The notes beneath the pieces were generated by a model that saw only the letters and a program-made list of their open reading frames with translations, was not told the DNA's origin and did no database searches. This document shows positions 1-64,000 of a stretch of 64,000 nucleotides of DNA, in pieces. The DNA is taken from positions 670,647 through 734,646 of the forward strand of contig NZ_CP028940.1 in the NCBI RefSeq assembly GCF_013307205.1. Reading direction: 5' to 3'. This DNA comes from Polynucleobacter arcticus (GTDB lineage: Bacteria > Pseudomonadota > Gammaproteobacteria > Burkholderiales > Burkholderiaceae). The position numbers and the translations under genes are program-made. Position 1 is the stretch's first letter, and every line of letters begins with the position of its first letter.

Positions 1-29
1 GCTATAAATCCAGTCAGATGACACCTGCA

Positions 30-536
30 ATGAGTAAAAAAATTATTATTATTGCCGGGCCTAATGGGGCCGGTAAAACAACTTTTGCCAAGAACTTTTT
101 GCCCAAAGAGGCGCTTACATTTCGCTTTATCAATGCCGATCTGATTGCTGCTGGTTTGGCTCCATTTAATCCTGAATCTGTTTCATTTAAAGCTGCGCGC
201 TTAATGCTAAATGAGTTAGACGAATACACCAAAGCTGGTGAGAGCTTTGCCTTTGAAACAACTTTATCCGGAACCCATTACCTTCAACGTATTGAGGAGT
301 GGAAAGATTTGGGCTATGCCATAAAGCTCTGGTTTATTGCACTAAGCTCCCCTGAATTAGCCATTTCTCGTGTAGCAGAGCGTGTGGCTCAAGGAGGACA
401 CAATATTCCTGAAGAGGTTATTCGTAGGCGTTACAAAGCGGGATTGGATAATCTATCTAAATATCAAAAAGTTGTAAAATCATGGGTATTGTTAAATGGT
501 GACAAAACACCACCCGAACAAATAAATCAAGGTTAG
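30..536 (+). CDS. Zeta-toxin-family P-loop kinase
   Basis: This is a small ATP-binding protein of the zeta-toxin/AAA_33 family. Known zeta toxins phosphorylate UDP-N-acetylglucosamine or related nucleotide sugars. The Walker A motif GPNGAGKTT lies about ten residues from the chosen start and is followed by INADLIAAGL and FETTLSG, both typical of the family. At about 168 residues it matches the short chromosomal zeta-like proteins rather than the longer plasmid form. An ATG at 18 is also in frame, and the frame stays open to the window edge. The family normally begins directly with a SKKIIIIAGPNG-type strand, so 30 is preferred. It is followed two bases later by a 65-residue ORF, probably co-transcribed. 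No epsilon antitoxin homologue is recognisable. The family call is secure, but toxin activity is not shown. Confidence 0.85.
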   Translation: MSKKIIIIAGPNGAGKTTFAKNFLPKEALTFRFINADLIAAGLAPFNPESVSFKAARLMLNELDEYTKAGESFAFETTLSGTHYLQRIEEWKDLGYAIKLWFIALSSPELAISRVAERVAQGGHNIPEEVIRRRYKAGLDNLSKYQKVVKSWVLLNGDKTPPEQINQG

Positions 537-538
537 CC

Positions 539-736
539 ATGACTATTCCGAACAAGGACATTCGCAATTCTCTGGATCCCGATATCGCCGGATCCTACTA
601 TGCCATGCAACGAGCGGGTCAAGCAGCAATCGACTTAGCAATCCAGACTAATACAGCAATCGTAACTACTGTTGATGGCAAGATTGTTCGGATCACAGCT
701 GCTGAGCTGATTAAACAGCGCCAACTCAGCGCCTGA
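539..736 (+). CDS. Small hypothetical protein downstream of zeta-like kinase
   Basis: This 65-residue protein starts two bases after the stop of the zeta-like kinase, so the two are probably translated from one message. It has no membrane segment or signal peptide. The middle has a run of Ala and Ile and a VTTVDGKIVRI strand-like stretch, and the C-terminus is a short basic helix (AAELIKQRQL). I do not recognise a named family. Position suggests a partner of the kinase, possibly a regulator or antitoxin, but this is inference from context only. Its end lies five bases before the copy of a dispersed hairpin repeat at 741. Confidence 0.65.
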   Translation: MTIPNKDIRNSLDPDIAGSYYAMQRAGQAAIDLAIQTNTAIVTTVDGKIVRITAAELIKQRQLSA

Positions 737-740
737 GAAC

Positions 741-797
741 CGTTGGTCGCGAGTTCGAAAACGTAGTTTCGGCGAAGCCAATTTTGCCCGACCCACC
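741..797. repeat. Dispersed hairpin repeat, copy 1
   Basis: This 57-base stretch aligns without gaps to 30851-30907 with about 48 identical positions. It contains an outer arm pair (GGTCG... with ...CGACC) and an inner CGAAA/TTTCG pair, so it can fold into a long imperfect hairpin. There is no T-run, so it is not a simple terminator. It may be a REP-like or mobile palindromic element. Confidence 0.6.
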
Positions 798-967
798 AAG
801 CGGCAAATGAGTCCGCTGATCTCTCACTATAGTGAGGGGCTAACAATCCCTCAGTCTTTGAATAGCCCCAACACCCTAAAGCAGACAGATCCGCATTTCT
901 ACATTAAAGTTGGATTAGGAACGACCCCATTGATCACAACACCAACAAGAATAAGGTGGCACTGCCG

Positions 968-1600
968 ATGTCTAATCTTCACAATCTTTTGGATAAATTT
1001 AAGCTGATTTCCCAAAAAAATATTACCCATTATGACCAGAATGCCGTTTCTTATGATGAGGGCACGCAAGGTCATGATGTCAGTCAAAATATCCACGCCC
1101 TACTAAGAGCCATCCAAACTGAGCCGCCTTTTCAGATTCTTGATTTTGGATGTGGCCCGGGAAGAGACATGCAGACCTTGACTAAGCTTGGTCATATCGT
1201 TACCGGTCTTGAAGGAAGCCAACAAGCCGCTCAAATAGCCAGAACGAAAAGTGGTTGTGAAGTAATGGTGCAAGACTTTTTCAACTTAAATTTGCCAGAG
1301 AATACCTTTGATGGCATTTTTGCTAATGCTTCACTATTCCATGTACCCAATCATCTGTTACCCAAAGTACTGGGTGATTTACGGGCTTCTTTAAAACCCA
1401 ATGGCATTCTGTTTAGCTCAAACCCTAGAGGGAATAACCAAGAAAGTTGGTACGGAGATCGCTTTGGTTCGTATCACGATCTAGAAGGCTGGAGATCTTT
1501 TATGACAAATGCAAAATTTACCGAAGTTGAACACTACTATCGACCCAGCGGAGTGCCATTTGAACAACAGCCCTGGTTAGCGAGTGTTTGGAGAAAATAA
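968..1600 (+). CDS. Class I SAM-dependent methyltransferase
   Basis: This is a Rossmann-fold methyltransferase of the Methyltransf_11/25 type, about 210 residues long. Motif I is LDFGCGPGRDM, the acidic residue after strand 2 is in GLEGS, and the later motif reads DGIFANASLFHVP. The substrate cannot be predicted. A GTG at 956 is in frame, but the ATG at 968 is better placed behind the AAGG near 953 and is used here. The C-terminus (EQQPWLASVWRK) is characteristic of small free-standing enzymes of this group. The gene lies between the zeta-like kinase pair and a tRNA-end-like, tandem-repeat stretch, so it may belong to a short accessory insert. The fold call is firm and the function is unknown. 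Confidence 0.85.
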   Translation: MSNLHNLLDKFKLISQKNITHYDQNAVSYDEGTQGHDVSQNIHALLRAIQTEPPFQILDFGCGPGRDMQTLTKLGHIVTGLEGSQQAAQIARTKSGCEVMVQDFFNLNLPENTFDGIFANASLFHVPNHLLPKVLGDLRASLKPNGILFSSNPRGNNQESWYGDRFGSYHDLEGWRSFMTNAKFTEVEHYYRPSGVPFEQQPWLASVWRK

Positions 1601-1646
1601 TACTCAAAGCATGAATGGTAGGACAGGACGGAATCGAGCTGCGGAT

Positions 1647-1680
1647 GTAATGGTTTGTAATGGTTTGTAATGGTTTGTAG
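1647..1680. repeat. Tandem 10-bp repeat (three units)
   Basis: The unit GTAATGGTTT occurs three times in a row at 1647-1676, followed by GTAG. It sits next to a stretch (1616-1643) whose minus strand resembles the 3' part of a tRNA ending in CCA. Repeats of this kind are often found at recombination or attachment sites, but no integrase is visible here. Confidence 0.6.
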
Positions 1681-1698
1681 CCCCGATTGGACCGGCAC

Positions 1699-1726
1699 AA
1701 AAAAAGACGCCGAAGCGCCTTTTTTA
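1699..1726. terminator. Bidirectional rho-independent terminator
   Basis: A run of A, then a GC stem (CGC-CGAA-GCG with flanking G-C pairs), then a run of T. It can act on both strands: for the leftward fasciclin genes and for rightward transcription from the methyltransferase. Confidence 0.75.
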
Positions 1727-1746
1727 TTTACGTCAACATCTTAGTA

Positions 1747-2202
1747 TTACTTAGGCATCAACACGGTATCAATGGCATGGATTACTCCATTGTCAGCAAC
1801 GATATCGGTCTTTAAGATCTTTGCATTATTGACCATCAGGACGCCATTTTTGTCAGCGATCGTGATTGATTCACCTTCCAGAGTTTTGACTTTCCCTGGC
1901 TTGACATCCTTGGCCATCACTTTTCCTGCCACTACGTGATAAGTCAGCACTTTAGTGAGCTGAGCTTTATCTTTTAATAGGGCATCTAACTTTGCTTTAG
2001 GGATTTTTGCAAAGGCTTCGTCAGTTGGGGCAAATACAGTAAATGGACCCGTACCTTTAAGAGTGTCCACTAAATCGGCAGCTTTGAGAGCAGCAACTAG
2101 TGTCTTAAAATTACCTGCATCAATTGCGGAATTGACAATATCGGCTGCCTGGGCAGAAGTAATGGCCAATGCGAGGACTACTGCTGTGAGAAGTTTTTTC
2201 AT
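1747..2202 (-). CDS. Secreted fasciclin-domain protein
   Basis: This 151-residue protein has a clear Sec signal peptide ([19 protein letters not shown]) followed by one fasciclin (FAS1) domain. Visible FAS1 hallmarks are [25 protein letters not shown] and the final [16 protein letters not shown]1 domains in bacteria are usually secreted or surface adhesion modules. It lies 54 bases downstream of a second FAS1 gene in the same direction that is about 70% similar by eye. The two look like a tandem duplication, although only this copy is exported. A terminator follows at 1699-1726. The family is certain, but the binding partner is unknown. Confidence 0.93.
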
Positions 2203-2256
2203 TTTATTTTATTTTCCAGAAATTTTAGATGGTTTTTTTGTTGTCACTTAAAGTGA

Positions 2257-2661
2257 TTACTTAGGCATTAAAACTGCATCAATCACATGTATTACGCCAT
2301 TGTCAGCAACAATATCGGTCTTAGTAACATTGGCTGAATCAACCTTCACTTTGCCATTGTCAACAGTAACGGCAATATCATCGCCCTGAACTGTTTTGCA
2401 TGGGCCTGCTTTGACATCATGAGCCATTACCTTACCTGAGACCACGTGATAAGTCAGAACCTTGGTCAGTGCCGCTTTATCCTTTAGCAAGGCATCCAAT
2501 TTCTCTTTGGGTATCTTTGCAAAGGCCTCGTCGGTAGGTGCAAATACGGTAAAGGGGCCTGGGCCTTGTAGAGTAGAAATCAAATCGGCTGCCGTTAGTG
2601 CAGTTGCCAGAGTTTTAAAGTTACCTGCTGCAATAGCTGTATCTACGATATTAGTCATCAT
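2257..2661 (-). CDS. Fasciclin-domain protein without signal peptide
   Basis: This is a single FAS1 domain of about 134 residues ([38 protein letters not shown]), very close to the downstream FAS1 protein. Unlike that copy it begins directly with [15 protein letters not shown] and has no signal peptide. A TTG at 2670 is in frame, but two adjacent ATG codons at 2661 and 2658 sit 5-8 bases behind GGAAA and are better starts. Upstream lies a 330-base gap with a terminator-type repeat. FAS1 proteins are rarely cytoplasmic, so either export is lost or the signal is provided another way. Tandem duplication is inferred from similarity. Confidence 0.9.
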
Positions 2662-2811
2662 TTTTTCCAATTCATTAGGTTATTTAGTTTTTGATAAGGT
2701 CAACGCAAAAATCATTGTGTTGGAAGATCATCTTAGGGGTCGGAGATCATTTTTCATGTCTGCCAACAGACATAGTGAGTCATTTTTTGGTGCTCGAAGT
2801 GGGCGCTTTAA

Positions 2812-2869
2812 GAAAAACCACCCGAAGGTGGTTTTGATGTTTCTTGCTAGCTCGAGGCTGAATCAAAGC
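2812..2869. repeat. Dispersed terminator-type repeat, copy 1
   Basis: A hairpin CCACC-CGAA-GGTGG flanked by A and T runs is followed by a conserved GCTCGAGGCTGAAT block. The same arrangement recurs at 28256-28313 with roughly 47 of 58 positions shared. Conservation reaches well past the hairpin, so the unit is more than a terminator. Confidence 0.6.
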
Positions 2870-2943
2870 ACAGACAAAGGGTATTTCAATGCCCTGCTCT
2901 AAGGTCTGCTATTGGTCGATTAGATGCATCAAAGAGACCACAC

Positions 2944-2978
2944 AAAAGAAAACCTCCAGCCTGTAACAGCCGGAGGTT
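2944..2978 (-). terminator. Rho-independent terminator of the ice-binding-like gene
   Basis: On the minus strand AACCTCC pairs with GGAGGTT around a short internal stem, and TTTTCTTTT follows. It lies 26 bases after the stop of the DUF3494 gene. Confidence 0.7.
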
Positions 2979-3003
2979 AGCTCCACAATTACAGCAGTAA
3001 GTA

Positions 3004-4629
3004 TTACTGCGCCGGCTGTGTAATCGTATCTGCATCCATTGTGATCGCAGTCTGGGATAGCAACCTGCCATTCACCGTCGAATTTGCCCCAATGATTGCG
3101 GTAGTTCCAGTCAATACCACACCGCTAAATGAAGAGGATGCTCCAACCGAAAGCGATGTTTGTATTTGCCAAAATACGTTCCGACTTACCGCGCCACCAG
3201 TCAAAAGAACCTGACTAACTGCCCCAGTGGTCACACCTCCAGCAACTTGTATGATCCATACGTCATTTGGGCCACCATTTAATGTCAGGGTTGTATTTGC
3301 CAATAAGTTTAAGCTAACAGGAGAGCTATATAGTCCGGGAGCAAGAGTCAAGCCACTTAGATCTGAGCTAGCTAGAATAATAGGATTAGGACGTCCAGCC
3401 GCATCGTTGTATGCGGTAAGCATATCGTTTGATGCACTGACGATAAACACAGGCGTAGGATCAGCATAGTCAACAGCATAGACATTGCCTGTTACTTGGG
3501 GTGCTGTTGCGAATGCCCCACCCGCTGGTAGTGTCAATGTAAATCCAGTAGTAATTGCCGTTGAAGTCACACTTGGCCCCACACCTACGTCACCTGTAAT
3601 TGCCGAGTCTGGACTACTGGACATGCCCGAATCAGCAAACAGTACAAAACTACCTACATTGCCCAACGCTACAGGTGCTGGTCCTGCACCGGCTACAGTG
3701 ACAGTTACCGTATAGCTTGCAGTAGATAAATCAGCCGCAGTGACTACATATGCCACTGGATTGGTAAAGTTATTGATCGTTGCTCCACTTGCCTGGGTAA
3801 CACCCGATATTGAGACGCTCGACCCCGTTGTATTGAAGGAAGCAATCAATGCATTAACAGCAGTTCCAGAAGGCATGGCTACGACGATATTTTGTGTTGC
3901 CTGATTGATCGTGCCAGAAACTCCATTTAAGGAATAGCTTGTTAATGCTTTTGAGGTGGCTGCGGCAACTATTACAGTTACTGAATAGGTTTCAGTAGAT
4001 GAATCGGCTGCAGTAACCAGATATGACACTGGATTAGTAAAGTTATTACTAGTTACACCACTGACCTGAGGAGTACTGGCTATTGTGATGCCTGAACCTG
4101 TAGCGGTGAATGTCGCAGTTAATGCATTTAGAGATGTGCCCGTAGGCATCACGACATTGATCGTTTTAGCCACGCTATTAATTGTGCCGACAACACCATT
4201 TAAGGAATAGTTTGTGATTGCTTTTGCTGTCATCGATGCCGCCGTTACCGTAACCTGGTAAGTGGTGGTGGCACCATTTGCGGCAGTCACCACATAAGCT
4301 ACTGGCGTAGTAAAGTTATTGCTAGTTACACCACTGACCTGAGTGGTCCCACCTACTTTAACGACTGATCCCGTAGCAGTGAATGTGGCAATCAAGGAAT
4401 TTAAAGGTGTACCATTTGGCACAGTCACCGCAATTGAGTTCGTGGCTTGATTAACGGTACCAGTTTGACCATTAATTGAAAAAGCAGCGATTGATGAAGC
4501 AGAGCCGGCTGTACTTCCACCCCCTGATGCAGAATCACCGCCACCGCCACTACATCCAACTAGACTGACGCTGACCAAGAGTGTTAATGCGGTGCTGATG
4601 CACCCCCAATAATAGTTTTTAGCTTTCAT
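3004..4629 (-). CDS. Ice-binding-like (DUF3494) lipoprotein with three DUF5018-like repeats
   Basis: This 541-residue lipoprotein has a signal peptide ending in the lipobox LVGC (Cys26), followed by a Gly/Ser linker. Three imperfect repeats of about 85 residues start near 45, 134 and 222. Each carries an F/YS-LNG-x-GT-I-N opening and an NNFT(T/N)PV-Y-VTAA core, as in DUF5018-type beta-sandwich modules. The C-terminal 225 residues match the DUF3494 ice-binding-like beta-helix (SAITGDVGVGP, NDVWIIQVAG, VFWQIQTSLSVGASSSFSGVVL). The frame also allows a TTG at 4641, but the ATG at 4629 lies 7 bases behind GAGGA. DUF3494 domains include true ice-binding proteins and surface adhesins, so an attachment role is equally possible. 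Confidence 0.9.
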   Translation of the reverse strand: MKAKNYYWGCISTALTLLVSVSLVGCSGGGGDSASGGGSTAGSASSIAAFSINGQTGTVNQATNSIAVTVPNGTPLNSLIATFTATGSVVKVGGTTQVSGVTSNNFTTPVAYVVTAANGATTTYQVTVTAASMTAKAITNYSLNGVVGTINSVAKTINVVMPTGTSLNALTATFTATGSGITIASTPQVSGVTSNNFTNPVSYLVTAADSSTETYSVTVIVAAATSKALTSYSLNGVSGTINQATQNIVVAMPSGTAVNALIASFNTTGSSVSISGVTQASGATINNFTNPVAYVVTAADLSTASYTVTVTVAGAGPAPVALGNVGSFVLFADSGMSSSPDSAITGDVGVGPSVTSTAITTGFTLTLPAGGAFATAPQVTGNVYAVDYADPTPVFIVSASNDMLTAYNDAAGRPNPIILASSDLSGLTLAPGLYSSPVSLNLLANTTLTLNGGPNDVWIIQVAGGVTTGAVSQVLLTGGAVSRNVFWQIQTSLSVGASSSFSGVVLTGTTAIIGANSTVNGRLLSQTAITMDADTITQPAQ

Positions 4630-4641
4630 ATATGTCCTCAA

Positions 4642-4958
4642 ATAACATAGTGCAACACGTTGTCCTAAGTTGTAATTTAGGGCGGATATTTGAGTTTGTA
4701 TGTGCGCTACTAAACATAGCGGATTTTTCTGGATAGACGATATCTATCTAAACACCAATAGAATTTCTGATCCCTCTTTATTGGGAATTTCAGTCATCTG
4801 AAGAAATTGAATTGATTAGCTAGCGCCTCTCAGAAAGCAGTCGTTAAGAGTCAATAAGTAAGGACCGGCTATCCGTTGCATTGGTGAACTACTAGAAGGC
4901 GGGGTCTGTTGAAAACCACTCAATCAGCTTGCTTACCAGCCTCTAAACTAGAAGAGTA
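4642..4958. other. Intergenic region
   Basis: About 317 bases lie between two leftward genes. Nothing clearly structured was recognised beyond the expected promoter region of the lipoprotein gene and short AT-rich tracts. Confidence 0.4.
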
Positions 4959-5981
4959 TTAATCGGAGATAGATAAGGACGGGAAAACGTAGTCCTCTTC
5001 TTTAAATACCTTTATGCAAGCAGCTACTACCTCAGGATCAAACTGTTTACCACTGCCCTTAGTGATTTCTTCTAGTGCGACATCGATACCCTTGCCTTTG
5101 CGGTAAGGCCGATCCGATGACATCGCCTCGACTGTATCCGCTACGCCAATAATTCTGGCTTCCTGACAAATGCTGTCCCCCTTAAGACCATTGGGATAGC
5201 CGCTCCCATCCAGTCTCTCATGATGCTGAAGCACTGTTTGGGCAATATTCCATGGAAAGTGAATATTTTTGAGAATATCGTATCCAGCCTGCGCATGATT
5301 TTGTAGCATGGCTATCTCAAAATTGCTTAATGCAGTTGACTTAATCAGTATTTCAGCAGGTATCGATATTTTCCCGATGTCATGCAATAACGCTGCCATC
5401 CGGACACCCTCTAAGGAATGCCAAGGAATATTGAGCATATTTCCGATAGCTACAGACAAACTTGCCACCCGTTTTTGATGACCCGAGGTATATGGATCGC
5501 GAGCAACAATTACATTCGATAATGCCTCTACCATCTCACCCATCGAAGTATTGACCGAGTGCAGGTACTCAAGCCGCTCAGCTGCTAATAGTTTTCGGTC
5601 CGTAATATCGCGAATATTACATTGAATAACACGCTCGCCATTGACCCCATAAGCATTGCTAACCACCTCTACATTAATCAGGTGGCCATCTTTAGCCCTT
5701 AAAGGCAGATCTTCATAGCGGAGATATCCAGCATCTTGGAGAACCGCAAAGGCTTTGAGGGCGGCAAGTCTGTCAACTACAGCACCGATTTCCCACAACT
5801 CCTTGCCAATCAACTCTTCCCGACTAAACCCGAGCAAATTGACGATAAAGGGGTTCGCATCCTGAATGATCCCCGTGAGGAAGTCCAGAATCAATATTCC
5901 ATCTTGAGCGGACTCAAAAAGACGTCGATAACGAAGTCCAGATTGCCTCAGTAAATCAGCAGCATTCTTTTTATCTGTCAT
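4959..5981 (-). CDS. PAS / HD-GYP cyclic-di-GMP phosphodiesterase
   Basis: This 340-residue protein has an N-terminal PAS domain (about 15-130; DGILILDFLTGIIQDANP, GFSREELIGK) and a C-terminal HD-GYP domain (about 150-330). The catalytic set is intact: H168 in GHQKRV, H200-D201 in LLHDIGK, H229, H253-H254 and the GSGYP motif at 259-263. HD-GYP enzymes hydrolyse c-di-GMP to GMP or pGpG. There is no membrane segment, so the PAS domain probably senses a cytoplasmic signal. It is divergent from a membrane-bound diguanylate cyclase at 6123, with about 140 AT-rich bases between. That pairing of opposing c-di-GMP enzymes suggests shared control. Confidence 0.93.
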   Translation of the reverse strand: MTDKKNAADLLRQSGLRYRRLFESAQDGILILDFLTGIIQDANPFIVNLLGFSREELIGKELWEIGAVVDRLAALKAFAVLQDAGYLRYEDLPLRAKDGHLINVEVVSNAYGVNGERVIQCNIRDITDRKLLAAERLEYLHSVNTSMGEMVEALSNVIVARDPYTSGHQKRVASLSVAIGNMLNIPWHSLEGVRMAALLHDIGKISIPAEILIKSTALSNFEIAMLQNHAQAGYDILKNIHFPWNIAQTVLQHHERLDGSGYPNGLKGDSICQEARIIGVADTVEAMSSDRPYRKGKGIDVALEEITKGSGKQFDPEVVAACIKVFKEEDYVFPSLSISD

Positions 5982-6122
5982 AGATGTTTTGGCAAGCTTT
6001 GAAAAGAATTAACCTTCATTACCTTAGTGTATACCCTTGATATATTAGAGCAATAATATTTCAAATATTAGATATTTTGATAATATTAATAAAGTTATTT
6101 ATCTACTAACAACAGGATAAAA

Positions 6123-6974
6123 ATGCAGCTTGTCTTGGCACTTTATTGCGTAACCCTGCTATGCGAGGTAGCAACGGTATTTATCCTGTTTTTAATATTT
6201 AAAAAATCAATGAGGGCCTTACGTTGGGCTTGGCTAATGCTTGCAACTGGCATTTGCATGATGTCAGTCCATAGGGCAGGGTTAATCCTCAATATTATTC
6301 AGTCTGAACACTATGATTTAATCGATGCAGTCTTTTCTTTACCAATAGCAGCATGCTTGCTCTTGGGAGTTTTAGGATTAAATAAGTTGCTATTAGTGCT
6401 AGAAAATGAGCAGTTACTCATAGAAACATTGGCCCAATTCGATCCATTAACCAATAGCTATAGTCGAAGCCAGATTTTGTATCGCATCAGCGAAGAAATT
6501 CAGCGCTGCACTAGAAGTCAACGTAGCTTCTCTTTATTGGAAGTGGACATTGACCACTTCAAACGTGTAAATGATAAATTTGGTCACCCTGTTGGTGATG
6601 AAATATTAATCGGCTTGGTAAGGCACCTGAAGGAAGTGCTTCGCAGCGGAGACTCCCTAGGTCGCATCGGTGGTGAGGAATTTTTAATTCTATTGCCCGA
6701 AACCGATAGTCAAGGAGCTGCTCAACTCGCAGAGCGACTGCGAGCGCACATCGAGAGCACGGTCAATCAAACTGCAGCTTCGGGACCAATTAAGATCACG
6801 ATTAGTATTGGCATTGCTACCTTTGAAACAAAGAATTCTTTAAATACTCCGCGCGGGATTATTTTGAATGAGATTGTTGGAAAGGCAGATATAGCAATGT
6901 ATGAAGCAAAAAATCAGGGGCGAAACCGAATTGCAATCTACAAAGACTCTCAGAATCGCGCCAGCTCCTCGTAA
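6123..6974 (+). CDS. Membrane-anchored GGDEF diguanylate cyclase
   Basis: This 283-residue protein carries three predicted membrane helices in the first 92 residues, then a GGDEF domain. The active site is GGEEF (183-187). The allosteric inhibitory I-site RSGD (174-177) lies exactly five residues upstream, so product inhibition by c-di-GMP is expected. FDPLTNSYSR and DIDHFKRVND are the usual conserved blocks. The start ATG has AGGA six bases upstream. A hairpin terminator follows at 7003. It is transcribed away from the HD-GYP gene. Synthesis of c-di-GMP is strongly supported, but the input signal is unknown. Confidence 0.93.
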   Translation: MQLVLALYCVTLLCEVATVFILFLIFKKSMRALRWAWLMLATGICMMSVHRAGLILNIIQSEHYDLIDAVFSLPIAACLLLGVLGLNKLLLVLENEQLLIETLAQFDPLTNSYSRSQILYRISEEIQRCTRSQRSFSLLEVDIDHFKRVNDKFGHPVGDEILIGLVRHLKEVLRSGDSLGRIGGEEFLILLPETDSQGAAQLAERLRAHIESTVNQTAASGPIKITISIGIATFETKNSLNTPRGIILNEIVGKADIAMYEAKNQGRNRIAIYKDSQNRASSS

Positions 6975-7002
6975 TACATTTTCCTGATAAAGTAAAAATA
7001 TT

Positions 7003-7022
7003 AAGGCTGATCCAGCCTTTTA
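7003..7022 (+). terminator. Rho-independent terminator after GGDEF gene
   Basis: AAGGCTG and CAGCCTT form a 7-bp stem with a 3-base loop, followed by TTT. It lies 28 bases after the cyclase stop. Confidence 0.6.
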
Positions 7023-7065
7023 CAGCAAACTCATAGCCCTAAGTTAGAGAAAAAATAAGATCTTA

Positions 7066-8538
7066 ATGTCGAAACATCAGCAATACGACCGCTCCGATTT
7101 AGCCAGAATTGCCGCCATCGTCATGGAAGAAAAAGGGCTTGAGCCTAGTTTTTCTAAAGAGGTTCATGATCAACTGGATTTAATTGTTTCACCTGGACAG
7201 GATTTAGACCCCTCCATTCAAGATCTTTCAGACCTTTTATGGTGCTCTCTCGATAATGATGATTCAAAAGATTTAGATCAGTTAACAGTATGCAGCGATG
7301 CAGGAAATGGCAATCATAAAATTTACATCGCCATTGCCGATGTCGATGCGCTCATCAAAAAAGATACTCCGATTGATGATCATGCTAAACACAATACAGC
7401 CTCGGTTTACACGTCCGCACGGATTTTCCCGATGCTGCCAGAAAAACTCTCTACTAACCTGACCTCCCTCAATTTTAATGAAATCAGGTTAGCTTTAGTT
7501 ACCGAGATTGTTGTGGGTAGTAAAGGAGAAATTCTGGGCTCCACAATTTATAGAGCAAAAGTATGCAATAAAGCGAAGTTAGCTTATGACGCCGTATCAG
7601 CCTGGATCGAAGGCAAGGGTGAAATGCCAGCCGCCATGGCTGATGTACCTGGCATGGATCTGCAAATCAAAATTCAAGACGAAATTGCACAACGATTACG
7701 CCTGAAACGGCAACGAGCTGGATCATTACAACTAGAGATATTTCAACCGAAAGCCGTATTTGAGGGTGATCGGGTGATTGGCATTGCCGAACAAGAACAT
7801 AACCGAGGAAGGCAGCTCATTGAAGAGTTCATGATTGCAACCAATGGATCTACTGCCCGCTTTCTACTCAAAAAAGGTATTCCCTCTCTACGTAGGGTGG
7901 TTCGCAGTCCAGACCGATGGTTACGCATTGTTGAGCTAGCCAAGCAATATGGAGAGGTATTGCCCAATGAAGCAAGCTCCAGAGCCCTCTCAGAATTTTT
8001 AGCCAAACGCCACCAAGCAGACCCTCTGCGCTTTCCTGACCTATCCTTAGTCGTTGTGAAACTCATGGGGCCCGGAGAATACGTATTAGAGCAACCGGGA
8101 GCCACTCCAATTGGTCACTTTGGATTAGCGGTGCAAGATTATATGCACTCCACCGCGCCCAATCGACGGTACCCCGATTTAATTACTTTACGTATGCTCA
8201 AGAGTGCCATTAATAATGAGCCTAACGCATATGAAACTCAGGAACTCTATGCACTAGCGCTTCACTGCACTACACAGGAAGATGCCATCCGTAAAGTGGA
8301 GCGCAGAATGCGTAAATCAGAAGCAGCCCTATTCCTAGAACCTTTCATCGGTAAGGATTTCAATGGCGTTATTACTGGTGTGACTCCGAACTATGGATGG
8401 GTCAGGATTTTTAATCCACCCGCCGAAGGCATGCTGGTGAAGCTTCCTCGTGATGCATTTATCGGCAATAAGGTCCGGGTAAAACTAACGTCAACCAATG
8501 TTGAAATGGGGCACATCAACTTTATGCTAATTGCTTAA
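7066..8538 (+). CDS. RNB-family (RNase II/R-like) exoribonuclease
   Basis: This 490-residue protein is built around an RNB catalytic domain (about 50-370) that degrades RNA 3' to 5'. The metal-binding acidic cluster SLDNDDSKDLDQ is at 61-72. Other conserved blocks are IYIAIADVDALI, FPMLPEKLSTNLTSLN and the late STAPNRRYPDL. The C-terminal 60 residues resemble a small S1/OB-like RNA-binding end (GWVRIFNPPAEGMLVKL). N-terminal cold-shock domains, usual in RNase R, are absent. This fits the short RNase II-like subgroup found in betaproteobacteria. It is convergent with the downstream PAS-GGDEF gene, 17 bases apart. Confidence 0.9.
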   Translation: MSKHQQYDRSDLARIAAIVMEEKGLEPSFSKEVHDQLDLIVSPGQDLDPSIQDLSDLLWCSLDNDDSKDLDQLTVCSDAGNGNHKIYIAIADVDALIKKDTPIDDHAKHNTASVYTSARIFPMLPEKLSTNLTSLNFNEIRLALVTEIVVGSKGEILGSTIYRAKVCNKAKLAYDAVSAWIEGKGEMPAAMADVPGMDLQIKIQDEIAQRLRLKRQRAGSLQLEIFQPKAVFEGDRVIGIAEQEHNRGRQLIEEFMIATNGSTARFLLKKGIPSLRRVVRSPDRWLRIVELAKQYGEVLPNEASSRALSEFLAKRHQADPLRFPDLSLVVVKLMGPGEYVLEQPGATPIGHFGLAVQDYMHSTAPNRRYPDLITLRMLKSAINNEPNAYETQELYALALHCTTQEDAIRKVERRMRKSEAALFLEPFIGKDFNGVITGVTPNYGWVRIFNPPAEGMLVKLPRDAFIGNKVRVKLTSTNVEMGHINFMLIA

Positions 8539-8555
8539 AAAGAGTAATCAGGGGC

Positions 8556-9926
8556 TTAATTTTGAGCTTGGTAAAGTTGCACCTTATTGCCACCAGCATG
8601 TTTAGCGTCATACATTGCACTGTCAGCGGTTTGAATGATTTCATTCGATAACTCATGCCCTGCAAACATCGACAAACCGATACTTGCTGATCCTTGGTGG
8701 TCAATGGAGCTTTTGCCTGATACATCTTGCCTCTCGAAGATAAAAGGCTTGCCCAGAGCAATACGGATTTTTTCACAGACCATTAATGCATCTTTTTTTG
8801 CAGCAGACTCATCTTTTCCAAGAGGTGACAATAGAACTGCAAACTCATCTCCCCCAATACGGGATACGGTATCCATCTCCCGCACGCAAGCAGTGATTCG
8901 TTTCGCTGCTTCTATCAGACATAGATCTCCAAACTCATGTCCATGTTGATCATTTGAAGACTTGAAATGATCTAAATCAATATAAATCAATGCGCCATAG
9001 AGCGAATTTCTACGATTTACAGTCAGGGCTTGACTAAGATGATCTTCTAAGAGACGCCGGTTAGCCAACTTGGATAGTGGATCGAATAATGCGAGCGCCT
9101 TGAGCTCATCACCTAAACGCACTTTCTCAGTAATATTACGCTGCACTGAAACCCAGTGAGTAAACCATCCCCGCTCATCAGCAACAGGCGTAATGCTGAG
9201 CTCCACCCAAAATTCTTGACCAGACTTTGTGTAATTAAGCATCTCGACTTTAATAGGCTTCCAGTTAATTAATGCCTCATGAACAAGATGCATAGTCGCA
9301 GGATCTGACTTGAGCCCTTGAAGAAGACGCGGTGAGCTGCCGATGATTTCTTCACGACTATATCCAGTCATTCTCTCAAAAGCATCATTTACATAGATTG
9401 TGCGTGGCCCCGGAAAGCTAATAGGCTCGCCCTCTGTCACCATCACCACATCATTCGTATGGTTGAGGCAAATTTCTAAAAGCTTTAAGCGATTTTTATC
9501 TAGTATTTGCTGAGTAATATCTCGGGCGATTTGAGAGGCGCCTACCACTTCACCCTTGGAATTGCATATCGGAGATACTGTCACTGAGACATTGATATGC
9601 GTATCGTCCTTACCTATACGGACCGTTTCAAAATGACTAACGCGTTCACCTGCCTTGATCCTTTTGAGAATCGAAATTTCCTCATTTCTAGATTCAGGTG
9701 GAATGAGGATATTCATTGACTGTCCGATAGCCTCATTCGCTCTATAACCAAAGATTTGTAGAGCCCCAAAATTCCAGCTCGTGATGACTCCATCTAAATC
9801 TGTACTAATAATAGCGTCATCAGAATCATCGACTATAGCGGCCAATTGACGTGTCGCAACATGCTCTATAGCTTCCTGGTCTAAAAAGCATGGAGATAAG
9901 GAGGCTTTGTGATTGTCTCTAGGCAT
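8556..9926 (-). CDS. PAS-PAS-GGDEF diguanylate cyclase
   Basis: This 456-residue soluble protein has two PAS domains (about 25-140 and 150-270) and a GGDEF domain (about 280-455). The active site GGDEF is at 358-362. An I-site REMD (349-352) lies five residues before it, so the enzyme should be active and feedback-inhibited. The second PAS domain has a LOV-like line GSSPRLLQG, but the photoactive cysteine of true LOV domains (GxNCRFLQG) is missing, so flavin-adduct photochemistry is not expected. The start is the ATG at 9926. The next gene upstream, terC, points away. Confidence 0.93.
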   Translation of the reverse strand: MPRDNHKASLSPCFLDQEAIEHVATRQLAAIVDDSDDAIISTDLDGVITSWNFGALQIFGYRANEAIGQSMNILIPPESRNEEISILKRIKAGERVSHFETVRIGKDDTHINVSVTVSPICNSKGEVVGASQIARDITQQILDKNRLKLLEICLNHTNDVVMVTEGEPISFPGPRTIYVNDAFERMTGYSREEIIGSSPRLLQGLKSDPATMHLVHEALINWKPIKVEMLNYTKSGQEFWVELSITPVADERGWFTHWVSVQRNITEKVRLGDELKALALFDPLSKLANRRLLEDHLSQALTVNRRNSLYGALIYIDLDHFKSSNDQHGHEFGDLCLIEAAKRITACVREMDTVSRIGGDEFAVLLSPLGKDESAAKKDALMVCEKIRIALGKPFIFERQDVSGKSSIDHQGSASIGLSMFAGHELSNEIIQTADSAMYDAKHAGGNKVQLYQAQN

Positions 9927-10355
9927 ATCATTTTACGAATGATGGTGTGTGTATTCCCTTAATAATTATAAGAGATCTAAAGTCTACTTAAAGATTTAAC
10001 CCACCTTCATTCAAAATAAACGCTGAATAGCCTAATCCCTGATATGTAAGGCTGTTTTCCAATCATCGAAACTGTGACTGCTCCACATCTTGCTGCTTCG
10101 AGGCTTATCTATTGGTTTTTTATTGCAGTACCCTCTTTTGCAAGTTTGGCAATTTTTTACACTACTGATCTCTTCTCGTGTAGAACTTCATTTTCGACTG
10201 AATTTCATCTAAATATCTCGGTAGCTCCAGTCAGCAATAATGCAATCCAAGAGCTCAAATATTGCCGACGCTTTTATTCAGTGCATGACTTTCTTACAGA
10301 AGCATCTAGCATTGCATAAATTGAAGGTGTCGTTAGATAATAGTAATAAGCAGTT
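9927..10355. other. Intergenic region between divergent genes
   Basis: This 429-base gap separates the leftward PAS-GGDEF gene and rightward terC. An 81-codon frame from a GTG at 10074 has no ribosome binding site and no recognisable protein character, so it is not called. No strong hairpin or repeat was seen. Confidence 0.4.
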
Positions 10356-11153
10356 ATGTTCGACCAACTAAGAAGAATCAACCGTACTACTATGGAATTT
10401 AACTGGCTTAATCTAGATATGCTTTTTGCGTTTATCACGCTCACTGCCCTTGAGGTAGCGCTGGGGATAGACAATATTATTTTTATCAGCGTGCTTGCAA
10501 ATCGACTTCCAAAAGAACTGAGAAGTCGTGCCAGACGGTTTGGTCTACTCTTTGCACTTGCTACCAGGATAGGACTGCTACTCAGCCTTTCCTGGGTAAT
10601 TTCTCTCAATTTCCCGCTTTTTACCGTCTTTCACAATGAAATTTCTGGAAGAAAACTAATTCTATTTTGTGGCGGCCTATTTTTGCTCTGGAAAGCAGCC
10701 CGAGAAATTTATCTCGAAGTTGAAGCTCCAGAAACATTATCCAAATCTACCAAGCAGCTAGAGGTTGCCAATATTACACAAGCTCAAAAACGTCGTCTTC
10801 TTTGGGGAGCCATACTGCAGATAGGCATGCTTGATATGATTTTCTCGCTCGATAGCGTCATAACAGCTGTAGGTTTAGTCAATCAAATTGGAGTTATGAT
10901 TTCAGCAATTTTGGCGTCAATCGTCATCATGCTGTTGGCAGCCAAAACGATAGGTGATTTCGTAAGCCGTCACCCTTCTATTAAATTGCTAGCACTGTCA
11001 TTTCTAATCGTTGTTGGGGTAGTACTCATCTCCGAAGGAATGGATGTAGTAATACCCCGCTCTTACGTATATTTTGCAATGGCCTTCTCGTTGCTAGTAG
11101 AGCTACTGGCAATCAGGTCAAAAACAAAGAAACAAACCCAGTTTACCGATTAA
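10356..11153 (+). CDS. TerC/Alx-family integral membrane protein
   Basis: This is a TerC-family protein of about 253-265 residues with around seven membrane helices. The family signature LTALEVALGIDNIIFIS and the later LGMLDMIFSLDSVITA-type block (here IGMLDMIFSLDS) carry the paired acidic residues in the membrane. Family members are implicated in metal (notably manganese) homeostasis and co-translational metalation. The 10356 ATG adds 12 residues. The ATG at 10392 (MEFNWLNLDML) matches the usual family start, though neither has a strong ribosome binding site. It is convergent with the stress-protein gene at 11173. The family is certain, but the precise substrate is not. Confidence 0.92.
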   Translation: MFDQLRRINRTTMEFNWLNLDMLFAFITLTALEVALGIDNIIFISVLANRLPKELRSRARRFGLLFALATRIGLLLSLSWVISLNFPLFTVFHNEISGRKLILFCGGLFLLWKAAREIYLEVEAPETLSKSTKQLEVANITQAQKRRLLWGAILQIGMLDMIFSLDSVITAVGLVNQIGVMISAILASIVIMLLAAKTIGDFVSRHPSIKLLALSFLIVVGVVLISEGMDVVIPRSYVYFAMAFSLLVELLAIRSKTKKQTQFTD

Positions 11154-11172
11154 AAAGTCTCAAAGAAATGGG

Positions 11173-11613
11173 TTAATTTAGAATCAAAACCGGTACTTTG
11201 CTATGCAAAATAACCTCATGAGCTTCGCTTCTCAAAAAGAGCCCTTTGATTCCGTCTCTTTTATGAGAGGCCATGGCGATCACGTCAGCCTTAGATTTTT
11301 TCGCAGCCTCAATAATCCCATCTGAAGCATTAGGGTGATAAATATGCACCTCACCAACCTCGAGCTGACTGCCAATCAATTTTTTCGCTTTTACAAAAAG
11401 CTTATTGGCAAAAGCCTCACAGTATTTTCTATACTCAATTGGAGATATTGCCAAGACCGATTGAATTTCTGAAGAAGAATATGGAATGATGGGGTTAGAA
11501 ACATAAGCAATCGTAATTTTGGCCCCATCATCTTTAGCCAGCTTAATCGCCATCCTTACCTCTGCTTTTGTAAGAGAATCTCCGTTGATTGGAACTAAAA
11601 TATTTTTAAACAT
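11173..11613 (-). CDS. Universal stress protein (UspA family)
   Basis: This 146-residue single-domain Usp begins MFKNILVPINGDSLT and ends VILHSKVPVLIL. The nucleotide-binding region reads ASHKRDGIKGLFLRSEAHEVI. The G-x2-G part is present, but the following G(S/T) of ATP-binding members is replaced by RS, so ATP binding is uncertain. A GGGAGG ribosome binding site lies 5 bases before the ATG. It is the last gene of a leftward group of four (12607 to 11173) containing a metal-binding-like mini-protein and a membrane protein, which suggests a stress-linked operon. Confidence 0.92.
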   Translation of the reverse strand: MFKNILVPINGDSLTKAEVRMAIKLAKDDGAKITIAYVSNPIIPYSSSEIQSVLAISPIEYRKYCEAFANKLFVKAKKLIGSQLEVGEVHIYHPNASDGIIEAAKKSKADVIAMASHKRDGIKGLFLRSEAHEVILHSKVPVLILN

Positions 11614-11651
11614 GAAACCTCCCTATCAAATGACTCCGAATAATTTTGATT

Positions 11652-11870
11652 TTAAGACTCATCCAAATTGAGGCTGGCTCGATAACCCTGCTGATTAATG
11701 AAGTGAATGAGATCTTCTGACTGATCAATCGATCTTGCAATCTGCACATGCCCAGATTCCCAGTCTACGTGAATGCTCTGGATATCACTTAATGGACTTA
11801 GTGCTTTTTTGATCACCTCAATACAGGATGCCGATGAGATACCCTGCACATCTAAATTAATTGTTGCCAT
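11652..11870 (-). CDS. HMA-like mini-protein with one metal cysteine
   Basis: This 72-residue protein has the beta-alpha-beta-beta-alpha-beta layout of CopZ-type heavy-metal-associated domains (INLDVQGISSASC, IEVIKKALSPLSDIQSIHVDW, LIHFINQQGYRASL). The usual GMxCxxC loop is GISSASC, so only the second cysteine remains. Copper transfer by the normal two-cysteine mechanism is therefore unlikely. It starts five bases after the upstream membrane-protein gene, whose last codons provide an AAAGGA ribosome binding site, which indicates translational coupling. It may have kept the fold for another ligand. Confidence 0.8.
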   Translation of the reverse strand: MATINLDVQGISSASCIEVIKKALSPLSDIQSIHVDWESGHVQIARSIDQSEDLIHFINQQGYRASLNLDES

Positions 11871-11875
11871 ATTAA

Positions 11876-12343
11876 CTATCCTTTAAGAGTCTGTTTATCG
11901 TCTATACCTACTGCAGACTGTCGAACCAATTTCACACCATCTATAAAATTCAAACCAAGCAAGATTAAGATGATGACGTCAAAAATATACTCAATTCCTT
12001 GCGGTACAAAATAGAGCCAGTCTAGTCTCTCTGTTTGAGCATGAAGGCTTAACAGATAGGAGATAGGCAAAAGAACCAAGGTGGCAATGAGTAAAATCCA
12101 AATCATTCTTTTTTTCTTAGCTTGAATGATATTTCCTTGTCTTTTTTTGCTAAGCACCAATCCATAGATTGCAGTAAGACTTAAGGTAAGCACTAAAAGT
12201 AGCATACCCTGCAAGGTTAACGCCTTCACCTCTGAAATAATCTCCTGCGAATACCACAGTTCAGATACCAGAGATGCCAAAAGAGAGGCAAACACGAGAG
12301 TTAGGGCAATCGTGCCAAACATGGCGTGAAGGACTGTTTTCAT
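11876..12343 (-). CDS. Four-helix membrane protein, unknown function
   Basis: This 155-residue protein has four hydrophobic segments at roughly 8-28, 43-63, 80-102 and 115-138. No catalytic motif or family name is recognised. A basic loop (SKKRQGNIIQAKKKR) separates helices two and three, so both loops there are probably cytoplasmic. It sits between an 84-residue soluble protein and the HMA-like protein in the same leftward operon, with gaps of 9 and 5 bases. A role alongside stress or metal response is suggested only by neighbours. Confidence 0.8.
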   Translation of the reverse strand: MKTVLHAMFGTIALTLVFASLLASLVSELWYSQEIISEVKALTLQGMLLLVLTLSLTAIYGLVLSKKRQGNIIQAKKKRMIWILLIATLVLLPISYLLSLHAQTERLDWLYFVPQGIEYIFDVIILILLGLNFIDGVKLVRQSAVGIDDKQTLKG

Positions 12344-12352
12344 AACCAGCGC

Positions 12353-12607
12353 CTACTCCCTGAGGGTAATTAATCCATCATCTCTGATCGCGACATGATC
12401 CCTAATGAGGCCATTCAATGCAAATCTGACCATCCTAAAGCAGACCTCAGGGGGTTCATCCAGCTTCATAGAAGCTTCTCGAATGAGCGCCTCCTCTTCC
12501 CAGCCCAGGATATCCCCCTCTTCCTCTAGGATAGATATCAATATTTCCCTAGGGGTTAGATCCCCATGTCTCAGATGAATGCCGGATTCTATCTGTTGGT
12601 GTCGCAT
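12353..12607 (-). CDS. Small acidic hypothetical protein, first gene of stress operon
   Basis: This 84-residue soluble protein is rich in Glu and Asp, with helical stretches (PREILISILEEEGD, WEEEALIREASMKL). No family is recognised. The ribosome binding site AAGGAGGT five bases before the ATG is the strongest in this part of the window and fixes the start. It heads the leftward group 12607-11173. The C-terminus (AIRDDGLITLRE) looks like a short beta hairpin. The protein is likely real from its start signal, spacing and composition. Confidence 0.75.
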   Translation of the reverse strand: MRHQQIESGIHLRHGDLTPREILISILEEEGDILGWEEEALIREASMKLDEPPEVCFRMVRFALNGLIRDHVAIRDDGLITLRE

Positions 12608-13013
12608 AGTGACCTCCTTTTCCTATTCGGAACATCAATATTGCAAAGGCAAATTGGTAAGAAAGATGCCCTTTAATTATGCTCCCACCCCTCTTTTCTT
12701 TGCAATCACTATCAGTGAATTCGTTATCTGTGGGTAAAAAATCAATAAATCCAAGCTATACATCCGTGTAAAGCAATGTAATGTTCAAAGAGCACCTGAT
12801 TGCAAACTATTCATGGCTTTAAACTGGCTTATATTCAATGAGCGGATCAAAGATGCGCAGTAACCACGCTCTTGGTTGATGCTAGAGAAAACACCCTGAA
12901 TTACCTCTTCACTTGACGGCTCATACCGACGATATCCTCAGATTTAAGCTGCTGGCGCCCAACTTTTCTTGCGAGGTCCGCCTTGATGATCCAATGCTGA
13001 GACAGCAGCTTTG
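12608..13013. other. Intergenic region between the stress operon and cheB
   Basis: About 406 bases contain no supported gene. The right half includes a minus-strand open stretch without a start (ending near 12900) directly downstream of cheB, too short to name. It should contain the promoter of the 12607 operon, but no clear -35/-10 pair was picked out. Confidence 0.4.
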
Positions 13014-14087
13014 CTAACGGCCGTATAAGGTCTTTAGGCTTGGTAGTTTATTTAAATAGTGCGGAATATCAGTTGCCGACAATACTTCGCAAACCACCCC
13101 CAATTCAATGGCCGCTGCTGGCATTCCGAAAATCACACAGGACTCCTCATCTTGCGCAATAGTATCTCCGCCCTCGTCAAAAATAGCTTTCATACCCTGA
13201 GCTCCATCTCGACCCATGCCACTGAGAAGTACGCCAACAGAACTACTGCCATAGATTTTTGCTGCCGAAAGAAGTAGTTGATCAATACTCGGACAATAAA
13301 TTTCACCTGCAATTGGTTCCGTTAATACAAAGGATCCGTCATGGGCAAATGTCAGGTGCATTCGCTCTGGGGGAAAGTAAACATGTCCAGGCATTGGCAT
13401 GCCCCCTGCTTTAGCCACTTCAAATGTCAGATTGGAAATGCCACGAAGCCAAGTGATCATCCCATTGATGAAACCCAGGCTAATATGCTGAACACAGACA
13501 ATGGGGACTGAAAAATCACGCTTAAGGTTGAGAAATATTTTCTCAAAGGCTTGAGGGCCTCCAGTTGAGGCCCCAATCACTACCACCCTAGTCGGCACAA
13601 TCCTGGGTACAAAGCATTTTGCGTCTCGGACAGGCAAAGCCTTTGAGGGCCTCTTGTTTATATACTTCACACCATTGAGAATGCAAATTTTATCGACTAA
13701 TTTGAGGCCATCTTCTTGCCCAATGACACCCCCGGTTGCTCTTGGCTTAAACATCACATCGAGCGCACCAGCCGAAAGTAGCTTGAAAATGTTATCGACC
13801 TGATCGGGTTGTACCGAAATGCTTAAAACTAAAATTGGGCATGGAAAGATTTTCACTGCCTTTTGAATAAATTCAAGACCATCCATTACTGGCATGTGAT
13901 AGTCAGTACAAATCACATCTGGTTTTAGTTTAGGAAGCAATAAAAGTGCTTCCGCACCGTTTGTCGCCGTTCCAATAACAACTATACGAGGATCAGCATT
14001 CAGAACGGATTTGATAATATGCAACTGCAATGGTGAATCTTCAACTAGCATTACCCGAATTGGAATCGATTGATCATTGCTTGACAT
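13014..14087 (-). CDS. cheB: CheB protein-glutamate methylesterase/deamidase
   Basis: This 357-residue protein has an N-terminal receiver domain (about 10-130; LVEDSP, phospho-acceptor Asp in CTDYHMPVMDG) and a C-terminal CheB esterase domain (about 175-350). The catalytic triad is visible as Ser in VIGASTGGP, His in VQHISLG and Asp in SGMGRDGAQG. It removes methyl groups from chemoreceptor glutamates after phosphorylation by CheA. It is the last gene of a five-gene leftward operon and starts 13 bases after the cheA stop, with AAGGA before the ATG. Its target is presumably the MCP encoded two genes upstream. Confidence 0.95.
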   Translation of the reverse strand: MSSNDQSIPIRVMLVEDSPLQLHIIKSVLNADPRIVVIGTATNGAEALLLLPKLKPDVICTDYHMPVMDGLEFIQKAVKIFPCPILVLSISVQPDQVDNIFKLLSAGALDVMFKPRATGGVIGQEDGLKLVDKICILNGVKYINKRPSKALPVRDAKCFVPRIVPTRVVVIGASTGGPQAFEKIFLNLKRDFSVPIVCVQHISLGFINGMITWLRGISNLTFEVAKAGGMPMPGHVYFPPERMHLTFAHDGSFVLTEPIAGEIYCPSIDQLLLSAAKIYGSSSVGVLLSGMGRDGAQGMKAIFDEGGDTIAQDEESCVIFGMPAAAIELGVVCEVLSATDIPHYLNKLPSLKTLYGR

Positions 14088-14100
14088 AGATCCTTACCCC

Positions 14101-16269
14101 CTAAATTAGTCTAGCAATTGAATCAAGTAATACAGTTTGATCAAAATCTGATTTGGAAATATAAGCATCAGCCCCAACATCTAAACCCCTCCGTCTATCG
14201 TCCTCGGAGGCTAAAGAGGTCACTAGAATGATAGGTATATCGGCAAATTTACGGTTAGACCGAATCTTTGCAGCTAACTCTAGGCCATCCATATTAGGCA
14301 TCATGATGTCAGACACAATTGCATCAAAAGATCGTGAATTCAATAAATTCCAGGCATTAAGCCCATCTACCGCTGTCACCACTTCGTAACCGGCCGCCTC
14401 TAGAATACGTTTTTCCTGAATACGCGTCACAATACTGTCCTCAACCAAAAGCAGAGACTTTGCTTTGACAGAGCTGGCTATAGGACTTTCAAGCACAGAT
14501 TGATCTGAAGTCATTTTTTGATGAGTCTGTCGAACTGTTTTTGCTAAATCGCTTGCATTGAGAACTGCACACACTAGACCGGAATCCAAAATAGTCACGC
14601 CGGAGATATTGCGCAAGCGTTTGATGGGAGGAGGGGGCGCCTTTAAAACAATGTCTTCTTCATTATGCAATTCATCAATAATCAGTCCAAAACTGAAATC
14701 AGCAACCCGAATGACAACGCAAACTGTGGCTAATCCAGGATCAACTGGTTGTAATGATCTTTCCAATAAAGTTCCCAATCGATTGACGGTAATAATTTCA
14801 TCGTTATGATAAAAACACTGCCGATCCTCACGTACTAAGAGCTCCTCCGGCTTAAGAATCTTAGAAAAGTAAATTGCCTCACAAGGTAAAGCATAGTTTT
14901 CGCCCCACTCACGCAAAATCATCACACGAGTTGATGTGAGTGATACTGGCAGATTCAAGGTGAAAGTCATCCCTTTACCAGTTACCGATTCAATTGCCAA
15001 AGTTCCGTGCATCCGCTCAACCGATGATCTCACTACATCCAACCCGACACCCCGACCTGATATATCGGTAATCATCTTATTGGTTGAAAACCCAGGGGTC
15101 ATCAAAACATTTTTGAGTTGAGTCTCGTCCAAGCCTATAGCTTGCTCATCAGTAAAAATATGACGCTTTACCGCCTGTTGGCGTATCGCCTCTAAATCCA
15201 AACCTTTGCCATCATCAATCACATCGAGTCGAACATGATCAGCATCTTGGCTCACTTTAATCAGAATTTTTCCAACAGGAGGCTTACCGTTATTAATCCT
15301 TACCTCTGGGAGCTCAATACCGTGATCCACTGCATTGCGTAACATATGCATGAGCGGAGACTTCATTTCCTCAATAATGCGTTTATCTGCTACCGTGCCT
15401 TCACCCTCAAATACCAAATCAACTTGTTTATTGACTTCGGCTGCCAGATCATGAACCATGCGAGGAAATTGCTCTAATAACGTTGAAATAGGCAGCAAAC
15501 GCAAACTTTGAATTTCACTCTCAATTTCTTCAGTAATGACATTTAATCTGCCAGCATCCTCAGCGAGCTTTGAATGCATTAACTGCATCTCTTTTGCCCA
15601 CTGCTCGGATTCAATTTCTTTGTTTTGAAGCTTATTAATCATGTCACTAAATTCAGCCTGCCAACGCAGAATACGACTTCGACTAACTACCAACTCCGCA
15701 GCTTGACTGAGTAGAAAATCCAGTTTTTTTGCATCCACCCTAAGCGTATCAATGCGAAAGTCGAGAGAATTTGAACGGCCATTGATCACTGAGTCTGTCT
15801 TTGGTTGTGGTCGAGCCTGAAAGGCCGCAGGAATGCTTGCCGCTTGATGCCTCCCCTCGATTTGCGCAGCCACTGTTGTAGAAACAAGCTCGGATGGGGT
15901 CTGCTGAGTGCTTTCGATTTGATTTAAACCTTGTGGAATAACATCTCCGACAGCCTCAGCCACCATCGTTCTAATACGATCTAAAGTTGCCAATTGAGGC
16001 TTTACTATCTCAGCTGTCACTGCCAAGTTACCAGCCCTTACCGCCCCAAGCATATCTTCAACCGTATTTGCTAGCCCTTGTATTTCAATTAGCCCTAGCA
16101 TTCTGGCTGAGCCCTTGAGGCTATGGGCTTCGCGAAAGATTTCCTGAATTAATGCCTGATCATTCGGAGTCTTCTCAAGCTGCAAAAGACCCGCATCTAG
16201 CTTTTGTAAATGCTCCGCACTTTCTATCTTAAATAGCGCGCTAAGCTCAGCATCTTCAATCGTAGCCAT
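14101..16269 (-). CDS. Hybrid CheA histidine kinase with C-terminal receiver (WspE-like)
   Basis: This 722-residue kinase has an Hpt domain (phospho-acceptor His49 in REAHSLKGSARMLG), a linker, and a dimerisation/ATPase core with the N box NAVDHGIELP, G1 DDGKGLD and G2 GRGVGLDVV. A CheW-like domain and a C-terminal receiver (LLLVEDS, Asp in VSDIMMPNMDG) follow. CheA fused to a receiver is the architecture of WspE, FrzE and PixL rather than flagellar CheA. The C-terminal receiver may act as a phosphate sink or local output. It starts 8 bases after the MCP gene. No flagellar genes or separate CheY lie nearby, so surface sensing or c-di-GMP control is more likely than swimming. Confidence 0.93.
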   Translation of the reverse strand: MATIEDAELSALFKIESAEHLQKLDAGLLQLEKTPNDQALIQEIFREAHSLKGSARMLGLIEIQGLANTVEDMLGAVRAGNLAVTAEIVKPQLATLDRIRTMVAEAVGDVIPQGLNQIESTQQTPSELVSTTVAAQIEGRHQAASIPAAFQARPQPKTDSVINGRSNSLDFRIDTLRVDAKKLDFLLSQAAELVVSRSRILRWQAEFSDMINKLQNKEIESEQWAKEMQLMHSKLAEDAGRLNVITEEIESEIQSLRLLPISTLLEQFPRMVHDLAAEVNKQVDLVFEGEGTVADKRIIEEMKSPLMHMLRNAVDHGIELPEVRINNGKPPVGKILIKVSQDADHVRLDVIDDGKGLDLEAIRQQAVKRHIFTDEQAIGLDETQLKNVLMTPGFSTNKMITDISGRGVGLDVVRSSVERMHGTLAIESVTGKGMTFTLNLPVSLTSTRVMILREWGENYALPCEAIYFSKILKPEELLVREDRQCFYHNDEIITVNRLGTLLERSLQPVDPGLATVCVVIRVADFSFGLIIDELHNEEDIVLKAPPPPIKRLRNISGVTILDSGLVCAVLNASDLAKTVRQTHQKMTSDQSVLESPIASSVKAKSLLLVEDSIVTRIQEKRILEAAGYEVVTAVDGLNAWNLLNSRSFDAIVSDIMMPNMDGLELAAKIRSNRKFADIPIILVTSLASEDDRRRGLDVGADAYISKSDFDQTVLLDSIARLI

Positions 16270-16277
16270 GAAATTTG

Positions 16278-17747
16278 CTAAACCATCTTACGCAAATGAT
16301 CAGCTACTTTAGTCAGCGTTTCAACTCCCACCCTAGCTTGAGCAGTGCCTGCAATCATTTCGCGAGAGCCGTTGTTAATATTTTGCATAGCCTCGTTAAT
16401 CTGTATTAGTGCAGCAGACTGCTGCTTACTATTGAGCAGCACCTGCTGAGCATTTTGAAAAACACCCTCTGATAGTTTGCGCAAGGCGTCAAAAGCCTTA
16501 GCGGCCTCAGATACACTCTCCGATGCTTGATGGGTTGTTTTAGTACCGTCCTCTGCAGTCATCACCATAGTATTGGTCGACTTTTGAATATCAGCCACTA
16601 TTTGACTGGCTTTTTCGGCAGACTGCTTGCTTTGATCGGCCAACTTACGAATCTCACTAGCCACTACTGCAAATCCCTTGCCATGCTCACCAGCACGTGC
16701 AGCTTCTACAGCCGCATTGAGTGCCAGCATATTGGTTTCACCCGCAAGCTCACCAACTAATTTTGAGATGTTGCCGATTTGACCAGCCTGCTCTGACAGA
16801 CTGAGGATTTGCTTTGCAATAGAGGCCATTTTATCTTCAAGGGAGGCCATCTCTACTTGATTTCGAGTGACTAAATCCAAGCCTTTAAGAGTCGTTTCTT
16901 GAGCTGTTTTTGCCGCAATTGCAGCGGAGTCAGCCTGCTCTGAAGACAAGCGCGCTGAAGATACTAACTCCTCTACCGTGCTCGACGTTTCAGCTACAGA
17001 AGATCCTTGTTGCGTTACTGCTTTTTCATGTTGCAACAAGGTCGTTGCAATTTGGGTAGCTGTTACAGAGAGTTGACTTGAATTTACGGCGATGTCACGA
17101 CTGAGGTAGATAGTGACCATAGCCCCAAAAACAACTAGCAACGCAATAGTCAATAAAGTTCCAACCAATATCAAGCTTTGGGCTGATTTAACAGAATTCG
17201 TAACCTCTTGACGCAATATTTTCCGAATACCTGCATCAGTATCTGTCGCCAAATCAGCAATGGAATCAGTATTACGCGCTATTCTGATCAACTCACCTTT
17301 TTTAACCTCCTCAATAGCTTCCTTACCTTGACCCGCATCCACCATTTGAATCAACTTAGCTGTCTCTCGAGTAATAGTTTGAGTATTAGCTTTCATATTC
17401 ATAATATCGGCATCCAGCTTAGGATTAACATCCTCTTTTGCGAGATAGCCAATCATCTCGTTTGCCGTCGCTAGGGAATCCTGATAAATCTTTTTTGGAT
17501 AACCTTGTTCAATTCCTTGATTACCATTGATTAAGATGTAGGCATATGTTGCTCTAACCATCCGCAACTGGGCATCATAGAGTTTATAAATATAGGGGGT
17601 GGTATTAGCACCCACATTAAGCTTGACCGAATTCTCTACTGCCGTATTCATTTTGGTCTGATTAAACAAAACTACTGTTAACAAAATCAATAAGGGAATC
17701 AAATAACTCAATCCCAACTTCCAGCGTAGTGTTAGTTTATCCAACAT
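16278..17747 (-). CDS. Methyl-accepting chemotaxis protein without a recognisable HAMP domain
   Basis: This receptor of about 489 residues has two membrane helices (about 12-30 and 188-210) flanking a helical periplasmic domain of roughly 155 residues with [16 protein letters not shown], a four-helix-bundle type as in WspA and Tar. The signalling hairpin tip is [20 protein letters not shown], followed by [19 protein letters not shown]. After TM2 the sequence passes into the coiled coil with only about 25 residues of linker, so a normal HAMP of about 50 residues seems absent. No C-terminal CheR-tethering pentapeptide is seen. The ATG at 17747 follows AAAGGAGAG; an in-frame TTG at 17786 would overlap the CheW gene and is not used. 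Confidence 0.93.
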
Positions 17748-17769
17748 ACTTCTCTCCTTTAATTCAAAT

Positions 17770-18768
17770 CTAAACGTGCTCGTCAATTTCTAGCAGACTA
17801 CCCGATAGGATTGTCTCGATATCCAGAATTCCCGCAACCCCCTCGTCAATACGCAGTAGCGACTTACATCTCACATGATGCTCTTCTAAATTCTGTATTG
17901 GTGAAATAAGATGGGGATCAAAATAGCGTAAGTCGTCTACTTTCTGCACCGCAAGGGCCATTCTTTTCTCCCGCAACTGCAATACCACGATATCCTGTTT
18001 GTCAGCTATATTTTGGATACCGAGTAAAGCAGTCATATCAATTACCGATAAGACATCACCCCTTAAATTGATCACGCCTAAAATATAGTGCGGGCAGCAA
18101 GGCAATGCGACGCATTGCTTAAGATGGGTAAACTCGGTAATGTAGGCAATTTCGATAGCATACCGAATGCTGCCAATAGTGACTAAAGCAAAACCGACTT
18201 TACTCTCATCCTGATGATCAACTATCGGCATTGCAAGTTGGTGCATTCTTTCGCGAAACAATTGCTCGTGATTCTCTGCAAATATGGCAACTGGATGGTA
18301 TTCACTGCTTCCAGAATGGTCCTCTATCTCTAGGCCAACTTCGACAGTTAATAGCTTTGATAGGCTGAGTAACAAGACAATAGCATCGCCTTGCTTGATC
18401 TCACCCTCCACCAAATCAGAGTATGCAGATCTAAAGTCTGATGGGATTACCATGTCTCGCTGAATGACTTCTTCTGTAGGCACCTCAACCAAACCCATCA
18501 CTAAATCTGCAACCAAACCGAAGCGCATCTGGGGAGTGCTGACTAAAATAATATTCGTTGTTGTTTGATAACTTCTAGGAGGATTATTGAACCGCAAACC
18601 CAGATCCATGACATGAACAACTGCACCATGCCAATTGACAAATCCAATAAACCAAGGGGGAGCAGCCATAATCGGCGATAACTCTGGCATCCAGAAGATA
18701 CTATCTACCCTTTCTGCAGGAATAGCATAGCGTACCTTTTCTGACTCGAATACCAAAAAACTGGGCAT
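17770..18768 (-). CDS. Tandem CheW-domain coupling protein
   Basis: This 332-residue protein consists of two CheW-like domains (about 1-150 and 185-325). Each has the [16 protein letters not shown] / [17 protein letters not shown] core line and a short C-terminal strand set. CheW couples receptor to CheA. A fused double CheW may occupy two positions in the array or replace the two separate CheW proteins (WspB and WspD) of Wsp systems. It lies between cheR and the MCP gene, with 22-34 base gaps. The first domain lacks some of the usual Gly turns, so the two halves may differ in partner. Confidence 0.9.
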
Positions 18769-18802
18769 AAATTTCTTTTTAGTAAGACTAATTCAATTTA
18801 AA

Positions 18803-20161
18803 TTAAGGCTTTACTGAAGTCAAACTATTTTGTAAGTTTTTAAGATATTCCCGCAGATCAGAAGCGGTATTGTTTTTAAGGATCGGCAACACTACATCGG
18901 CTCCCATCAGCTCAATAATATGTAGCGCTTGATCGCAATATTTGGAAACAAGGTGGCCCTTACCTTCCTGAATATGAATCGTGATCATCTCTAAATACGC
19001 CGGGAGAAACTGAGGGTCTAGATACAGGGTTTTCCTAAGATCTTCTTTAGCACGTTCAAAATCCCCCATTTCCAGAGAAATCACTGAATGTAGATAATGA
19101 AGCTCAGCAATCATCGAATCCCGAGAAATAATTTCTTGATAGATTTTTAAGCCTTCAGTAAATTTGCCTTGATCAGCAAAATACCATGCTAAAGATAATA
19201 ATTGAGGGATCGGCTTGGCTTGAATTTTAGGTAAATCAAGCAGAGTAGTTTTTTCGAGCTGACTTAAGTTGAGCTCACCCAATAGGGGTGAAGGTAGCTT
19301 GTCAATTTCGACAAGTTCGCTCTCAAAGCCTTTTTGTGGCTTTTCGTACACTAGGGATTCGGGGTAAATTTTTACCTGCAAACCACTTTGTCTATAGGCA
19401 TGCAATTCACCGTGCGCCGTCATTAATACCCCGCCAGATTTAAGGCAAGCTGATAATTTCTCGGCAATCAAGTTGATGGCCTCTGTATTCATATAAATGA
19501 ATAAGTTTCTACAAAGAATAAAATTAATATCAGCTAGATGATGCGAAGGGTTTGGCAGAACACCTTTTACCAGATCAAATACTAAAAAACGTGCACGAGA
19601 GCGAATGCGGTCTATGAGTTTCCAGCCCCCGTCTACTTTATGAAAATAGGCATTTTTGAAATCTGCATTACAGCCACGGAACGACCAATCTCCATAGATA
19701 GCCTTTTTAGCTTGTTCAATAAAGATCGGATTAATATCGCTACCAACAATATCAATTTCCCAGTTATCAATCTGAGGCAAGACCTGCTCTAATAAGATAA
19801 GTAGAGAATAGATTTCCTCACCAGTAGCGCATGCTGGAGCCCAAATCCGTATGAGTTTTAGAGTATTTTCTTTCGAGATAATTGCAGGTAGTATGACTCG
19901 ACGAATGAGCTCCATTTGCCCCGGATCACGCATAAAAAATGTTTCACCGGTAGTCAGCAAGTCGCACAGCATTTGTCGATCCTCAGATAAGTCATCAGAT
20001 CGAATTAAGTAATGTAGGTAGTCAATTTGAGTTTTGAGACAAAGGGACTGGATACGTTTTTCCACCCAAGCACTCAACCTTTCATGATCGAGCTCTGGGA
20101 TGCGCATACCCGAGATCAGTCGGATTTGTTGAATTAACTCAGGCGATAAGGGATTTGTCAT
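18803..20161 (-). CDS. CheR methyltransferase with C-terminal TPR repeats (WspC-like)
   Basis: This protein of about 452 residues has an N-terminal CheR helical domain (5-70), a SAM-binding catalytic domain (75-270; TTGETFFMRDP, IWAPACATGEEIYSL, FILCRNLFIYM) and a C-terminal TPR region (about 315-440; FTEGLKIYQEIISRD, GDFERAKEDLRKTLYLDP). CheR methylates receptor glutamates, and TPR-fused CheR is typical of WspC and FrzF. The ATG at 20161 follows AAGG; an upstream TTG at 20176 is less likely. It is the first gene of the chemosensory operon and diverges from metK, which makes its cofactor SAM, across 107 bases. Confidence 0.93.
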   Translation of the reverse strand: MTNPLSPELIQQIRLISGMRIPELDHERLSAWVEKRIQSLCLKTQIDYLHYLIRSDDLSEDRQMLCDLLTTGETFFMRDPGQMELIRRVILPAIISKENTLKLIRIWAPACATGEEIYSLLILLEQVLPQIDNWEIDIVGSDINPIFIEQAKKAIYGDWSFRGCNADFKNAYFHKVDGGWKLIDRIRSRARFLVFDLVKGVLPNPSHHLADINFILCRNLFIYMNTEAINLIAEKLSACLKSGGVLMTAHGELHAYRQSGLQVKIYPESLVYEKPQKGFESELVEIDKLPSPLLGELNLSQLEKTTLLDLPKIQAKPIPQLLSLAWYFADQGKFTEGLKIYQEIISRDSMIAELHYLHSVISLEMGDFERAKEDLRKTLYLDPQFLPAYLEMITIHIQEGKGHLVSKYCDQALHIIELMGADVVLPILKNNTASDLREYLKNLQNSLTSVKP

Positions 20162-20268
20162 TGAGCCTTGAATCAATAAAAGTGGGGTTTTAAAACTCAG
20201 TACCGACTCTTTGTACTCTGTATTTATAATAACAAATAATTGTTCTTGTAAGTGTATCTGGAGGCGTT

Positions 20269-21429
20269 GTGGCTGATAACTTTTTATTTACTTCTGAATC
20301 CGTTACTGAAGGTCATCCTGACAAAGTCGCCGATCAAATATCAGATGCCATCCTCGATGCCCTTCTAGAGCAAGATTCACACAGCAGAGTTGCTGTCAAT
20401 ACGATCTGTCATGCTGGCCTTGTATTACTCACTGGTCAGATTACGACTAAAGCCATTGTGGATTACCCAGCTATTACTAGACAGGTGTTACAAGAGATCG
20501 GTTATAACAATACTGAATTGGGTATGGACTTCAAAGGGTGTGCCATTCTTCAATCATTTGAGAAACAAAGTCTGGATATTTCAATTGGGGTAGATCGGGC
20601 TCAAGATAATCCATTGGACCAAGGCGCCGGCGATCAGGGGATGATGTTTGGATTTGCTGTGGATGAAACTGAAGAACTCATGCCAATGCCTATTTTTCTG
20701 GCCCACCAATTAGTACAACAACAAGCCCGATTACGTCGTAGTGGTGATTTTGATTGGATTAGGCCAGATGGTAAATCTCAAGTGACACTTCGTTATAAAG
20801 ACGATCGCCCTGTCGGAATAGAAACTGTCGTGATGTCAACACAACACTCGCCTGATATTTCTTTGAGTCAGTTACGAGAAGCGATTATTGAGGAGTGCAT
20901 CAAGCCGATCCTACCTCCCGAGTTAATCAAGGGAGAAATACGTTATTTAGTCAACCCTACTGGACGATTCATCATAGGGGGGCCACAAGGTGATACTGGG
21001 CTTACCGGGAAAAAACTGATGGTAGACACTTACGGGTCTTCAGCGCCTCATGGTGGAGGTGCATTTTCTGGCAAAGATCCATCAAAGGTGGATAGATCAG
21101 CCGCTTATGCTGCGCGCTATGTCGCTAAAAATGTAGTAGCTGCAGGACTTGCAAAAAAATGCCTCCTGCAAGTCTCCTACTCCATAGGTGTAGCCAAACC
21201 CACTTCGCTGATGGTCAATACCTATGGTACAGGTACCCTATCAGATAGCAAGCTTGAACAACTACTGCTGGATATCTTTGATTGGAGGCCCAGGGGAATC
21301 ATTCAAAAGTTAGATTTACTCAAGCCCATTTATCGTCAGACTGCTAAGTACGGGCATTTTGGACGGCAAGATGTCCGATTTGCCTGGGAGGATGGCGATC
21401 TAGCGCAAACCTTAAAGGCCTCAGCCTAA
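20269..21429 (+). CDS. metK: S-adenosylmethionine synthetase
   Basis: This 386-residue enzyme makes SAM from methionine and ATP. It has all three signature regions: [33 protein letters not shown] and [20 protein letters not shown]. The start is GTG with GGAG 6 bases upstream. Family length is normal. The N-terminal third ([14 protein letters not shown]) is somewhat less like the usual betaproteobacterial enzyme, so this could be either the only copy or a second, chemosensory-linked copy; the window cannot decide. It is divergent from cheR, and 20 bases downstream the REC-PAS-GGDEF-EAL gene begins, so those two are probably co-transcribed. Confidence 0.95.
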
Positions 21430-21449
21430 TTTCAAGATATGATTTATTA

Positions 21450-23753
21450 ATGAATACAGAATTAAACCCTAAAACTATTTTGATCGTCGAAGACAGCCCC
21501 ATTCAGGCAGAGCTACTACGTCGGTTTATGACGGGCCGGGGATTAAAATGCATAGTTGCGACTGATGGTGAGGCGGGACTCATTTCAGCAAAAAATAGCC
21601 GCCCTGACCTAATCATTAGTGACATTCAAATGCCAGCGCTTGATGGCTATCAGATGTGTGAGCGCCTCAAGGCTGATCCAGCTATACATGCCATCCCCGT
21701 GATCCTCTTAACAGCCCTCTCGGATCCAGTAGATGTTGTACGCGGCCTAAACGCAGGCGCACAAGCCTACATCACCAAGCCTTATGACAATGAACGACTT
21801 TTAGTACAAGTTCAGCGACTATTGTCTGACCCTCCTCAAGAAGAGAGCCCTGATGATAAAGAACCAATTGAAGTGGAGATCAACGAAGCTCGATACAGTG
21901 TAAATGCTTCCCGCTCACAAATTTTACAAATGCTAGTTTCAACCTACGATAATGCAGCCCATCAAAACCAATTACTGCGTAAATTAGAGGAAGATTTACA
22001 AAAATTAAATCAGCAACTGGAAATTAAGGTAGCCCAAAGAACTGCAGCCCTTCTAGAAGAGGAAAAGCGGGCATTAAATGCCGAAACCAGATATCACACA
22101 CTCTTCTCGCTTTTGCCTGAAGGGGTCGGCCTACTCAACACCGGAACCTGGAAATTAATTGAATTTAATGATGTTACCTGTGGTCAATTGGGCTATTTGC
22201 GCCATGAATTTGAAAACTTATCCCTACTAGAGATCATTGATCCATCCGAAAAGGAAGATTTACTGGAGCATCTTAAGCAAGCGGTCATTTATCCTCAGAT
22301 TAGTTTCACCTCCCATTTTATGACTCGGGAGGGTATGCCAGTTGAGATCGATATCCGCACGCGACAAGTAGAGCTCGATGGGAAAATACTTCTTAACTGT
22401 ATATTCAGAGATGTTTCTGAAATTAATCGAGCTCGAAAAATGGAGCGCGAACTCGAGCACAAAGCGTCACATGATTTAATTACAGATCTTCCCAGTAAAA
22501 CTCTCTTGCTTGAGACCTTAAGCCAAACTATCCACGTCGCTGAACGAAAAAATAGCACCGTCACTTTGTTTGCCATTGACTTAAGTAAGCTCAGCACGAT
22601 AGCGGCAAGCCTTGGTCATGAGGCAGCCGTAGCTATTCAAGTAGAGTTAGCTGATCGACTAAGGGCGGTCCAGCCGAAGGCAGGCATGGTAGCGAGAATT
22701 AATAATGAAGCCTTTATCTTTATGGTTGATGGCTCAATAGATGCTAGCCCATTTACTGAATTAGTTTCACGTATCACCAAAGTAATGAATACGCCTTTTC
22801 TGTGGGAGGAGACTAATCTAGAGTTTGAGCCTTTTATCGGAATTAGCCTTTACCCCAAGGATGCAAAAGATGCTGATACCCTTCTGCAATCAGCCGAAGC
22901 AGCACTTTTTAAAGCCAAGAAAAGCGGGCGCAAAGCCATAGTACTGGGATCACCCGAGCTTAATGAGCAAGTGGAAAATCTGATTCGCGAGGAAAATAAC
23001 TTACGCGAAGCCTTTGCCAAAGGGGATCTCGAAATGTTTTACCAGCCTCGCGTAGATCTCAAAACGGGCAAGATCGTAGGGGCAGAAGCTTTGATGCGCT
23101 GGCGAGATCCAATCAGAGGCCTCATTGCGCCCAAGGATTTTATTCCGCTAGCCGAGGAAATTGGATTAATTGGCAAGATGACTACCTGGGCTCTTGACCA
23201 AGTCTGCCTTCAACAAAGAAATTGGCAAGATCGAAATATCGATATCGTACCCATTTCAGTAAACTTGGTGGCAGAGCAATTTTTAGATGGTCAGATCGTT
23301 ACTACACTAGAAAAAACGTTAGAAAAAAATAGTTTAGCGCCACAATACTTGGAGGTGGAGCTTACCGAATCTGCGGCAATGCAAAGTCCCCAGAAGACAG
23401 TTGAATTATTAAAGCAAATTAAGGCCTTAGGCATACTCATCGCTATTGATGATTTTGGCACGGGCTACTCATCTCTCGCTTATTTAGAAAAGTTTCCGAT
23501 TGATATTCTTAAAATTGACATATCTTTTGTTCAAGGCGTAACAGTAGATCAACACGCAGAAGTGATCACCAGCGCGATTATTGCTATGGCAAAGGAGCTC
23601 AAATTTTTAATTGTGGCTGAGGGTGTTGAAATTGACGGACAACGTCAGTTTCTGTCGAAGCATGCCTGTGAAGAAGGTCAAGGCTATCTCTTTTCAAAAC
23701 CATTGCCAGCAACTGAATTTGCCGATTTGCTCATCAATCACATCACCTATTAA
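21450..23753 (+). CDS. REC-PAS-GGDEF-EAL response regulator, probable c-di-GMP phosphodiesterase
   Basis: This 767-residue protein has a receiver domain (9-125; phospho-acceptor D58 in ISDIQMPALDG), a coiled coil (about 155-205), PAS (about 210-330), GGDEF (about 345-510) and EAL (about 515-765). The GGDEF motif is degraded to NNEAF, so cyclase activity is not expected. The EAL domain keeps GAEALMRW, ELTES, AIDDFGTGYSSL, KIDISFV and VAEGVE, so phosphodiesterase activity is likely. Next to a Wsp-like operon that lacks WspR, it is the obvious candidate target of the CheA-like kinase. If so, kinase activation would lower rather than raise c-di-GMP, although the degenerate GGDEF could also act as a GTP sensor. 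Confidence 0.93.
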   Translation: MNTELNPKTILIVEDSPIQAELLRRFMTGRGLKCIVATDGEAGLISAKNSRPDLIISDIQMPALDGYQMCERLKADPAIHAIPVILLTALSDPVDVVRGLNAGAQAYITKPYDNERLLVQVQRLLSDPPQEESPDDKEPIEVEINEARYSVNASRSQILQMLVSTYDNAAHQNQLLRKLEEDLQKLNQQLEIKVAQRTAALLEEEKRALNAETRYHTLFSLLPEGVGLLNTGTWKLIEFNDVTCGQLGYLRHEFENLSLLEIIDPSEKEDLLEHLKQAVIYPQISFTSHFMTREGMPVEIDIRTRQVELDGKILLNCIFRDVSEINRARKMERELEHKASHDLITDLPSKTLLLETLSQTIHVAERKNSTVTLFAIDLSKLSTIAASLGHEAAVAIQVELADRLRAVQPKAGMVARINNEAFIFMVDGSIDASPFTELVSRITKVMNTPFLWEETNLEFEPFIGISLYPKDAKDADTLLQSAEAALFKAKKSGRKAIVLGSPELNEQVENLIREENNLREAFAKGDLEMFYQPRVDLKTGKIVGAEALMRWRDPIRGLIAPKDFIPLAEEIGLIGKMTTWALDQVCLQQRNWQDRNIDIVPISVNLVAEQFLDGQIVTTLEKTLEKNSLAPQYLEVELTESAAMQSPQKTVELLKQIKALGILIAIDDFGTGYSSLAYLEKFPIDILKIDISFVQGVTVDQHAEVITSAIIAMAKELKFLIVAEGVEIDGQRQFLSKHACEEGQGYLFSKPLPATEFADLLINHITY

Positions 23754-24057
23754 AACAAACCAGACTTATACAAGAAATAGCGCCTAAAAATCCTTAGTTT
23801 GTTTTGAGGCTATTGAGCGACTTGATCATAGAATTTGGGATGTGGGAACTAAAAGAAAACAAAGATTGCCTAATACGCCATTCAAAGCGATGGCCATGCG
23901 GCAATGGATCTTTAGCTCCAAACCAATGCTCCCATTGTGGCAAAAATTCATATAGTAAGTTCAGTATTGATGGCCTTTACTCTATATGAATTCCTTTTCT
24001 TATTAATTCACCATAGCGGCATCACTATCAATAGCGAATTCACTTTGAAAGAATAAG
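23754..24057. other. Intergenic region with inverted repeats
   Basis: Two inverted repeats are visible. AAAACAAAC at 23752-23760 pairs with GTTTGTTTT at 23797-23805. AATTCATATAG at 23945-23955 pairs perfectly with 23982-23992. A short open frame from an ATG at 23840 encodes a Cys-rich tail (PCGNGS, QCSHCG) but has no clear ribosome binding site and is not called as a gene. Confidence 0.45.
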
Positions 24058-24330
24058 TTAAGGTTTACGGTTTTTTTGAGTTGCAGCTGGGTCCAGCGTT
24101 GAATGATCATTAGCCTGCCCCGGCATTGGCATATCCTTCGATTGCTGCTCTTTTGTAATATCGGATTTCACAGCAGAATTATTGGGTGCTGCAGGCTGAG
24201 CTGCCTCATTAGGTGGGATACCAGCAGGTTGCACTCCAACCTTATCTGAACCCTTAGAGCACCCTGCTGATATGAGTAGTGCAGTAGATATGGTAAGGAT
24301 GAACCCAAGCTGTTTAATTGAATGTGTCAT
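24058..24330 (-). CDS. Small lipoprotein
   Basis: This 90-residue protein has a type II signal peptide (TM segment 8-22, lipobox ISAGC with Cys24), so it is membrane-anchored by lipid. The mature part is low-complexity, rich in Pro, Ala, Asn and Gln, with no known fold. GGGGG just upstream of the ATG serves as ribosome binding site. It lies downstream of a DUF1003 membrane protein in the same direction, 159 bases away. No function is predicted. Confidence 0.8.
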   Translation of the reverse strand: MTHSIKQLGFILTISTALLISAGCSKGSDKVGVQPAGIPPNEAAQPAAPNNSAVKSDITKEQQSKDMPMPGQANDHSTLDPAATQKNRKP

Positions 24331-24489
24331 ATAACCCCCTTTAAAGGCGCCCTACCAGGACGCAACATGACAACGATTAGTTGCCAATGAATTTCCAGAG
24401 TATCGGGTTTGACCCCAGTAATCCGTTCGGTAACCAACCCAGTGGTGGCGTTTTGAAAGTAGTTACAAATTACTGTTTGGCTAAGGCGC

Positions 24490-25104
24490 TCACACGATTT
24501 TATGGCCATCAACATCGACAACCTGAGTGTTAGATGTGGCTTGCCCTGATGAATCTGTTTCGACACGCTCATCCAAGGCCGCAAGTACTTGACTTGGATT
24601 CATGGCACGCTTTAACTCCGCCGCCTGTGAATCTGGCCGATTTCTGACGTTCGGCAAGTCAAACCTTAATTCCTCCAATAGGTCGATCATCTTTGCTGTT
24701 TTTTGCTCTGTAAGCAAATTCACCTTCAGATCTAAATGGGCCCTCTGTTCCTCAAGTTTTGCTAAGCGATTCTGATTGGATAAAACAATGGTTGCAGTCA
24801 GCAAAGCCAATAAGCCAATCACGCCCTGCAGAAAATGAAATGGTGGGGGATCAAATTGAACCAAGGAGTAATAGGGCAATAAGCAATTTACAGCAATCCA
24901 AATAACGACGAAGCATAAAATCAGGGCAAGAAAAATAGGTTCGCCAATGAAACAGTTAATACGCTCCAGGATTCGCTGCGCAAGTGTCATCTTCCCTTCT
25001 TCACGAGCATAGAAATCCAGCACCGCCTCAATGTTTTGATTTATTTGCTGATGCTCAGAACTATCCGCAATCTTTTCAGGATTTATATTCGAATGTTCAC
25101 GCAT
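24490..25104 (-). CDS. DUF1003-family membrane protein
   Basis: This protein of about 204 residues has two membrane helices (PIFLALILCFVVIWIAV and LQGVIGLLALLTATIVL), preceded by the family's MTLAQRILERINCFIGEPIFL line and followed by a cytoplasmic NQNRLAKLEEQRAHLDLKVN helix. This is the standard layout of DUF1003. The C-terminal 60 residues are family-variable. The ATG at 25104 follows TAGGAAA at 5 bases; an in-frame start 14 codons further up lacks such a signal. The biochemical role of the family is not established. Confidence 0.88.
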   Translation of the reverse strand: MREHSNINPEKIADSSEHQQINQNIEAVLDFYAREEGKMTLAQRILERINCFIGEPIFLALILCFVVIWIAVNCLLPYYSLVQFDPPPFHFLQGVIGLLALLTATIVLSNQNRLAKLEEQRAHLDLKVNLLTEQKTAKMIDLLEELRFDLPNVRNRPDSQAAELKRAMNPSQVLAALDERVETDSSGQATSNTQVVDVDGHKIV

Positions 25105-25229
25105 GATTTTTCCTAGCAAATATGGTGAAACTGGTAATGACTCCATCTCACGAGTGGATATACAAAATATGCAAAGAACTCAATCAAAGGACTGCGATCA
25201 GAATGTTGCCCATAGGATTTGCATTTGTA

Positions 25230-25709
25230 TTAATTGACGAAGGGGGCAGTTTCACCTGGCTTACGTAGCATCTTGTTGACTTCATCTAAATGCATCTCTT
25301 CTTGCACAATCATCTCTCTGGCATATTCCTCCAGCAAAACAGATTGGACGCCAATGGTATCTGGATGGGTAGAGGTCGATATTTTCAACAAGTCATAATA
25401 TGCTGCCAAAGCAAGGGTTTCGTGATCAAGACTTTCGCGCAAGATATCGCCGAGATCATGCCGCTCAGTTTCTAATAAAGCGCCTATCTTTAATGATGGA
25501 TGACCGCCAAGAAGCGTCACAAGCTCCCCTGCTCTATGGGCATGGTCTAAGCTTTCACTAGCATTTTCTTTAAGCCAAGAAACAATCGGAATTCGGTTAT
25601 AACCAAAGACCATCAGCGAATAGTGAGTGTATTTGACAACCCCCGCCAGTTCTAGTTCCATGATTTTATTCAGGGCTTGAACAGCGACTTGATTATTTTG
25701 TGAGTTCAA
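25230..25709 (-). CDS. Bacterioferritin-like di-iron protein
   Basis: This 159-residue four-helix protein belongs to the ferritin/bacterioferritin superfamily. Iron-ligand positions are visible in helix A (MELELAGVVKYTHYSL), helix B (ESLDHAHRAGEL), helix C (RESLDHETLAL) and helix D (EEMHLDEVNKML). Length equals typical bacterioferritin only if the TTG at 25709 is used. That codon lies 8 bases behind AAGGAG, whereas the longer frame to 25790 has no such signal. It probably oxidises and stores iron or protects DNA. The neighbour fumC is in the same direction 97 bases upstream. The haem methionine is not certain. Confidence 0.88.
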   Translation of the reverse strand: MNSQNNQVAVQALNKIMELELAGVVKYTHYSLMVFGYNRIPIVSWLKENASESLDHAHRAGELVTLLGGHPSLKIGALLETERHDLGDILRESLDHETLALAAYYDLLKISTSTHPDTIGVQSVLLEEYAREMIVQEEMHLDEVNKMLRKPGETAPFVN

Positions 25710-25806
25710 TTGAGAGCTCCTTTGAATGTATCCATGTGTATATCTTTTATGGTCTACTTTCCACCCCCTTAAATCGGTACGAAACAACACATAGTAGGAC
25801 TTTTAC

Positions 25807-27189
25807 CTAAATAAGATTTCTTGGAACAACCCATGTATCAAACTCTAATTCAGTAAGGTGCCCACTTGCGATCGCAGCCTCTCTTAAGCTGAGATTCTGT
25901 TGATAAGCACTCTTGGCAATCATCGCGCTCCGGTCATAACCAATATGTGGGCTCAAAGCTGTTACCAACATCAGTGATCGGGTCATGAATTCTTCAATAT
26001 TGGCAACATTGGCCTCAATCCCCCGCACGCAATAGAGCTCAAATGATTTCATGCCATCACCCAAGATTCGAATACTTTGCAAAAAATTGTGCAGTATTAG
26101 GGGCTTAAAAACATTTAGCTCAAAATTACCAGATGAAGCCGCTAGGCCAATAGTGACATCATTACCCATGACTTGATAACAAATCATTGACAACGCTTCG
26201 CATTGGGTTGGATTGACCTTTCCCGGCATGATGGAGCTGCCAGGCTCATTTTGAGGAATTGTAATTTCCCCCAAGCCCGATCTGGGTCCTGAGGACATCC
26301 ACCGAATATCGCTTGAGATTTTCATTAGCGCTACTGCCAGGGTCTTTAAGGCTCCATGAACAAACACGATAGGTTCATGTCCAGATAAGGCTGCAAACTT
26401 ATTGGGTGCCGAGACAAATGGAATATCAGTGAGCCTTTGGATTTCTTTGGAAACCCTCTCTCCAAACTGAGGATGGGTATTGATTCCTGTACCAACAGCA
26501 GTTCCTCCGATTGCCAGCTCATACAACTGTGGCATAGACAGGGCAATGGCTTTATGGGCTAGCTTTAACTGGGCTACGTAGCCTGAAAACTCCTGCCCTA
26601 AAGTTAATGGAACTGCATCCTGTAGATGGGTGCGCCCCACTTTGATAATCCCGGAAAATTGAGCATCCTTTACTTCCAGAGCCTCAATCAACGCTTCTAG
26701 GGTCGGCAACAGTTCTTTTTTCAGCTTACTAAGCCCAGCGACATGCATTGCCGTTGGAATAACATCATTGGATGACTGGCCCAGATTGACATCGTCATTG
26801 GGGTGTAGGAAGTGATCTTTACCCAGCTCACCACCCATCAACTGTATTGCTCGGTTAGCCAGAACCTCATTCATATTCATATTGGTTTGCGTGCCAGAGC
26901 CAGTCTGCCAAATGGATAAGGGAAATTCATCATTGAGCTCCCCAGAAAGAACCTCATCTACCGCTAGCAGTAGGGGCTCATACATCTCTTGAGGCAAAAG
27001 CCCTAGCTCCATGTTGACAAGCAAACAAGCCTTCTTGACTAAAGCAAGTGCCTGAATAAATTCAGCTGGCATCGTTTCCGTAGAAATATCAAATTGCTTC
27101 AGGGAGCGCTGTGTTTGGGCGCCCCATAAATGATCGCCGGACACCTCAATGGCTCCGAAACTGTCTCGCTCAATTCTTGAATTTTCCAT
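25807..27189 (-). CDS. fumC: Fumarate hydratase class II
   Basis: This 460-residue iron-independent fumarase interconverts fumarate and malate in the TCA cycle. The superfamily signature [16 protein letters not shown] is present. The catalytic region [20 protein letters not shown] and the [22 protein letters not shown] block are typical of FumC rather than aspartase. Being oxygen-stable and iron-free, it fits a locus with an iron-storage protein. The start ATG at 27189 gives the normal family N-terminus ([12 protein letters not shown]). Confidence 0.96.
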
Positions 27190-27293
27190 CTTTTTATCTT
27201 ATACCCTCCATTGAAATCTGCAATCACCAAAGAATATATTTGGATTGCTAACTTGATTTATTTAGCGTATACAGATATTAGATAGGAAAGAAA

Positions 27294-27539
27294 TTGAATA
27301 TGGACACCACCTTTCATCCGCTGAAGGCTTTGTTTGAGCAGCTAGGGCTATCCTCTGATTGTGATGCTATTGCCCAATTTATTAGACAACATGCGCCCCT
27401 AGATTCCTCCGTGATTTTGGCAGAGGCGAGCTTTTGGGAGGCAAGTCAAAGAAATTTCCTGCGAGATGAACTACTAAAAGATGCCGACTGGGCTGAAGTA
27501 ATCGATCTGCTCAATGTTCAACTTAGAGAAACTCATTGA
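27294..27539 (+). CDS. DUF2789-family small protein
   Basis: This protein of about 80 residues matches DUF2789: FHPLKALFEQLGLSSDCDAIAQFIRQHAPL, then LAEASFWEASQRNFLRDELLKDADWAEVIDLLN. It is helical and soluble, with no known activity. The start may be the TTG at 27294 (AGGA six bases before) or the ATG at 27300 (12 bases from AGGA). It diverges from fumC over about 100 bases and is followed 9 bases later by another small gene. Confidence 0.88.
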   Translation: MNMDTTFHPLKALFEQLGLSSDCDAIAQFIRQHAPLDSSVILAEASFWEASQRNFLRDELLKDADWAEVIDLLNVQLRETH

Positions 27540-27548
27540 AGGCTACTG

Positions 27549-27755
27549 ATGAAACGAATTGTGGATATCTTTAGTAAGGACTGGTCACCAGAAATCATCT
27601 GGACCTATATCGTCAATCTTGATGGAGTAGACAATACTCAAGATCTCAAAAGGGATGAAGTACCCCTCAGTGCTTTTGAAAGTGAAGCCCTACGACTAGC
27701 AATAGCAGAAAGTCGAGGGGATTCGGATTCTATATTTGCAAAGGTCAGAGAGTGA
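27549..27755 (+). CDS. Small hypothetical protein
   Basis: This 68-residue soluble acidic protein begins MKRIVDIFSKDWSPEIIWTYIV. No family is recognised. It follows the DUF2789 gene after 9 bases and precedes a DUF5670 mini-gene after 44 bases, so all three may share a transcript. Codon usage looks like its neighbours. Confidence 0.65.
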   Translation: MKRIVDIFSKDWSPEIIWTYIVNLDGVDNTQDLKRDEVPLSAFESEALRLAIAESRGDSDSIFAKVRE

Positions 27756-27799
27756 TTGTGAAGTAGATACCATGATGTAATAACGATTCAGGAGGTTCT

Positions 27800-27946
27800 A
27801 TGCTTCAAACGATTGCGGTCATCCTACTTGTCCTTTGGGCGCTTGGGCTAGTCTCATCCTATACGCTTGGTGGCTTTATCCACATACTCCTAGTAATTGC
27901 TATTGTGATGCTTCTGGTTCGCATCATTCAGGGCAGAACTCTTTAG
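27800..27946 (+). CDS. DUF5670 / lmo0937-family membrane mini-protein, copy 1
   Basis: This 48-residue protein is almost entirely two membrane helices with the family core SSYTLGGFIHILLVIAIVMLL and a short basic tail. It was found by reading the gap. The ATG follows AGGAGG at 5 bases, an excellent start signal. Family members are induced in some bacteria by general stress, but their function is unknown. A 48-residue paralogue lies at 29665-29811. Confidence 0.88.
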   Translation: MLQTIAVILLVLWALGLVSSYTLGGFIHILLVIAIVMLLVRIIQGRTL

Positions 27947-28328
27947 CTCAATAAGCACTATAGATAAATGATGCTGTAGTTGCCAATAGCGGAAAAAGCT
28001 GTATCAATTTATACGGATGGCTAAAGACAATTGTCATCCTATGTGTGCTGTAGAACATTTCTATTGAAGCAAAACCGATAAAGTGAACTTAGGAATGGTC
28101 AAGCAGACATTAGAGGAAACGATAAGTGAGAAGTTTTTCTGCTTTCCAACTTGCAGTTAGCAATCGTCAAATCTCCATTCCTTACTTTTTCGCAATTGCT
28201 TTTACTGGGCCAGCTAAGAGATCCAAGATGAAGACATATCCGCGAACTGAAATGAAAAAACACCCGAAGGTGGTTTTAATATCTTTTGGTGGCTCGAAGC
28301 TGAACCGAACTGCAGGCTAATGAAAAAA
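27947..28328. other. Intergenic region with repeat
   Basis: There is no convincing gene. A 64-codon frame (28126-28320) runs into the dispersed terminator-type repeat and has no ribosome binding site. The right end (28256-28313) is that repeat, placed to serve either rightward transcription or the end of the convergent BLUF gene. Confidence 0.45.
28256..28313. repeat. Dispersed terminator-type repeat, copy 2
   Basis: This is an ACACC-CGAA-GGTGG hairpin with an A-run before and TTTT after, then GGCTCGAAGCTGAAC. It aligns over 58 bases to 2812-2869, with about 11 differences. Confidence 0.6.
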
Positions 28329-28739
28329 TTAGACTTCACGCCAAAGCGACCTCAATACTTTAAGGGTTTTCAGATTAGGATTATCAATTTTGGCTAGTAG
28401 TTCAGCAAACTGGGGGAAGGTGTCTGAAAATTCCTGAGTATCAAACAACTTCATCGACCACTTTGGAAAGCGCCTCTCTTCAATTTCGGTGATAGCTAGC
28501 AATTCAATATTGTGGTGTCTTGGATCTTTTTGAATTCTGCCCCAGGTTTCCTCTACCGCACTTCTAGCGCCCTCAAGGATTTGGCCAAAATAACCTTGGT
28601 CAAAAAAGAGGATGCCAGTAACAGAGTGCAATGTATTTGATGAAATAGATTTATCTACTATCGCCGTCAGACCCAAGACATTGATTGTTGCCCGAGCTTC
28701 ACTGAGGTACTTTAATTCAACTAAATCTGATTTATGCAT
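28329..28739 (-). CDS. BLUF-domain blue-light photoreceptor
   Basis: This stand-alone BLUF protein of about 136 residues is expected to bind FAD. Key residues are visible: the flavin-near Tyr in LVELKYLSEA, Asn in SSNTLHSVTGIL, Gln in GYFGQILEG, the DPRHHNIELL line and a Trp/Met pair in FPKWSMKLF. There is no output domain, so it must signal by protein contact. The ATG at 28739 (MHKSDLVELKYL) is the natural start; the longer frame uses a TTG at 28772. It is divergent from a Crp-like regulator, a plausible but unproven partner. Confidence 0.92.
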   Translation of the reverse strand: MHKSDLVELKYLSEARATINVLGLTAIVDKSISSNTLHSVTGILFFDQGYFGQILEGARSAVEETWGRIQKDPRHHNIELLAITEIEERRFPKWSMKLFDTQEFSDTFPQFAELLAKIDNPNLKTLKVLRSLWREV

Positions 28740-28874
28740 AGGGTATACCTGAAAAGTTTGAGACGATAACAACGAAGGGTAAGGTAGGCCTGTTTAACTA
28801 TATTGATATGCTATCGGACTCTCAGGCACCTTTATGTACGATAACGCACATACAATGGCTTTTTTTAGGGCTAA

Positions 28875-29633
28875 ATTGGAAAAATTGCTCAAAATCCACT
28901 TCCAGGCATCCAAATTAAAAACGCTGAATTAAGAGATCAAAACTGGCTTTTCCACTCCATTCCAGAGGATGTATGGCAAAGATTATTGCCTCATGTTGAA
29001 GAGTTTGATATGACGCTGGGCTTGGTCTTATCAGAATCCGGCATCAAAATGTCTTATATTTATTTTCCGAACACTGCTATTGTCTCCCTACTCTACAACC
29101 TAGAAAATGGATCTTCGGCTGAAATCGCCGTTGTTGGTAAGGAAGGCTGCCTAGGCGTATCACTCTTTATGGGTGGAAATTCTACTCTGACCACAGCGGT
29201 AGTACAAAGTGCAGGTAAGAGTTATCGTATTACAGCAAGCGTGATGCTTGATGAATTCAATAAGGGTGGTGGACTCATGCACTTATTGTTACGCTATACC
29301 CAATCCTTGATTACGCAAATGACTCAAACGGCAGTTTGCAATCGCCATCACACCCTAGATCAGCAATTTTGCCGCTGGCTGCTATTAAGTTTAGACAGAT
29401 TACCCAGCAATGAGCTGGTCATGACCCAAGAGCTCATTGCTAATATGCTGGGAGTGCGCAGAGAAGGTGTTACGGAAGCAGCTTTAAAGGTTCAAAAAGC
29501 AGGCCTGATTAAGTATGCTCGCGGTCACATTAAGATCCTAGATCGACTAGGTCTTGAGAAGCGCACCTGTGAATGCTATCAAGTGGTTAAAACAGAATGC
29601 GAACGCCTTCTTCCAAAAAAACTCGCTGTTTAG
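28875..29633 (+). CDS. Crp/Fnr-family regulator with unclear N-terminus
   Basis: This is a regulator with a cNMP-binding-like beta roll (YIYFPNTAIVSLLYNLENGSSAEIAVVGKEGCLGVSLFMGG) and a winged helix (MTQELIANMLGVRREGVTEAALKVQKAGLI), close to a betaproteobacterial Crp subfamily. The first standard start in frame is TTG at 28986. Family-like residues continue upstream (NWLFHSIPEDVWQRLLPHVEEF), and the frame is open back to 28875 after a stop at 28872. No ATG, GTG or TTG lies there, so either a rare start (for example ATT at 28884) or a frameshift is involved. An ATG frame from 28834 in another phase ends at 28932. The feature start given is the open-frame limit. Confidence 0.88.
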   Translation: MGKIAQNPLPGIQIKNAELRDQNWLFHSIPEDVWQRLLPHVEEFDMTLGLVLSESGIKMSYIYFPNTAIVSLLYNLENGSSAEIAVVGKEGCLGVSLFMGGNSTLTTAVVQSAGKSYRITASVMLDEFNKGGGLMHLLLRYTQSLITQMTQTAVCNRHHTLDQQFCRWLLLSLDRLPSNELVMTQELIANMLGVRREGVTEAALKVQKAGLIKYARGHIKILDRLGLEKRTCECYQVVKTECERLLPKKLAV

Positions 29634-29664
29634 TTGGCTAGCTATCAGTCCGTGCTGGACAGGA

Positions 29665-29811
29665 ATGATTGAAGCAACTGCGGTAGTCATGCTGACTCTT
29701 TGGCTGGCCGGGGTAATGACATCCTACACGTTTGAAGGCTTTATCCACATCCTCCTGGTCATTGCCATTGTGATGGTTCATGTGCGAGTTATAAAAAAAT
29801 ATGAAGGATGA
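29665..29811 (+). CDS. DUF5670 / lmo0937-family membrane mini-protein, copy 2
   Basis: This 48-residue paralogue of the 27800 protein has exactly the same length and the core TSYTFEGFIHILLVIAIVMVH, followed by a basic tail. It begins 31 bases after the Crp-like gene. AGGA directly abuts the ATG, a poor spacing, so it may be translated by coupling or be partly decayed. The sequence around its stop contains a small tandem GAAGGAT repeat. Confidence 0.7.
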   Translation: MIEATAVVMLTLWLAGVMTSYTFEGFIHILLVIAIVMVHVRVIKKYEG

Positions 29812-29900
29812 AGGATGAAGTTTTGATTTCATCATTAGCCTAATCGACCGCTGCTAATACACCGTAATCAATCAATGAATACGCTCTAATGTGTTTTTCT

Positions 29901-29934
29901 GTGCCAGATAGAGTCGGTCTGCGTTAAAACAGCT
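29901..29934. repeat. 34-bp direct repeat flanking the outer-membrane gene, left copy
   Basis: It aligns to 30808-30841 in the same orientation with 28 of 34 positions identical, including the shared block GCGTTAAAACAGCT. The two copies bracket exactly one gene. Confidence 0.55.
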
Positions 29935-29954
29935 TTCATAATGAATAATAAAAA

Positions 29955-30764
29955 TTAAAAATTAAATGTCGCTGCTAACTGCGGACCTTTCATCGTCGTC
30001 TTTTGCAGCAGTCCACTACCACTCATGTCATAGTACAAGGCACGGTAAGCTAAAGAAACATCAATCCATTTATCAAACGTCTTACCAACGCCAACCATAC
30101 CCTGCCAAGTCACATTGGTTGTACCGCCCCCACCACCAATATCTGCGTACAAAGGGATATACCAACTTGAGCTAGCCAAACGGTATCTTCCCTTAAATCC
30201 AACAATTGGATCAATAGTGGAAGTGGACTTGGAGTCGCTTGCACTCAGTGAAGACCCATCTAGAACCAAATTCAGAGTGGCTGTGACACCAATACTTCGC
30301 ACACCCACTAAACCATCTACATAGGCATTTTGGTTATTGATCAGGGTATAAGTCGCAGCACCAGTAAGAATTGTTTGTTGCAGTATTGCTTTAGTAGCTA
30401 GTCTCGCAGGAATAGCCCCCTGCGATGTCGGTAATGTGGTGCTGATCGTTTGATTTTGTTGCAAGGTTGCAGAAACTAAATCACCCATAATTCCCCAATT
30501 ACCATAGTGCGCCTCTGCAGAAATCATGCCACCAGTTTTGAGATCGCCAAGAACATTGCTAGAGGATAGTACGGCAGTATCTAGGTATCTATCTTTAAAG
30601 AATAATGTTGAACTAATCCCAGGTGACCACAGATAAGGGGTTACTTCAAAACGCCACTTATCTGAAACTTGAGGTATTGGAGAGTTATCTGATTGAGCAT
30701 ACGCACTGGACGTGAAAAAACTAATAACAGTGGCGCTAAAGATCTTGAGAAATTTATGTTTCAT
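29955..30764 (-). CDS. Outer-membrane beta-barrel protein
   Basis: This 269-residue protein has a Sec signal peptide (FLKIFSATVISFFTSSAYA) and then alternating amphipathic strands ending in QLAATFNF with a C-terminal Phe, as in outer-membrane barrels. Strand openings such as WRFEVTPYLWSPGI, GNWGIMGDLVSATL and SLAYRALYYDMSG suggest 8-10 strands, of the type annotated as hypothetical barrel or OmpW/OmpA-like. No plug or peptidoglycan-binding domain is present. No ribosome binding site is evident before the ATG. Direct repeats of 34 bp flank the gene on both sides, so it may have moved as a unit. Confidence 0.85.
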   Translation of the reverse strand: MKHKFLKIFSATVISFFTSSAYAQSDNSPIPQVSDKWRFEVTPYLWSPGISSTLFFKDRYLDTAVLSSSNVLGDLKTGGMISAEAHYGNWGIMGDLVSATLQQNQTISTTLPTSQGAIPARLATKAILQQTILTGAATYTLINNQNAYVDGLVGVRSIGVTATLNLVLDGSSLSASDSKSTSTIDPIVGFKGRYRLASSSWYIPLYADIGGGGGTTNVTWQGMVGVGKTFDKWIDVSLAYRALYYDMSGSGLLQKTTMKGPQLAATFNF

Positions 30765-30807
30765 TTAAATTGGGCTTTTTAAAGGTTCGACTTGATTCAG
30801 GTATCTT

Positions 30808-30841
30808 GTGCTGGCTTGAGTCTGTCGGCGTTAAAACAGCT
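30808..30841. repeat. 34-bp direct repeat, right copy
   Basis: Same orientation as 29901-29934 and 907 bases away. It ends 10 bases before the second copy of the dispersed hairpin repeat. Confidence 0.55.
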
Positions 30842-30850
30842 CTTTTAGTC

Positions 30851-30907
30851 CGTGGGTCGCGAGCACGAAAACGCCGTTTCGCCGAAGTCAATCTCGCCCG
30901 ACCCACC
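30851..30907. repeat. Dispersed hairpin repeat, copy 2
   Basis: This is the second copy of the 741-797 element. GGGTCG at 30854-30859 pairs with CGACCC at 30899-30904, and CGAAA at 30866-30870 pairs with TTTCG at 30877-30881. Several differences between copies keep the arms complementary. Confidence 0.6.
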
Positions 30908-30924
30908 CCAACAACACTCCCCTA

Positions 30925-31305
30925 TTATTTTGGTGGCCTGTGCATTGCGCAAATTTTGTTGCCAGCCGGATCTCTCAGCCAAGCAATATAGATAGTGCCA
31001 GCGGCTCCCTCTCGATAGCCTGGATCACCCTCACAAGAAGTTCCGCCATGAGCAACACCAATCGCATGGAATGCATCTACATCTGCCATGGATTTAGCGC
31101 TAAAGCCGATGGTGCCGCCATTAGCGTGAGTAGCTTCATTACCATCGATAGGCTTGGTAATTGCAAAGACTCCTCCGGGACCACGATAAAAATATTTGTC
31201 ATGACTAAAGCTTCCCGGCTTAACACCCAAAGCCCCTAAAGCAGCGTCATAGAAATCTCTTGATACTTCTAAATCGTTTGCGCCCAACATGATGTGACTA
31301 AACAT
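30925..31305 (-). CDS. VOC-family (glyoxalase/bleomycin-resistance fold) protein
   Basis: This 126-residue protein has two beta-alpha-beta-beta-beta modules: MFSHIMLGANDLEVSRDFYDAALGALGV at the start and GTIYIAWLRDPAGNKICAMH at the end. The metal-ligand His and Glu positions are partly kept (FSHIML, the late YIAWLRDP line). AGGAAG precedes the ATG. Substrates range widely in this family (lactoylglutathione, catechols, antibiotics), and none can be assigned. It is convergent towards the flanking repeats at 30808-30907. Confidence 0.88.
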   Translation of the reverse strand: MFSHIMLGANDLEVSRDFYDAALGALGVKPGSFSHDKYFYRGPGGVFAITKPIDGNEATHANGGTIGFSAKSMADVDAFHAIGVAHGGTSCEGDPGYREGAAGTIYIAWLRDPAGNKICAMHRPPK

Positions 31306-31358
31306 GATTCTTCCTATTAATAAAATTGAATGGATTAACGAACAACGATACAGCCTCT

Positions 31359-31547
31359 TTACTGCAAAGATTCATTTGAGGGTGTACGCATTACGGTATT
31401 GCGAATAAATTGCTTCTCGTAATGCCGATTACGTCGAGACTTCTTGGCGGTGGAGCGCTGCCCTCTGCGCTTATCAGACACAATATCACCTAGTTGACTG
31501 AGATCATCTAAGTCTTGAATTTGATTGGGTGAGTTGCGGCGAGGCAT
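31359..31547 (-). CDS. Small basic hypothetical protein
   Basis: This 62-residue protein is rich in Arg and Lys (DKRRGQRSTAKKSRRNRHYEKQ) with an acidic N-terminal segment (QIQDLDDLSQLGDI). Such composition suggests nucleic-acid or ribosome contact, but no family is recognised. There is no strong ribosome binding site. It lies between the VOC and cytochrome b561 genes. Confidence 0.55.
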   Translation of the reverse strand: MPRRNSPNQIQDLDDLSQLGDIVSDKRRGQRSTAKKSRRNRHYEKQFIRNTVMRTPSNESLQ

Positions 31548-31685
31548 TTACGAGAGAGTAAATCACTAAAATTGATAATATTTGCATTAAATCATGTAAA
31601 TTCAATACATGCTGAAGTAGTCAATCCAGGCGTTTTTGAATATTGAAACTCAAACCAGAATTCATCACACATTACGGGGAAGGCG

Positions 31686-32237
31686 ATGATTAATAGATAC
31701 TCAAGCATAGCTCGTGGAATACACTGGTTTACTGCATTGGCTATCCTCGCTCTGGCAATTTTGGGCTTTTGGATGACCCAAAGGGCGGGTGCCAATCTAT
31801 GGGATGACCTGACCAATACACTCTATGGTTGGCATAAATTGATTGGCTTTACCGTATTGCTCGTCACGATCTTGCGATTTTGCCTCAAGCTCAATTCAAA
31901 AACCCCTCCCTATCCCAATAGCATTTCTCCATACATAGTCAAAGTTGCATCAGTCGTGCATTACCTACTGTATGGCTTGTTATTGATTGTGCCTTTGCTG
32001 GGATGGGCGGGGGTGACGGCCTATCCAGCTTTAATTACCCTGGGAGGCTATTCACTGCCAGCGATGCCGGGTATACCTAAAAGCGAGTTACTTGCCAAAC
32101 AGATCTTCCAGATTCATGGAGTACTGGCAATGACGCTCATAGCAGTCGCACTATTGCATATTGCAGCTGCTATAAATCACCTCATCATTAAACGAGATGG
32201 CATTTTTCAAAGAATGTGGTTTGGAAGGCAAAAATAA
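31686..32237 (+). CDS. Cytochrome b561
   Basis: This 183-residue protein has four membrane helices and the family's haem histidines: ARGIHWFTALAIL (helix 1), LYGWHKLIGFTVL (helix 2), VVHYLLYGLLLIVP (helix 3) and QIHGVLAMTLIAVALLHIAAA (helix 4). It accepts electrons at the inner membrane, and one known relative (CybB) oxidises quinol with superoxide. GGAAGG precedes the ATG. It converges with the GTP cyclohydrolase II gene. Confidence 0.94.
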   Translation: MINRYSSIARGIHWFTALAILALAILGFWMTQRAGANLWDDLTNTLYGWHKLIGFTVLLVTILRFCLKLNSKTPPYPNSISPYIVKVASVVHYLLYGLLLIVPLLGWAGVTAYPALITLGGYSLPAMPGIPKSELLAKQIFQIHGVLAMTLIAVALLHIAAAINHLIIKRDGIFQRMWFGRQK

Positions 32238-32278
32238 GTTTGATCAAACTTAGTAAAGCTTGAACGGTTTTGTGAGCT

Positions 32279-33358
32279 TTAAATCTCAAATAAATGACCG
32301 CTTTTTTTCGCTTTCACACGAAGGTATTCGTCATTATGTTTGTTTGAGGGATAAATATGGGGAACCCTCTCAGAGACTTCGATCCCACATCGTTGTAGCG
32401 AATCTACTTTTGCGGGATTGTTAGTCATGAGCCGAACTTGATGGATGCCCAGTATCTGGAGCATTTGCGCAGCCGGAAGATAATTACGCTCATCCGAATC
32501 AAAGCCGAGCTGAAGATTGGCATCTACAGTATCAAAGCCTGAATCTTGCAGTTGATAAGCTCGGAGTTTGTTCACCAAACCAATTCCGCGCCCCTCTTGT
32601 GCAAGATATAAAAGAATGCCGCTACCTGACTTGGACATTTCTGAAATCGCACCCCGGAGTTGACTTCCGCAATCGCAGCGCAAGGATCCGACCAGATCAC
32701 CAGTAAAGCATTCAGAATGCAATCGAACCAATACCGGCTTGAGGGGATCAATCTTGCCGATGATGATGGCAAGATGCTCTATGCCACCATCTCGGGGACG
32801 AAAAGCAATCACCTGAGCATCTTCCGCATTCTCCAGCGGTACGCGAGCCTGACTCACTTGCGTCAGTGAATTGGCTGCATTCTTCATATAGTCATCAATT
32901 AAAGATGCTTTGACCGTTGGAATATCCGTCATTGGCACATCCTGAATCACGAGCGCCGCTGGCAGTAATCTAGATAGTTTGGCGAGCGTAATACAAGAGG
33001 CCTCTAATGCATTCGCATCTCTAATATTGAGATCATCTAGACTCGGAGGACTCATTAATACAGATAATGGATTGGCCAAGAATTCAACGAGCTCAAGGGA
33101 CAAATTATGTGCACTGGTTAAAACACTAATTGGTCGATCCGATTGATCGATGCCCAGGACATTCAGTCGGGTGCCAGTTAAGACTAAACCAATAGGAGAC
33201 GTATCAAACTGGGATAGGAATTTGAAATTATCGGCATCTACAGCATCTACCGCCAGCATCACAATACTGCTACCAGACTGCTCTACCCGAACCATGCCGC
33301 CCCTACGAAGCTCTGAAATAACGCGGTCAACTTCAATGAGGGGGTCAAGCATGTACAT
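32279..33358 (-). CDS. GTP cyclohydrolase II with degenerate DHBP-synthase-like N-terminus
   Basis: This 359-residue protein has a C-terminal half that is an intact GTP cyclohydrolase II. Zinc cysteines are in ECFTGDLVGSLRCDCG (C-x10-C-x-C) and the catalytic arginine is in QEGRGIGL. It releases formate and pyrophosphate from GTP to give the diaminopyrimidine used for flavins. The N-terminal 150 residues have the length and opening (VDRVISELRRGGMVRV) of a RibB domain but lack its acidic DDEDRENEGD motif, so they should not make dihydroxybutanone phosphate. It sits divergently, 53 bases from a RibD-like reductase and within a glycosyltransferase/PTPS cluster. It is therefore more likely a dedicated pathway copy than the housekeeping ribBA. 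Confidence 0.9.
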   Translation of the reverse strand: MYMLDPLIEVDRVISELRRGGMVRVEQSGSSIVMLAVDAVDADNFKFLSQFDTSPIGLVLTGTRLNVLGIDQSDRPISVLTSAHNLSLELVEFLANPLSVLMSPPSLDDLNIRDANALEASCITLAKLSRLLPAALVIQDVPMTDIPTVKASLIDDYMKNAANSLTQVSQARVPLENAEDAQVIAFRPRDGGIEHLAIIIGKIDPLKPVLVRLHSECFTGDLVGSLRCDCGSQLRGAISEMSKSGSGILLYLAQEGRGIGLVNKLRAYQLQDSGFDTVDANLQLGFDSDERNYLPAAQMLQILGIHQVRLMTNNPAKVDSLQRCGIEVSERVPHIYPSNKHNDEYLRVKAKKSGHLFEI

Positions 33359-33411
33359 GGTGGAAATGAATAATTAGTATCAACAAGCTAATTATTACAC
33401 CTTATGGTAAA

Positions 33412-34260
33412 TTGGTTTCGACCTTCTTCACCCCCTTAAAAAGCTTCTTTGTGATCCTTCCAGAGCCAAATCCTCCAGATGTAAAAATAGAGCTCGAGTC
33501 AGAGGGCGTGAACCAATGGCGCATATTTCAGGACCAATTTTTTTCCTCCACCCCCCTCTCAGATTCACCGCTGAAAACTGTTTTTGACCCCATCAGAAGA
33601 TCCACAGTGGACTCGATGATGGTGGTGGGCCAGCTTGGGCAAACGATGGATGGTCGAATTGCTACCGTTACCGGTCAATCTAGATACATCAATGGCCACT
33701 CTGGCCTTGTGCATCTGCATCAGCTAAGGGCGCTTGTAGATGCAGTGGTAGTTGGCGTTGGAACCGTCTTGGCGGATGACCCACAACTTAATGTCAGACT
33801 GATTGAGGGGAAACATCCAGCACGCGTAGTGATTGACCCAAAAGGCAGGCTAGATCCAAAGGCGCGCATCTGGAGTGATGATGGCGTTAAAAGACTATGG
33901 ATTGTTTCTAATGGACTGAATTTAGAGCCCCCAAAAGGGGTCAAAATCATCCAATTACCCATGGTTGATGGTCATATGGAGCCAGCGATGATCTTACAAA
34001 GTCTGAGCTCTGAGGGACTTAACCGGGTGTTGATTGAGGGTGGCGCAGAGACGATCTCTCGGTTCTTACAAGCAAATTGCTTAGATCGACTGCATATTAT
34101 TGTGGCCCCGATTGTGATGGGATCTGGAAGAGCTAGCTTTAATTTAAAAGCGATTGAACATATGGATCAAGCGTCACGATTAAAGGTAAAAACACATTTA
34201 CTAGATAGCGATGTGCTGTTTGATTGCGATCTCAGTTCCGCACGCATCCGCATAAATTAA
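33412..34260 (+). CDS. RibD C-terminal-type reductase
   Basis: This 282-residue protein contains a RibD_C/DHFR-like reductase domain from about residue 70 (VGQLGQTMDGRIATVTGQSRYINGHSGLVHLHQLRALVDAVVVG... RVLIEGGAETISRFL). NADPH-binding lines GVGTVLADDPQLNVR and LIEGGAETI are intact. The deaminase domain of RibD is absent. The N-terminal 65 residues are an extension of unknown role. The start is a TTG at 33412; no better in-frame start is near. Its stop overlaps the stop of the convergent glycosyltransferase by four bases. It probably reduces the ribosyl group or a similar moiety of the diaminopyrimidine made by the neighbouring GTP cyclohydrolase II. Confidence 0.88.
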   Translation: MVSTFFTPLKSFFVILPEPNPPDVKIELESEGVNQWRIFQDQFFSSTPLSDSPLKTVFDPIRRSTVDSMMVVGQLGQTMDGRIATVTGQSRYINGHSGLVHLHQLRALVDAVVVGVGTVLADDPQLNVRLIEGKHPARVVIDPKGRLDPKARIWSDDGVKRLWIVSNGLNLEPPKGVKIIQLPMVDGHMEPAMILQSLSSEGLNRVLIEGGAETISRFLQANCLDRLHIIVAPIVMGSGRASFNLKAIEHMDQASRLKVKTHLLDSDVLFDCDLSSARIRIN

Positions 34261-35351
34261 TTCATATAAGCTTGGACAATATCTGCAAATGTTTTGGCAG
34301 ATTCTGGCCAGGTAGGTAGTTTTTTAGCAGCATCACCTGCACCTGAAGATAAGCTCTTACGTCGACCCGGATCGTTGATGACTAATCTCAAGGCTTCCGT
34401 TAGGCTTGGTACGTCCCCTGGTGGGATCAAGATTCCGGCAGAGTCTGGAACAGTCTGGGAAATGGCACCTCCACTTGTACCAATGATGGGGAGTGCATAG
34501 GACAGCGCTTCTGCATATGCCATACCGTAGCCCTCAAAAAGGGAGGCAAGTACAAATCCATCAGCATTACGGTAAAGCGAATCAAGATACGCAGGGTCTA
34601 CAGCACCATGAATCTCAATTCGGTCTTGTAAATCAAAATGGGCAATGCTGTGCAGTAAGTCAGCATAAGCCTTCGCATCACGGCTTGTATCGCCAACAAT
34701 GGATAAGCTCCACGGCAAATCACGTAGGGGCGCAAGGGCTTCGATCAAGATGCCAAAGCCTTTGCGTGGAATGATGCTTCCAACAGAGAGCCACTGAAAC
34801 GGATCTTGAGATGTAAATTGTGTCCTCACTTGATACAAGGGAGAAGATACTCGATTGGTACCCGGAATGACGGTACTAATTTTTTTTCTTTCAACCCCAA
34901 ACGAATCAACCAGAGCTTGGGCTGTCATGGGGCTATTTGCAATGACCTGTTTTACATGTGAGAGCGCTAATGTCTCACTCTCCTGAAGCTGCACTTGCTG
35001 GCCTTTGGTTAAACCAGACTCGTAAGCTAATGGGTGATGTATCAAAGCAATAATAGGATGATTGACTGCTGCTTGAGCAATGCTCTGTGGCATGACACCA
35101 AGAGCTAGGCCATCTATAACAATGGGCTTGCCGGCTTGTACTTGACATAACAGTTGCTCGGCTTGATTGATCGTTTCTTGATCAGGAAAAGGGAAGCCGG
35201 AACCCAGACTCAATAACTCAACTTCCCAACCCAGCGCCGTCAGCTCACTAACGATATGACTATCGTAGATATAGCCACCGGTCAGCGTTTGTAGATCTCC
35301 GGGATAGGCGAAAACAAATGCATTCGAACCTGCACCAGGCGCTCTACTCAA
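34257..35351 (-). CDS. Group 1 (GT4-type) glycosyltransferase
   Basis: This 364-residue GT-B enzyme has the C-terminal retaining motif EGYGMAYAEALSYALPIIGTSGGAISQTV and the preceding FQWLSVGSIIPRKGFGILIEAL block. It transfers a sugar from a nucleotide donor. Its start (TTG at 35351) overlaps the stop of the PTPS-like gene as TTGA, so translation is coupled. With GTP cyclohydrolase II, the reductase and the PTPS-fold protein nearby, the acceptor may be a pterin- or pyrimidine-like compound. This is inference from context. The donor sugar is not predictable. Confidence 0.9.
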   Translation of the reverse strand: MSRAPGAGSNAFVFAYPGDLQTLTGGYIYDSHIVSELTALGWEVELLSLGSGFPFPDQETINQAEQLLCQVQAGKPIVIDGLALGVMPQSIAQAAVNHPIIALIHHPLAYESGLTKGQQVQLQESETLALSHVKQVIANSPMTAQALVDSFGVERKKISTVIPGTNRVSSPLYQVRTQFTSQDPFQWLSVGSIIPRKGFGILIEALAPLRDLPWSLSIVGDTSRDAKAYADLLHSIAHFDLQDRIEIHGAVDPAYLDSLYRNADGFVLASLFEGYGMAYAEALSYALPIIGTSGGAISQTVPDSAGILIPPGDVPSLTEALRLVINDPGRRKSLSSGAGDAAKKLPTWPESAKTFADIVQAYMN

Positions 35352-35749
35352 TGCAACTCACCCTCATACCAGGCTCTTGCAATATGGGATTCTGAAATGC
35401 TTACCCGAATGGCATGCAATTCTTCAATCGGACGACCCAAACTATTGGCTTTTGCAGCCGCTGCCAATTGATCGAAAATATATTTAGTTAAAAATTCTGT
35501 AGTGGTGTTCACACCCTTAAATTGCGGGAGTTCATCAAGATTAGCGTAATTTAAGGGCTTCAAAGTCGCCTTGAGGATATCTAAAGCGCATCCGATATCA
35601 ATCACGATCCCGTTCTCGTCAAGCTCACGGGAAATAAAAGCGGCATCAACAATGAAAGTTGCGCCATGTAAGGCTTGTGCCGGTCCAAAAACTGCCCCTT
35701 TGAAAGAATGGGCAATCATGATGTGATCGCGAACTTCAACAGTAAACAT
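35348..35749 (-). CDS. 6-pyruvoyl-tetrahydropterin-synthase-fold protein with altered metal site
   Basis: This 133-residue protein of the 6-PTPS/QueD family starts at an ATG behind TAAGGAAA (6 bases). The longer frame to 35839 overlaps the dehydrogenase gene. The first zinc histidine (IAHSFKG) is kept. The normal CxxxHGH reads AQALHGA, so both the catalytic cysteine and the last zinc histidine are missing. The C-terminal catalytic Glu region reads SESHIARAWYE. The chemistry must therefore differ from QueD or PTPS. It lies between the dehydrogenase and glycosyltransferase genes, overlapping the latter by four bases. The fold is certain, but the reaction is unknown. Confidence 0.88.
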   Translation of the reverse strand: MFTVEVRDHIMIAHSFKGAVFGPAQALHGATFIVDAAFISRELDENGIVIDIGCALDILKATLKPLNYANLDELPQFKGVNTTTEFLTKYIFDQLAAAAKANSLGRPIEELHAIRVSISESHIARAWYEGELH

Positions 35750-35759
35750 GTATTTTTCC

Positions 35760-36749
35760 TTATGGATATTGAATAAGACAACAAAGTTGAGAACTTTGAG
35801 CGCTAAAGATCTGCGGCAGTTGAGACGGCAAGGATTCAAAGTGAATCGGCTCAGTCAGAAGAGCATCGAGGCGGGAGTCGCTCAACATACCCAATGCAGC
35901 AGCTAGCCTGCGACGATAACTCCAGCGAGGTCTACGGGATTGAGAGATATGCCCAACCTGACTCGACTGCAGTCGTAACTGACGACTATGAAAAGCACCT
36001 CCTAGTGCCACATCAATTTGATTGGAACCATACCAACTCAGCTCCAAAATAGTGGCCTCTTCGCCTGCTGATTCAATTGCAGTTGACAGGCCGCTAGCGC
36101 TCGCACTGCAATGGAACACAAGATCACAATCTGTGGGTGCTAATTCGGGGGAGCTGAACTGCACACCCAGTTTTTTTGCCAAAGCTGCGCGCTCGGGATT
36201 AATATCCACTAGCGTTACTTCGGCACCTGGTAAATGCCCACATAAATAGGCGATTAAGGAGCCGAGCACACCTGCCCCGATAATTACGATACGGTCACCA
36301 GGCCCAGGTGACGCATCCCAAACAGCATTTAAGGCGGTCTCCATATTGGCTGCTAAAACCGCACGTTGCGCTGGGATTTCTTGAGGAATTACTAGGACAT
36401 TAGCAATCTCGGTTTGAAAAACCGATTGGTGAGGCATCAAGCTAAACACCAGCTGTCCGATCAGCTCTGTGGGACCAAGCTCAACCCTGCCCACATTCGA
36501 ATATCCATACTTCACTGGAAAAGGAAGCTTGCCGCCCATAAATGGCGCTGCCATGCGAGTGTATTCACTCTCGGGAATGAGGCCCTTAAAGACAAGGGAT
36601 TCTGTACCGCGACTCAGCGCACTAAATACGGAACGCACTTGAACACTATTTTCGGGCAAGGGGCCGAGGATTTCTGAACGAATCTCAGTGCGCTCAGGAG
36701 CCACGTACCACAGGGATTGACTGACGACTGAGGCCACAGGATGAACCAC
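35760..36749 (-). CDS. Zinc-type alcohol-dehydrogenase-like oxidoreductase lacking zinc ligands
   Basis: This 329-residue medium-chain dehydrogenase homologue has a Rossmann NAD(P) motif (VIIGAGVLGSLIAYL) and an acidic VDINPER after the next strand. The catalytic-zinc GHE and its cysteine are absent: the equivalent region reads SALSRGTESLVFKGLIP. It belongs to a subgroup found with PTPS-like and glycosyltransferase genes. It is the first gene of the leftward run ADH, PTPS-like, GT (gaps of 10 and -4 bases). It diverges from the OpgH-like gene over 89 bases that contain a perfect 9-bp inverted repeat. Confidence 0.87.
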   Translation of the reverse strand: MVHPVASVVSQSLWYVAPERTEIRSEILGPLPENSVQVRSVFSALSRGTESLVFKGLIPESEYTRMAAPFMGGKLPFPVKYGYSNVGRVELGPTELIGQLVFSLMPHQSVFQTEIANVLVIPQEIPAQRAVLAANMETALNAVWDASPGPGDRIVIIGAGVLGSLIAYLCGHLPGAEVTLVDINPERAALAKKLGVQFSSPELAPTDCDLVFHCSASASGLSTAIESAGEEATILELSWYGSNQIDVALGGAFHSRQLRLQSSQVGHISQSRRPRWSYRRRLAAALGMLSDSRLDALLTEPIHFESLPSQLPQIFSAQSSQLCCLIQYP

Positions 36750-36789
36750 GTAAAAATCCTTAGTAGGAAAAGTGAAAATGTGCTTGCTA

Positions 36790-36824
36790 ACCTATACTGC
36801 TGGTGCGCTTTGCATAGTATAGGT
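36790..36824. promoter_or_regulatory. Inverted repeat in divergent promoter region
   Basis: ACCTATACT (36790-36798) and AGTATAGGT (36816-36824) are exact reverse complements separated by 17 bases. They lie between the leftward dehydrogenase operon and the rightward OpgH-like gene. This is a good candidate for a shared operator; the arms could also overlap -10/-35 elements. Confidence 0.5.
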
Positions 36825-36838
36825 GAGCTTAAGATAAA

Positions 36839-38608
36839 TTGAATACCTTAGTAAATAAACACCCCATAAGAGCAGTATCGATTCGTCGAGTCATCTTCTT
36901 TTTACTTTTTCTATTGACGTCTGCATTAATGCTTTGGTTGTTAGATCAGACGCTAAATCATTATTTCCCCAACTTCATTCGCTGGACATTAATAGCCCTT
37001 TTTTCACTCACCCTGCCTTGGATGGTAATCGGTTTCTGGAATGCGATCATTGGCTTTTTAATTTGTCTGTTAATCAAAAAACCACTCTCTATTATTTTGC
37101 CAGCGAGTATGCAGAATTGTGAAGAGGTTTCTTTCAATAGCTCTACAGCCCTTCTACTTTGCATTCGAAATGAAGACTCGACAAGAGTGATTCGCCATCT
37201 TGAAATCATGATGGACAGCTTAATCCATGCAGGCTTTGAAAAGCACTTTCATATTTACATCCTCAGCGATAGCACTACTGAAACAATTAGACAATCCGAA
37301 AGCAAGCGGTTCGAGCAATTGAATCAGGATTATGGGCAACGAATCAATATCGTCTATCGCTGCCGCGAAACTAATGAAGGGTACAAAGCGGGCAATATTG
37401 CTAGCTTCTGTCAGCAGTACGGAAAACTACATGATTTTGCTATCACGCTAGATGCTGATAGCTTTATGACGGCAGCGGCAATAGCAAGACTGGTAAGAAT
37501 GATGCAATCCGATCCGCAGTTAGGCATTCTGCAGGGTCTTGTTATTGGTCTGCCATCGAGTAGCGCCTTCACCCGTTTTTTTCAATATGGCATGCGCCTA
37601 GGAATGCGCTCTTACACCATGGGCTCAGCATGGTGGCAGTCAGATTTTGGTCCTTACTGGGGTCATAACGCCATTATTCGCCTTGCACCTTTTATGCAGT
37701 TTTGTCAGCTGCCAGAACTGAAAACTGCAACGGGCCAGACAAAACAGATACTCAGCCATGATTTGATCGAGGCTGTATTGATGCGAAGTGCTGGTTTTGA
37801 TGTACGAGTCTATCCATACGAAGATCAAAGCTGGGAAGAAAATCCACCAACCCTCACGGAATACATTCGCCGTGATTTACGATGGTGCGAGGGCAATCTT
37901 CAATACATCAATCTCATCGCCCTACCTCACCTCAAGTTCATCAGTCGGATACAGCTTCTTTTAGCCATCTTTATGTTTCTTGGCTCACCGGCATGGATTG
38001 CCATGATGGTTATCTGCACCATATCGATTGCTATTTTTCCATCTACCCAAGAAACGGCCAATGGGTTGTATTTCTATGCGTTTATTGGGCTTACTCTTGT
38101 CATGTGGTATTTGCCAAAAATTGCCGGAGCGCTGAATGTTTTACTCAGCACCAAAGAATCCCAACGTTTTGGTGGTCGATGGCGGTTTAGCATTAGCCTT
38201 GTACTTGAAACTACTTTTTCTCTATTCATGACTCCGATTACTTGGTTCAATCACACAATTTTTATGGTGAGTCTTGCTGTAGGGCATAAAGGGGGCTGGG
38301 CGACGCAGGCACGAGAGGACCATACTGTTAGTTTTTCCAACGCTATTCAGCAATTTTGGCCGCATACAATACTTGGAATCGCTTTAGCGTTGACACTGTA
38401 TCTCAGCCAAGAAAGTGCATTTATCTTTGGTATATTGTTTTTCGGCGGTCTATTGCTATCGATACCGCTGGCAGTGATCACGTCACAGACTTGGCTAGGA
38501 AATCTCATGATGAGATATCAAATCCTATCCTCCCCAGAGGAGATTACTATCCCGAATGAATTAATCCCGCTCCGACTAAAAGCCTTACAGCATCGCCAGG
38601 ATTACTGA
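36839..38608 (+). CDS. OpgH/MdoH-type membrane glucosyltransferase
   Basis: This 589-residue GT2 enzyme has about seven membrane helices. Conserved catalytic blocks are DADSFM (nucleotide-sugar Asp), WGHNAIIRL, SHDLIEAVLMRSAGFDV and the RRDLRWCEGN version of the processive QxxRW motif, exactly as in MdoH/OpgH. It polymerises UDP-glucose into a beta-glucan at the inner membrane. It is shorter than enteric OpgH (about 847 residues), lacking the long N-terminal extension. No opgG partner is nearby. An NdvA-like exporter follows 8 bases later. The start is TTG at 36839, with AGGTGAG upstream; it is uncertain by a few codons. Confidence 0.9.
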   Translation: MNTLVNKHPIRAVSIRRVIFFLLFLLTSALMLWLLDQTLNHYFPNFIRWTLIALFSLTLPWMVIGFWNAIIGFLICLLIKKPLSIILPASMQNCEEVSFNSSTALLLCIRNEDSTRVIRHLEIMMDSLIHAGFEKHFHIYILSDSTTETIRQSESKRFEQLNQDYGQRINIVYRCRETNEGYKAGNIASFCQQYGKLHDFAITLDADSFMTAAAIARLVRMMQSDPQLGILQGLVIGLPSSSAFTRFFQYGMRLGMRSYTMGSAWWQSDFGPYWGHNAIIRLAPFMQFCQLPELKTATGQTKQILSHDLIEAVLMRSAGFDVRVYPYEDQSWEENPPTLTEYIRRDLRWCEGNLQYINLIALPHLKFISRIQLLLAIFMFLGSPAWIAMMVICTISIAIFPSTQETANGLYFYAFIGLTLVMWYLPKIAGALNVLLSTKESQRFGGRWRFSISLVLETTFSLFMTPITWFNHTIFMVSLAVGHKGGWATQAREDHTVSFSNAIQQFWPHTILGIALALTLYLSQESAFIFGILFFGGLLLSIPLAVITSQTWLGNLMMRYQILSSPEEITIPNELIPLRLKALQHRQDY

Positions 38609-38616
38609 GCGCATTC

Positions 38617-40374
38617 ATGAGCCTGATCAGAATATACACACGTGCATTAAAAATGCTCGACTCAGACAGAAATCTTGCCTGGATATTAGCGTTTGCAAAT
38701 CTAGCACTCGCCGTGACACTGTTTGCTGAACCGATACTATTTGGCAAGGTGATCAATACGCTTGCAAGCACTGAAGCTTCTAAGGCTTCCTCACTATGGA
38801 ATGATGTTGCACCTTTATTAATTGTTTGGGTGCTTTTTGGTTTTTTTACGATTGGCACTTCAACACTAGTTGCTCTATTTTCAGATCGCCTCGCGCATCG
38901 CCAACGACATAAAGTATTTGGTGAATACTTTGAGCATGTATTACACATGCCCTTAAAACAGCAGTCTCAAACCCACTCAGGTCGGCTGATGAAAATCATG
39001 CTGGCAGGTACAGATACCCTCTGGTGGCTTTGGCTCAGCTTTTTTCGTGAACACCTATCCGCTTTTATTTCTTTAATCATTTTGATTCCATTGGCGCTGT
39101 ATATGAATTGGCAGCTTGCTTTGGTACTCATCAGCCTGTGTTTATTCTTTGGATTACTCACCCACTTCATCTTACGAAAAACGCAAGATCTCCAGCACGC
39201 CATTGAAAGTCATCATTCGGATTTAGCTGAATTAGCCTCGGATACTCTGAGCAATATTGCACTAGTGCAGAGTTTTTCTAGAATTCAGGTTGAAGTGAAA
39301 GCGCTTCATGGCATCAGCCAGAAAGTACTGAGAGCGCAATTGCCTGTTCTTTCCTGGTGGGCAATAGTCACCGTACTGACAAAATCTGCAACCACGCTCA
39401 GCATTCTCTGTATTGTTGTTTTGGGATCATGGCTTTATGCGCAATCCCTCATCACCATAGGTGAAATTGTTACCTTCATTGCTTTTGCAGGGATTTTTAT
39501 TGGTCGCTTAGAGCAAATCGTCACATTTGCTAATAAGCTGGCTACAGACGCGCCCCGTTTACAAGAGTTTTTTGGAATTCTAGATACATCGCCAGATATT
39601 CAGAATATTCCGAATGCAATAGACCCAGGACGATGTGTTGGTTTGATTCAATTTGATCAGGTTTGCTTTACCTATAACAATCGGCATAAGGCCATTGATA
39701 GATTGAGTTTTACTGCAAATCCAGGTGAGACCATTGCCTTAGTTGGCGCCTCTGGTGCAGGAAAATCTACTGCGCTGAGCCTACTGTATCGCGCCTTTGA
39801 TACCCAGTCTGGACAGATCACTATAGATGGTATTGATATCAAAAATTTCGATCTATCAGCGCTGCGTAGGAATATCGGCGTGGTCTTTCAGGAACCCCTG
39901 CTATTTAATCGCTCCATCGTTGAAAATCTTCTCGTTGGCGCACCAGATGCGAGCGAAATGGAAATACGAATAGCCTGTCTACGAGCGCAAGCCCTTGATT
40001 TCATTGAAAGACAACCAGAGGGTTTTGATACCATCATCGGTGAAAGAGGACGAATTTTATCTGGGGGCGAGAGGCAACGACTGTCAATTGCACGTGCCTT
40101 ACTGAAAGATCCCCCTATTCTCGTTCTAGATGAAGCTACTAGCGCATTGGATGGGGCTACTGAAGAGAACTTGATTAAAGCCATGAGCGAGGTGATGCGC
40201 ACTCGAACCACCTTAGTCATTGCACACAGGCTCAGCACGATTAAAAATGCAGATATGATTTTAGTAATGGAAGCCGGCAGAATTATCGAAACCGGAACTT
40301 ATCAATCTCTGTGTGAAAAAAGTAGCCAATTTAATAAAATGGTCAACATTCAATTGGGTTTAAAAAATCCATGA
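38617..40374 (+). CDS. NdvA/ChvA-type glucan ABC exporter (fused permease-ATPase)
   Basis: This 585-residue half transporter has a six-helix membrane domain (1-300) and an ATPase domain (about 345-580). Walker A is GASGAGKST, signature LSGGERQRLSIARALL and Walker B ILVLDEATSALDG. The N-terminus (RIYTRALKMLDSDRNLAWILAFANLALA) matches the cyclic beta-1,2-glucan exporters NdvA and ChvA rather than lipid flippases. It probably exports the product of the upstream glucosyltransferase. The pairing of OpgH-type synthase with NdvA-type exporter is unusual, since rhizobial NdvA goes with NdvB. Confidence 0.9.
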   Translation: MSLIRIYTRALKMLDSDRNLAWILAFANLALAVTLFAEPILFGKVINTLASTEASKASSLWNDVAPLLIVWVLFGFFTIGTSTLVALFSDRLAHRQRHKVFGEYFEHVLHMPLKQQSQTHSGRLMKIMLAGTDTLWWLWLSFFREHLSAFISLIILIPLALYMNWQLALVLISLCLFFGLLTHFILRKTQDLQHAIESHHSDLAELASDTLSNIALVQSFSRIQVEVKALHGISQKVLRAQLPVLSWWAIVTVLTKSATTLSILCIVVLGSWLYAQSLITIGEIVTFIAFAGIFIGRLEQIVTFANKLATDAPRLQEFFGILDTSPDIQNIPNAIDPGRCVGLIQFDQVCFTYNNRHKAIDRLSFTANPGETIALVGASGAGKSTALSLLYRAFDTQSGQITIDGIDIKNFDLSALRRNIGVVFQEPLLFNRSIVENLLVGAPDASEMEIRIACLRAQALDFIERQPEGFDTIIGERGRILSGGERQRLSIARALLKDPPILVLDEATSALDGATEENLIKAMSEVMRTRTTLVIAHRLSTIKNADMILVMEAGRIIETGTYQSLCEKSSQFNKMVNIQLGLKNP

Positions 40375-40405
40375 TGAATCCACACATCCAATTTAAATAC
40401 ATCTG

Positions 40406-41278
40406 ATGAATACATTCTCAACTGATTGGCTAAGCTTACGTGAGGGCGTAGATCACCGTTCACGTAATCCTGCTTTGCAACAGCAAGTACTGAGCTATTT
40501 AGAGCAAGTTGGAAGCGTAAAAAACGATCCTATTCATATTATCGACCTAGGATCAGGCACAGGCTCTAATCTACGCGCCCTAGCGCCATTGATCCAGCAT
40601 AGTCAGAACTGGACTCTAGTTGATTACGACCCACTACTGTTGATGGCGGCCCGAGAAAAACTGTGCGCCTGGGCAGATAGCGTCTCTGATGGGGCGCCTC
40701 ATGGTCATTTGGATAGTAATGCTACTAGGCCAGTAACTTTAGTGAAAAATAATCATGAGATTAATGTCATTTTTTTACAGAAGGATCTTGCTGGTGATCT
40801 TCAGTCTGTACTATCTAAACCAGCAGATTTGATTACTGCAGCAGCATTTTTTGATTTAGTCGCAGTTGGCTGGTTAGAGCAATTTTGCAGAGCATTAAAA
40901 ACGCCTCTTTATACGGTCTTAACGTATAACGGCCAAGAAACATGGCTACCGGTAGATCCCTGGGATAGCAAGATTCTGGAAGCATTCCACCATCATCAAG
41001 GATCCGATAAGGGTTTTGGATCTGCTGCAGGACCCCTAGCACTCACGACTTTGGAGCAACTACTGAGAAAAGAAGGATTTAAGGTAGTAACCGGATCAAG
41101 TCCCTGGGTACTAGGTCCAAATGACTCCTTATTGATTCAGGAATTAGCCGCCGGCACCGCCAAAGCTGCCGCAGAAACCACCCTGGTTAGCAATGCCATT
41201 GCACAACAGTGGGGGGAAAGTCGCGCTCAATCTCCAAAATGTGAGATTGGTCATGATGATTTGTTTGCAAGGTATTAA
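40406..41278 (+). CDS. Class I SAM-dependent methyltransferase of the pterin/glucan cluster
   Basis: This 290-residue protein has motif I IIDLGSGTGSNLRAL, an acidic end of strand 2 in LVDYDPLLL and FLQKDL before strand 4. A glycine-rich insert and a TLVSNAIAQQWGESRAQ C-terminus are unlike common families. It begins 31 bases after the exporter gene, in line with the OpgH-NdvA pair. It may methylate the metabolite made by the neighbouring cluster. The acceptor is unknown. The following gene is convergent, 35 bases away. Confidence 0.88.
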   Translation: MNTFSTDWLSLREGVDHRSRNPALQQQVLSYLEQVGSVKNDPIHIIDLGSGTGSNLRALAPLIQHSQNWTLVDYDPLLLMAAREKLCAWADSVSDGAPHGHLDSNATRPVTLVKNNHEINVIFLQKDLAGDLQSVLSKPADLITAAAFFDLVAVGWLEQFCRALKTPLYTVLTYNGQETWLPVDPWDSKILEAFHHHQGSDKGFGSAAGPLALTTLEQLLRKEGFKVVTGSSPWVLGPNDSLLIQELAAGTAKAAAETTLVSNAIAQQWGESRAQSPKCEIGHDDLFARY

Positions 41279-41313
41279 AAAATCAATCCCTTACCCTAAA
41301 ACCTCACTGTTAC

Positions 41314-41925
41314 TTACTTCAGAGCGCTACTTGGAAGCAGTCGAATGACCTCTTCAAGAGTTTGATAACCTGAGACTGGCATAAAACTTTTTGGAGAAAA
41401 ATCTTTTTCTCCAATGAGCATTGCAGGTAGCCCCTGAAATCCATATGTCCTGAACTCTTGCTCATCTTGCATCACATGCTTGCTCAAGGTGCCATCGTCG
41501 ATTGCCGCTCTCAAATGCTGGGGATTGATACCAATGTTGCTGGCAATCTGAATCACCGTTTCTTCATGAGTAATATCAAGCCCCTCTAAGAAAAATGCAT
41601 CAAACAATTTTCTAGCGAGAGTCAATGAAAGTCCCTGAGTATTGGCATAGCAAACGCATTCCTGTGCAAGCCAGGTATAGGTTAAAAATTGCGGTGTCAA
41701 TATCTTCAGATTTTCTTCTGCAACAATGAGCTCTTTCCGAGCACTCTCCAAATTATCAATGTATGTTTGGGAAGGTTTTGTATTTTGATCAACAGGACTT
41801 AATTCAAATGCTCTCCACACAACATCAATCTTGTCTGGATACTGATCCTTGAGCTTACATAAAGCAATTGTTTGAAAATAAGAATAAGGGCACTCAAAAT
41901 CTGCCCATATTTGAATTTGAATCAT
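41314..41925 (-). CDS. DsbA-family (FrnE-like) thioredoxin-fold protein
   Basis: This cytoplasmic protein of about 203 residues has the DsbA/FrnE fold: IWADFECPYSYF at the active site, then a helical insert and EFRTYGFQGLPAMLIGEKDF with the cis-proline loop. The motif is CPYS, so only one active-site cysteine is present, as in many FrnE and hydroxychromene-carboxylate isomerase relatives. The ATG at 41925 has AAAGG upstream and gives the normal family N-terminus; the longer frame to 41982 is not favoured. The substrate is unknown. Confidence 0.88.
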   Translation of the reverse strand: MIQIQIWADFECPYSYFQTIALCKLKDQYPDKIDVVWRAFELSPVDQNTKPSQTYIDNLESARKELIVAEENLKILTPQFLTYTWLAQECVCYANTQGLSLTLARKLFDAFFLEGLDITHEETVIQIASNIGINPQHLRAAIDDGTLSKHVMQDEQEFRTYGFQGLPAMLIGEKDFSPKSFMPVSGYQTLEEVIRLLPSSALK

Positions 41926-42193
41926 GTTTTTTACCTTTAATACTTCAGAAATACACAAAAAAGATTGGCCTCTTCTGGCCAAAGAAACAGCAATCGGTAA
42001 ACTAGCTCCAATCTAAGGGGACTAGCCCCGTAGTAAACAATTTCGCCTTGGACCAGCTAGTCGAGCAGCATGATCTCATCGCAACCACTTGAGTATGAGC
42101 GGTGATAGTATGGATACGTGCTCGCCCAATAAGATACTCAATTATGAACTTTTAATATATTCATAGTGGAAATAAAGTGGCGCGGACAGGGCA

Positions 42194-42748
42194 ATGCCAG
42201 CTAAACAGGGTGATTCAGGTCCATTCAGTGACGATCAAAATAAGCAAAAGCTAGTTTTTATGAAAAAGTCTGCAGAAATCTCGGTGCGTTTGACTCAAAG
42301 GGCCTTACAAGTGGGTTCTACCCTGCTAGCAGGTCTGGTCATTTCGCAAATACTGAGCTTCGTAGCAATCTTTCAAGTAATGAGCGATACGCAGGCAGCT
42401 GGAATGGTGTCTTATGCCCTTATCCAAAAACTTTCTACCATTATTGTTTTGACGGCTTTTATAGTGCTGTCTTTGGCAAACTTGCTGGTTAAAAGGGCAG
42501 TCAATCTGTATAAAGCGGTACGATTACCAGCTCTCGTACTAATCGTCTCTACTGCACTTGCAAGCTATGTCTTAATCCCTCGCATGGATTTCTTGATCGA
42601 AACCGCGCTTAATGATGGATATCCAGTTGCATTCTCACCCTCGGCGAACCATTTTCAAATACTAGAATTATTGCTTTTAGCATTGCTTGCCATACAAGCA
42701 TACAGCTCTATTCTGGTGTCATGGAGGCAGCTAAAACCTCAAATCTAA
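42194..42748 (+). CDS. Four-helix membrane protein, unknown function
   Basis: This 184-residue protein has four hydrophobic segments (about 42-65, 78-103, 112-130, 154-175) and a polar N-terminus of 30 residues. There is no catalytic motif. The first ATG lies closely behind AGGG; an internal ATG at 42260 would remove the polar leader. The 210 bases upstream contain only short inverted repeats (GACTAGC/GCTAGTC at 42020-42061). Confidence 0.75.
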   Translation: MPAKQGDSGPFSDDQNKQKLVFMKKSAEISVRLTQRALQVGSTLLAGLVISQILSFVAIFQVMSDTQAAGMVSYALIQKLSTIIVLTAFIVLSLANLLVKRAVNLYKAVRLPALVLIVSTALASYVLIPRMDFLIETALNDGYPVAFSPSANHFQILELLLLALLAIQAYSSILVSWRQLKPQI

Positions 42749-42774
42749 TTTAATGCTGACTCGTTGAGCCTGCA

Positions 42775-42897
42775 TTAACTCTTTTCGTTATCTTTCTTTT
42801 TGATTGTCCGAAACTCTAAGACCATGAGCACTAATCCTGTGACCATCAGGCTAAATACAAAAATAGCAGTGAATAACAGCGTATTGTCAAAGTTCAT
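42775..42897 (-). CDS. Single-helix membrane mini-protein
   Basis: This 40-residue protein was found by reading the gap. It has a short polar start (MNFDNT), one membrane helix (LLFTAIFVFSLMVTGLVLMVL) and a basic tail (EFRTIKKKDNEKS). Its ATG overlaps the TGA of the upstream 60-residue membrane protein as ATGA, so translation is coupled. Topology resembles small accessory subunits of membrane complexes. No partner is known. Confidence 0.7.
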   Translation of the reverse strand: MNFDNTLLFTAIFVFSLMVTGLVLMVLEFRTIKKKDNEKS

Positions 42898-43076
42898 TTT
42901 TTCATGTCCATCAGTGCGCACAACTTAAAGTAGATGCCAAATGTAAAGATGGCGGGAATCCAGATAGCGGTGAAGATCGCTTGTTGCGCATCTTTCTGAA
43001 CAAACCATAAATAAGCAGAAATGAAAAATGAGATCATGACAGCGAGGATGATAAAAAAATCTGATTTTTTAAACAT
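42894..43076 (-). CDS. Two-helix membrane mini-protein
   Basis: This 60-residue protein has two membrane helices (FFIILAVMISFFISAYLWF and AIFTAIWIPAIFTFGIYF). It is the middle gene of a leftward set of three small membrane proteins (43319 to 42775), separated by 12 bases from the first and overlapping the third by four. No family is recognised. Confidence 0.75.
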   Translation of the reverse strand: MFKKSDFFIILAVMISFFISAYLWFVQKDAQQAIFTAIWIPAIFTFGIYFKLCALMDMKK

Positions 43077-43088
43077 AGAGAATTTCCT

Positions 43089-43319
43089 TTAATCGTTACT
43101 TTTACAAAAATCCTGCATTCCATAGCCGATTGCACTAAGCAAGCATCCAGCAATAGAAATAGAACCAATGATACGAATTCCTGAAGACAGGCCAAACGAA
43201 AAACTATCAAAATCTATTAAATTCATCAACCCAAAAAGGAGTGCTACTGTGCCGAGCACTACAGAAAAATTACCCACTCTGATGAGCAGTTTGGGTATAA
43301 AGGGGTTTGATTGTTTCAT
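43089..43319 (-). CDS. Small membrane protein, first of three
   Basis: This 76-residue protein has two predicted helices (VGNFSVVLGTVALLFGLMN and GIRIIGSISIAGCLLSAIGYG). It leads the small-membrane-protein operon. No known family is recognised. Its upstream region is a 494-base gap shared with senA. Confidence 0.72.
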   Translation of the reverse strand: MKQSNPFIPKLLIRVGNFSVVLGTVALLFGLMNLIDFDSFSFGLSSGIRIIGSISIAGCLLSAIGYGMQDFCKSND

Positions 43320-43813
43320 TGACGCACCATTTAGAAATACCTATTTAAGGTATTACTGATTCTAGACCAGTAATAAATGTTGCGCGACTTTTTTACCAAT
43401 AAAAGGGGTGCATTACTGTAGTGCCTTTGAAACTCAATGGCACTGACTTAATAAAGGGCTAGGGTTAGACCCACCAGACAGACTCTTGAGGATATTCTTA
43501 ATCAAGTATTCGCAGATTTGGCTTAATCCAAACCGTCTGAAGTGCACAGATAAATCTGCTACAGCCCAATGAATTTACCTAGATTTAACGCAGATTGGCT
43601 TTGATGAGGCTGAGTACATCATCATAAAACTGCTGCAGTTTTTTCTTGATTGCGAATATGGAGCGAAGAGAATTCATCTTGGATTCATTTCTCCGTTGAA
43701 TGGGTTTGAGCAAGCTTAGACTTTATACTATGTATGCGGTATCTTTATGGAAAATCCTGTTTATTAGCGCGCTGAGGCGACTTTTTGCCATCCCCATTAA
43801 AGCTATCTAAAGA
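43320..43813. other. Long intergenic region upstream of senA
   Basis: This 494-base gap separates leftward small membrane genes and rightward senA. There is no firm gene. A 30-codon minus-strand frame (43585-43677) has a helical, basic sequence but weak start signals. A TTTATACTATGTAT stretch at 43722-43735 may be part of the senA promoter. Confidence 0.4.
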
Positions 43814-44980
43814 ATGCTTATGCCCGAATTTTCGACCGAGGACTACCTTCTGTATGCACCATACCCGTCGTCATCGACCATGGGGCACTGGCTTGAAGAA
43901 ACGAATCAGATTACCCGTCACATTCTGAGCAATATTTCAGAAGCAGAACACTTAGTCCCTCAGCTAAACATTCTCAACCCCCCTCTTTGGGAATTAGGTC
44001 ATTTAACCTGGTTTCATGAGTTTTGGGTGCATCGGGATGGGCAAGAAAACAAACCATCATTGCTGGAAGATGCAGATTACTTGTTTAACTCATCAGAGAT
44101 AGCCCATGAAGATCGCTGGTCCACGTCAACACCATGCCTAAGTGATCTTTTGGAATATAACCACGGCGTCATCGAGAAAACCAAGCAGCTACTTCATAAT
44201 CCAGTGGATACAAAAACTGCCTACTTTATTCAGTTGGCAATTTTTCATCAGGATATGCATAACGAAGCATTTGCTTATATGTGGCAGACATTGGGCTACC
44301 CTGGGCCATTTCCCCCATTTTCTCCCTTTGTAACTCCGAGCATTCTGGAGGATCAGGTGCAGACTTGGATTGAGTTTCCGAAGTCGACTATCAAAGCAGG
44401 GTCGGATCGCGGCTCAGGCTTTATTTTTGATAATGAAAAATGGGGTCACTCTCAGGATCTTCCTGCGTTTGCCATTTCAAGCAATCCTATTACTAATGCC
44501 GATTACTTGGCATTCCTAGAATCTGAAACCAATCTTTCAGAAACAAAGCCAGTCTCATCACCGTCGCATTGGAAAAAAGATGGGGAATCTTGGTTTGAGC
44601 GATTCTTTCAAGAATGGCTACCTTTAAATCCCGCATCAGCAGTGCGCCATATTAGCTACCTAGATGCCCAGCGCTTTTGCGAACTTCAAAAATTGCGTCT
44701 GCCCAATGAACATGAGCTCAGTGTATTAATGTCTCAAAAACAAGATATTTGGCAGCCCTCCTATTTATGGGAATGGACCAGCAGCACCTTTCTGCCTTTT
44801 CCTGGATTTAGTGCCGATCCGTATAAGGACTACTCACTCCCTTGGTTTGATGGCACTTATCAAGTACTCAAGGGTGGCAGTCTGTACACACCCGATCGCT
44901 TAAAAAGGGTAGCAATGCGGAATTTCTATCAGCGTGATCGCAGTGATCATTTTTGCGGCTTTCGTACGTGCTTAGGCTAA
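43814..44980 (+). CDS. senA: Selenoneine synthase SenA (EgtB-like sulfoxide-synthase fold)
   Basis: This 388-residue protein has an N-terminal DinB-like helical domain and a C-terminal formylglycine-enzyme-like (FGE-sulfatase) domain, as in EgtB. Iron-binding histidines are visible in WELGHLTWFHEFWVH and in the H-x3-H-x-E of FHQDMHNEAFAY. The C-terminal domain has LWEWTSSTF and LKGGSLYT. The EgtB call is from the fold. The specific SenA call rests on the adjacent selD and the nearby TIGR04348 glycosyltransferase, the known selenoneine gene set. SenA joins selenosugar to trimethylhistidine. No EgtD methyltransferase lies nearby, so hercynine must come from elsewhere. Confidence 0.88.
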   Translation: MLMPEFSTEDYLLYAPYPSSSTMGHWLEETNQITRHILSNISEAEHLVPQLNILNPPLWELGHLTWFHEFWVHRDGQENKPSLLEDADYLFNSSEIAHEDRWSTSTPCLSDLLEYNHGVIEKTKQLLHNPVDTKTAYFIQLAIFHQDMHNEAFAYMWQTLGYPGPFPPFSPFVTPSILEDQVQTWIEFPKSTIKAGSDRGSGFIFDNEKWGHSQDLPAFAISSNPITNADYLAFLESETNLSETKPVSSPSHWKKDGESWFERFFQEWLPLNPASAVRHISYLDAQRFCELQKLRLPNEHELSVLMSQKQDIWQPSYLWEWTSSTFLPFPGFSADPYKDYSLPWFDGTYQVLKGGSLYTPDRLKRVAMRNFYQRDRSDHFCGFRTCLG

Positions 44981-45040
44981 ATTGAGTAAGCTGACGTTGT
45001 TGTGGCATTTGCCATCCTTTAAATACATGATAATTTTTTT

Positions 45041-46087
45041 ATGACTACTCCTTATAACGGCCGCCTTACCTCTTTATCTCATGGTGGAGGCTGTGGCTGC
45101 AAAATTGCACCCGGTGTCTTAAGCGATATCCTAAAAGCCTCACCAATACGTAATTTACCTGCCGCACTATTGGCTGGCTCTGACAATAATGAAGATGCCG
45201 CTGTCTACCAAATCAACGATCATCAGGCGATTGTTGCGACAACGGATTTCTTCATGCCCATTGTGGATGATCCATTTGAGTTTGGTCGTATTGCCGCAAC
45301 CAATGCAATTTCCGATATTTATGCAATGGGTGCACAGCCCCTTTTTGCACTCGCCCTCCTAGGCATGCCTATTTCAGTTTTACCCTTAGATGTGATTCAA
45401 CAAATTACTGCTGGCGGAGAGTCCGTCTGCAATGATGCAGGCATCATGATTGCTGGTGGCCACTCGATTGATACTGTGGAGCCCATTTATGGCTTGGTAG
45501 CTATTGGTGTAGTGGATCCAAAAAAACTCAAACGCAATAATGGCGCTCAAGCGGGCGACAGCATCATTCTGAGCAAACCATTGGGTGTGGGCATACTTTC
45601 TGCAGCGTTAAAGAAAGAGGTGCTCTCCCCTGCAGGCTATCAAGAGATGATTGCTCTGACCACTAAATTAAATAAGCCTGGCGTTGCTCTCGCTCAGCTT
45701 GAGGGTGTGCATGCCTTGACCGATGTCACAGGCTTTGGCTTGGCAGGGCATCTTCTAGAAATGGCCAGAGGATCCGAATTAATGGCGCAGGTTCAGTGGG
45801 ATGCTATTCCCGTAGTTCAGGAGGCAATTGAGCATGTCAAAGCCGATATCTTTACAGGTGCTTCCACGCGCAATTGGGTGGGTTATGGCAGTGAAGTGCA
45901 GCTTGCAAACAATTTAGCACTGTGGCAACAACACTTATTGACCGATCCTCAGACTAGTGGCGGCCTTCTCATCGCTTGCGCTCCAGAACAAGAAGCCGAA
46001 GTCCTCTCTATCTTAAATATGGGAGGCTTTGCTAGCGCCCAAAAAATTGGTCACTTTACTGCAGGTACTGGATTATCCGTTGTGTAA
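45041..46087 (+). CDS. selD: Selenide, water dikinase (SelD/SenC)
   Basis: This 348-residue enzyme makes selenophosphate from selenide and ATP. The active-site motif is GGGCGCK with Cys18 and Lys21, so the usual Cys form is present and no selenocysteine codon is needed. Further blocks NEDAAVYQI, TTDFFMPIVDDPFEFGRIAATNA and TDVTGFGLAGHL are typical. It lies 60 bases after senA. In selenoneine clusters this role is called SenC, supplying selenophosphate to SenB. It could equally serve selenoprotein or selenouridine synthesis. Confidence 0.95.
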   Translation: MTTPYNGRLTSLSHGGGCGCKIAPGVLSDILKASPIRNLPAALLAGSDNNEDAAVYQINDHQAIVATTDFFMPIVDDPFEFGRIAATNAISDIYAMGAQPLFALALLGMPISVLPLDVIQQITAGGESVCNDAGIMIAGGHSIDTVEPIYGLVAIGVVDPKKLKRNNGAQAGDSIILSKPLGVGILSAALKKEVLSPAGYQEMIALTTKLNKPGVALAQLEGVHALTDVTGFGLAGHLLEMARGSELMAQVQWDAIPVVQEAIEHVKADIFTGASTRNWVGYGSEVQLANNLALWQQHLLTDPQTSGGLLIACAPEQEAEVLSILNMGGFASAQKIGHFTAGTGLSVV

Positions 46088-46105
46088 ATGATGTGAGATG
46101 CATTC

Positions 46106-47038
46106 TTATACCAAGCCACTTACCAGCTCTTGGATAGACTGCTTCTCACGCGCTGGATGAATCCATTCTTTTCGTAAATCAATCTGCTGTTGTAGTGAAG
46201 CGTAGAAGGTAGGCATTGTTTCTGCTCGATACAAAAGATCAGCGAGTGCTTTTGCATCTCCCACTGGAAAGTAGCCAGGATAATCATCTCCCAGTAAACC
46301 GCGATTGCCTGGGATATCAGAGGCGATCACCGGAATACCGAGTGCAATCGCCTCGGAAACCACATGGGCACCGCCTTCCATGCGACTAGAAATGACCATT
46401 AGGCGACTTTGGGAAAGTATCTGTAACGCATTTAGATGGCTTACCTCTCCAATCCATTGGTAGCGATCGAGCGTTGTATTACATTGTTTAGCAAACTCTG
46501 CCATTGGGGCACTCATCGCCTGACCCAAATGCCGTACTTGAATTTTGGAATCCGAGGGTAATAGTGGCAAGCTTCGCACTATGCAAAAGGGATCCTTTTC
46601 ATCTCTTAAGTGACCAATGATGCTGACTAGAAAATCTTCTTTCGGGGTCGGGCTAGGTGCATTAATCTCAACTGATTGATAGATGACTTGGGCTTTATCT
46701 AGCAGACTGGGTGGTATCAAATCCAATGCCGATGACTGTAAGACGATTAACCGATCCGCCAGCTGCATTGATTGAATCACCTCACGATGATTTTCCATAT
46801 CCCGATACAAATCAGTACCGGTCAAAATCAAGACAACCGGTCTATTAGGATATGTTTCTTTAAAGCGCACAATCGATTGATGACTACGATAGGCATGAAG
46901 CGCTATTAATACAGCAGTATCGTCCCCAGACCAAGACTCAGTCACCTCAACCAAATACCCAAGCTTCTCCAAAAACCCTTGCCAGCGTAAAGCGGTCATC
47001 CGGTTTCCGTGAAGACTGCCTAGCGGAGCTGGAGTCAC
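46106..47038 (-). CDS. senB: Selenosugar synthase SenB (TIGR04348-type glycosyltransferase)
   Basis: This 310-residue GT-B glycosyltransferase homologue begins near TPAPLGSLHGNRMTALRW, the hallmark of the TIGR04348 family. Its C-terminal motif is MEGGAHVVSEAIALGIPVIASDIPG. SenB makes a selenosugar from selenophosphate and a UDP sugar. The only standard start in frame is the GTG at 47038. That cuts the first beta strand, and upstream codons read IKSSIEIV before a stop, so a rare start (ATC 27 nt upstream, behind AAAGGG) is possible. It is convergent to selD with 18 bases between, an unusual strand arrangement for this cluster. Confidence 0.9.
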   Translation of the reverse strand: MTPAPLGSLHGNRMTALRWQGFLEKLGYLVEVTESWSGDDTAVLIALHAYRSHQSIVRFKETYPNRPVVLILTGTDLYRDMENHREVIQSMQLADRLIVLQSSALDLIPPSLLDKAQVIYQSVEINAPSPTPKEDFLVSIIGHLRDEKDPFCIVRSLPLLPSDSKIQVRHLGQAMSAPMAEFAKQCNTTLDRYQWIGEVSHLNALQILSQSRLMVISSRMEGGAHVVSEAIALGIPVIASDIPGNRGLLGDDYPGYFPVGDAKALADLLYRAETMPTFYASLQQQIDLRKEWIHPAREKQSIQELVSGLV

Positions 47039-47092
47039 GATTTCGATGGAGGATTTGATATGCGACCCTTTTAGAAAGAATTATTTTAAGGG

Positions 47093-47716
47093 TTATTCAT
47101 CAATCCAAGATGGATGTTTGTGCATTACCGAATGAAACAACTCAGATTCAATGTGGTGATTGAGCCATTGCTTCACTAAGGAAAACGGCAACCCTTCAAA
47201 TTGTTGCGGATTGACCATCGAAAACTGCCGGATGAATGGGAAGATGGCAATGTCTATCCAAGTCAGTTTGTTTCCCATCAGATACTGGCCAGTTTGTAGT
47301 GCGCTCTCCATGGGTTGAAGCATGAGTTCTATTGCGGCATGCAACACTAGCTCTGGGTTGAATTCTGGGCTTTGCTCTGAATAGCGGTTTGGATATTTGT
47401 ATTGGTCCAATAGCACTTTAAACGGGCCGTCATTTTTTTCAATCCACGCTTGAGCGATAAGTTCATCGACTTTTCCCCAATGATCTGGATCAGACTGTTG
47501 TAAGGCCCAACGCATGATGTCCAGACTTTGATCCAAAATAAGCCCATCCACACACAATACGGGAACCGTTCCTTTGGGTGATACCAGCAGCATGGACTGC
47601 GGCTTATTACGCAGTTCAATCTCCCGATGCTCAAGCTCAATACCAGCGTATTTCAATGCCATACGAGCCCGCATGGCATAGGGGCATCTTCGGTAAGAGT
47701 ACAAAATGGGCATCAT
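47093..47716 (-). CDS. Glutathione S-transferase
   Basis: This 207-residue GST has an N-terminal thioredoxin-like domain (PILYSYRRCPYAMRARMALKYAGI, VPVLCVDGLILDQSLDI with the cis-Pro) and an all-helical C-terminal domain (LTWIDIAIFPFIRQF). CPYA replaces the catalytic Tyr or Ser in many GSTs and allows glutaredoxin-like chemistry. It lies upstream of senB in the same direction with 54 bases between, so it may be in the same transcript. The substrate is unknown. Confidence 0.92.
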   Translation of the reverse strand: MMPILYSYRRCPYAMRARMALKYAGIELEHREIELRNKPQSMLLVSPKGTVPVLCVDGLILDQSLDIMRWALQQSDPDHWGKVDELIAQAWIEKNDGPFKVLLDQYKYPNRYSEQSPEFNPELVLHAAIELMLQPMESALQTGQYLMGNKLTWIDIAIFPFIRQFSMVNPQQFEGLPFSLVKQWLNHHIESELFHSVMHKHPSWIDE

Positions 47717-47860
47717 TTCTTTATTGCTTTATTGCTGCACTACATTATTGTCCGACATGAATTGGGATTGGGACCCTAAGTACAGCAGTCGCATGGCGAA
47801 CCCAAGATACGAAGCCACTCATGAAGTTGCTTCAAGGGCTCTTGCTTTCAACCTTCAGGC

Positions 47861-48421
47861 CTAAGCCTTATTTAGGGCCAAATACTTGCCAAATGAAAAA
47901 ATAGAATTAGGGCCTAACTGAGGCTTCAACTTTTTAGGTGGCGATTTTTTCAACGATTTTTCAGCGGACTTACTACTGACCTTAATCTTTGGCTCGGGCT
48001 TCATGCAAAATAGGCCTTTGGTGCTTGGCTCAATCTTCACATTTGACTCACGCAATACTTTGTCTAGCGTGATTTGAGACATCTTTTCAAGCATAAAGCT
48101 TTGCAAATCGACCCACAGTTCTGCACCTAATTCTGCGCCAGGATTGGGTTCACCATCAATTGCAGTAACAATATCTTTTAAGGAAATAGTCTCTGGCTGA
48201 CGAACGAGAGAGTAGCCGCCCCCAGGACCTCGATGGCTCCTGATCATGCCAGATGACTTCAATACCGCGAAGATCAACTCGAGATAAGAAAGCGAAAGTC
48301 CGTGCCGCTGACTAATGAGGGGCATGGAAATGGCGTGGCCATGCTCAGTGTGAGCAGCGATGTCCAGAATGACGTCAAAGGCGATTTTGCTTTTACTAGA
48401 AATTCTCATGAGAATAAGCAT
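47861..48421 (-). CDS. Rrf2-family transcriptional regulator without cysteine cluster
   Basis: This 186-residue regulator has an N-terminal winged helix of Rrf2/IscR type (SKIAFDVILDIAAHTEHGHAISMPLISQRHGLSLSYLELIFAVLKSSGMIRSHRGPGGGY). IscR-like members bind an FeS cluster through three cysteines; here only one Cys is visible (GLFCMKPE), so the sensor is different or absent. The C-terminus is Lys-rich. The 165-base AT-rich gap to ahpC holds an inverted repeat TTAGAT/ATCTAA, a likely operator. A role in the peroxide response is inferred from position. Confidence 0.88.
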   Translation of the reverse strand: MLILMRISSKSKIAFDVILDIAAHTEHGHAISMPLISQRHGLSLSYLELIFAVLKSSGMIRSHRGPGGGYSLVRQPETISLKDIVTAIDGEPNPGAELGAELWVDLQSFMLEKMSQITLDKVLRESNVKIEPSTKGLFCMKPEPKIKVSSKSAEKSLKKSPPKKLKPQLGPNSIFSFGKYLALNKA

Positions 48422-48484
48422 ACCCCTTGCATGGAGAAATGCAACAGAAATTGAAGAATCCTGATGGATTTTGTTATCTATTTA

Positions 48485-48503
48485 TTAGATTAATACTATC
48501 TAA
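48485..48503. promoter_or_regulatory. Candidate Rrf2 operator upstream of ahpC
   Basis: TTAGAT and ATCTAA form perfect 6-bp arms around TAATACT in the divergent region between the Rrf2 gene and ahpC. Its centre may also supply a -10 box. Confidence 0.4.
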
Positions 48504-48586
48504 ATTATTAATTATAAAAATATATTAAAAAGCCTCATAATGGACCCTGTTTTAGGCAACTATTTTTATTCATTACAGGAGAAACC

Positions 48587-49150
48587 ATGTCGTTAATTAA
48601 CACCCCAGTTCCACCATTCAAGACCCAAGCTTTCCACAACGGTAAATTTATTACTGTCTCCGATGAGACTCTCAAAGGTAAATGGTCTGTACTCGTTTTC
48701 ATGCCAGCAGCTTTTACATTTAACTGCCCAACAGAAATTGAAGATGCGGCTGATAACTATGCTGAATTCCAGAAGATGGGTGCTGAGGTATACATCATTA
48801 CTACCGATACTCATTTTTCACACAAAGTGTGGCATGAGACTTCACCTGCAGTAGGCAAGGCGAAGTTCCCATTGGTTGGTGATCCAACTCACACACTCAC
48901 ACGTGGTTTTGGTGTACACATTGATGAAGAAGGCTTGGCATTGCGCGGCACATTCATCATCAATCCAGAAGGCATCATCAAGACTGCTGAGATTCATTCC
49001 AATGAAATCGCTCGCGACATCTCTGAGACAGTACGTAAGCTTAAGGCTGCTCAATACACAGCAGCTCACCCAGGTGAAGTTTGCCCAGCGAAGTGGAAAG
49101 AAGGCGCAGCCACATTGACTCCATCTTTAGATCTCGTAGGCAAGATCTAA
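48587..49150 (+). CDS. ahpC: Peroxiredoxin AhpC
   Basis: This 187-residue typical 2-Cys peroxiredoxin reduces hydrogen peroxide and organic peroxides. The peroxidatic Cys47 is in PAAFTFNCPTE and the resolving Cys166 in PGEVCPAKW, both at the same numbers as E. coli AhpC. A strong AGGAG lies before the ATG. The partner reductase ahpF is 150 bases downstream. Between them are two competing hairpins. It is divergent from an Rrf2 regulator rather than an OxyR gene. Confidence 0.96.
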   Translation: MSLINTPVPPFKTQAFHNGKFITVSDETLKGKWSVLVFMPAAFTFNCPTEIEDAADNYAEFQKMGAEVYIITTDTHFSHKVWHETSPAVGKAKFPLVGDPTHTLTRGFGVHIDEEGLALRGTFIINPEGIIKTAEIHSNEIARDISETVRKLKAAQYTAAHPGEVCPAKWKEGAATLTPSLDLVGKI

Positions 49151-49178
49151 GCTTTGTAGTCAATATGCACTAGTAATT

Positions 49179-49204
49179 AATAGACTCTCTTCGGAGAGTC
49201 TATT
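49179..49204 (+). promoter_or_regulatory. UUCG hairpin between ahpC and ahpF
   Basis: An 11-bp perfect stem closed by a TTCG loop (arms AATAGACTCTC and GAGAGTCTATT). There is no T-run after it, so it is an mRNA stability or processing element rather than a terminator. Its right arm is shared with the 17-bp repeat at 49196-49242. Confidence 0.7.
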
Positions 49205-49242
49205 GGGTAGGATCAGAAGCAGATTTCCTACCCAATAGACTC
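49196..49242 (+). promoter_or_regulatory. Long 17-bp inverted repeat, alternative hairpin
   Basis: GAGTCTATTGGGTAGGA (49196-49212) is the exact reverse complement of 49226-49242, with a 13-base loop. It overlaps the right arm of the UUCG hairpin, so the two structures exclude each other in RNA. Three copies of GACTCATCA follow or overlap (49238, 49258, 49268). Confidence 0.65.
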
Positions 49243-49300
49243 ATCAAAAAACATCGGGACTCATCAGGACTCATCAGTAATCAAGACCAAGGAATACATC

Positions 49301-50845
49301 ATGTTAGATAACAATATCAAATCCCAACTCAAGGCCTATTTTGAAAAAATAGTGAGCCCGATCGTTCTGGAAGCCACTCTCGATGAGAGCGCCTCATCTG
49401 CTCAAATGCTGGAGTTGCTGAACGAGGTTGCGGAGCAATCTGACAAGATCACTGTAAAGACTGCGGGTAAGAGCCAAAATATCCCTAGCTTTACAGTTGG
49501 TAAATCCGATGAAACTGCTCGCATTGCATTTTCCGGCTTGCCAATGGGTCATGAGATGACTTCCTTCATCTTGGCAATTTTGCAATCCAGTGGCTATCCA
49601 CCGAAAGTGGAGCAAGATGTCATCGACAGCATCAAGGGTCTTGAAGGTAAGAAGCGCTTTCAGACATTTATCTCCTTGTCATGCCACAACTGCCCTGATG
49701 TAGTGCAGGCCTTAAACCTCATGGCTGCCCTCAATCCGAATATCGAACACGAGATGATCGATGGCGCCCTCTTTCAAGGTTTGGTTGACCAACACCAGAT
49801 TATGGCAGTACCGACCGTCATTTTGAATGGCGAAGTGTTTGGGCAAGGTCGCATGAGCGTTGAAGAAATTGCTGCCAAACTCGATACCAGCTCCTCAGCA
49901 CGCGATGCCGAAAAGTTAAGCGCAAAAGCTGCATATGATTCATTGATCATTGGTGGAGGGCCTGCTGGCGCCTCTGCAGCAATCTACTCCGCCAGAAAAG
50001 GCATTAGAACAGGAGTTGTGGCTCAAAACTTTGGTGGTCAAGTTGCTGATACTGTAGGTATTGAAAACTTCATCTCGGTTAAAGAGACCGAAGGCCCTAA
50101 ATTGGTGATGGCACTTGAGCAACACGTGAAGGAATATGACGTCGATCTCATGAACCTACAAACTGCTAAGGGCTTAAGTAAGACTGGTGATGAAATTGCC
50201 ATTACTTTGGAAAATGGCGCCGTTCTGAAGAGTAAGACCGTAATTCTCAGTACAGGTGCACGCTGGCGCGAAATGAATGTACCCGGAGAGCAAGAGTATC
50301 GCGGCAAAGGCGTGGCTTACTGTCCTCACTGTGATGGCCCTTTATACAAAGGTAAGCGCGTAGCAGTGATTGGCGGCGGAAACTCCGGAGTTGAGGCTGC
50401 GATTGATTTAGCGGGTATTGTGGATCACGTCACTTTGATTGAGTTTGATACCAAGCTGCGTGCGGATGCGGTACTACAGAAAAAAATGTATAGCATGCCT
50501 AACGTTACGGTGATCATGAATGCCTTAAGCAAGGAAGTGTTGGGTGCTAATGGCAAGGTAACCACTCTGCGCTACGAAGATCGTGCTAATCAACAGATGC
50601 ATGATGTCGCACTAGAAGGGATCTTTGTACAGATTGGTTTACTGCCTAATACTGATTGGCTTAAGGGTGTGATTGATCTTTCTCCTCGCGGTGAAGTCAT
50701 CATTGATCAAAAGGGTGAAACATCCATGCCTGGCGTGTTTGCAGCTGGAGACTGCACTACAGTTCCCTTCAAGCAAATCATCATCGCTATGGGTGAAGGC
50801 GCTAAAGCCTCCCTCTCAGCATTTGATTATTTGATTCGTTCCTAA
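49301..50845 (+). CDS. ahpF: Alkyl hydroperoxide reductase subunit F
   Basis: This 514-residue flavoprotein passes electrons from NADH to AhpC. The N-terminal thioredoxin-like part has redox pair C128-C131 (SCHNCPDVV). The FAD domain starts [19 protein letters not shown], the second redox pair is in [12 protein letters not shown] (near 345), and the NAD domain has [22 protein letters not shown] precedes the ATG by 7 bases. A strong terminator follows at 50870. Confidence 0.96.
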
Positions 50846-50869
50846 GACTTCACAGTAGGAATTGGATGT

Positions 50870-50902
50870 AAAAAAGCCCCGATTATCTCGGGGCTTTTTT
50901 TT
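50870..50902 (+). terminator. Rho-independent terminator of ahpF
   Basis: AAAAAAGCCCCGA pairs with TCGGGGCTTTTTT with a short loop, followed by more T. It can also serve the leftward oxidoreductase gene ending at 50935. A short TTTAG tandem follows at about 50910-50930. Confidence 0.85.
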
Positions 50903-50934
50903 GCTTTGCTTAGTTTAGTTTAGTTTAGCTTAGA

Positions 50935-53835
50935 TCATCGCTGAGCTTGATGTGCCATCTGCAATAGCTCTGCTAAGTGTTTCACTTGACGACCCGTTTC
51001 TTGCTCAATCTGCTCCCTACAGCTAAAACCATTCGTGAGAATAATGGTCTCCTGATTGGTAGCTCGAATCGCTGGCAGCAAGACTAGCTCACCAACTGCT
51101 TTTGATAGCTCCACATGCTCAGGATTAAATCCAAATGAGCCGGCCATACCGCAGCAGCCACTATCAATGTAATTTGCTTTAGCACCCAAAGCGCTGAGGA
51201 GCGCTACATCACCCTTAGTGCCAAATAAAGACTTCTGATGACAATGAGAATGCACCAAGATATCGCAATCTAAAGGTGGCGGCACATAACCCTGTTCATG
51301 CAAGAAATCCCCTAACAAATAACTGCTAGATGACAATAACTTCGCTCTGGGATCATGAGGAAAGAACTTCAATAGCTCATCTTTAAATACGGACATGCAG
51401 CCCGGCTCAAGACCGACCACGGCAATCGGTGAATCAACACCTGCATCAATCTGGTCCCCAATAGAATCTAGAATTTTCTCGAGCTTTTGCTTGGCGAGAT
51501 CTAGATACCCAAAGTCATATAGAGGGCGGCCACAACACAAAGGCGTCTTTGGCAAGGTTGCCTCAAAGCCTGCATGTGCTAGCACCTCAACGGCAGCATT
51601 AGCGACCTCAGGGTGGAAATGCTCACAGAACGTATCGACCCAAAGAATGACTTTCTTCTGCCCAATACTTGCAGGCTTTGATTGCTTGAATTGCTTTCTA
51701 AAAGATTGGCTAGCAAACTTCGGCAGGCTACGCTCTTGCGCTACACCACCAACCCATTTAGCAATGCGAGATAACACTGGAGTTTGCATCACGCCATTCA
51801 TCAGCCAAGAGAACGGGCTCGCTAGTGGAGCCCAGTCGCCAATGCGGCCCATGGTGAGAGCCTGACGAGGCCTGCTATTGGTCTCGTGATAGTGAGACAA
51901 AAACTCCGCTTTGTACGATGCCATATCGACGTGGGCAGGACAGTCGCTCTTGCAGCCTTTACAGGAGAGGCAAGTATCTAGCGCCTCTTTGAGCTCTTTG
52001 CTTTCCCAGCCATCCCGAATCACTTCACCCTGCAGCATTTCCCAGAACAGTCGTGAGCGACCGCGAGTCGAGAAACGCTCTTCTTTGGTGGCGCGATAGC
52101 TAGGGCACATCGTACCTACTTTTTCACTACGGCACTTACCCATACCAACGCAACGCTCAACCGCTCTTTGGAAACCATTACCCTCTTGGCTCAAGAAATT
52201 GAGACGTGTCTTGATGTTGACTACTTTATATTCCGGACCCATGCGTAGGTTTTCATCTACACGGTAGGGATGTACTACCTTACCTGGATTGAGTTTGTTC
52301 TGCGGATCCCAGATCCGTTTGAACTCATGCATCGCACCCATCAACTCTTCGCCAAACATAATTGGCAAAAATTCTGCTCTAGCTTGGCCGTCGCCATGCT
52401 CACCAGTAAGTGACCCCCCAAATGCCACTACCAGAGTTGCAGCATCCCGAATGAAAGATCTAAATTTAGCGACGCCTTCTGCACTGCGTAAATTAAAAGT
52501 GATGCGCGCATGAATGCAGCCATCACCGAAGTGTCCATAGAGTGATGTTTCATACTCGTAGGAGTCTACTAATGCCTGGAAAGCTCTGAGGTACTCGCCC
52601 AGGCGATCTGGATCGACTGCGGCATCTTCCCAGCCGACGACTGGATCAGGAGAATCGGGATCGATCGATAGATGGGTTGCAGATGCGCCATTCTCACGAA
52701 TAGACCAAATGCGTTTCTGCAACAAAGGATCAGGGACCAGCCAAGTTGAAGGCTGAGGCCCTTTAGTTCTTACCTTGAAATACTCCTCTGCTTTTTCAGC
52801 CTGAGCGATCGAACCCTCTAACGTGTCATCACCGAACTCCACTACCACCCAAGCGTTTCCAGGTGGCAATAAATCAATTTCAGCCTTAGCTAAATTGCGC
52901 TGCTGCAAACCTCGAATAATTTTGTAATCCAAACCTTCAATTGCGATTGGATTAAAGGATTGGTATTCAGGCACGGCATCGCCTGCAACATAAATATCTT
53001 CAAAACCCAATACCAAGACAACGCGCTTAGCGGGACTTTTCACCAGTCGCACTTTGGCAGCCAGTGTTAACGCACATGTGCCCTCAGTTCCAACCAAGGC
53101 CTTCGCCACATTAAATCCATTCTCCGGCAAGAGTTGGTCTAAGTTATATCCAGAGACACGGCGCTTGATATTCGGAAAACGAGCACGAATGAGGTCGGCA
53201 TAACGATCACGTAAGGTCAGCAAGTCTTGATAGATCTGACCTTTACGTCCACCAGCAGCAATAATGTCTTGCAATTCTTGATCCGATGTTGGGCCAACCC
53301 AAAAACGCTCGCCGTCGTAAGTAAGAATCTCTAAGGCTTCGGTGTTCTCCAGCGTCTTACCTGCCATCACCGAATGGGCACCACAAGAATTATTAGCCAC
53401 CATGCCGCCTAAAGTGCAGCGGCTGTGCGTAGAGGGATCCGGGGCAAAAGTGAGGCCATGGAGCTCAGCGGCATCGCGCAAAGAATCACAAATCACGCCC
53501 GGCTCAACCACTGCATTACCGGCAGCAGGATCCAAAGAAAGAATGTGATTGCAATACTTGGAGATATCAAATACGACCGCATTATTTACGGTCTGGCCGT
53601 TCATAGAGGTGCCTGCGCCGCGCATCAACACAGGCGCTTTATTGCGGTGGCAAATTTCAATACCTTTGATAAATTCTTCGGTATTTTTTGGAGTGACAAC
53701 CCCAATCGGAATTTGACGGTAATTCGATGCCTCTGAGGCATAGACCGCCTGATGGGCTGTATCGAAATGCACAGAGCTACCTAGAGCTGCTGTCAGCTCA
53801 ACATTGAGCTGCTCCCACTGAGAAATACCACCCAT
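50935..53835 (-). CDS. FAD-linked oxidoreductase fused to iron-sulfur and CCG domains
   Basis: This protein of about 966 residues has an FAD-binding domain (VLMRGAGTSMNGQ, DPSTHSRCTLGGMVANNSCG), an FAD-oxidase C domain (GHFGDGCIHARI, TGEHGDG), and an iron-sulfur region with CVGMGKCRSEKVGTMCPSY and CLSCKGCKSDCP. A C-terminal cysteine-rich region carries CCG motifs (PLCCGRPL, SGCCGMAG). This matches the large D-lactate or glycolate-type dehydrogenases feeding the respiratory chain. The ATG at 53835 is 8 bases behind AAGG; a TTG at 53841 is also possible. It is a single-gene unit. Substrate choice among 2-hydroxyacids cannot be made. Confidence 0.92.
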   Translation of the reverse strand: MGGISQWEQLNVELTAALGSSVHFDTAHQAVYASEASNYRQIPIGVVTPKNTEEFIKGIEICHRNKAPVLMRGAGTSMNGQTVNNAVVFDISKYCNHILSLDPAAGNAVVEPGVICDSLRDAAELHGLTFAPDPSTHSRCTLGGMVANNSCGAHSVMAGKTLENTEALEILTYDGERFWVGPTSDQELQDIIAAGGRKGQIYQDLLTLRDRYADLIRARFPNIKRRVSGYNLDQLLPENGFNVAKALVGTEGTCALTLAAKVRLVKSPAKRVVLVLGFEDIYVAGDAVPEYQSFNPIAIEGLDYKIIRGLQQRNLAKAEIDLLPPGNAWVVVEFGDDTLEGSIAQAEKAEEYFKVRTKGPQPSTWLVPDPLLQKRIWSIRENGASATHLSIDPDSPDPVVGWEDAAVDPDRLGEYLRAFQALVDSYEYETSLYGHFGDGCIHARITFNLRSAEGVAKFRSFIRDAATLVVAFGGSLTGEHGDGQARAEFLPIMFGEELMGAMHEFKRIWDPQNKLNPGKVVHPYRVDENLRMGPEYKVVNIKTRLNFLSQEGNGFQRAVERCVGMGKCRSEKVGTMCPSYRATKEERFSTRGRSRLFWEMLQGEVIRDGWESKELKEALDTCLSCKGCKSDCPAHVDMASYKAEFLSHYHETNSRPRQALTMGRIGDWAPLASPFSWLMNGVMQTPVLSRIAKWVGGVAQERSLPKFASQSFRKQFKQSKPASIGQKKVILWVDTFCEHFHPEVANAAVEVLAHAGFEATLPKTPLCCGRPLYDFGYLDLAKQKLEKILDSIGDQIDAGVDSPIAVVGLEPGCMSVFKDELLKFFPHDPRAKLLSSSSYLLGDFLHEQGYVPPPLDCDILVHSHCHQKSLFGTKGDVALLSALGAKANYIDSGCCGMAGSFGFNPEHVELSKAVGELVLLPAIRATNQETIILTNGFSCREQIEQETGRQVKHLAELLQMAHQAQR

Positions 53836-53946
53836 AATCAATCCTTGTTAGCTACGATTACCCTGCTTAGGCATTGTTTATTCTAACAATTCTGGATGAT
53901 TTGTGATTTTTTCCAAATAAATCAAATAAGCTAAATTGGGCCTGAT

Positions 53947-54270
53947 TTAGGGAGTCGTCTTGGCAATAAAAAATGCCTTGGGAACCTCAGTACACCAAAC
54001 AACGCCATCACCAACTTGACCCGTTTGGCAAATAGTGACAATGCGGTCCATAAAGATCTCAGCAACTTCATCATTGCAGACAATTTCGATCTTCACTTTC
54101 GCAGAATAGTCCGTGAGCTCATCCTTAATATTGGACTTACTGGTCCGATTAGGAGCGCTACAGCCTTCAACCTTGGTCACCGTCATACCCGGAAATCCCG
54201 GGGTTTCTATTAATGCCGTTCTAAGAGCGGCTAATTTATTTGGGCGTATTACCGCCTTGACTTCCATCAT
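53947..54270 (-). CDS. PII-family signalling protein linked to czcCBA
   Basis: This 107-residue protein of GlnB/GlnK type has a normal N-terminus (MMEVKAVIRPNKLAALRTALIE) and the C-terminal region DRIVTICQTGQVGDGVVWCTEVPKAF. The T-loop differs from GlnB and has no equivalent to Tyr51, so uridylylation is unlikely. Its start overlaps the stop of the czcA-like gene as ATGA, so it is translationally coupled to a metal-efflux pump. A PII-like regulator of transport, responding to nucleotides, is the simplest reading. The frame to 54270 is as expected. Confidence 0.9.
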   Translation of the reverse strand: MMEVKAVIRPNKLAALRTALIETPGFPGMTVTKVEGCSAPNRTSKSNIKDELTDYSAKVKIEIVCNDEVAEIFMDRIVTICQTGQVGDGVVWCTEVPKAFFIAKTTP

Positions 54271-57200
54271 GCTTCCACCTCTTTATCTTCAAACCATCTA
54301 TATAAGACGGGGAGTACTAGCAATGTTAATGCTGTTGAGGTAATTAATCCAGAAATCACCACTGCTGCGAGAGGGCGAGTGACCTCTGATCCCGGTCCGC
54401 CAGAAAACAGCATTGGCACTAAAGCCAGCATCGCTACCGAAGCAGTCATCATGACGGGCCTAAACCGGTGACCGCAACCATGAAGTAATGCATCCTCCAT
54501 GGTGTAACCGTCCTCACGCAACTGCTTAATGAAGGAGATCAATACGACGCCGTTCAGCACCGCGATACCCCATAAGTTAATGAAGCCCACCGCTGCAGGC
54601 ACTGACAAATACTCTCCTGTAATGAACAAACCAAAGACTCCCCCAATAGAAGCAAACGGGAGCACCAGGATGATAAGGCCGGCCAAACGGATGGACTTAA
54701 AGAGCATGAACAGCAGGAAGAAAATAGCAAGAATGGTTAATGGAATGATGACCATTAAGCGTGCCATAGCACGCTCCATATTTTCAAACTGACCGCCCCA
54801 CTCCAGGGTATAGCCTTGAGGCAACTCTACCTGCTTGGCAATACGATCTTGCGCCTCTTTCACAAAGCCACCAAGATCTCGGCCTTCCACGTTAACGCCC
54901 ACCACCAAACGTCGCTTACCCGATTCTCGTGAGATCTGTGCAGGGCCGTCGACTAAAGTAATTTCAGCCAAATCACGCATCAATACTTGAGCACCCTCTG
55001 GAGAATGCAGGATAATATTTTCGATGGCATCCACTTTATTTCTATAGGACGATGGGTAACGAAGCATCAATGGAAAGCGACGCTCTCCTTCATACACGAT
55101 ACTAGCCTGCTTACCACCGATAGCGGTTTCAATGACCTCGTTGACATCCGATACATTGATGCCATAGCGTGCGATGGCATCTCTATTGATCACAATGTTG
55201 AGGTAGTTTTGTCCAGAGGCCTGCTCAATACGCAAGTCGTTACTACCCTTCATCTTAGTCAGAATTTGACTAATTTGAGCACCTAACTTTTGGAGCATGA
55301 CCATATCATCCCCAAAGATTTTGATCGCAACCTGAGAGCGTACCCCAGAGACCATCTCGTCAACTCGGGCAGCAATTGGCTGTGAAATAGATAACTCAAT
55401 ACCAGGGAGTGTTTTTAACTTATTACGAATTTCTTGCGCTATTTCTTCCTGACTCAATTTTCTGTCGCCCAAAGGCTTGAGCGTCACAATCGGATCAGAC
55501 TCATTTGGCTGACCTGGATCCGCGGGAGACTCCCCTTTTCCTAAACGCGAGACTGCCATCTGAACATCTGGAATAGTCATGATGCGCTTAATTGCTTCAA
55601 ATTCCAGCTTGATTGATTCATCCAAGGAAATATTGGGAGCACGAACAATCACCGGAGTAATTGCCCCCTCTTGCATCACCGGAATAAATGCCTTACCAAG
55701 TAAAACAAACCCCACCAAGCTGACAACCAAACCAATTAAAGAGCGCTTCACCACTAACTTCGGATTAGCCAAACTCCAATGAAGCCAACGCTCGTAAGGC
55801 GCACGTAGGCGAGCTACTAACTTGGTGTCATCCTCACTACCCCCCTTAAGGATGTAGGAGCATAAAACTGGTGACAAGGTAAACGATAGGATGAGAGAGA
55901 TAGTCAACGCAATAGCAATCGTGATGGCCATTGGCGCGAACATTTTTCCTTCCATACCCTCGAGCGAAAGGAGGGGCATGAAGACCAAGATGATGATGCC
56001 AACACCAAAGAGCACTGGAGTTCCAACCTCGGTAGCGGCCTCTAAAATAATTCGGTTCTTGGATTCTCCAGACTTTAAGCGCTCACCTAATTTCGCAAAG
56101 GTATTCTCGACCACCACCACCGATCCATCCACCATGATGCCAATGGCAATCGCAAGACCTCCGAGCGACATGAGATTGGCTGAAATGCCATAGCGGTTCA
56201 TTACCAAGAACGTCAGGAGCGGTGTGAGGATCAGAGTAGCTACCACGATAAGTGATGAACGCACATCCCCGAGGAATAAAAATAGCAAGATGACGACCAG
56301 AATGACGCCTTCGACTAAGACCTTAGCCACGTTAAACATCGCCGCATTGACAAGATCTGTACGATCGTAAAAAGGCACAATTTGCAGGCCATCGGGTAGT
56401 AACTTGCCCTCATTAATTTCGGCAACCTTGAGTTTGATCCGATTGACGACATCGCGCGCATTACCACCACGAATCATCTGAATAATGCCGGCAACACTCT
56501 CGGTGTAACCATTCTTGATAGCCGCACCCTGACGGACTTCACTACCAATTGTGACTTCAGCAACGTTCTTTACATAAACCGGAATCCCCTTCACTTCTTT
56601 GAGAATAATTTTTCTAATGTCTTCTGGTTGGGTAATCAGGCCAACTCCTCGAATGAGATATCGTTCTGCGTAAGTGGGCAGTTGGCCTCCACCAGAGTTT
56701 GCATTATTTCTGGCGAGTGCCTCATATACCTCGCGCAAACTAATTTGATAGTGGCGCAATCTTTCTGGATTGACTAAGACTTGGTATTCACGGGCATAGC
56801 CACCTTGGGTATTAATCTCTGCTACGCCAGCTACAGAGCGCAGCATCGGTCGCACAATCCAATCCTGTATTGTGCGGCGCTCCTCTAGCTCCTCCACGGT
56901 TAACTGTCTATCTCCATCCGAAGGATGATCGAGTGTGTACTGATAGATCTCGCCCAAACCTGTTGATGGGGGCGCCATCACCGGCGTAATTCCCACGGGC
57001 ATCTTGGAGGCAACTTCAATTAAGCGCTCGGTGACCAACTGCCGCGCAAAATACAGGTCTGTTTTTTCAGTAAAAACCAAAGTAATGACAGAGAGGTTAT
57101 TACGATTAAGCGAGCGCATTTCAGTCAAACCAGGCAAACCGGTCATTGCCAGCTCAATCGGCACCGTGACAAAACGTTCCACCTCTTCAGGTGAGCGGCC

Positions 57201-57362
57201 TGGCGCCTCTGAAGCAATCTGCACTTGTACATTGGTGACATCTGGGAAAGCATCTACCGATAAGCGTTTTGTCGCCAACAAACCAGCAACCATCAGCACA
57301 ATCGCAATAATGACTACCAATAGCCTTTGCTTTAGTGAGAGACGAACAATTTTCTCAATCAT
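54267..57362 (-). CDS. Heavy-metal RND efflux pump, CzcA/CusA family
   Basis: This 1031-residue inner-membrane RND pump has the two-fold repeat of six-helix bundles and large periplasmic loops. Start: IVRLSLKQRLLVVIIAIVLM; the proton-relay helix reads GGLAIAIGIMVDGSVVVVEN. The first aspartate of zinc/cobalt CzcA (LDFG) is Ala here, so the relay resembles CusA-like members. It forms a tripartite pump with the following MFP and TolC-like proteins. The metal is not determinable from these motifs. It is 5 bases from the MFP gene, and PII is coupled at the 3' end. Confidence 0.94.
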   Translation of the reverse strand: MIEKIVRLSLKQRLLVVIIAIVLMVAGLLATKRLSVDAFPDVTNVQVQIASEAPGRSPEEVERFVTVPIELAMTGLPGLTEMRSLNRNNLSVITLVFTEKTDLYFARQLVTERLIEVASKMPVGITPVMAPPSTGLGEIYQYTLDHPSDGDRQLTVEELEERRTIQDWIVRPMLRSVAGVAEINTQGGYAREYQVLVNPERLRHYQISLREVYEALARNNANSGGGQLPTYAERYLIRGVGLITQPEDIRKIILKEVKGIPVYVKNVAEVTIGSEVRQGAAIKNGYTESVAGIIQMIRGGNARDVVNRIKLKVAEINEGKLLPDGLQIVPFYDRTDLVNAAMFNVAKVLVEGVILVVILLFLFLGDVRSSLIVVATLILTPLLTFLVMNRYGISANLMSLGGLAIAIGIMVDGSVVVVENTFAKLGERLKSGESKNRIILEAATEVGTPVLFGVGIIILVFMPLLSLEGMEGKMFAPMAITIAIALTISLILSFTLSPVLCSYILKGGSEDDTKLVARLRAPYERWLHWSLANPKLVVKRSLIGLVVSLVGFVLLGKAFIPVMQEGAITPVIVRAPNISLDESIKLEFEAIKRIMTIPDVQMAVSRLGKGESPADPGQPNESDPIVTLKPLGDRKLSQEEIAQEIRNKLKTLPGIELSISQPIAARVDEMVSGVRSQVAIKIFGDDMVMLQKLGAQISQILTKMKGSNDLRIEQASGQNYLNIVINRDAIARYGINVSDVNEVIETAIGGKQASIVYEGERRFPLMLRYPSSYRNKVDAIENIILHSPEGAQVLMRDLAEITLVDGPAQISRESGKRRLVVGVNVEGRDLGGFVKEAQDRIAKQVELPQGYTLEWGGQFENMERAMARLMVIIPLTILAIFFLLFMLFKSIRLAGLIILVLPFASIGGVFGLFITGEYLSVPAAVGFINLWGIAVLNGVVLISFIKQLREDGYTMEDALLHGCGHRFRPVMMTASVAMLALVPMLFSGGPGSEVTRPLAAVVISGLITSTALTLLVLPVLYRWFEDKEVEA

Positions 57363-57367
57363 GCTAA

Positions 57368-58714
57368 TTATCCGCCGCTCAGCTGTCGCTTGCGCTCAGT
57401 ATTCAGATGAAATGCACCATCGACCGCAATTTCTTGCCCCTCTTTGAGGCCAGAAATAACCGGACGATAGCCCTTCCCTTCCGGCCCTAACTTGACGGTC
57501 ACCATGCGATAAGTATCGTCATCTTCGCGAATGAATACGTGGTCATAATTATCTTCCCGAATTACTGAACTGACTGGCACTAATAATCGCTCAGTAGGTT
57601 GACTTTCAATCAACATGGTTGCCAACATACCGGGCTTGATTAAGCCATCTTTGTTAGGCACTTCCATTCTGACCACTACCGTACGGGTTTGCGGATTCAC
57701 AATGGAATCGACGTGCGCTACTACGCCTTCCGTCTGCGCATTTTTGAGGGCAGGAATAATCAGAGTGACTTTTTGGCCTTTACGAATCAAATAGGAACTG
57801 CTCTCTGGAATTTCTGCTACAGCCCATAAAGAGCTCAAGTCAGCTACTGTAAAGAGCGCATCTGCAGGCTGCACTACCTGCCCTTTGTTAATTTTCCGCT
57901 CAACAATTTCCCCGGGGATGGTGGCAATAACATTATTAATGGATTCAATCACGCCCGATTTTGCGAGGCGATCAATGCTAGCCTGATCCATTCCCTGTAC
58001 TCTGAGCTGGTCATTTGCCGCCCGAAACTCGGCCTTTGCACTACTAGACTCCGCTTCGCGTCTTTGTAATTCAGCCAAAGCAATCACGTCTTCTTTAAAC
58101 AAAATTCTGGCACGGTTGGCAGCTTGATCTGCTAACTGGCTGGCACTTTTTGCTTTTAAATACGAGAGTTGGGACTGCGTTAATTCTGTGGATGTAATCT
58201 TTGCCAAGATGTCACCCTGCTTTACCATCTGACCAGGAATCGCTAGGATTTCAGAAACACGACCGGTCACATTTGCACCAATACGCGACAGAAATAGTTC
58301 ATTGAAATCAATGCGACCAGACGCGCGCAGCTCTTCCACAAAAGAGCCGTTAGCTACCTTTCCATCAGCAATCATCTTGCGTAAATCGTCATTCACAATC
58401 ACCACATTGGGGTCTTGAATAGACTTAATCATCGGACTTCTATCAAACACATTGAAGTAATTGAGGATGATCAGGAATAGAAAAAACCAAGGAAGATAAA
58501 AGAGACCCTTCTGTGTCCATTGGGGGCTCTTGTCGTATTGCTGCGCCACACGTGGCAAGTGCTCACTAAACCAGGTATGGGTAAAGGTATACAAATCATT
58601 TTGGGTTTTGACGACGGTGGCAGCCCAGTCCTGAGCATAGGCCTTGGCAACTGCCATATAGCGGGCGCAGAACTCTTTTAACTTTGCCGTCATTTCCGTA
58701 AACTCTTGCTTCAT
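57368..58714 (-). CDS. Efflux periplasmic adaptor, CzcB-like
   Basis: This 448-residue membrane-fusion protein has one N-terminal helix (LFYLPWFFLFLIILNYF), then a lipoyl/barrel-sandwich region (GRVSEILAIPGQMVKQGDILAKI) and an alpha hairpin (about 185-260). The beta-barrel end is LLVPVSSVIREDNYDHVFI. The first 65 residues form an unusual long cytoplasmic leader (KEFCARYMAVAKAYAQDW). Its start overlaps the stop of the TolC-like gene by four bases (ATGA), so the operon runs czcC, czcB, czcA, PII. Confidence 0.93.
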   Translation of the reverse strand: MKQEFTEMTAKLKEFCARYMAVAKAYAQDWAATVVKTQNDLYTFTHTWFSEHLPRVAQQYDKSPQWTQKGLFYLPWFFLFLIILNYFNVFDRSPMIKSIQDPNVVIVNDDLRKMIADGKVANGSFVEELRASGRIDFNELFLSRIGANVTGRVSEILAIPGQMVKQGDILAKITSTELTQSQLSYLKAKSASQLADQAANRARILFKEDVIALAELQRREAESSSAKAEFRAANDQLRVQGMDQASIDRLAKSGVIESINNVIATIPGEIVERKINKGQVVQPADALFTVADLSSLWAVAEIPESSSYLIRKGQKVTLIIPALKNAQTEGVVAHVDSIVNPQTRTVVVRMEVPNKDGLIKPGMLATMLIESQPTERLLVPVSSVIREDNYDHVFIREDDDTYRMVTVKLGPEGKGYRPVISGLKEGQEIAVDGAFHLNTERKRQLSGG

Positions 58715-59976
58715 TGCTTTCCACTTTCAATTTTGGCAACCCACTCTGGGGTTGCTCTTAAACGCTCAATCTCAGTAACCACTGAAGCCAGATCAAACCT
58801 CGCCTTAATCAAATCATTACGAGCGATCCTAAAGGTTCTTTGCGCATCTAAATACTCCAGCATTCCTCGCTCGCCATAGCGATAAGAGACCTCTGCAATG
58901 CGTCGTGCACTAGATGCCAGCTGAACAACCTCTTGATCCAGAATTTTGACTTGATAACTGGTGATCTGATAGAGCTTATAAGCCGTCTCCATCTGCTGCT
59001 CAAGGCTCTGGCTTTGGGCGTTCAATTGATTTCTCGCCTTCGATGCATTGGCCTCAGCCTCAGCAATTTGGCCACCCTTGAAGTCCCAAATTGGAATGCT
59101 CACCACCAAACCATAAAGGCGATCAGTAAAGTTGGGGTCGTTATATTGCTGTGCCTTTACAGAAAGTTTGGGCAGTCGAGAGTTCTGCTCAAAACTCAGC
59201 TTAGATTCGGTAGCCTCCACTTCTGCTTTTGCCCTCTGCAAGTCTGGACTTTGTGCATGCAACTCACTTAACAAGATCGGCAAAGAGGGTAATGTCTCCA
59301 TCTTGACGGGTAGCGTGACGACTTGATAATCGGCTGGTAAGTTATGCCCAACTACCTGCCTCAGCTGACTTTTAGCCTGATCCACTCGGAGCTTGCTCGA
59401 CTCAGTATTAATTTGCGCGTTCAAAAATTCAGTCTGCGCACGAATCAGTTCAAAGCGTGCAGTCTCACCAACGTCATAACGTATTTGCATGCGATCACGA
59501 ATCTGTTTTGTCAAACCTAAATCTTCTTCGGCAGCTTTTAATTCTGCATCACGACGCATCAACTCATAAAAGCGTTGCTGCACTCTAGAAATCATTTCTA
59601 TTTCGAAGGCAATACGTGTTGCTTCTGCAGCACGCACATTGGCCTCAGCAGCGTTTACACGCGGAAACCGGGTGTACGGCATATCCAGCGGCTGGGTCAC
59701 GGACCACGAAGAAACGTTGCCCGTTGTTAAGGGGCCCGTCGCTGATCTTTGCTGGCCAGTATTCAATTCAAATTCTGGATTTGGGATGGCACGTGCTGTG
59801 GACAGCTGCCCTCTGATTGCCCTAGATTGATCTCTGGCGGCAAGCACCTGAGGGCTGGAATCGAGTGCAATCCGAATTAATTCATTGACGTTGAGTGGTT
59901 TTTGACCTTGTGCATTGATTCCGCCTGAAAAAAATACACAGGCAGCTAATATCGACACAGGTTTTATATATTTCAT
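58711..59976 (-). CDS. Outer-membrane efflux channel, TolC/CzcC family
   Basis: This 421-residue protein has a signal peptide ending near NAQGQ and the two repeated OEP blocks with long coiled helices (IRIALDSSPQVLAARDQSRAIRGQLSTARAIPNPEFEL, and the second half starting DLQRAKAEVEATESKLSFEQNSRLPKLSVKAQ). It forms the outer-membrane duct for the pump. It is the first gene of the operon; the promoter should lie in the 590-base gap upstream. Confidence 0.93.
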   Translation of the reverse strand: MKYIKPVSILAACVFFSGGINAQGQKPLNVNELIRIALDSSPQVLAARDQSRAIRGQLSTARAIPNPEFELNTGQQRSATGPLTTGNVSSWSVTQPLDMPYTRFPRVNAAEANVRAAEATRIAFEIEMISRVQQRFYELMRRDAELKAAEEDLGLTKQIRDRMQIRYDVGETARFELIRAQTEFLNAQINTESSKLRVDQAKSQLRQVVGHNLPADYQVVTLPVKMETLPSLPILLSELHAQSPDLQRAKAEVEATESKLSFEQNSRLPKLSVKAQQYNDPNFTDRLYGLVVSIPIWDFKGGQIAEAEANASKARNQLNAQSQSLEQQMETAYKLYQITSYQVKILDQEVVQLASSARRIAEVSYRYGERGMLEYLDAQRTFRIARNDLIKARFDLASVVTEIERLRATPEWVAKIESGKQ

Positions 59977-60333
59977 TAATGCAATTTTAGATAAAAATAG
60001 AATGAATCATTATCCTGTCTATACAGATGACGGGTCGGTAAAAATTCTCGAAAAAAGGGCTTGAAGCACTGTTTTGACTGGATATTTTGCGGTTTGGTGC
60101 GGAAAAGTCACAGTACAAGCATTTATAAAAATTAAAACGGCCTTGCCTTGACGTTCAATTAACCTATTTAAAGAACCCTTCAGGCCTCATTGACGGCATT
60201 GAGGATCTATTTTTTGGCAGGCTACTTCACAGAATTCCCTTTCATTAAAAACAAAAATCAGAATAACAAGGTAATTATTCAGAATAAAGCAGAATTTAAA
60301 TGATATTAATTCAGTATTTACCTGAATATTTGC

Positions 60334-60359
60334 TAAAAAAATACCCTCAAAAGAGGGTA
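60334..60359 (-). terminator. Rho-independent terminator on minus strand
   Basis: TACCCTC-TTTT-GAGGGTA followed by TTTTTTT on the minus strand. It is well placed for the small peptide frame at 60483-60403, or as an attenuator upstream of the czcC operon. Confidence 0.75.
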
Positions 60360-60370
60360 AGAAAGAGAAC

Positions 60371-60400
60371 TGCTGAGTTCTTCTGAGTTCTGCTGAGTTC
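60371..60400. repeat. 10-bp tandem repeat (three units)
   Basis: Units TGCTGAGTTC, TTCTGAGTTC and TGCTGAGTTC follow one another directly, between the stop of the small peptide frame and its terminator. Confidence 0.7.
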
Positions 60401-60402
60401 TA

Positions 60403-60483
60403 CTAATTACTTGTTGGTCCTAGAGTTTCAATAAGGAAATCCGGACTCTTTTTATCTCCCCCAATTTTTTCCATGGATCCCAT
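60403..60483 (-). CDS. Possible peptide of 23 or 26 residues
   Basis: The frame reads MGSMEKIGGDKKSP then DFLIETLGPTSN. A TATAGT/TTATAA-like promoter stretch and AAAAAGG lie immediately upstream. Downstream are a tandem repeat and then a clean terminator. The peptide is polar and soluble, with no signal peptide. I recognise no family. The complete transcription-unit layout is the main support; codon evidence is weak at this length. Confidence 0.35.
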   Translation of the reverse strand: MGSMEKIGGDKKSPDFLIETLGPTSN

Positions 60484-60567
60484 GCCTTTTTATAACTTTA
60501 CTATAGGCAATCAGGCTTTTCAGTAAAAGCAGAGATATATTGATTATAATTTCGTAAAAACCTGATA

Positions 60568-61440
60568 ATGCAATATAACTATCGTCACCTTTACTACTTC
60601 TGGGTAGTCGCCAAAGAAGGCAGCATGTCTAAAGCTGCTGAGCGGCTGGATATGGCCATTCAGACTATTAGCGCCCAAGTACATGAATTAGAAAAATCCC
60701 TGGGCTACTTGTTATTTAAGCCTGCAGGTCGCGGTCTCGCTTTAACTGAATCAGGATTTGCTGCCTTAGCAATCGCTGAGCAAATCTTTCTCCTCGGAGA
60801 AAAGTTGCCTGAAGCAGTCAGAGATGCGGCTATCTCTCCCAAAACCAAAATTACAGTTGGTGTATCCGATGGCTTATCAAAGCTGGTGACCAGACAACTC
60901 CTTGAGCCTATCCTAGAAAAAAATGACGTTCAGTTGATTGCCCATGAGGGTGAGTTTGAGGATCTCTTAGCTGACCTAGCATTACATCGACTGGATATTG
61001 TCTTGGCTGACCGGCCCGCGCCAAGCAATAAAAATTTACACGTATACAGCGAAGAGCTCATGAAATCCTCTATCGCTTGGTTTGGCGTCAATAAAGTATT
61101 AAAGCAAACTGAAAAATCTTTTCCAGAATGTCTCAATGATTTACCCATTCTTTTGCCAACGACCCATTCCAAGGTGCGCCATTTGATTGATCAATGGTTT
61201 GCAAAAAATGGTATCAATCCCCATATCGCTGGCGAATTTGAGGACAGCGCCTTACTAAAGACTTTTGCAGCTAGTGGATTAGGTGTGTTTCCTGCGGGAC
61301 AAATTATTGAAAAGAATTTGAAAGAGACTTACAACATGGATATGTTTGGCAGCTGCAAAGATATGTATGAATATTTTTATGCCATTCGTTCAGAAAAAAA
61401 GATTCAACATCCTTTGGTAGAAGCCATTATCAAGCGATAG
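60568..61440 (+). CDS. LysR-type regulator, NhaR subfamily
   Basis: This 290-residue regulator has an N-terminal winged helix (YRHLYYFWVVAKEGSMSKAAERLDMAIQTISAQVHELEKSLG) typical of NhaR rather than classical LysR, and a periplasmic-binding-like effector domain. NhaR responds to Na+ and pH in E. coli. Here it is 22 bases upstream of an SbtA-type transporter gene in the same direction. It therefore probably regulates bicarbonate or sodium-linked transport. Confidence 0.92.
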   Translation: MQYNYRHLYYFWVVAKEGSMSKAAERLDMAIQTISAQVHELEKSLGYLLFKPAGRGLALTESGFAALAIAEQIFLLGEKLPEAVRDAAISPKTKITVGVSDGLSKLVTRQLLEPILEKNDVQLIAHEGEFEDLLADLALHRLDIVLADRPAPSNKNLHVYSEELMKSSIAWFGVNKVLKQTEKSFPECLNDLPILLPTTHSKVRHLIDQWFAKNGINPHIAGEFEDSALLKTFAASGLGVFPAGQIIEKNLKETYNMDMFGSCKDMYEYFYAIRSEKKIQHPLVEAIIKR

Positions 61441-61462
61441 GCATTCAAGAAAAGACTCAATC

Positions 61463-62437
61463 ATGGCCAATTTTTTAGACCCCGCAATCTTATTTTTTAT
61501 CTTTGGCGCATTCGCAGGTGCCGTCAAATCGAACTTAGAAATTCCGCAACCGATTTCTCGATTTCTTTCTCTTTACCTTCTGATGGCATTGGGTCTCAAG
61601 GGTGGCTTTGCTCTGCACAAATCCGGCTTCACCACTGAAATTGCACTCTCTCTTGGCCTGGCAATCTTTCTCGCGATCCTAATTCCTTTGATAGGCTACC
61701 GAATTCTCAGGACCAAGCTCAATACATTTGATTCGGCAGCGATTGCCGCTACCTACGGCTCTGTGAGTGCAGTCACATTCATCACGGCCACTCAATACTT
61801 AAACCAATTTGATATTCCGTATGGTGGCCACATGGCTGCGGCAATGGCGCTCATGGAGTCTCCGGCGATTATCCTGGCAATCGTCTTGGCAAATAAGGCG
61901 AGATCCTCCCATGCTATTCAGACTGAGACTCAATCCCAGCATCAGCCGGTAGGCCTATCTAAAATACTTCACGAGTCTTTTACTGATGGCGCGCAATTAC
62001 TCCTGCTTGGATCGATGCTGGTAGGACTCGTGAGTGGTGAGGCCGGTCAGAAGTTAATGGCGCCATTTTCTATAGATCTCTTTAAAGGCATGTTGGCATT
62101 CTTCCTCTTGGATATGGGCCTGATGGCAGCCAGAAATTTTCAAGGCCTTAAAGGTAAACCACTGATTACTGTGCTGTATGCCATTGGCTCTCCACTCTCA
62201 CACGCCCTCATCGCATTGGTACTCTGCAAACTCATTGGGCTGCCACTTGGTAATACCATCTTGCTCATGGTGCTTGCTTCAAGCGCTTCCTACATTGCTG
62301 TTCCGGCCGTTCTACGCCATGCATTGCCCGAAGTCAATCCAGCGCTTTATATGGGAATGTCCTTAGGAATCACTTTCCCATTCAACATTATTTTAGGCAT
62401 CCCCCTGTACGCGATGCTGGCTAAAATGGTTTTGTAA
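61463..62437 (+). CDS. SbtA-family sodium-dependent bicarbonate transporter homologue
   Basis: This 324-residue membrane protein has about ten helices in two inverted repeats. Family lines are LSLYLLMALGLKGGFALHKSG, IAATYGSVSAVTFITATQYL, FFLLDMGLMAARNFQGLKGKP and SASYIAVPAVLRHALPEVNP, as in SbtA (DUF897). Cyanobacterial SbtA imports bicarbonate with Na+ and is controlled by SbtB, a PII-like protein. No SbtB is adjacent here. The linker between halves is short and polar (HAIQTETQSQHQ). Confidence 0.92.
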   Translation: MANFLDPAILFFIFGAFAGAVKSNLEIPQPISRFLSLYLLMALGLKGGFALHKSGFTTEIALSLGLAIFLAILIPLIGYRILRTKLNTFDSAAIAATYGSVSAVTFITATQYLNQFDIPYGGHMAAAMALMESPAIILAIVLANKARSSHAIQTETQSQHQPVGLSKILHESFTDGAQLLLLGSMLVGLVSGEAGQKLMAPFSIDLFKGMLAFFLLDMGLMAARNFQGLKGKPLITVLYAIGSPLSHALIALVLCKLIGLPLGNTILLMVLASSASYIAVPAVLRHALPEVNPALYMGMSLGITFPFNIILGIPLYAMLAKMVL

Positions 62438-62470
62438 ATACGGGCACCTACCTCAAACAATAATATTCAA

Positions 62471-63313
62471 ATGAATATTTTTTCAAATAGAACTGCTAGT
62501 CTTTTAACGAAGCATGGCAAAGAGCTTGTGCTAGATGAAGTCTTGCCTGCGGCAACCGGCCTCCAAGTCAAACTCACTACTGCTTACGATACTGACCTGC
62601 TTGGCACATTTACGTTAGAAACACCTAGGCATGGCAGTCAACTCGATGCAGCCAGAAAGAAGGCTCAAGTGGGTATGGAGCTCTTGGGGACGGATTTTGG
62701 GCTCGCTAATGAAGGTGCCTTTGTCGCTGATCCATACACTGGGATGTTGCCGTGGAACAATGAACTGGTCATTCTGATTGATCAACAACATCAACTAGAA
62801 ATTACTGGCTTTTCAAGCGCGCCCGCTCAAAATGCGCACGCCTACATTAGTCATTGGGAGGGGTTGGAAAAATTTGCTGAGACGGCGCTATTTCCTTCGC
62901 ACCTTCTCGTCATCAAACCAACAGACGAATATCACCCCAAATCAATAAAGAATATTGGTACTCGGCAGCAGCTGAAAGAAGCATTTGAATGGGCTTCAGC
63001 GAACTCTAGCAAAGGCGTTATTTATGTTGAAAACGACCTTAGGGCGTTTGCCAACCCCACTCGCATGGAAAATATTCGCCAGGCGACCATCAATCTAGCC
63101 AATAAAATGAATTCGCTATGTCCAGCATGCCAGACTCCTGGATACTGGATTCAGGATATTCAGCGTGGCCTACCCTGCAATGCCTGCGGTATGCCTACCG
63201 ATCAAGAGATCACCAAAATATGGGGATGTCTCAAATGCCAATACAGCGATAAAGAAGCGGTCAAGACACTCCGCTTTGCCAACCCCTCTCAGTGTAAGCA
63301 CTGCAATCCATAG
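62471..63313 (+). CDS. DUF6671-family protein with zinc-ribbon C-terminus
   Basis: This 280-residue soluble protein has opening lines NRTASLLTKHGKELVLDEVLPAATGLQV and TPRHGSQLDAARKKAQVGMELLGTDFGLANEGAF. The C-terminal 70 residues hold four CxxC pairs (CPAC, CNAC, CLKC, CKHC), so two zinc-ribbon-like sites are likely. The function of the family is not known. It follows the SbtA gene after 33 bases and may be co-transcribed. Confidence 0.87.
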   Translation: MNIFSNRTASLLTKHGKELVLDEVLPAATGLQVKLTTAYDTDLLGTFTLETPRHGSQLDAARKKAQVGMELLGTDFGLANEGAFVADPYTGMLPWNNELVILIDQQHQLEITGFSSAPAQNAHAYISHWEGLEKFAETALFPSHLLVIKPTDEYHPKSIKNIGTRQQLKEAFEWASANSSKGVIYVENDLRAFANPTRMENIRQATINLANKMNSLCPACQTPGYWIQDIQRGLPCNACGMPTDQEITKIWGCLKCQYSDKEAVKTLRFANPSQCKHCNP

Positions 63314-63336
63314 TCAGGCAAGTTCGCTGATTGACG

Positions 63337-63915
63337 CTATTTCGTTTTTTTCGTTCTTGCAGAACTTTCTTTTTGGGCACCCTCTTTTTGCACGGCAGAA
63401 AACTGGCTCATGTTTTCAACGCTTTTCTCAAAGCTCACAAATGAGTCTGCCATTGCTGCCCGAATTAATTCAAAATTCTGGAGTGCGTTACTAAATGAGG
63501 CTTTGAACACAGAAGTGTAAGGCTCGGTTCCAGCTGGAGCATTTTGAGTGGCTTCATTCACAAAATGAATCAAATCCTGTTGCGACTCTTTAATCATGGA
63601 CTCTGCAATGTTAGCGATCTCTTTATTTCCGCTAGCTAAAGCTTGAAAAAGTTGAGATTGATAGCCTGCGACTTCTTTCGCCGCCTCTTGCAAGACTTCA
63701 GCATGCACAAAATCAAATGCCGCTTTGGGATCTTGAGTTTTCATGAGCTCTGCGACTTTAGATTGCAGGCGAGAAGCAAGCTCCTGTGCGGCCTGTTGAT
63801 TCAATTGCGCAATCGCCTGGGCGCTAGTTAATGCTACTTGACCGACGGCCTTGACTGACTCAATCCCCTTAGTCTGATTTGCCATTGCACTGACATCAAA
63901 TGGATTCTTGCTCAT
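63337..63915 (-). CDS. Phasin-family protein
   Basis: This phasin of about 192 residues coats polyhydroxyalkanoate granules. It is mostly amphipathic helix with the family start NPFDVSAMANQTKGIESVKAVGQVALTSAQAIAQLNQQAAQELASRLQ and a Lys-rich tail. The ATG at 63915 lies 7 bases behind GAGGG; the longer frame to 63948 has no such signal. It converges with the DUF6671 gene. Presence of a phasin supports PHA storage in this organism. Confidence 0.93.
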   Translation of the reverse strand: MSKNPFDVSAMANQTKGIESVKAVGQVALTSAQAIAQLNQQAAQELASRLQSKVAELMKTQDPKAAFDFVHAEVLQEAAKEVAGYQSQLFQALASGNKEIANIAESMIKESQQDLIHFVNEATQNAPAGTEPYTSVFKASFSNALQNFELIRAAMADSFVSFEKSVENMSQFSAVQKEGAQKESSARTKKTK

Positions 63916-64000
63916 ATACGCCCTCTTGTTGAATTGGTGATTCTTCAATCTACTCTCGATTCCACCCGCTGGAGATAGAGGAATACCACTAGAGGCGCCT

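Follow-up and report, generated by a model that had tools for sequence, protein, structure and literature searches.

The closest described relatives of the locus analysed here belong to PTPS-IV, a subfamily whose FGPAQ signature and PF00925 and PF01872 neighbours were reported in 2017 in the AGeNNT study, where the corresponding node comprised 561 sequences (PMC5445326); the position of PTPS-IV beside GCH II and RibD_C is thus already known. Canonical PTPS/QueD proteins carry a CxxxHGH or CxxxxxHGH motif (PMC5041015). No description of the whole cluster, of its function or of its product was found in the literature searched, and a published answer may lie outside it. For Streptomyces coelicolor, we take SCO6650 to be devoid of PTPS activity and of zinc, and SCO6655, which is reportedly named in a metabolic model paper, to be a GCH II that stops at the formamidopyrimidine because a tyrosine is replaced by methionine.

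Results

Organization of the locus

The original prediction described a biosynthetic cluster of eight genes in two divergent arms within the window, i.e. the whole stretch of 64,000 nucleotides analysed here, from the 2.09 Mb genome of Polynucleobacter arcticus. All eight open reading frames are present where they had been placed, each matching the expected family. The layout is not a simple two-arm divergon, since the RibD_C gene (33412..34260) is on the plus strand within the left arm, where it faces the GCH II gene (32279..33358, minus strand) head to head and the GT4 gene (34257..35351, minus strand) tail to tail. The divergent promoter region (36750..36838, unstranded) contains the dyad ACCTATACT-N17-AGTATAGGT, and within the L001-L044 group 37 of 40 loci have a TATA(C/A)T...AGTATA dyad, versus 2 of 36 loci outside it. 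The relatives of the PTPS protein begin MF..VRDHIMIAHS, which makes the ATG at 35749 the most likely start of its gene (35348..35749, minus strand). Base composition gives no signal of a recent foreign origin of the cluster, its GC content being 0.454 versus 0.440 in the remaining window.

Conservation of the gene set

A close PTPS relative was found in 27 of 398 evenly drawn Pseudomonadota genomes (about 7%), the window's own genome included. In the other 26, which were drawn without regard to similarity, the gene for the zinc-less dehydrogenase always adjoins the PTPS-like gene, and genes for the GT4 enzyme (25/26), the methyltransferase (24/26), RibD_C (22/26) and GCH II (11/26) lie near it. 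Likewise, those of the 80 most similar loci with enough flank carry the dehydrogenase (78/78), GT4 (78/78) and OpgH (71/71), and in the 45 with full flanks OpgH, dehydrogenase, GT4 and methyltransferase are each present in all 45, RibD_C in 39 and GCH II in 36. This linkage is not due to chance. The claim that parts of the cluster recur in proteobacteria as an unassigned set is borne out in the sampled and in the similar loci, co-occurrence clearly extends beyond close relatives, and the view of the locus as a biosynthetic cluster is upheld. No GCH II was found in 15 of the 26 sampled loci or in 9 of the 45 with full flanks, and no RibD_C in 4 and 6, respectively; these two genes may therefore serve supply alone, or lie outside the locus. 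A relative of the PTPS gene is also present in Streptomyces, other actinobacteria and haloarchaea; three of the 18 plasmid-borne bacterial PTPS-IV genes examined lie outside any such cluster, and a protein search of 5.8 billion sequences returned at least 7,999 proteins with E<=1e-10 among 8,000 scored candidates.

The PTPS-IV protein

The window PTPS, a T-fold protein (PF01242), matches PDB 3d7j (SCO6650) over residues 1-130 (E=1.4e-40). Its FGPAQ signature assigns it to the PTPS-IV subfamily of COG0720, and the GCH II and RibD_C neighbours reported for the subfamily are found in the window. Of 133 homologues, 124 have GPAQ; the exceptions are eight haloarchaeal proteins and one from Streptomyces (FGSAQ). 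In the alignment, GPAQALHGA and LNYANL stand in place of the canonical PTPS/QueD catalytic motifs: PTPS-IV is devoid of the catalytic Cys, the third His and the Asp-His pair, and E120 and E85 are kept. The roles of the catalytic Cys, the three zinc His and the Asp-His pair are presumed to be those of canonical PTPS/QueD.

Proposed supply of the precursor

The GCH II (PF00925, 202.5 bits) bears an N-terminal extension of about 160 amino acids and displays the features of its family, namely three zinc Cys and the catalytic Arg and Tyr. In the alignment it retains the residues that correspond to the zinc Cys, Tyr105 and Arg128 of E. coli RibA, whose reference sequence and residue roles are assumed here. 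Its predicted reaction is the opening of GTP to yield the 2,5-diamino-6-ribosylamino-pyrimidinone nucleotide. In the stand-alone RibD_C protein only PF01872 (133.7 bits) was found, and no deaminase domain, which distinguishes it from bifunctional RibD; its best solved relative is 6p8c (named as a 2,5-diamino-type reductase), followed by 2azn (uracil-type), and it is predicted to reduce the ribosyl to a ribityl group.

Both enzymes might instead provide an ordinary riboflavin supply beside a glycan or glycolipid locus, with the PTPS-like protein and the dehydrogenase acting on something unrelated to GTP. The genome encodes two PF00925 proteins and only that of the window has an intact active site, the second, beside ribH and nusB, being ribBX-like; moreover, the long GCH II is present without a PTPS gene in three congeners, and the absence of GCH II from 15 of the 26 sampled loci points in the same direction. 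A dependence of riboflavin synthesis on the window's GCH II, suspected from its being the sole intact PF00925 protein, is nevertheless weakened by the genus sample, in which 52 of 61 genomes have no strong GCH II match (E<=1e-20); the window's enzyme is therefore not a genus-wide riboflavin gene. Another GCH II type (NF005536) is above cut-off in one of these 61 genomes. Also against a plain riboflavin supply, the deaminase-free RibD_C, not needed for bacterial riboflavin, is found in 22 of the 26 sampled loci, and an unrelated GTP cyclohydrolase replaces GCH II in three archaeal loci. We consider this explanation unlikely and favour a dedicated pathway, which we read as fed by a GTP-derived (di)aminopyrimidine nucleotide and not by dihydroneopterin.

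A pterin pathway that takes dihydroneopterin triphosphate, the GCH I product, as its first substrate and leads through an altered PTPS to a glycosylated pterin as in cyanobacteria would agree with the PTPS fold and its retained pterin-anchor glutamate, with tailoring by the GT4 enzyme and the methyltransferase, and with the two FolE copies found elsewhere in the genome. However, FolE matched none of the 133 loci (107 plus 26) in a search limited to two bacterial FolE proteins as queries; GCH II or archaeal GCH IIa is found there instead in many loci, and the catalytic Cys and the Asp-His pair are gone from PTPS-IV, which makes such a route quite improbable. The diaminopyrimidine precursor of the original prediction is, in turn, independently backed, because an archaeal form of the cluster uses the unrelated GCH IIa and neither of the two FolE queries matched in the 133 loci.

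Ribityl-aminopyrimidines are established precursors of coenzyme F420, and a Streptomyces locus (L084) harbors an annotated F420-dependent oxidoreductase about 6 kb from its PTPS gene. Both observations would suit a role of PTPS-IV in F420 synthesis, and the statement of that role, given as unpublished in PMC5041015, itself counts in its favour. Nevertheless, CofH (TIGR03551), the one F420 biosynthesis protein searched for, was not found in the complete genome, although the model scored above its cut-off for 3 of the 14 genomes used as controls, and no F420 biosynthesis gene is annotated in the neighbourhoods of the plasmid loci inspected. The missing CofH contradicts this role for the present genome, and we regard it as exceedingly improbable.

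The haloarchaeal form

Nine haloarchaeal loci keep the dehydrogenase, a PTPS match and the methyltransferase, and GCH II and RibD_C matched in none of them. The PTPS proteins are 23-26% identical to that of the window and retain the third His. In three loci, all from Haloarcula and probably representing one event, a GTP cyclohydrolase IIa gene (PF05165, 276.5 bits; NF002587, 320 over 306) directly precedes the dehydrogenase gene, and in the other six no GTP cyclohydrolase was found nearby. In archaea the housekeeping riboflavin route already yields the reduced 2,5-diamino compound, and the presence of GCH IIa in these loci is consistent with this. Of the genes of that route, arfA and arfC are listed for Haloferax (PMC8305020). 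A creatininase-family gene occurs in two of the nine loci; the cluster creatininases score 21-37 bits versus an ArfB cut-off of 180, their best score being against MftE, also under cut-off. A function of the creatininase as formamidopyrimidine deformylase, needed only where GCH II has lost Tyr105, is not supported by the GCH II alignment, in which all proteobacterial cluster enzymes with the site present keep the Tyr, including those from creatininase-bearing loci, and Met is found only in Streptomyces (L084).

Putative tailoring and export proteins

The dehydrogenase (35760..36749, minus strand) was assigned by its family matches and its MDR fold; the family consensus has SRGTE and GYxxVG at the positions which we take to be the zinc ligands of the MDR catalytic domain, and the ligands are thus not kept. 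The nearest folds include L-idonate, xylitol, sorbitol and L-arabinitol dehydrogenases, which is weak evidence for a polyol substrate because the whole MDR superfamily matches. In the GT4 glycosyltransferase (PF00534/PF13692) the E-x7-E motif and the R/K pair, with the roles presumed for this family, are present, and at least 95% of 116 sequences share R196, K197 and the presumed catalytic glutamates E273 and E281. The SAM-dependent methyltransferase (40406..41278, plus strand) has weak Pfam matches, and its predicted model (mean pLDDT 93.9) supports a class I fold; a fold search returned generic class I neighbours only and no hint of a substrate.

The OpgH/MdoH-type membrane glucosyltransferase (36839..38608, plus strand), the single match in the genome, is above the curated cut-offs of NF003958 (512 bits, cut-off 419) and NF003962 and below those of seven other MdoH models. 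The NdvA/ChvA-like ABC exporter (38617..40374, plus strand) scores 811 bits versus a cut-off of 733 for NF010178 and 563.6 versus 585.4 for TIGR01192, and its best solved relative is NdvA (PDB 7znu). In many relatives a CDP-alcohol phosphatidyltransferase, often accompanied by a flippase-like protein, is encoded near the place of OpgH beside the core genes. Mutual exclusion of the two enzymes holds strictly only at the place beside the dehydrogenase, as 4 of the 12 CDP-alcohol loci in the 26-genome sample also have a weak OpgH-like match further off (25-34% identity). OpgG (PF04349) was not found in the genome, the E. coli control being positive, which leads us to reject a classical OPG system here; together with the single OpgH copy and its alternation with the CDP-alcohol enzyme, this leaves the glucan export initially attributed to the locus unsupported.

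Discussion

The gene set, its conservation, the intact and lost catalytic residues and the archaeal enzyme exchange are direct observations. These genes, which occur in many bacteria and in a different form in haloarchaea, probably turn the opened ring of GTP into a sugar-decorated small molecule. We are inclined to believe that the window carries, in its beta-proteobacterial form, a widespread pathway that diverts the first riboflavin intermediates into a secreted or membrane-associated metabolite.

From the enzyme families we infer substrates, step order and product as follows. GCH II would convert GTP to 2,5-diamino-6-ribosylamino-4(3H)-pyrimidinone 5'-phosphate, and the deaminase-free RibD_C would reduce its ribose to ribitol with the 2-amino group still in place, which the housekeeping bacterial RibD order, deaminating first, would prevent. 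The zinc-less dehydrogenase may then oxidize a hydroxyl on the polyol side chain, and PTPS-IV, its conserved glutamate holding the 2-amino-4-oxo-pyrimidine, could direct the closure of a ring, or a rearrangement, that leads to a pteridine-like core. A sugar and a methyl group would be contributed by the GT4 enzyme and the methyltransferase, respectively. Completion of the product at the membrane might fall to OpgH, or to the CDP-alcohol phosphatidyltransferase of other lineages, often with the flippase-like protein, and its export to the NdvA-like pump.

More tentatively, and doubtful in its full extent, we may hypothesize a class of membrane glycoconjugates common to bacteria and haloarchaea, with a methylated, glycosylated pteridine or pyrimidine head group made from GTP via 2,5-diamino-6-ribitylamino-pyrimidinone. 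Ring closure would then depend on PTPS-IV together with the zinc-less dehydrogenase and bypass GTP cyclohydrolase I, and the head group would be joined by the CDP-alcohol phosphatidyltransferase to a lipid, or by OpgH to glucose units. If the proposed pathway is correct, riboflavin metabolism has a branch that leads to a widespread metabolite, PTPS-IV gains a pathway and many "6-carboxytetrahydropterin synthase" annotations are misnamed.

With the AGeNNT neighbourhood the locus shares FGPAQ, PF00925 and PF01872; the PTPS-IV section of that study calls PF00925 GTP cyclohydrolase I, proposes no pathway or product and names no dehydrogenase, GT4, methyltransferase, OpgH, CDP-alcohol module or archaeal form (PMC5445326). 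With the OpgGH and NdvA systems it has in common OpgH and NdvA homologues above some curated cut-offs, but the genome has no OpgG, and OpgH is swapped for the CDP-alcohol phosphatidyltransferase in relatives. In contrast to SCO6655, the window's GCH II keeps the Tyr, the Met being found in the Streptomyces relative (L084). In toxoflavin, a GCH II-based natural product, GCH II and RibD-type steps likewise serve a specialised metabolite, although to our knowledge its pathway includes no PTPS-IV, zinc-less dehydrogenase or GT4. Finally, although the cluster creatininases score far below the ArfB cut-off, the GCH IIa, the creatininase-family protein and the reduction before deamination of the archaeal ArfA/ArfB/ArfC riboflavin route mirror the supply steps of the cluster.

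Results

The eight open reading frames and family assignments of the original prediction were borne out at window 32279..41278 by an ORF check and family profile matches, which confirms that the observed gene cluster is real. The window (G000:C1:670647-734646) belongs to a complete genome of 2,090,447 bases, and the genes follow the order GTP cyclohydrolase II (GCH II, -), deaminase-free RibD-type reductase (RibD_C, +), GT4 glycosyltransferase (-), PTPS-like protein (35348..35749, -), zinc-less dehydrogenase (35760..36749, -), OpgH-like membrane glucosyltransferase (36839..38608, +), NdvA-like ABC exporter (38617..40374, +) and methyltransferase (+). Of the named relatives, a Polynucleobacter (L001) is the closest here, with 93% identity in the PTPS-like protein. 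The dehydrogenase, PTPS and GT4 genes look like a single operon, since GT4 shares four bases with PTPS and the PTPS ATG lies ten bases past the dehydrogenase end. Dehydrogenase and OpgH are separated by 89 bases (36750-36838), a divergent promoter region that holds a dyad, TATACT-N17/18-AGTATA, conserved in beta-proteobacterial clusters: among the relatives L001-L044 (L042 excluded as alpha-like), 37 of 40 loci have a match in this gap, versus 2 of 36 other loci, and all 688,386 bases of the 44 loci L001-L044 contain 39 matches in total. A cytochrome b561 gene (31686-32237) adjoins the cluster, as it often does in relatives (L086, L109 and L113-L116; 14 of 45 full-flank loci), and may be part of it. 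Further along, a selenoneine synthase SenA-like ORF (NF041186, 391.8 bits, slightly below the cut-off of 420) followed by SelD occupies 43814-46087, a probable selenoneine locus judging by these matches, with a putative SenB-like gene at 46106-47038.

Searching 84,980 species genomes with the PTPS-like protein yielded 521 relatives, and the analysis used the best 80. Wherever the contig reached far enough in these, the dehydrogenase is directly upstream of PTPS and GT4 directly downstream (78/78 for each), and OpgH, which adjoins the dehydrogenase as it does in the window, is found within 4 kb upstream of PTPS on the opposite strand (71/71). The 45 full-flank loci all have the methyltransferase, with RibD_C in 39, GCH II in 36 and the NdvA-like exporter in 32, a count that takes in weak ABC matches. 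Because these 80 loci are those with the highest similarity, 398 evenly sampled Pseudomonadota genomes were examined as well, and 101 gave PTPS matches at E<=0.001. Twenty-seven of these, the window's genome included, reached at least 116 bits (47-100% identity), and the other 74 (at most 46 bits, 25-36% identity) were excluded from the context count. In stretches of 12-19 kb fetched from the 26 genomes other than the window's own, the dehydrogenase lies within 9.5 kb of PTPS in 26, GT4 in 25, the methyltransferase in 24, RibD_C in 22, GCH II in 11 and a creatininase in six.

The distribution is patchy but coherent: of 61 genomes sampled from the same genus, five have the PTPS gene, and in the family sample it occurs in 1 of 150, the window's own. 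Long GCH II is present in 8 of the 61, including all five PTPS carriers; three congeners, L101 (9832-10911), L102 and L103, have this cluster-type GCH II on its own, lacking the PTPS gene, and a GCH II match at E<=1e-20 is absent from 52 of the 61. This genome encodes one other PF00925 protein, a RibB whose GCH II domain is degenerate, next to ribH-nusB (locus L082, 1483-2622). PTPS matches were found on 21 plasmid records. Nineteen were analysed, the omitted two being further records of species already covered. The dehydrogenase adjoins PTPS in 15 of the 18 bacterial plasmid loci; the three Streptomyces loci L083, L106 and L107 carry PTPS-IV without the cluster, with cupin, MBL-fold and other genes nearby, and represent a second, different setting for this family.

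The remaining plasmid match is from a haloarchaeon. A second search gave ten haloarchaeal records, nine of which were analysed (L112, L117-L124); the tenth comes from a strain already represented. All nine contain the dehydrogenase together with PTPS and methyltransferase matches, five have GT4 directly downstream, six a CDP-alcohol enzyme (by matches and annotation) and two a creatininase-family gene. In Haloarcula marismortui pNG700 (L122, 7951-8333) the cluster is present with PTPS unannotated, its match being split over two places. At about 31% identity (E about 1e-43), the archaeal and window dehydrogenases are, by sequence, clearly related. Neither RibD_C nor GCH II found a match in any of the nine loci, and in three of them GTP cyclohydrolase IIa directly precedes the dehydrogenase; one of these was profiled (PF05165, 276.5 bits; NF002587, 320 bits against a cut-off of 306); the other two are 84-85% identical to it.

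Discussion

Although unrelated, the enzymes GCH II and GCH IIa both open the GTP ring to give (formyl)diaminopyrimidine nucleotides. In the archaeal route the ribose is reduced before deamination, already giving 2,5-diamino-6-ribitylamino-pyrimidinone phosphate, whereas in bacteria RibD carries out the deamination first. A bacterium needing the undeaminated reduced compound would require a deaminase-free RibD_C of its own, and an archaeon would require none, since its route already supplies that compound; the presence of RibD_C in bacterial loci and its absence from archaeal ones agree with this pattern. Gene content thus points to a pathway fed by a pyrimidine nucleotide, an argument that falls short of biochemical proof, and the exchange of GCH II for GCH IIa in archaea supports well the GTP-derived diaminopyrimidine originally proposed as precursor. 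This small genome has two FolE (GCH I) genes (G000:C1:280910 and 425076); a search with these two as the only queries, for FolE as distinct from FolE2 and MptA, gave no match in the 107 and 26 loci.

The original prediction also included glucan export, which was not supported in that form. A CDP-alcohol phosphatidyltransferase, often accompanied by a flippase-like LPG_synthase_TM protein, is found near the cluster in Streptomyces, Microbacterium, several Rhizobiaceae and Thiodictyon. Among 107 loci, 78 match OpgH, 16 the CDP-alcohol enzyme and none both; in the 26 sampled genomes OpgH is beside the dehydrogenase in eight, the CDP-alcohol enzyme is present in 12 (four with a weak OpgH-like match further off) and six have neither. 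Because the two modules alternate among loci, a plain glucan role is unlikely, and the pattern suggests that they may be alternative ways to finish the product at the membrane. Glycosylation of the product, though putative, is plausible.

Among solved structures, the PTPS-like protein is closest to S. coelicolor SCO6650 (PDB 3d7j). It contains FGPAQ, the signature of PTPS-IV (PMC5445326), a family also named in PMC5041015. The catalytic Cys is absent from all 16 aligned bacterial members, which have HGA in place of the zinc-site HGH, as do 120 of 125 bacterial sequences in a larger set searched by pattern (in the other five the pattern caught another His). H14, H28, E85 and E120 are invariant in the alignment with these 16 members, and the Asp-His pair is absent from the window's protein; haloarchaeal members likewise lack the Cys and keep HSH. 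The natural reading is that the reaction has been changed or lost and that binding of the 2-amino-4-oxo ring would be kept.

No description of the whole cluster was found in the open-licence literature searched. The relevant passage of a 2017 network paper places PF00925 and PF01872 beside PTPS-IV and proposes no pathway (PMC5445326), and a passage in a 2016 review mentions a link with F420 as unpublished (PMC5041015). The cluster represents a real, widespread and unassigned pathway, in part noticed before, which deserves metabolomics.
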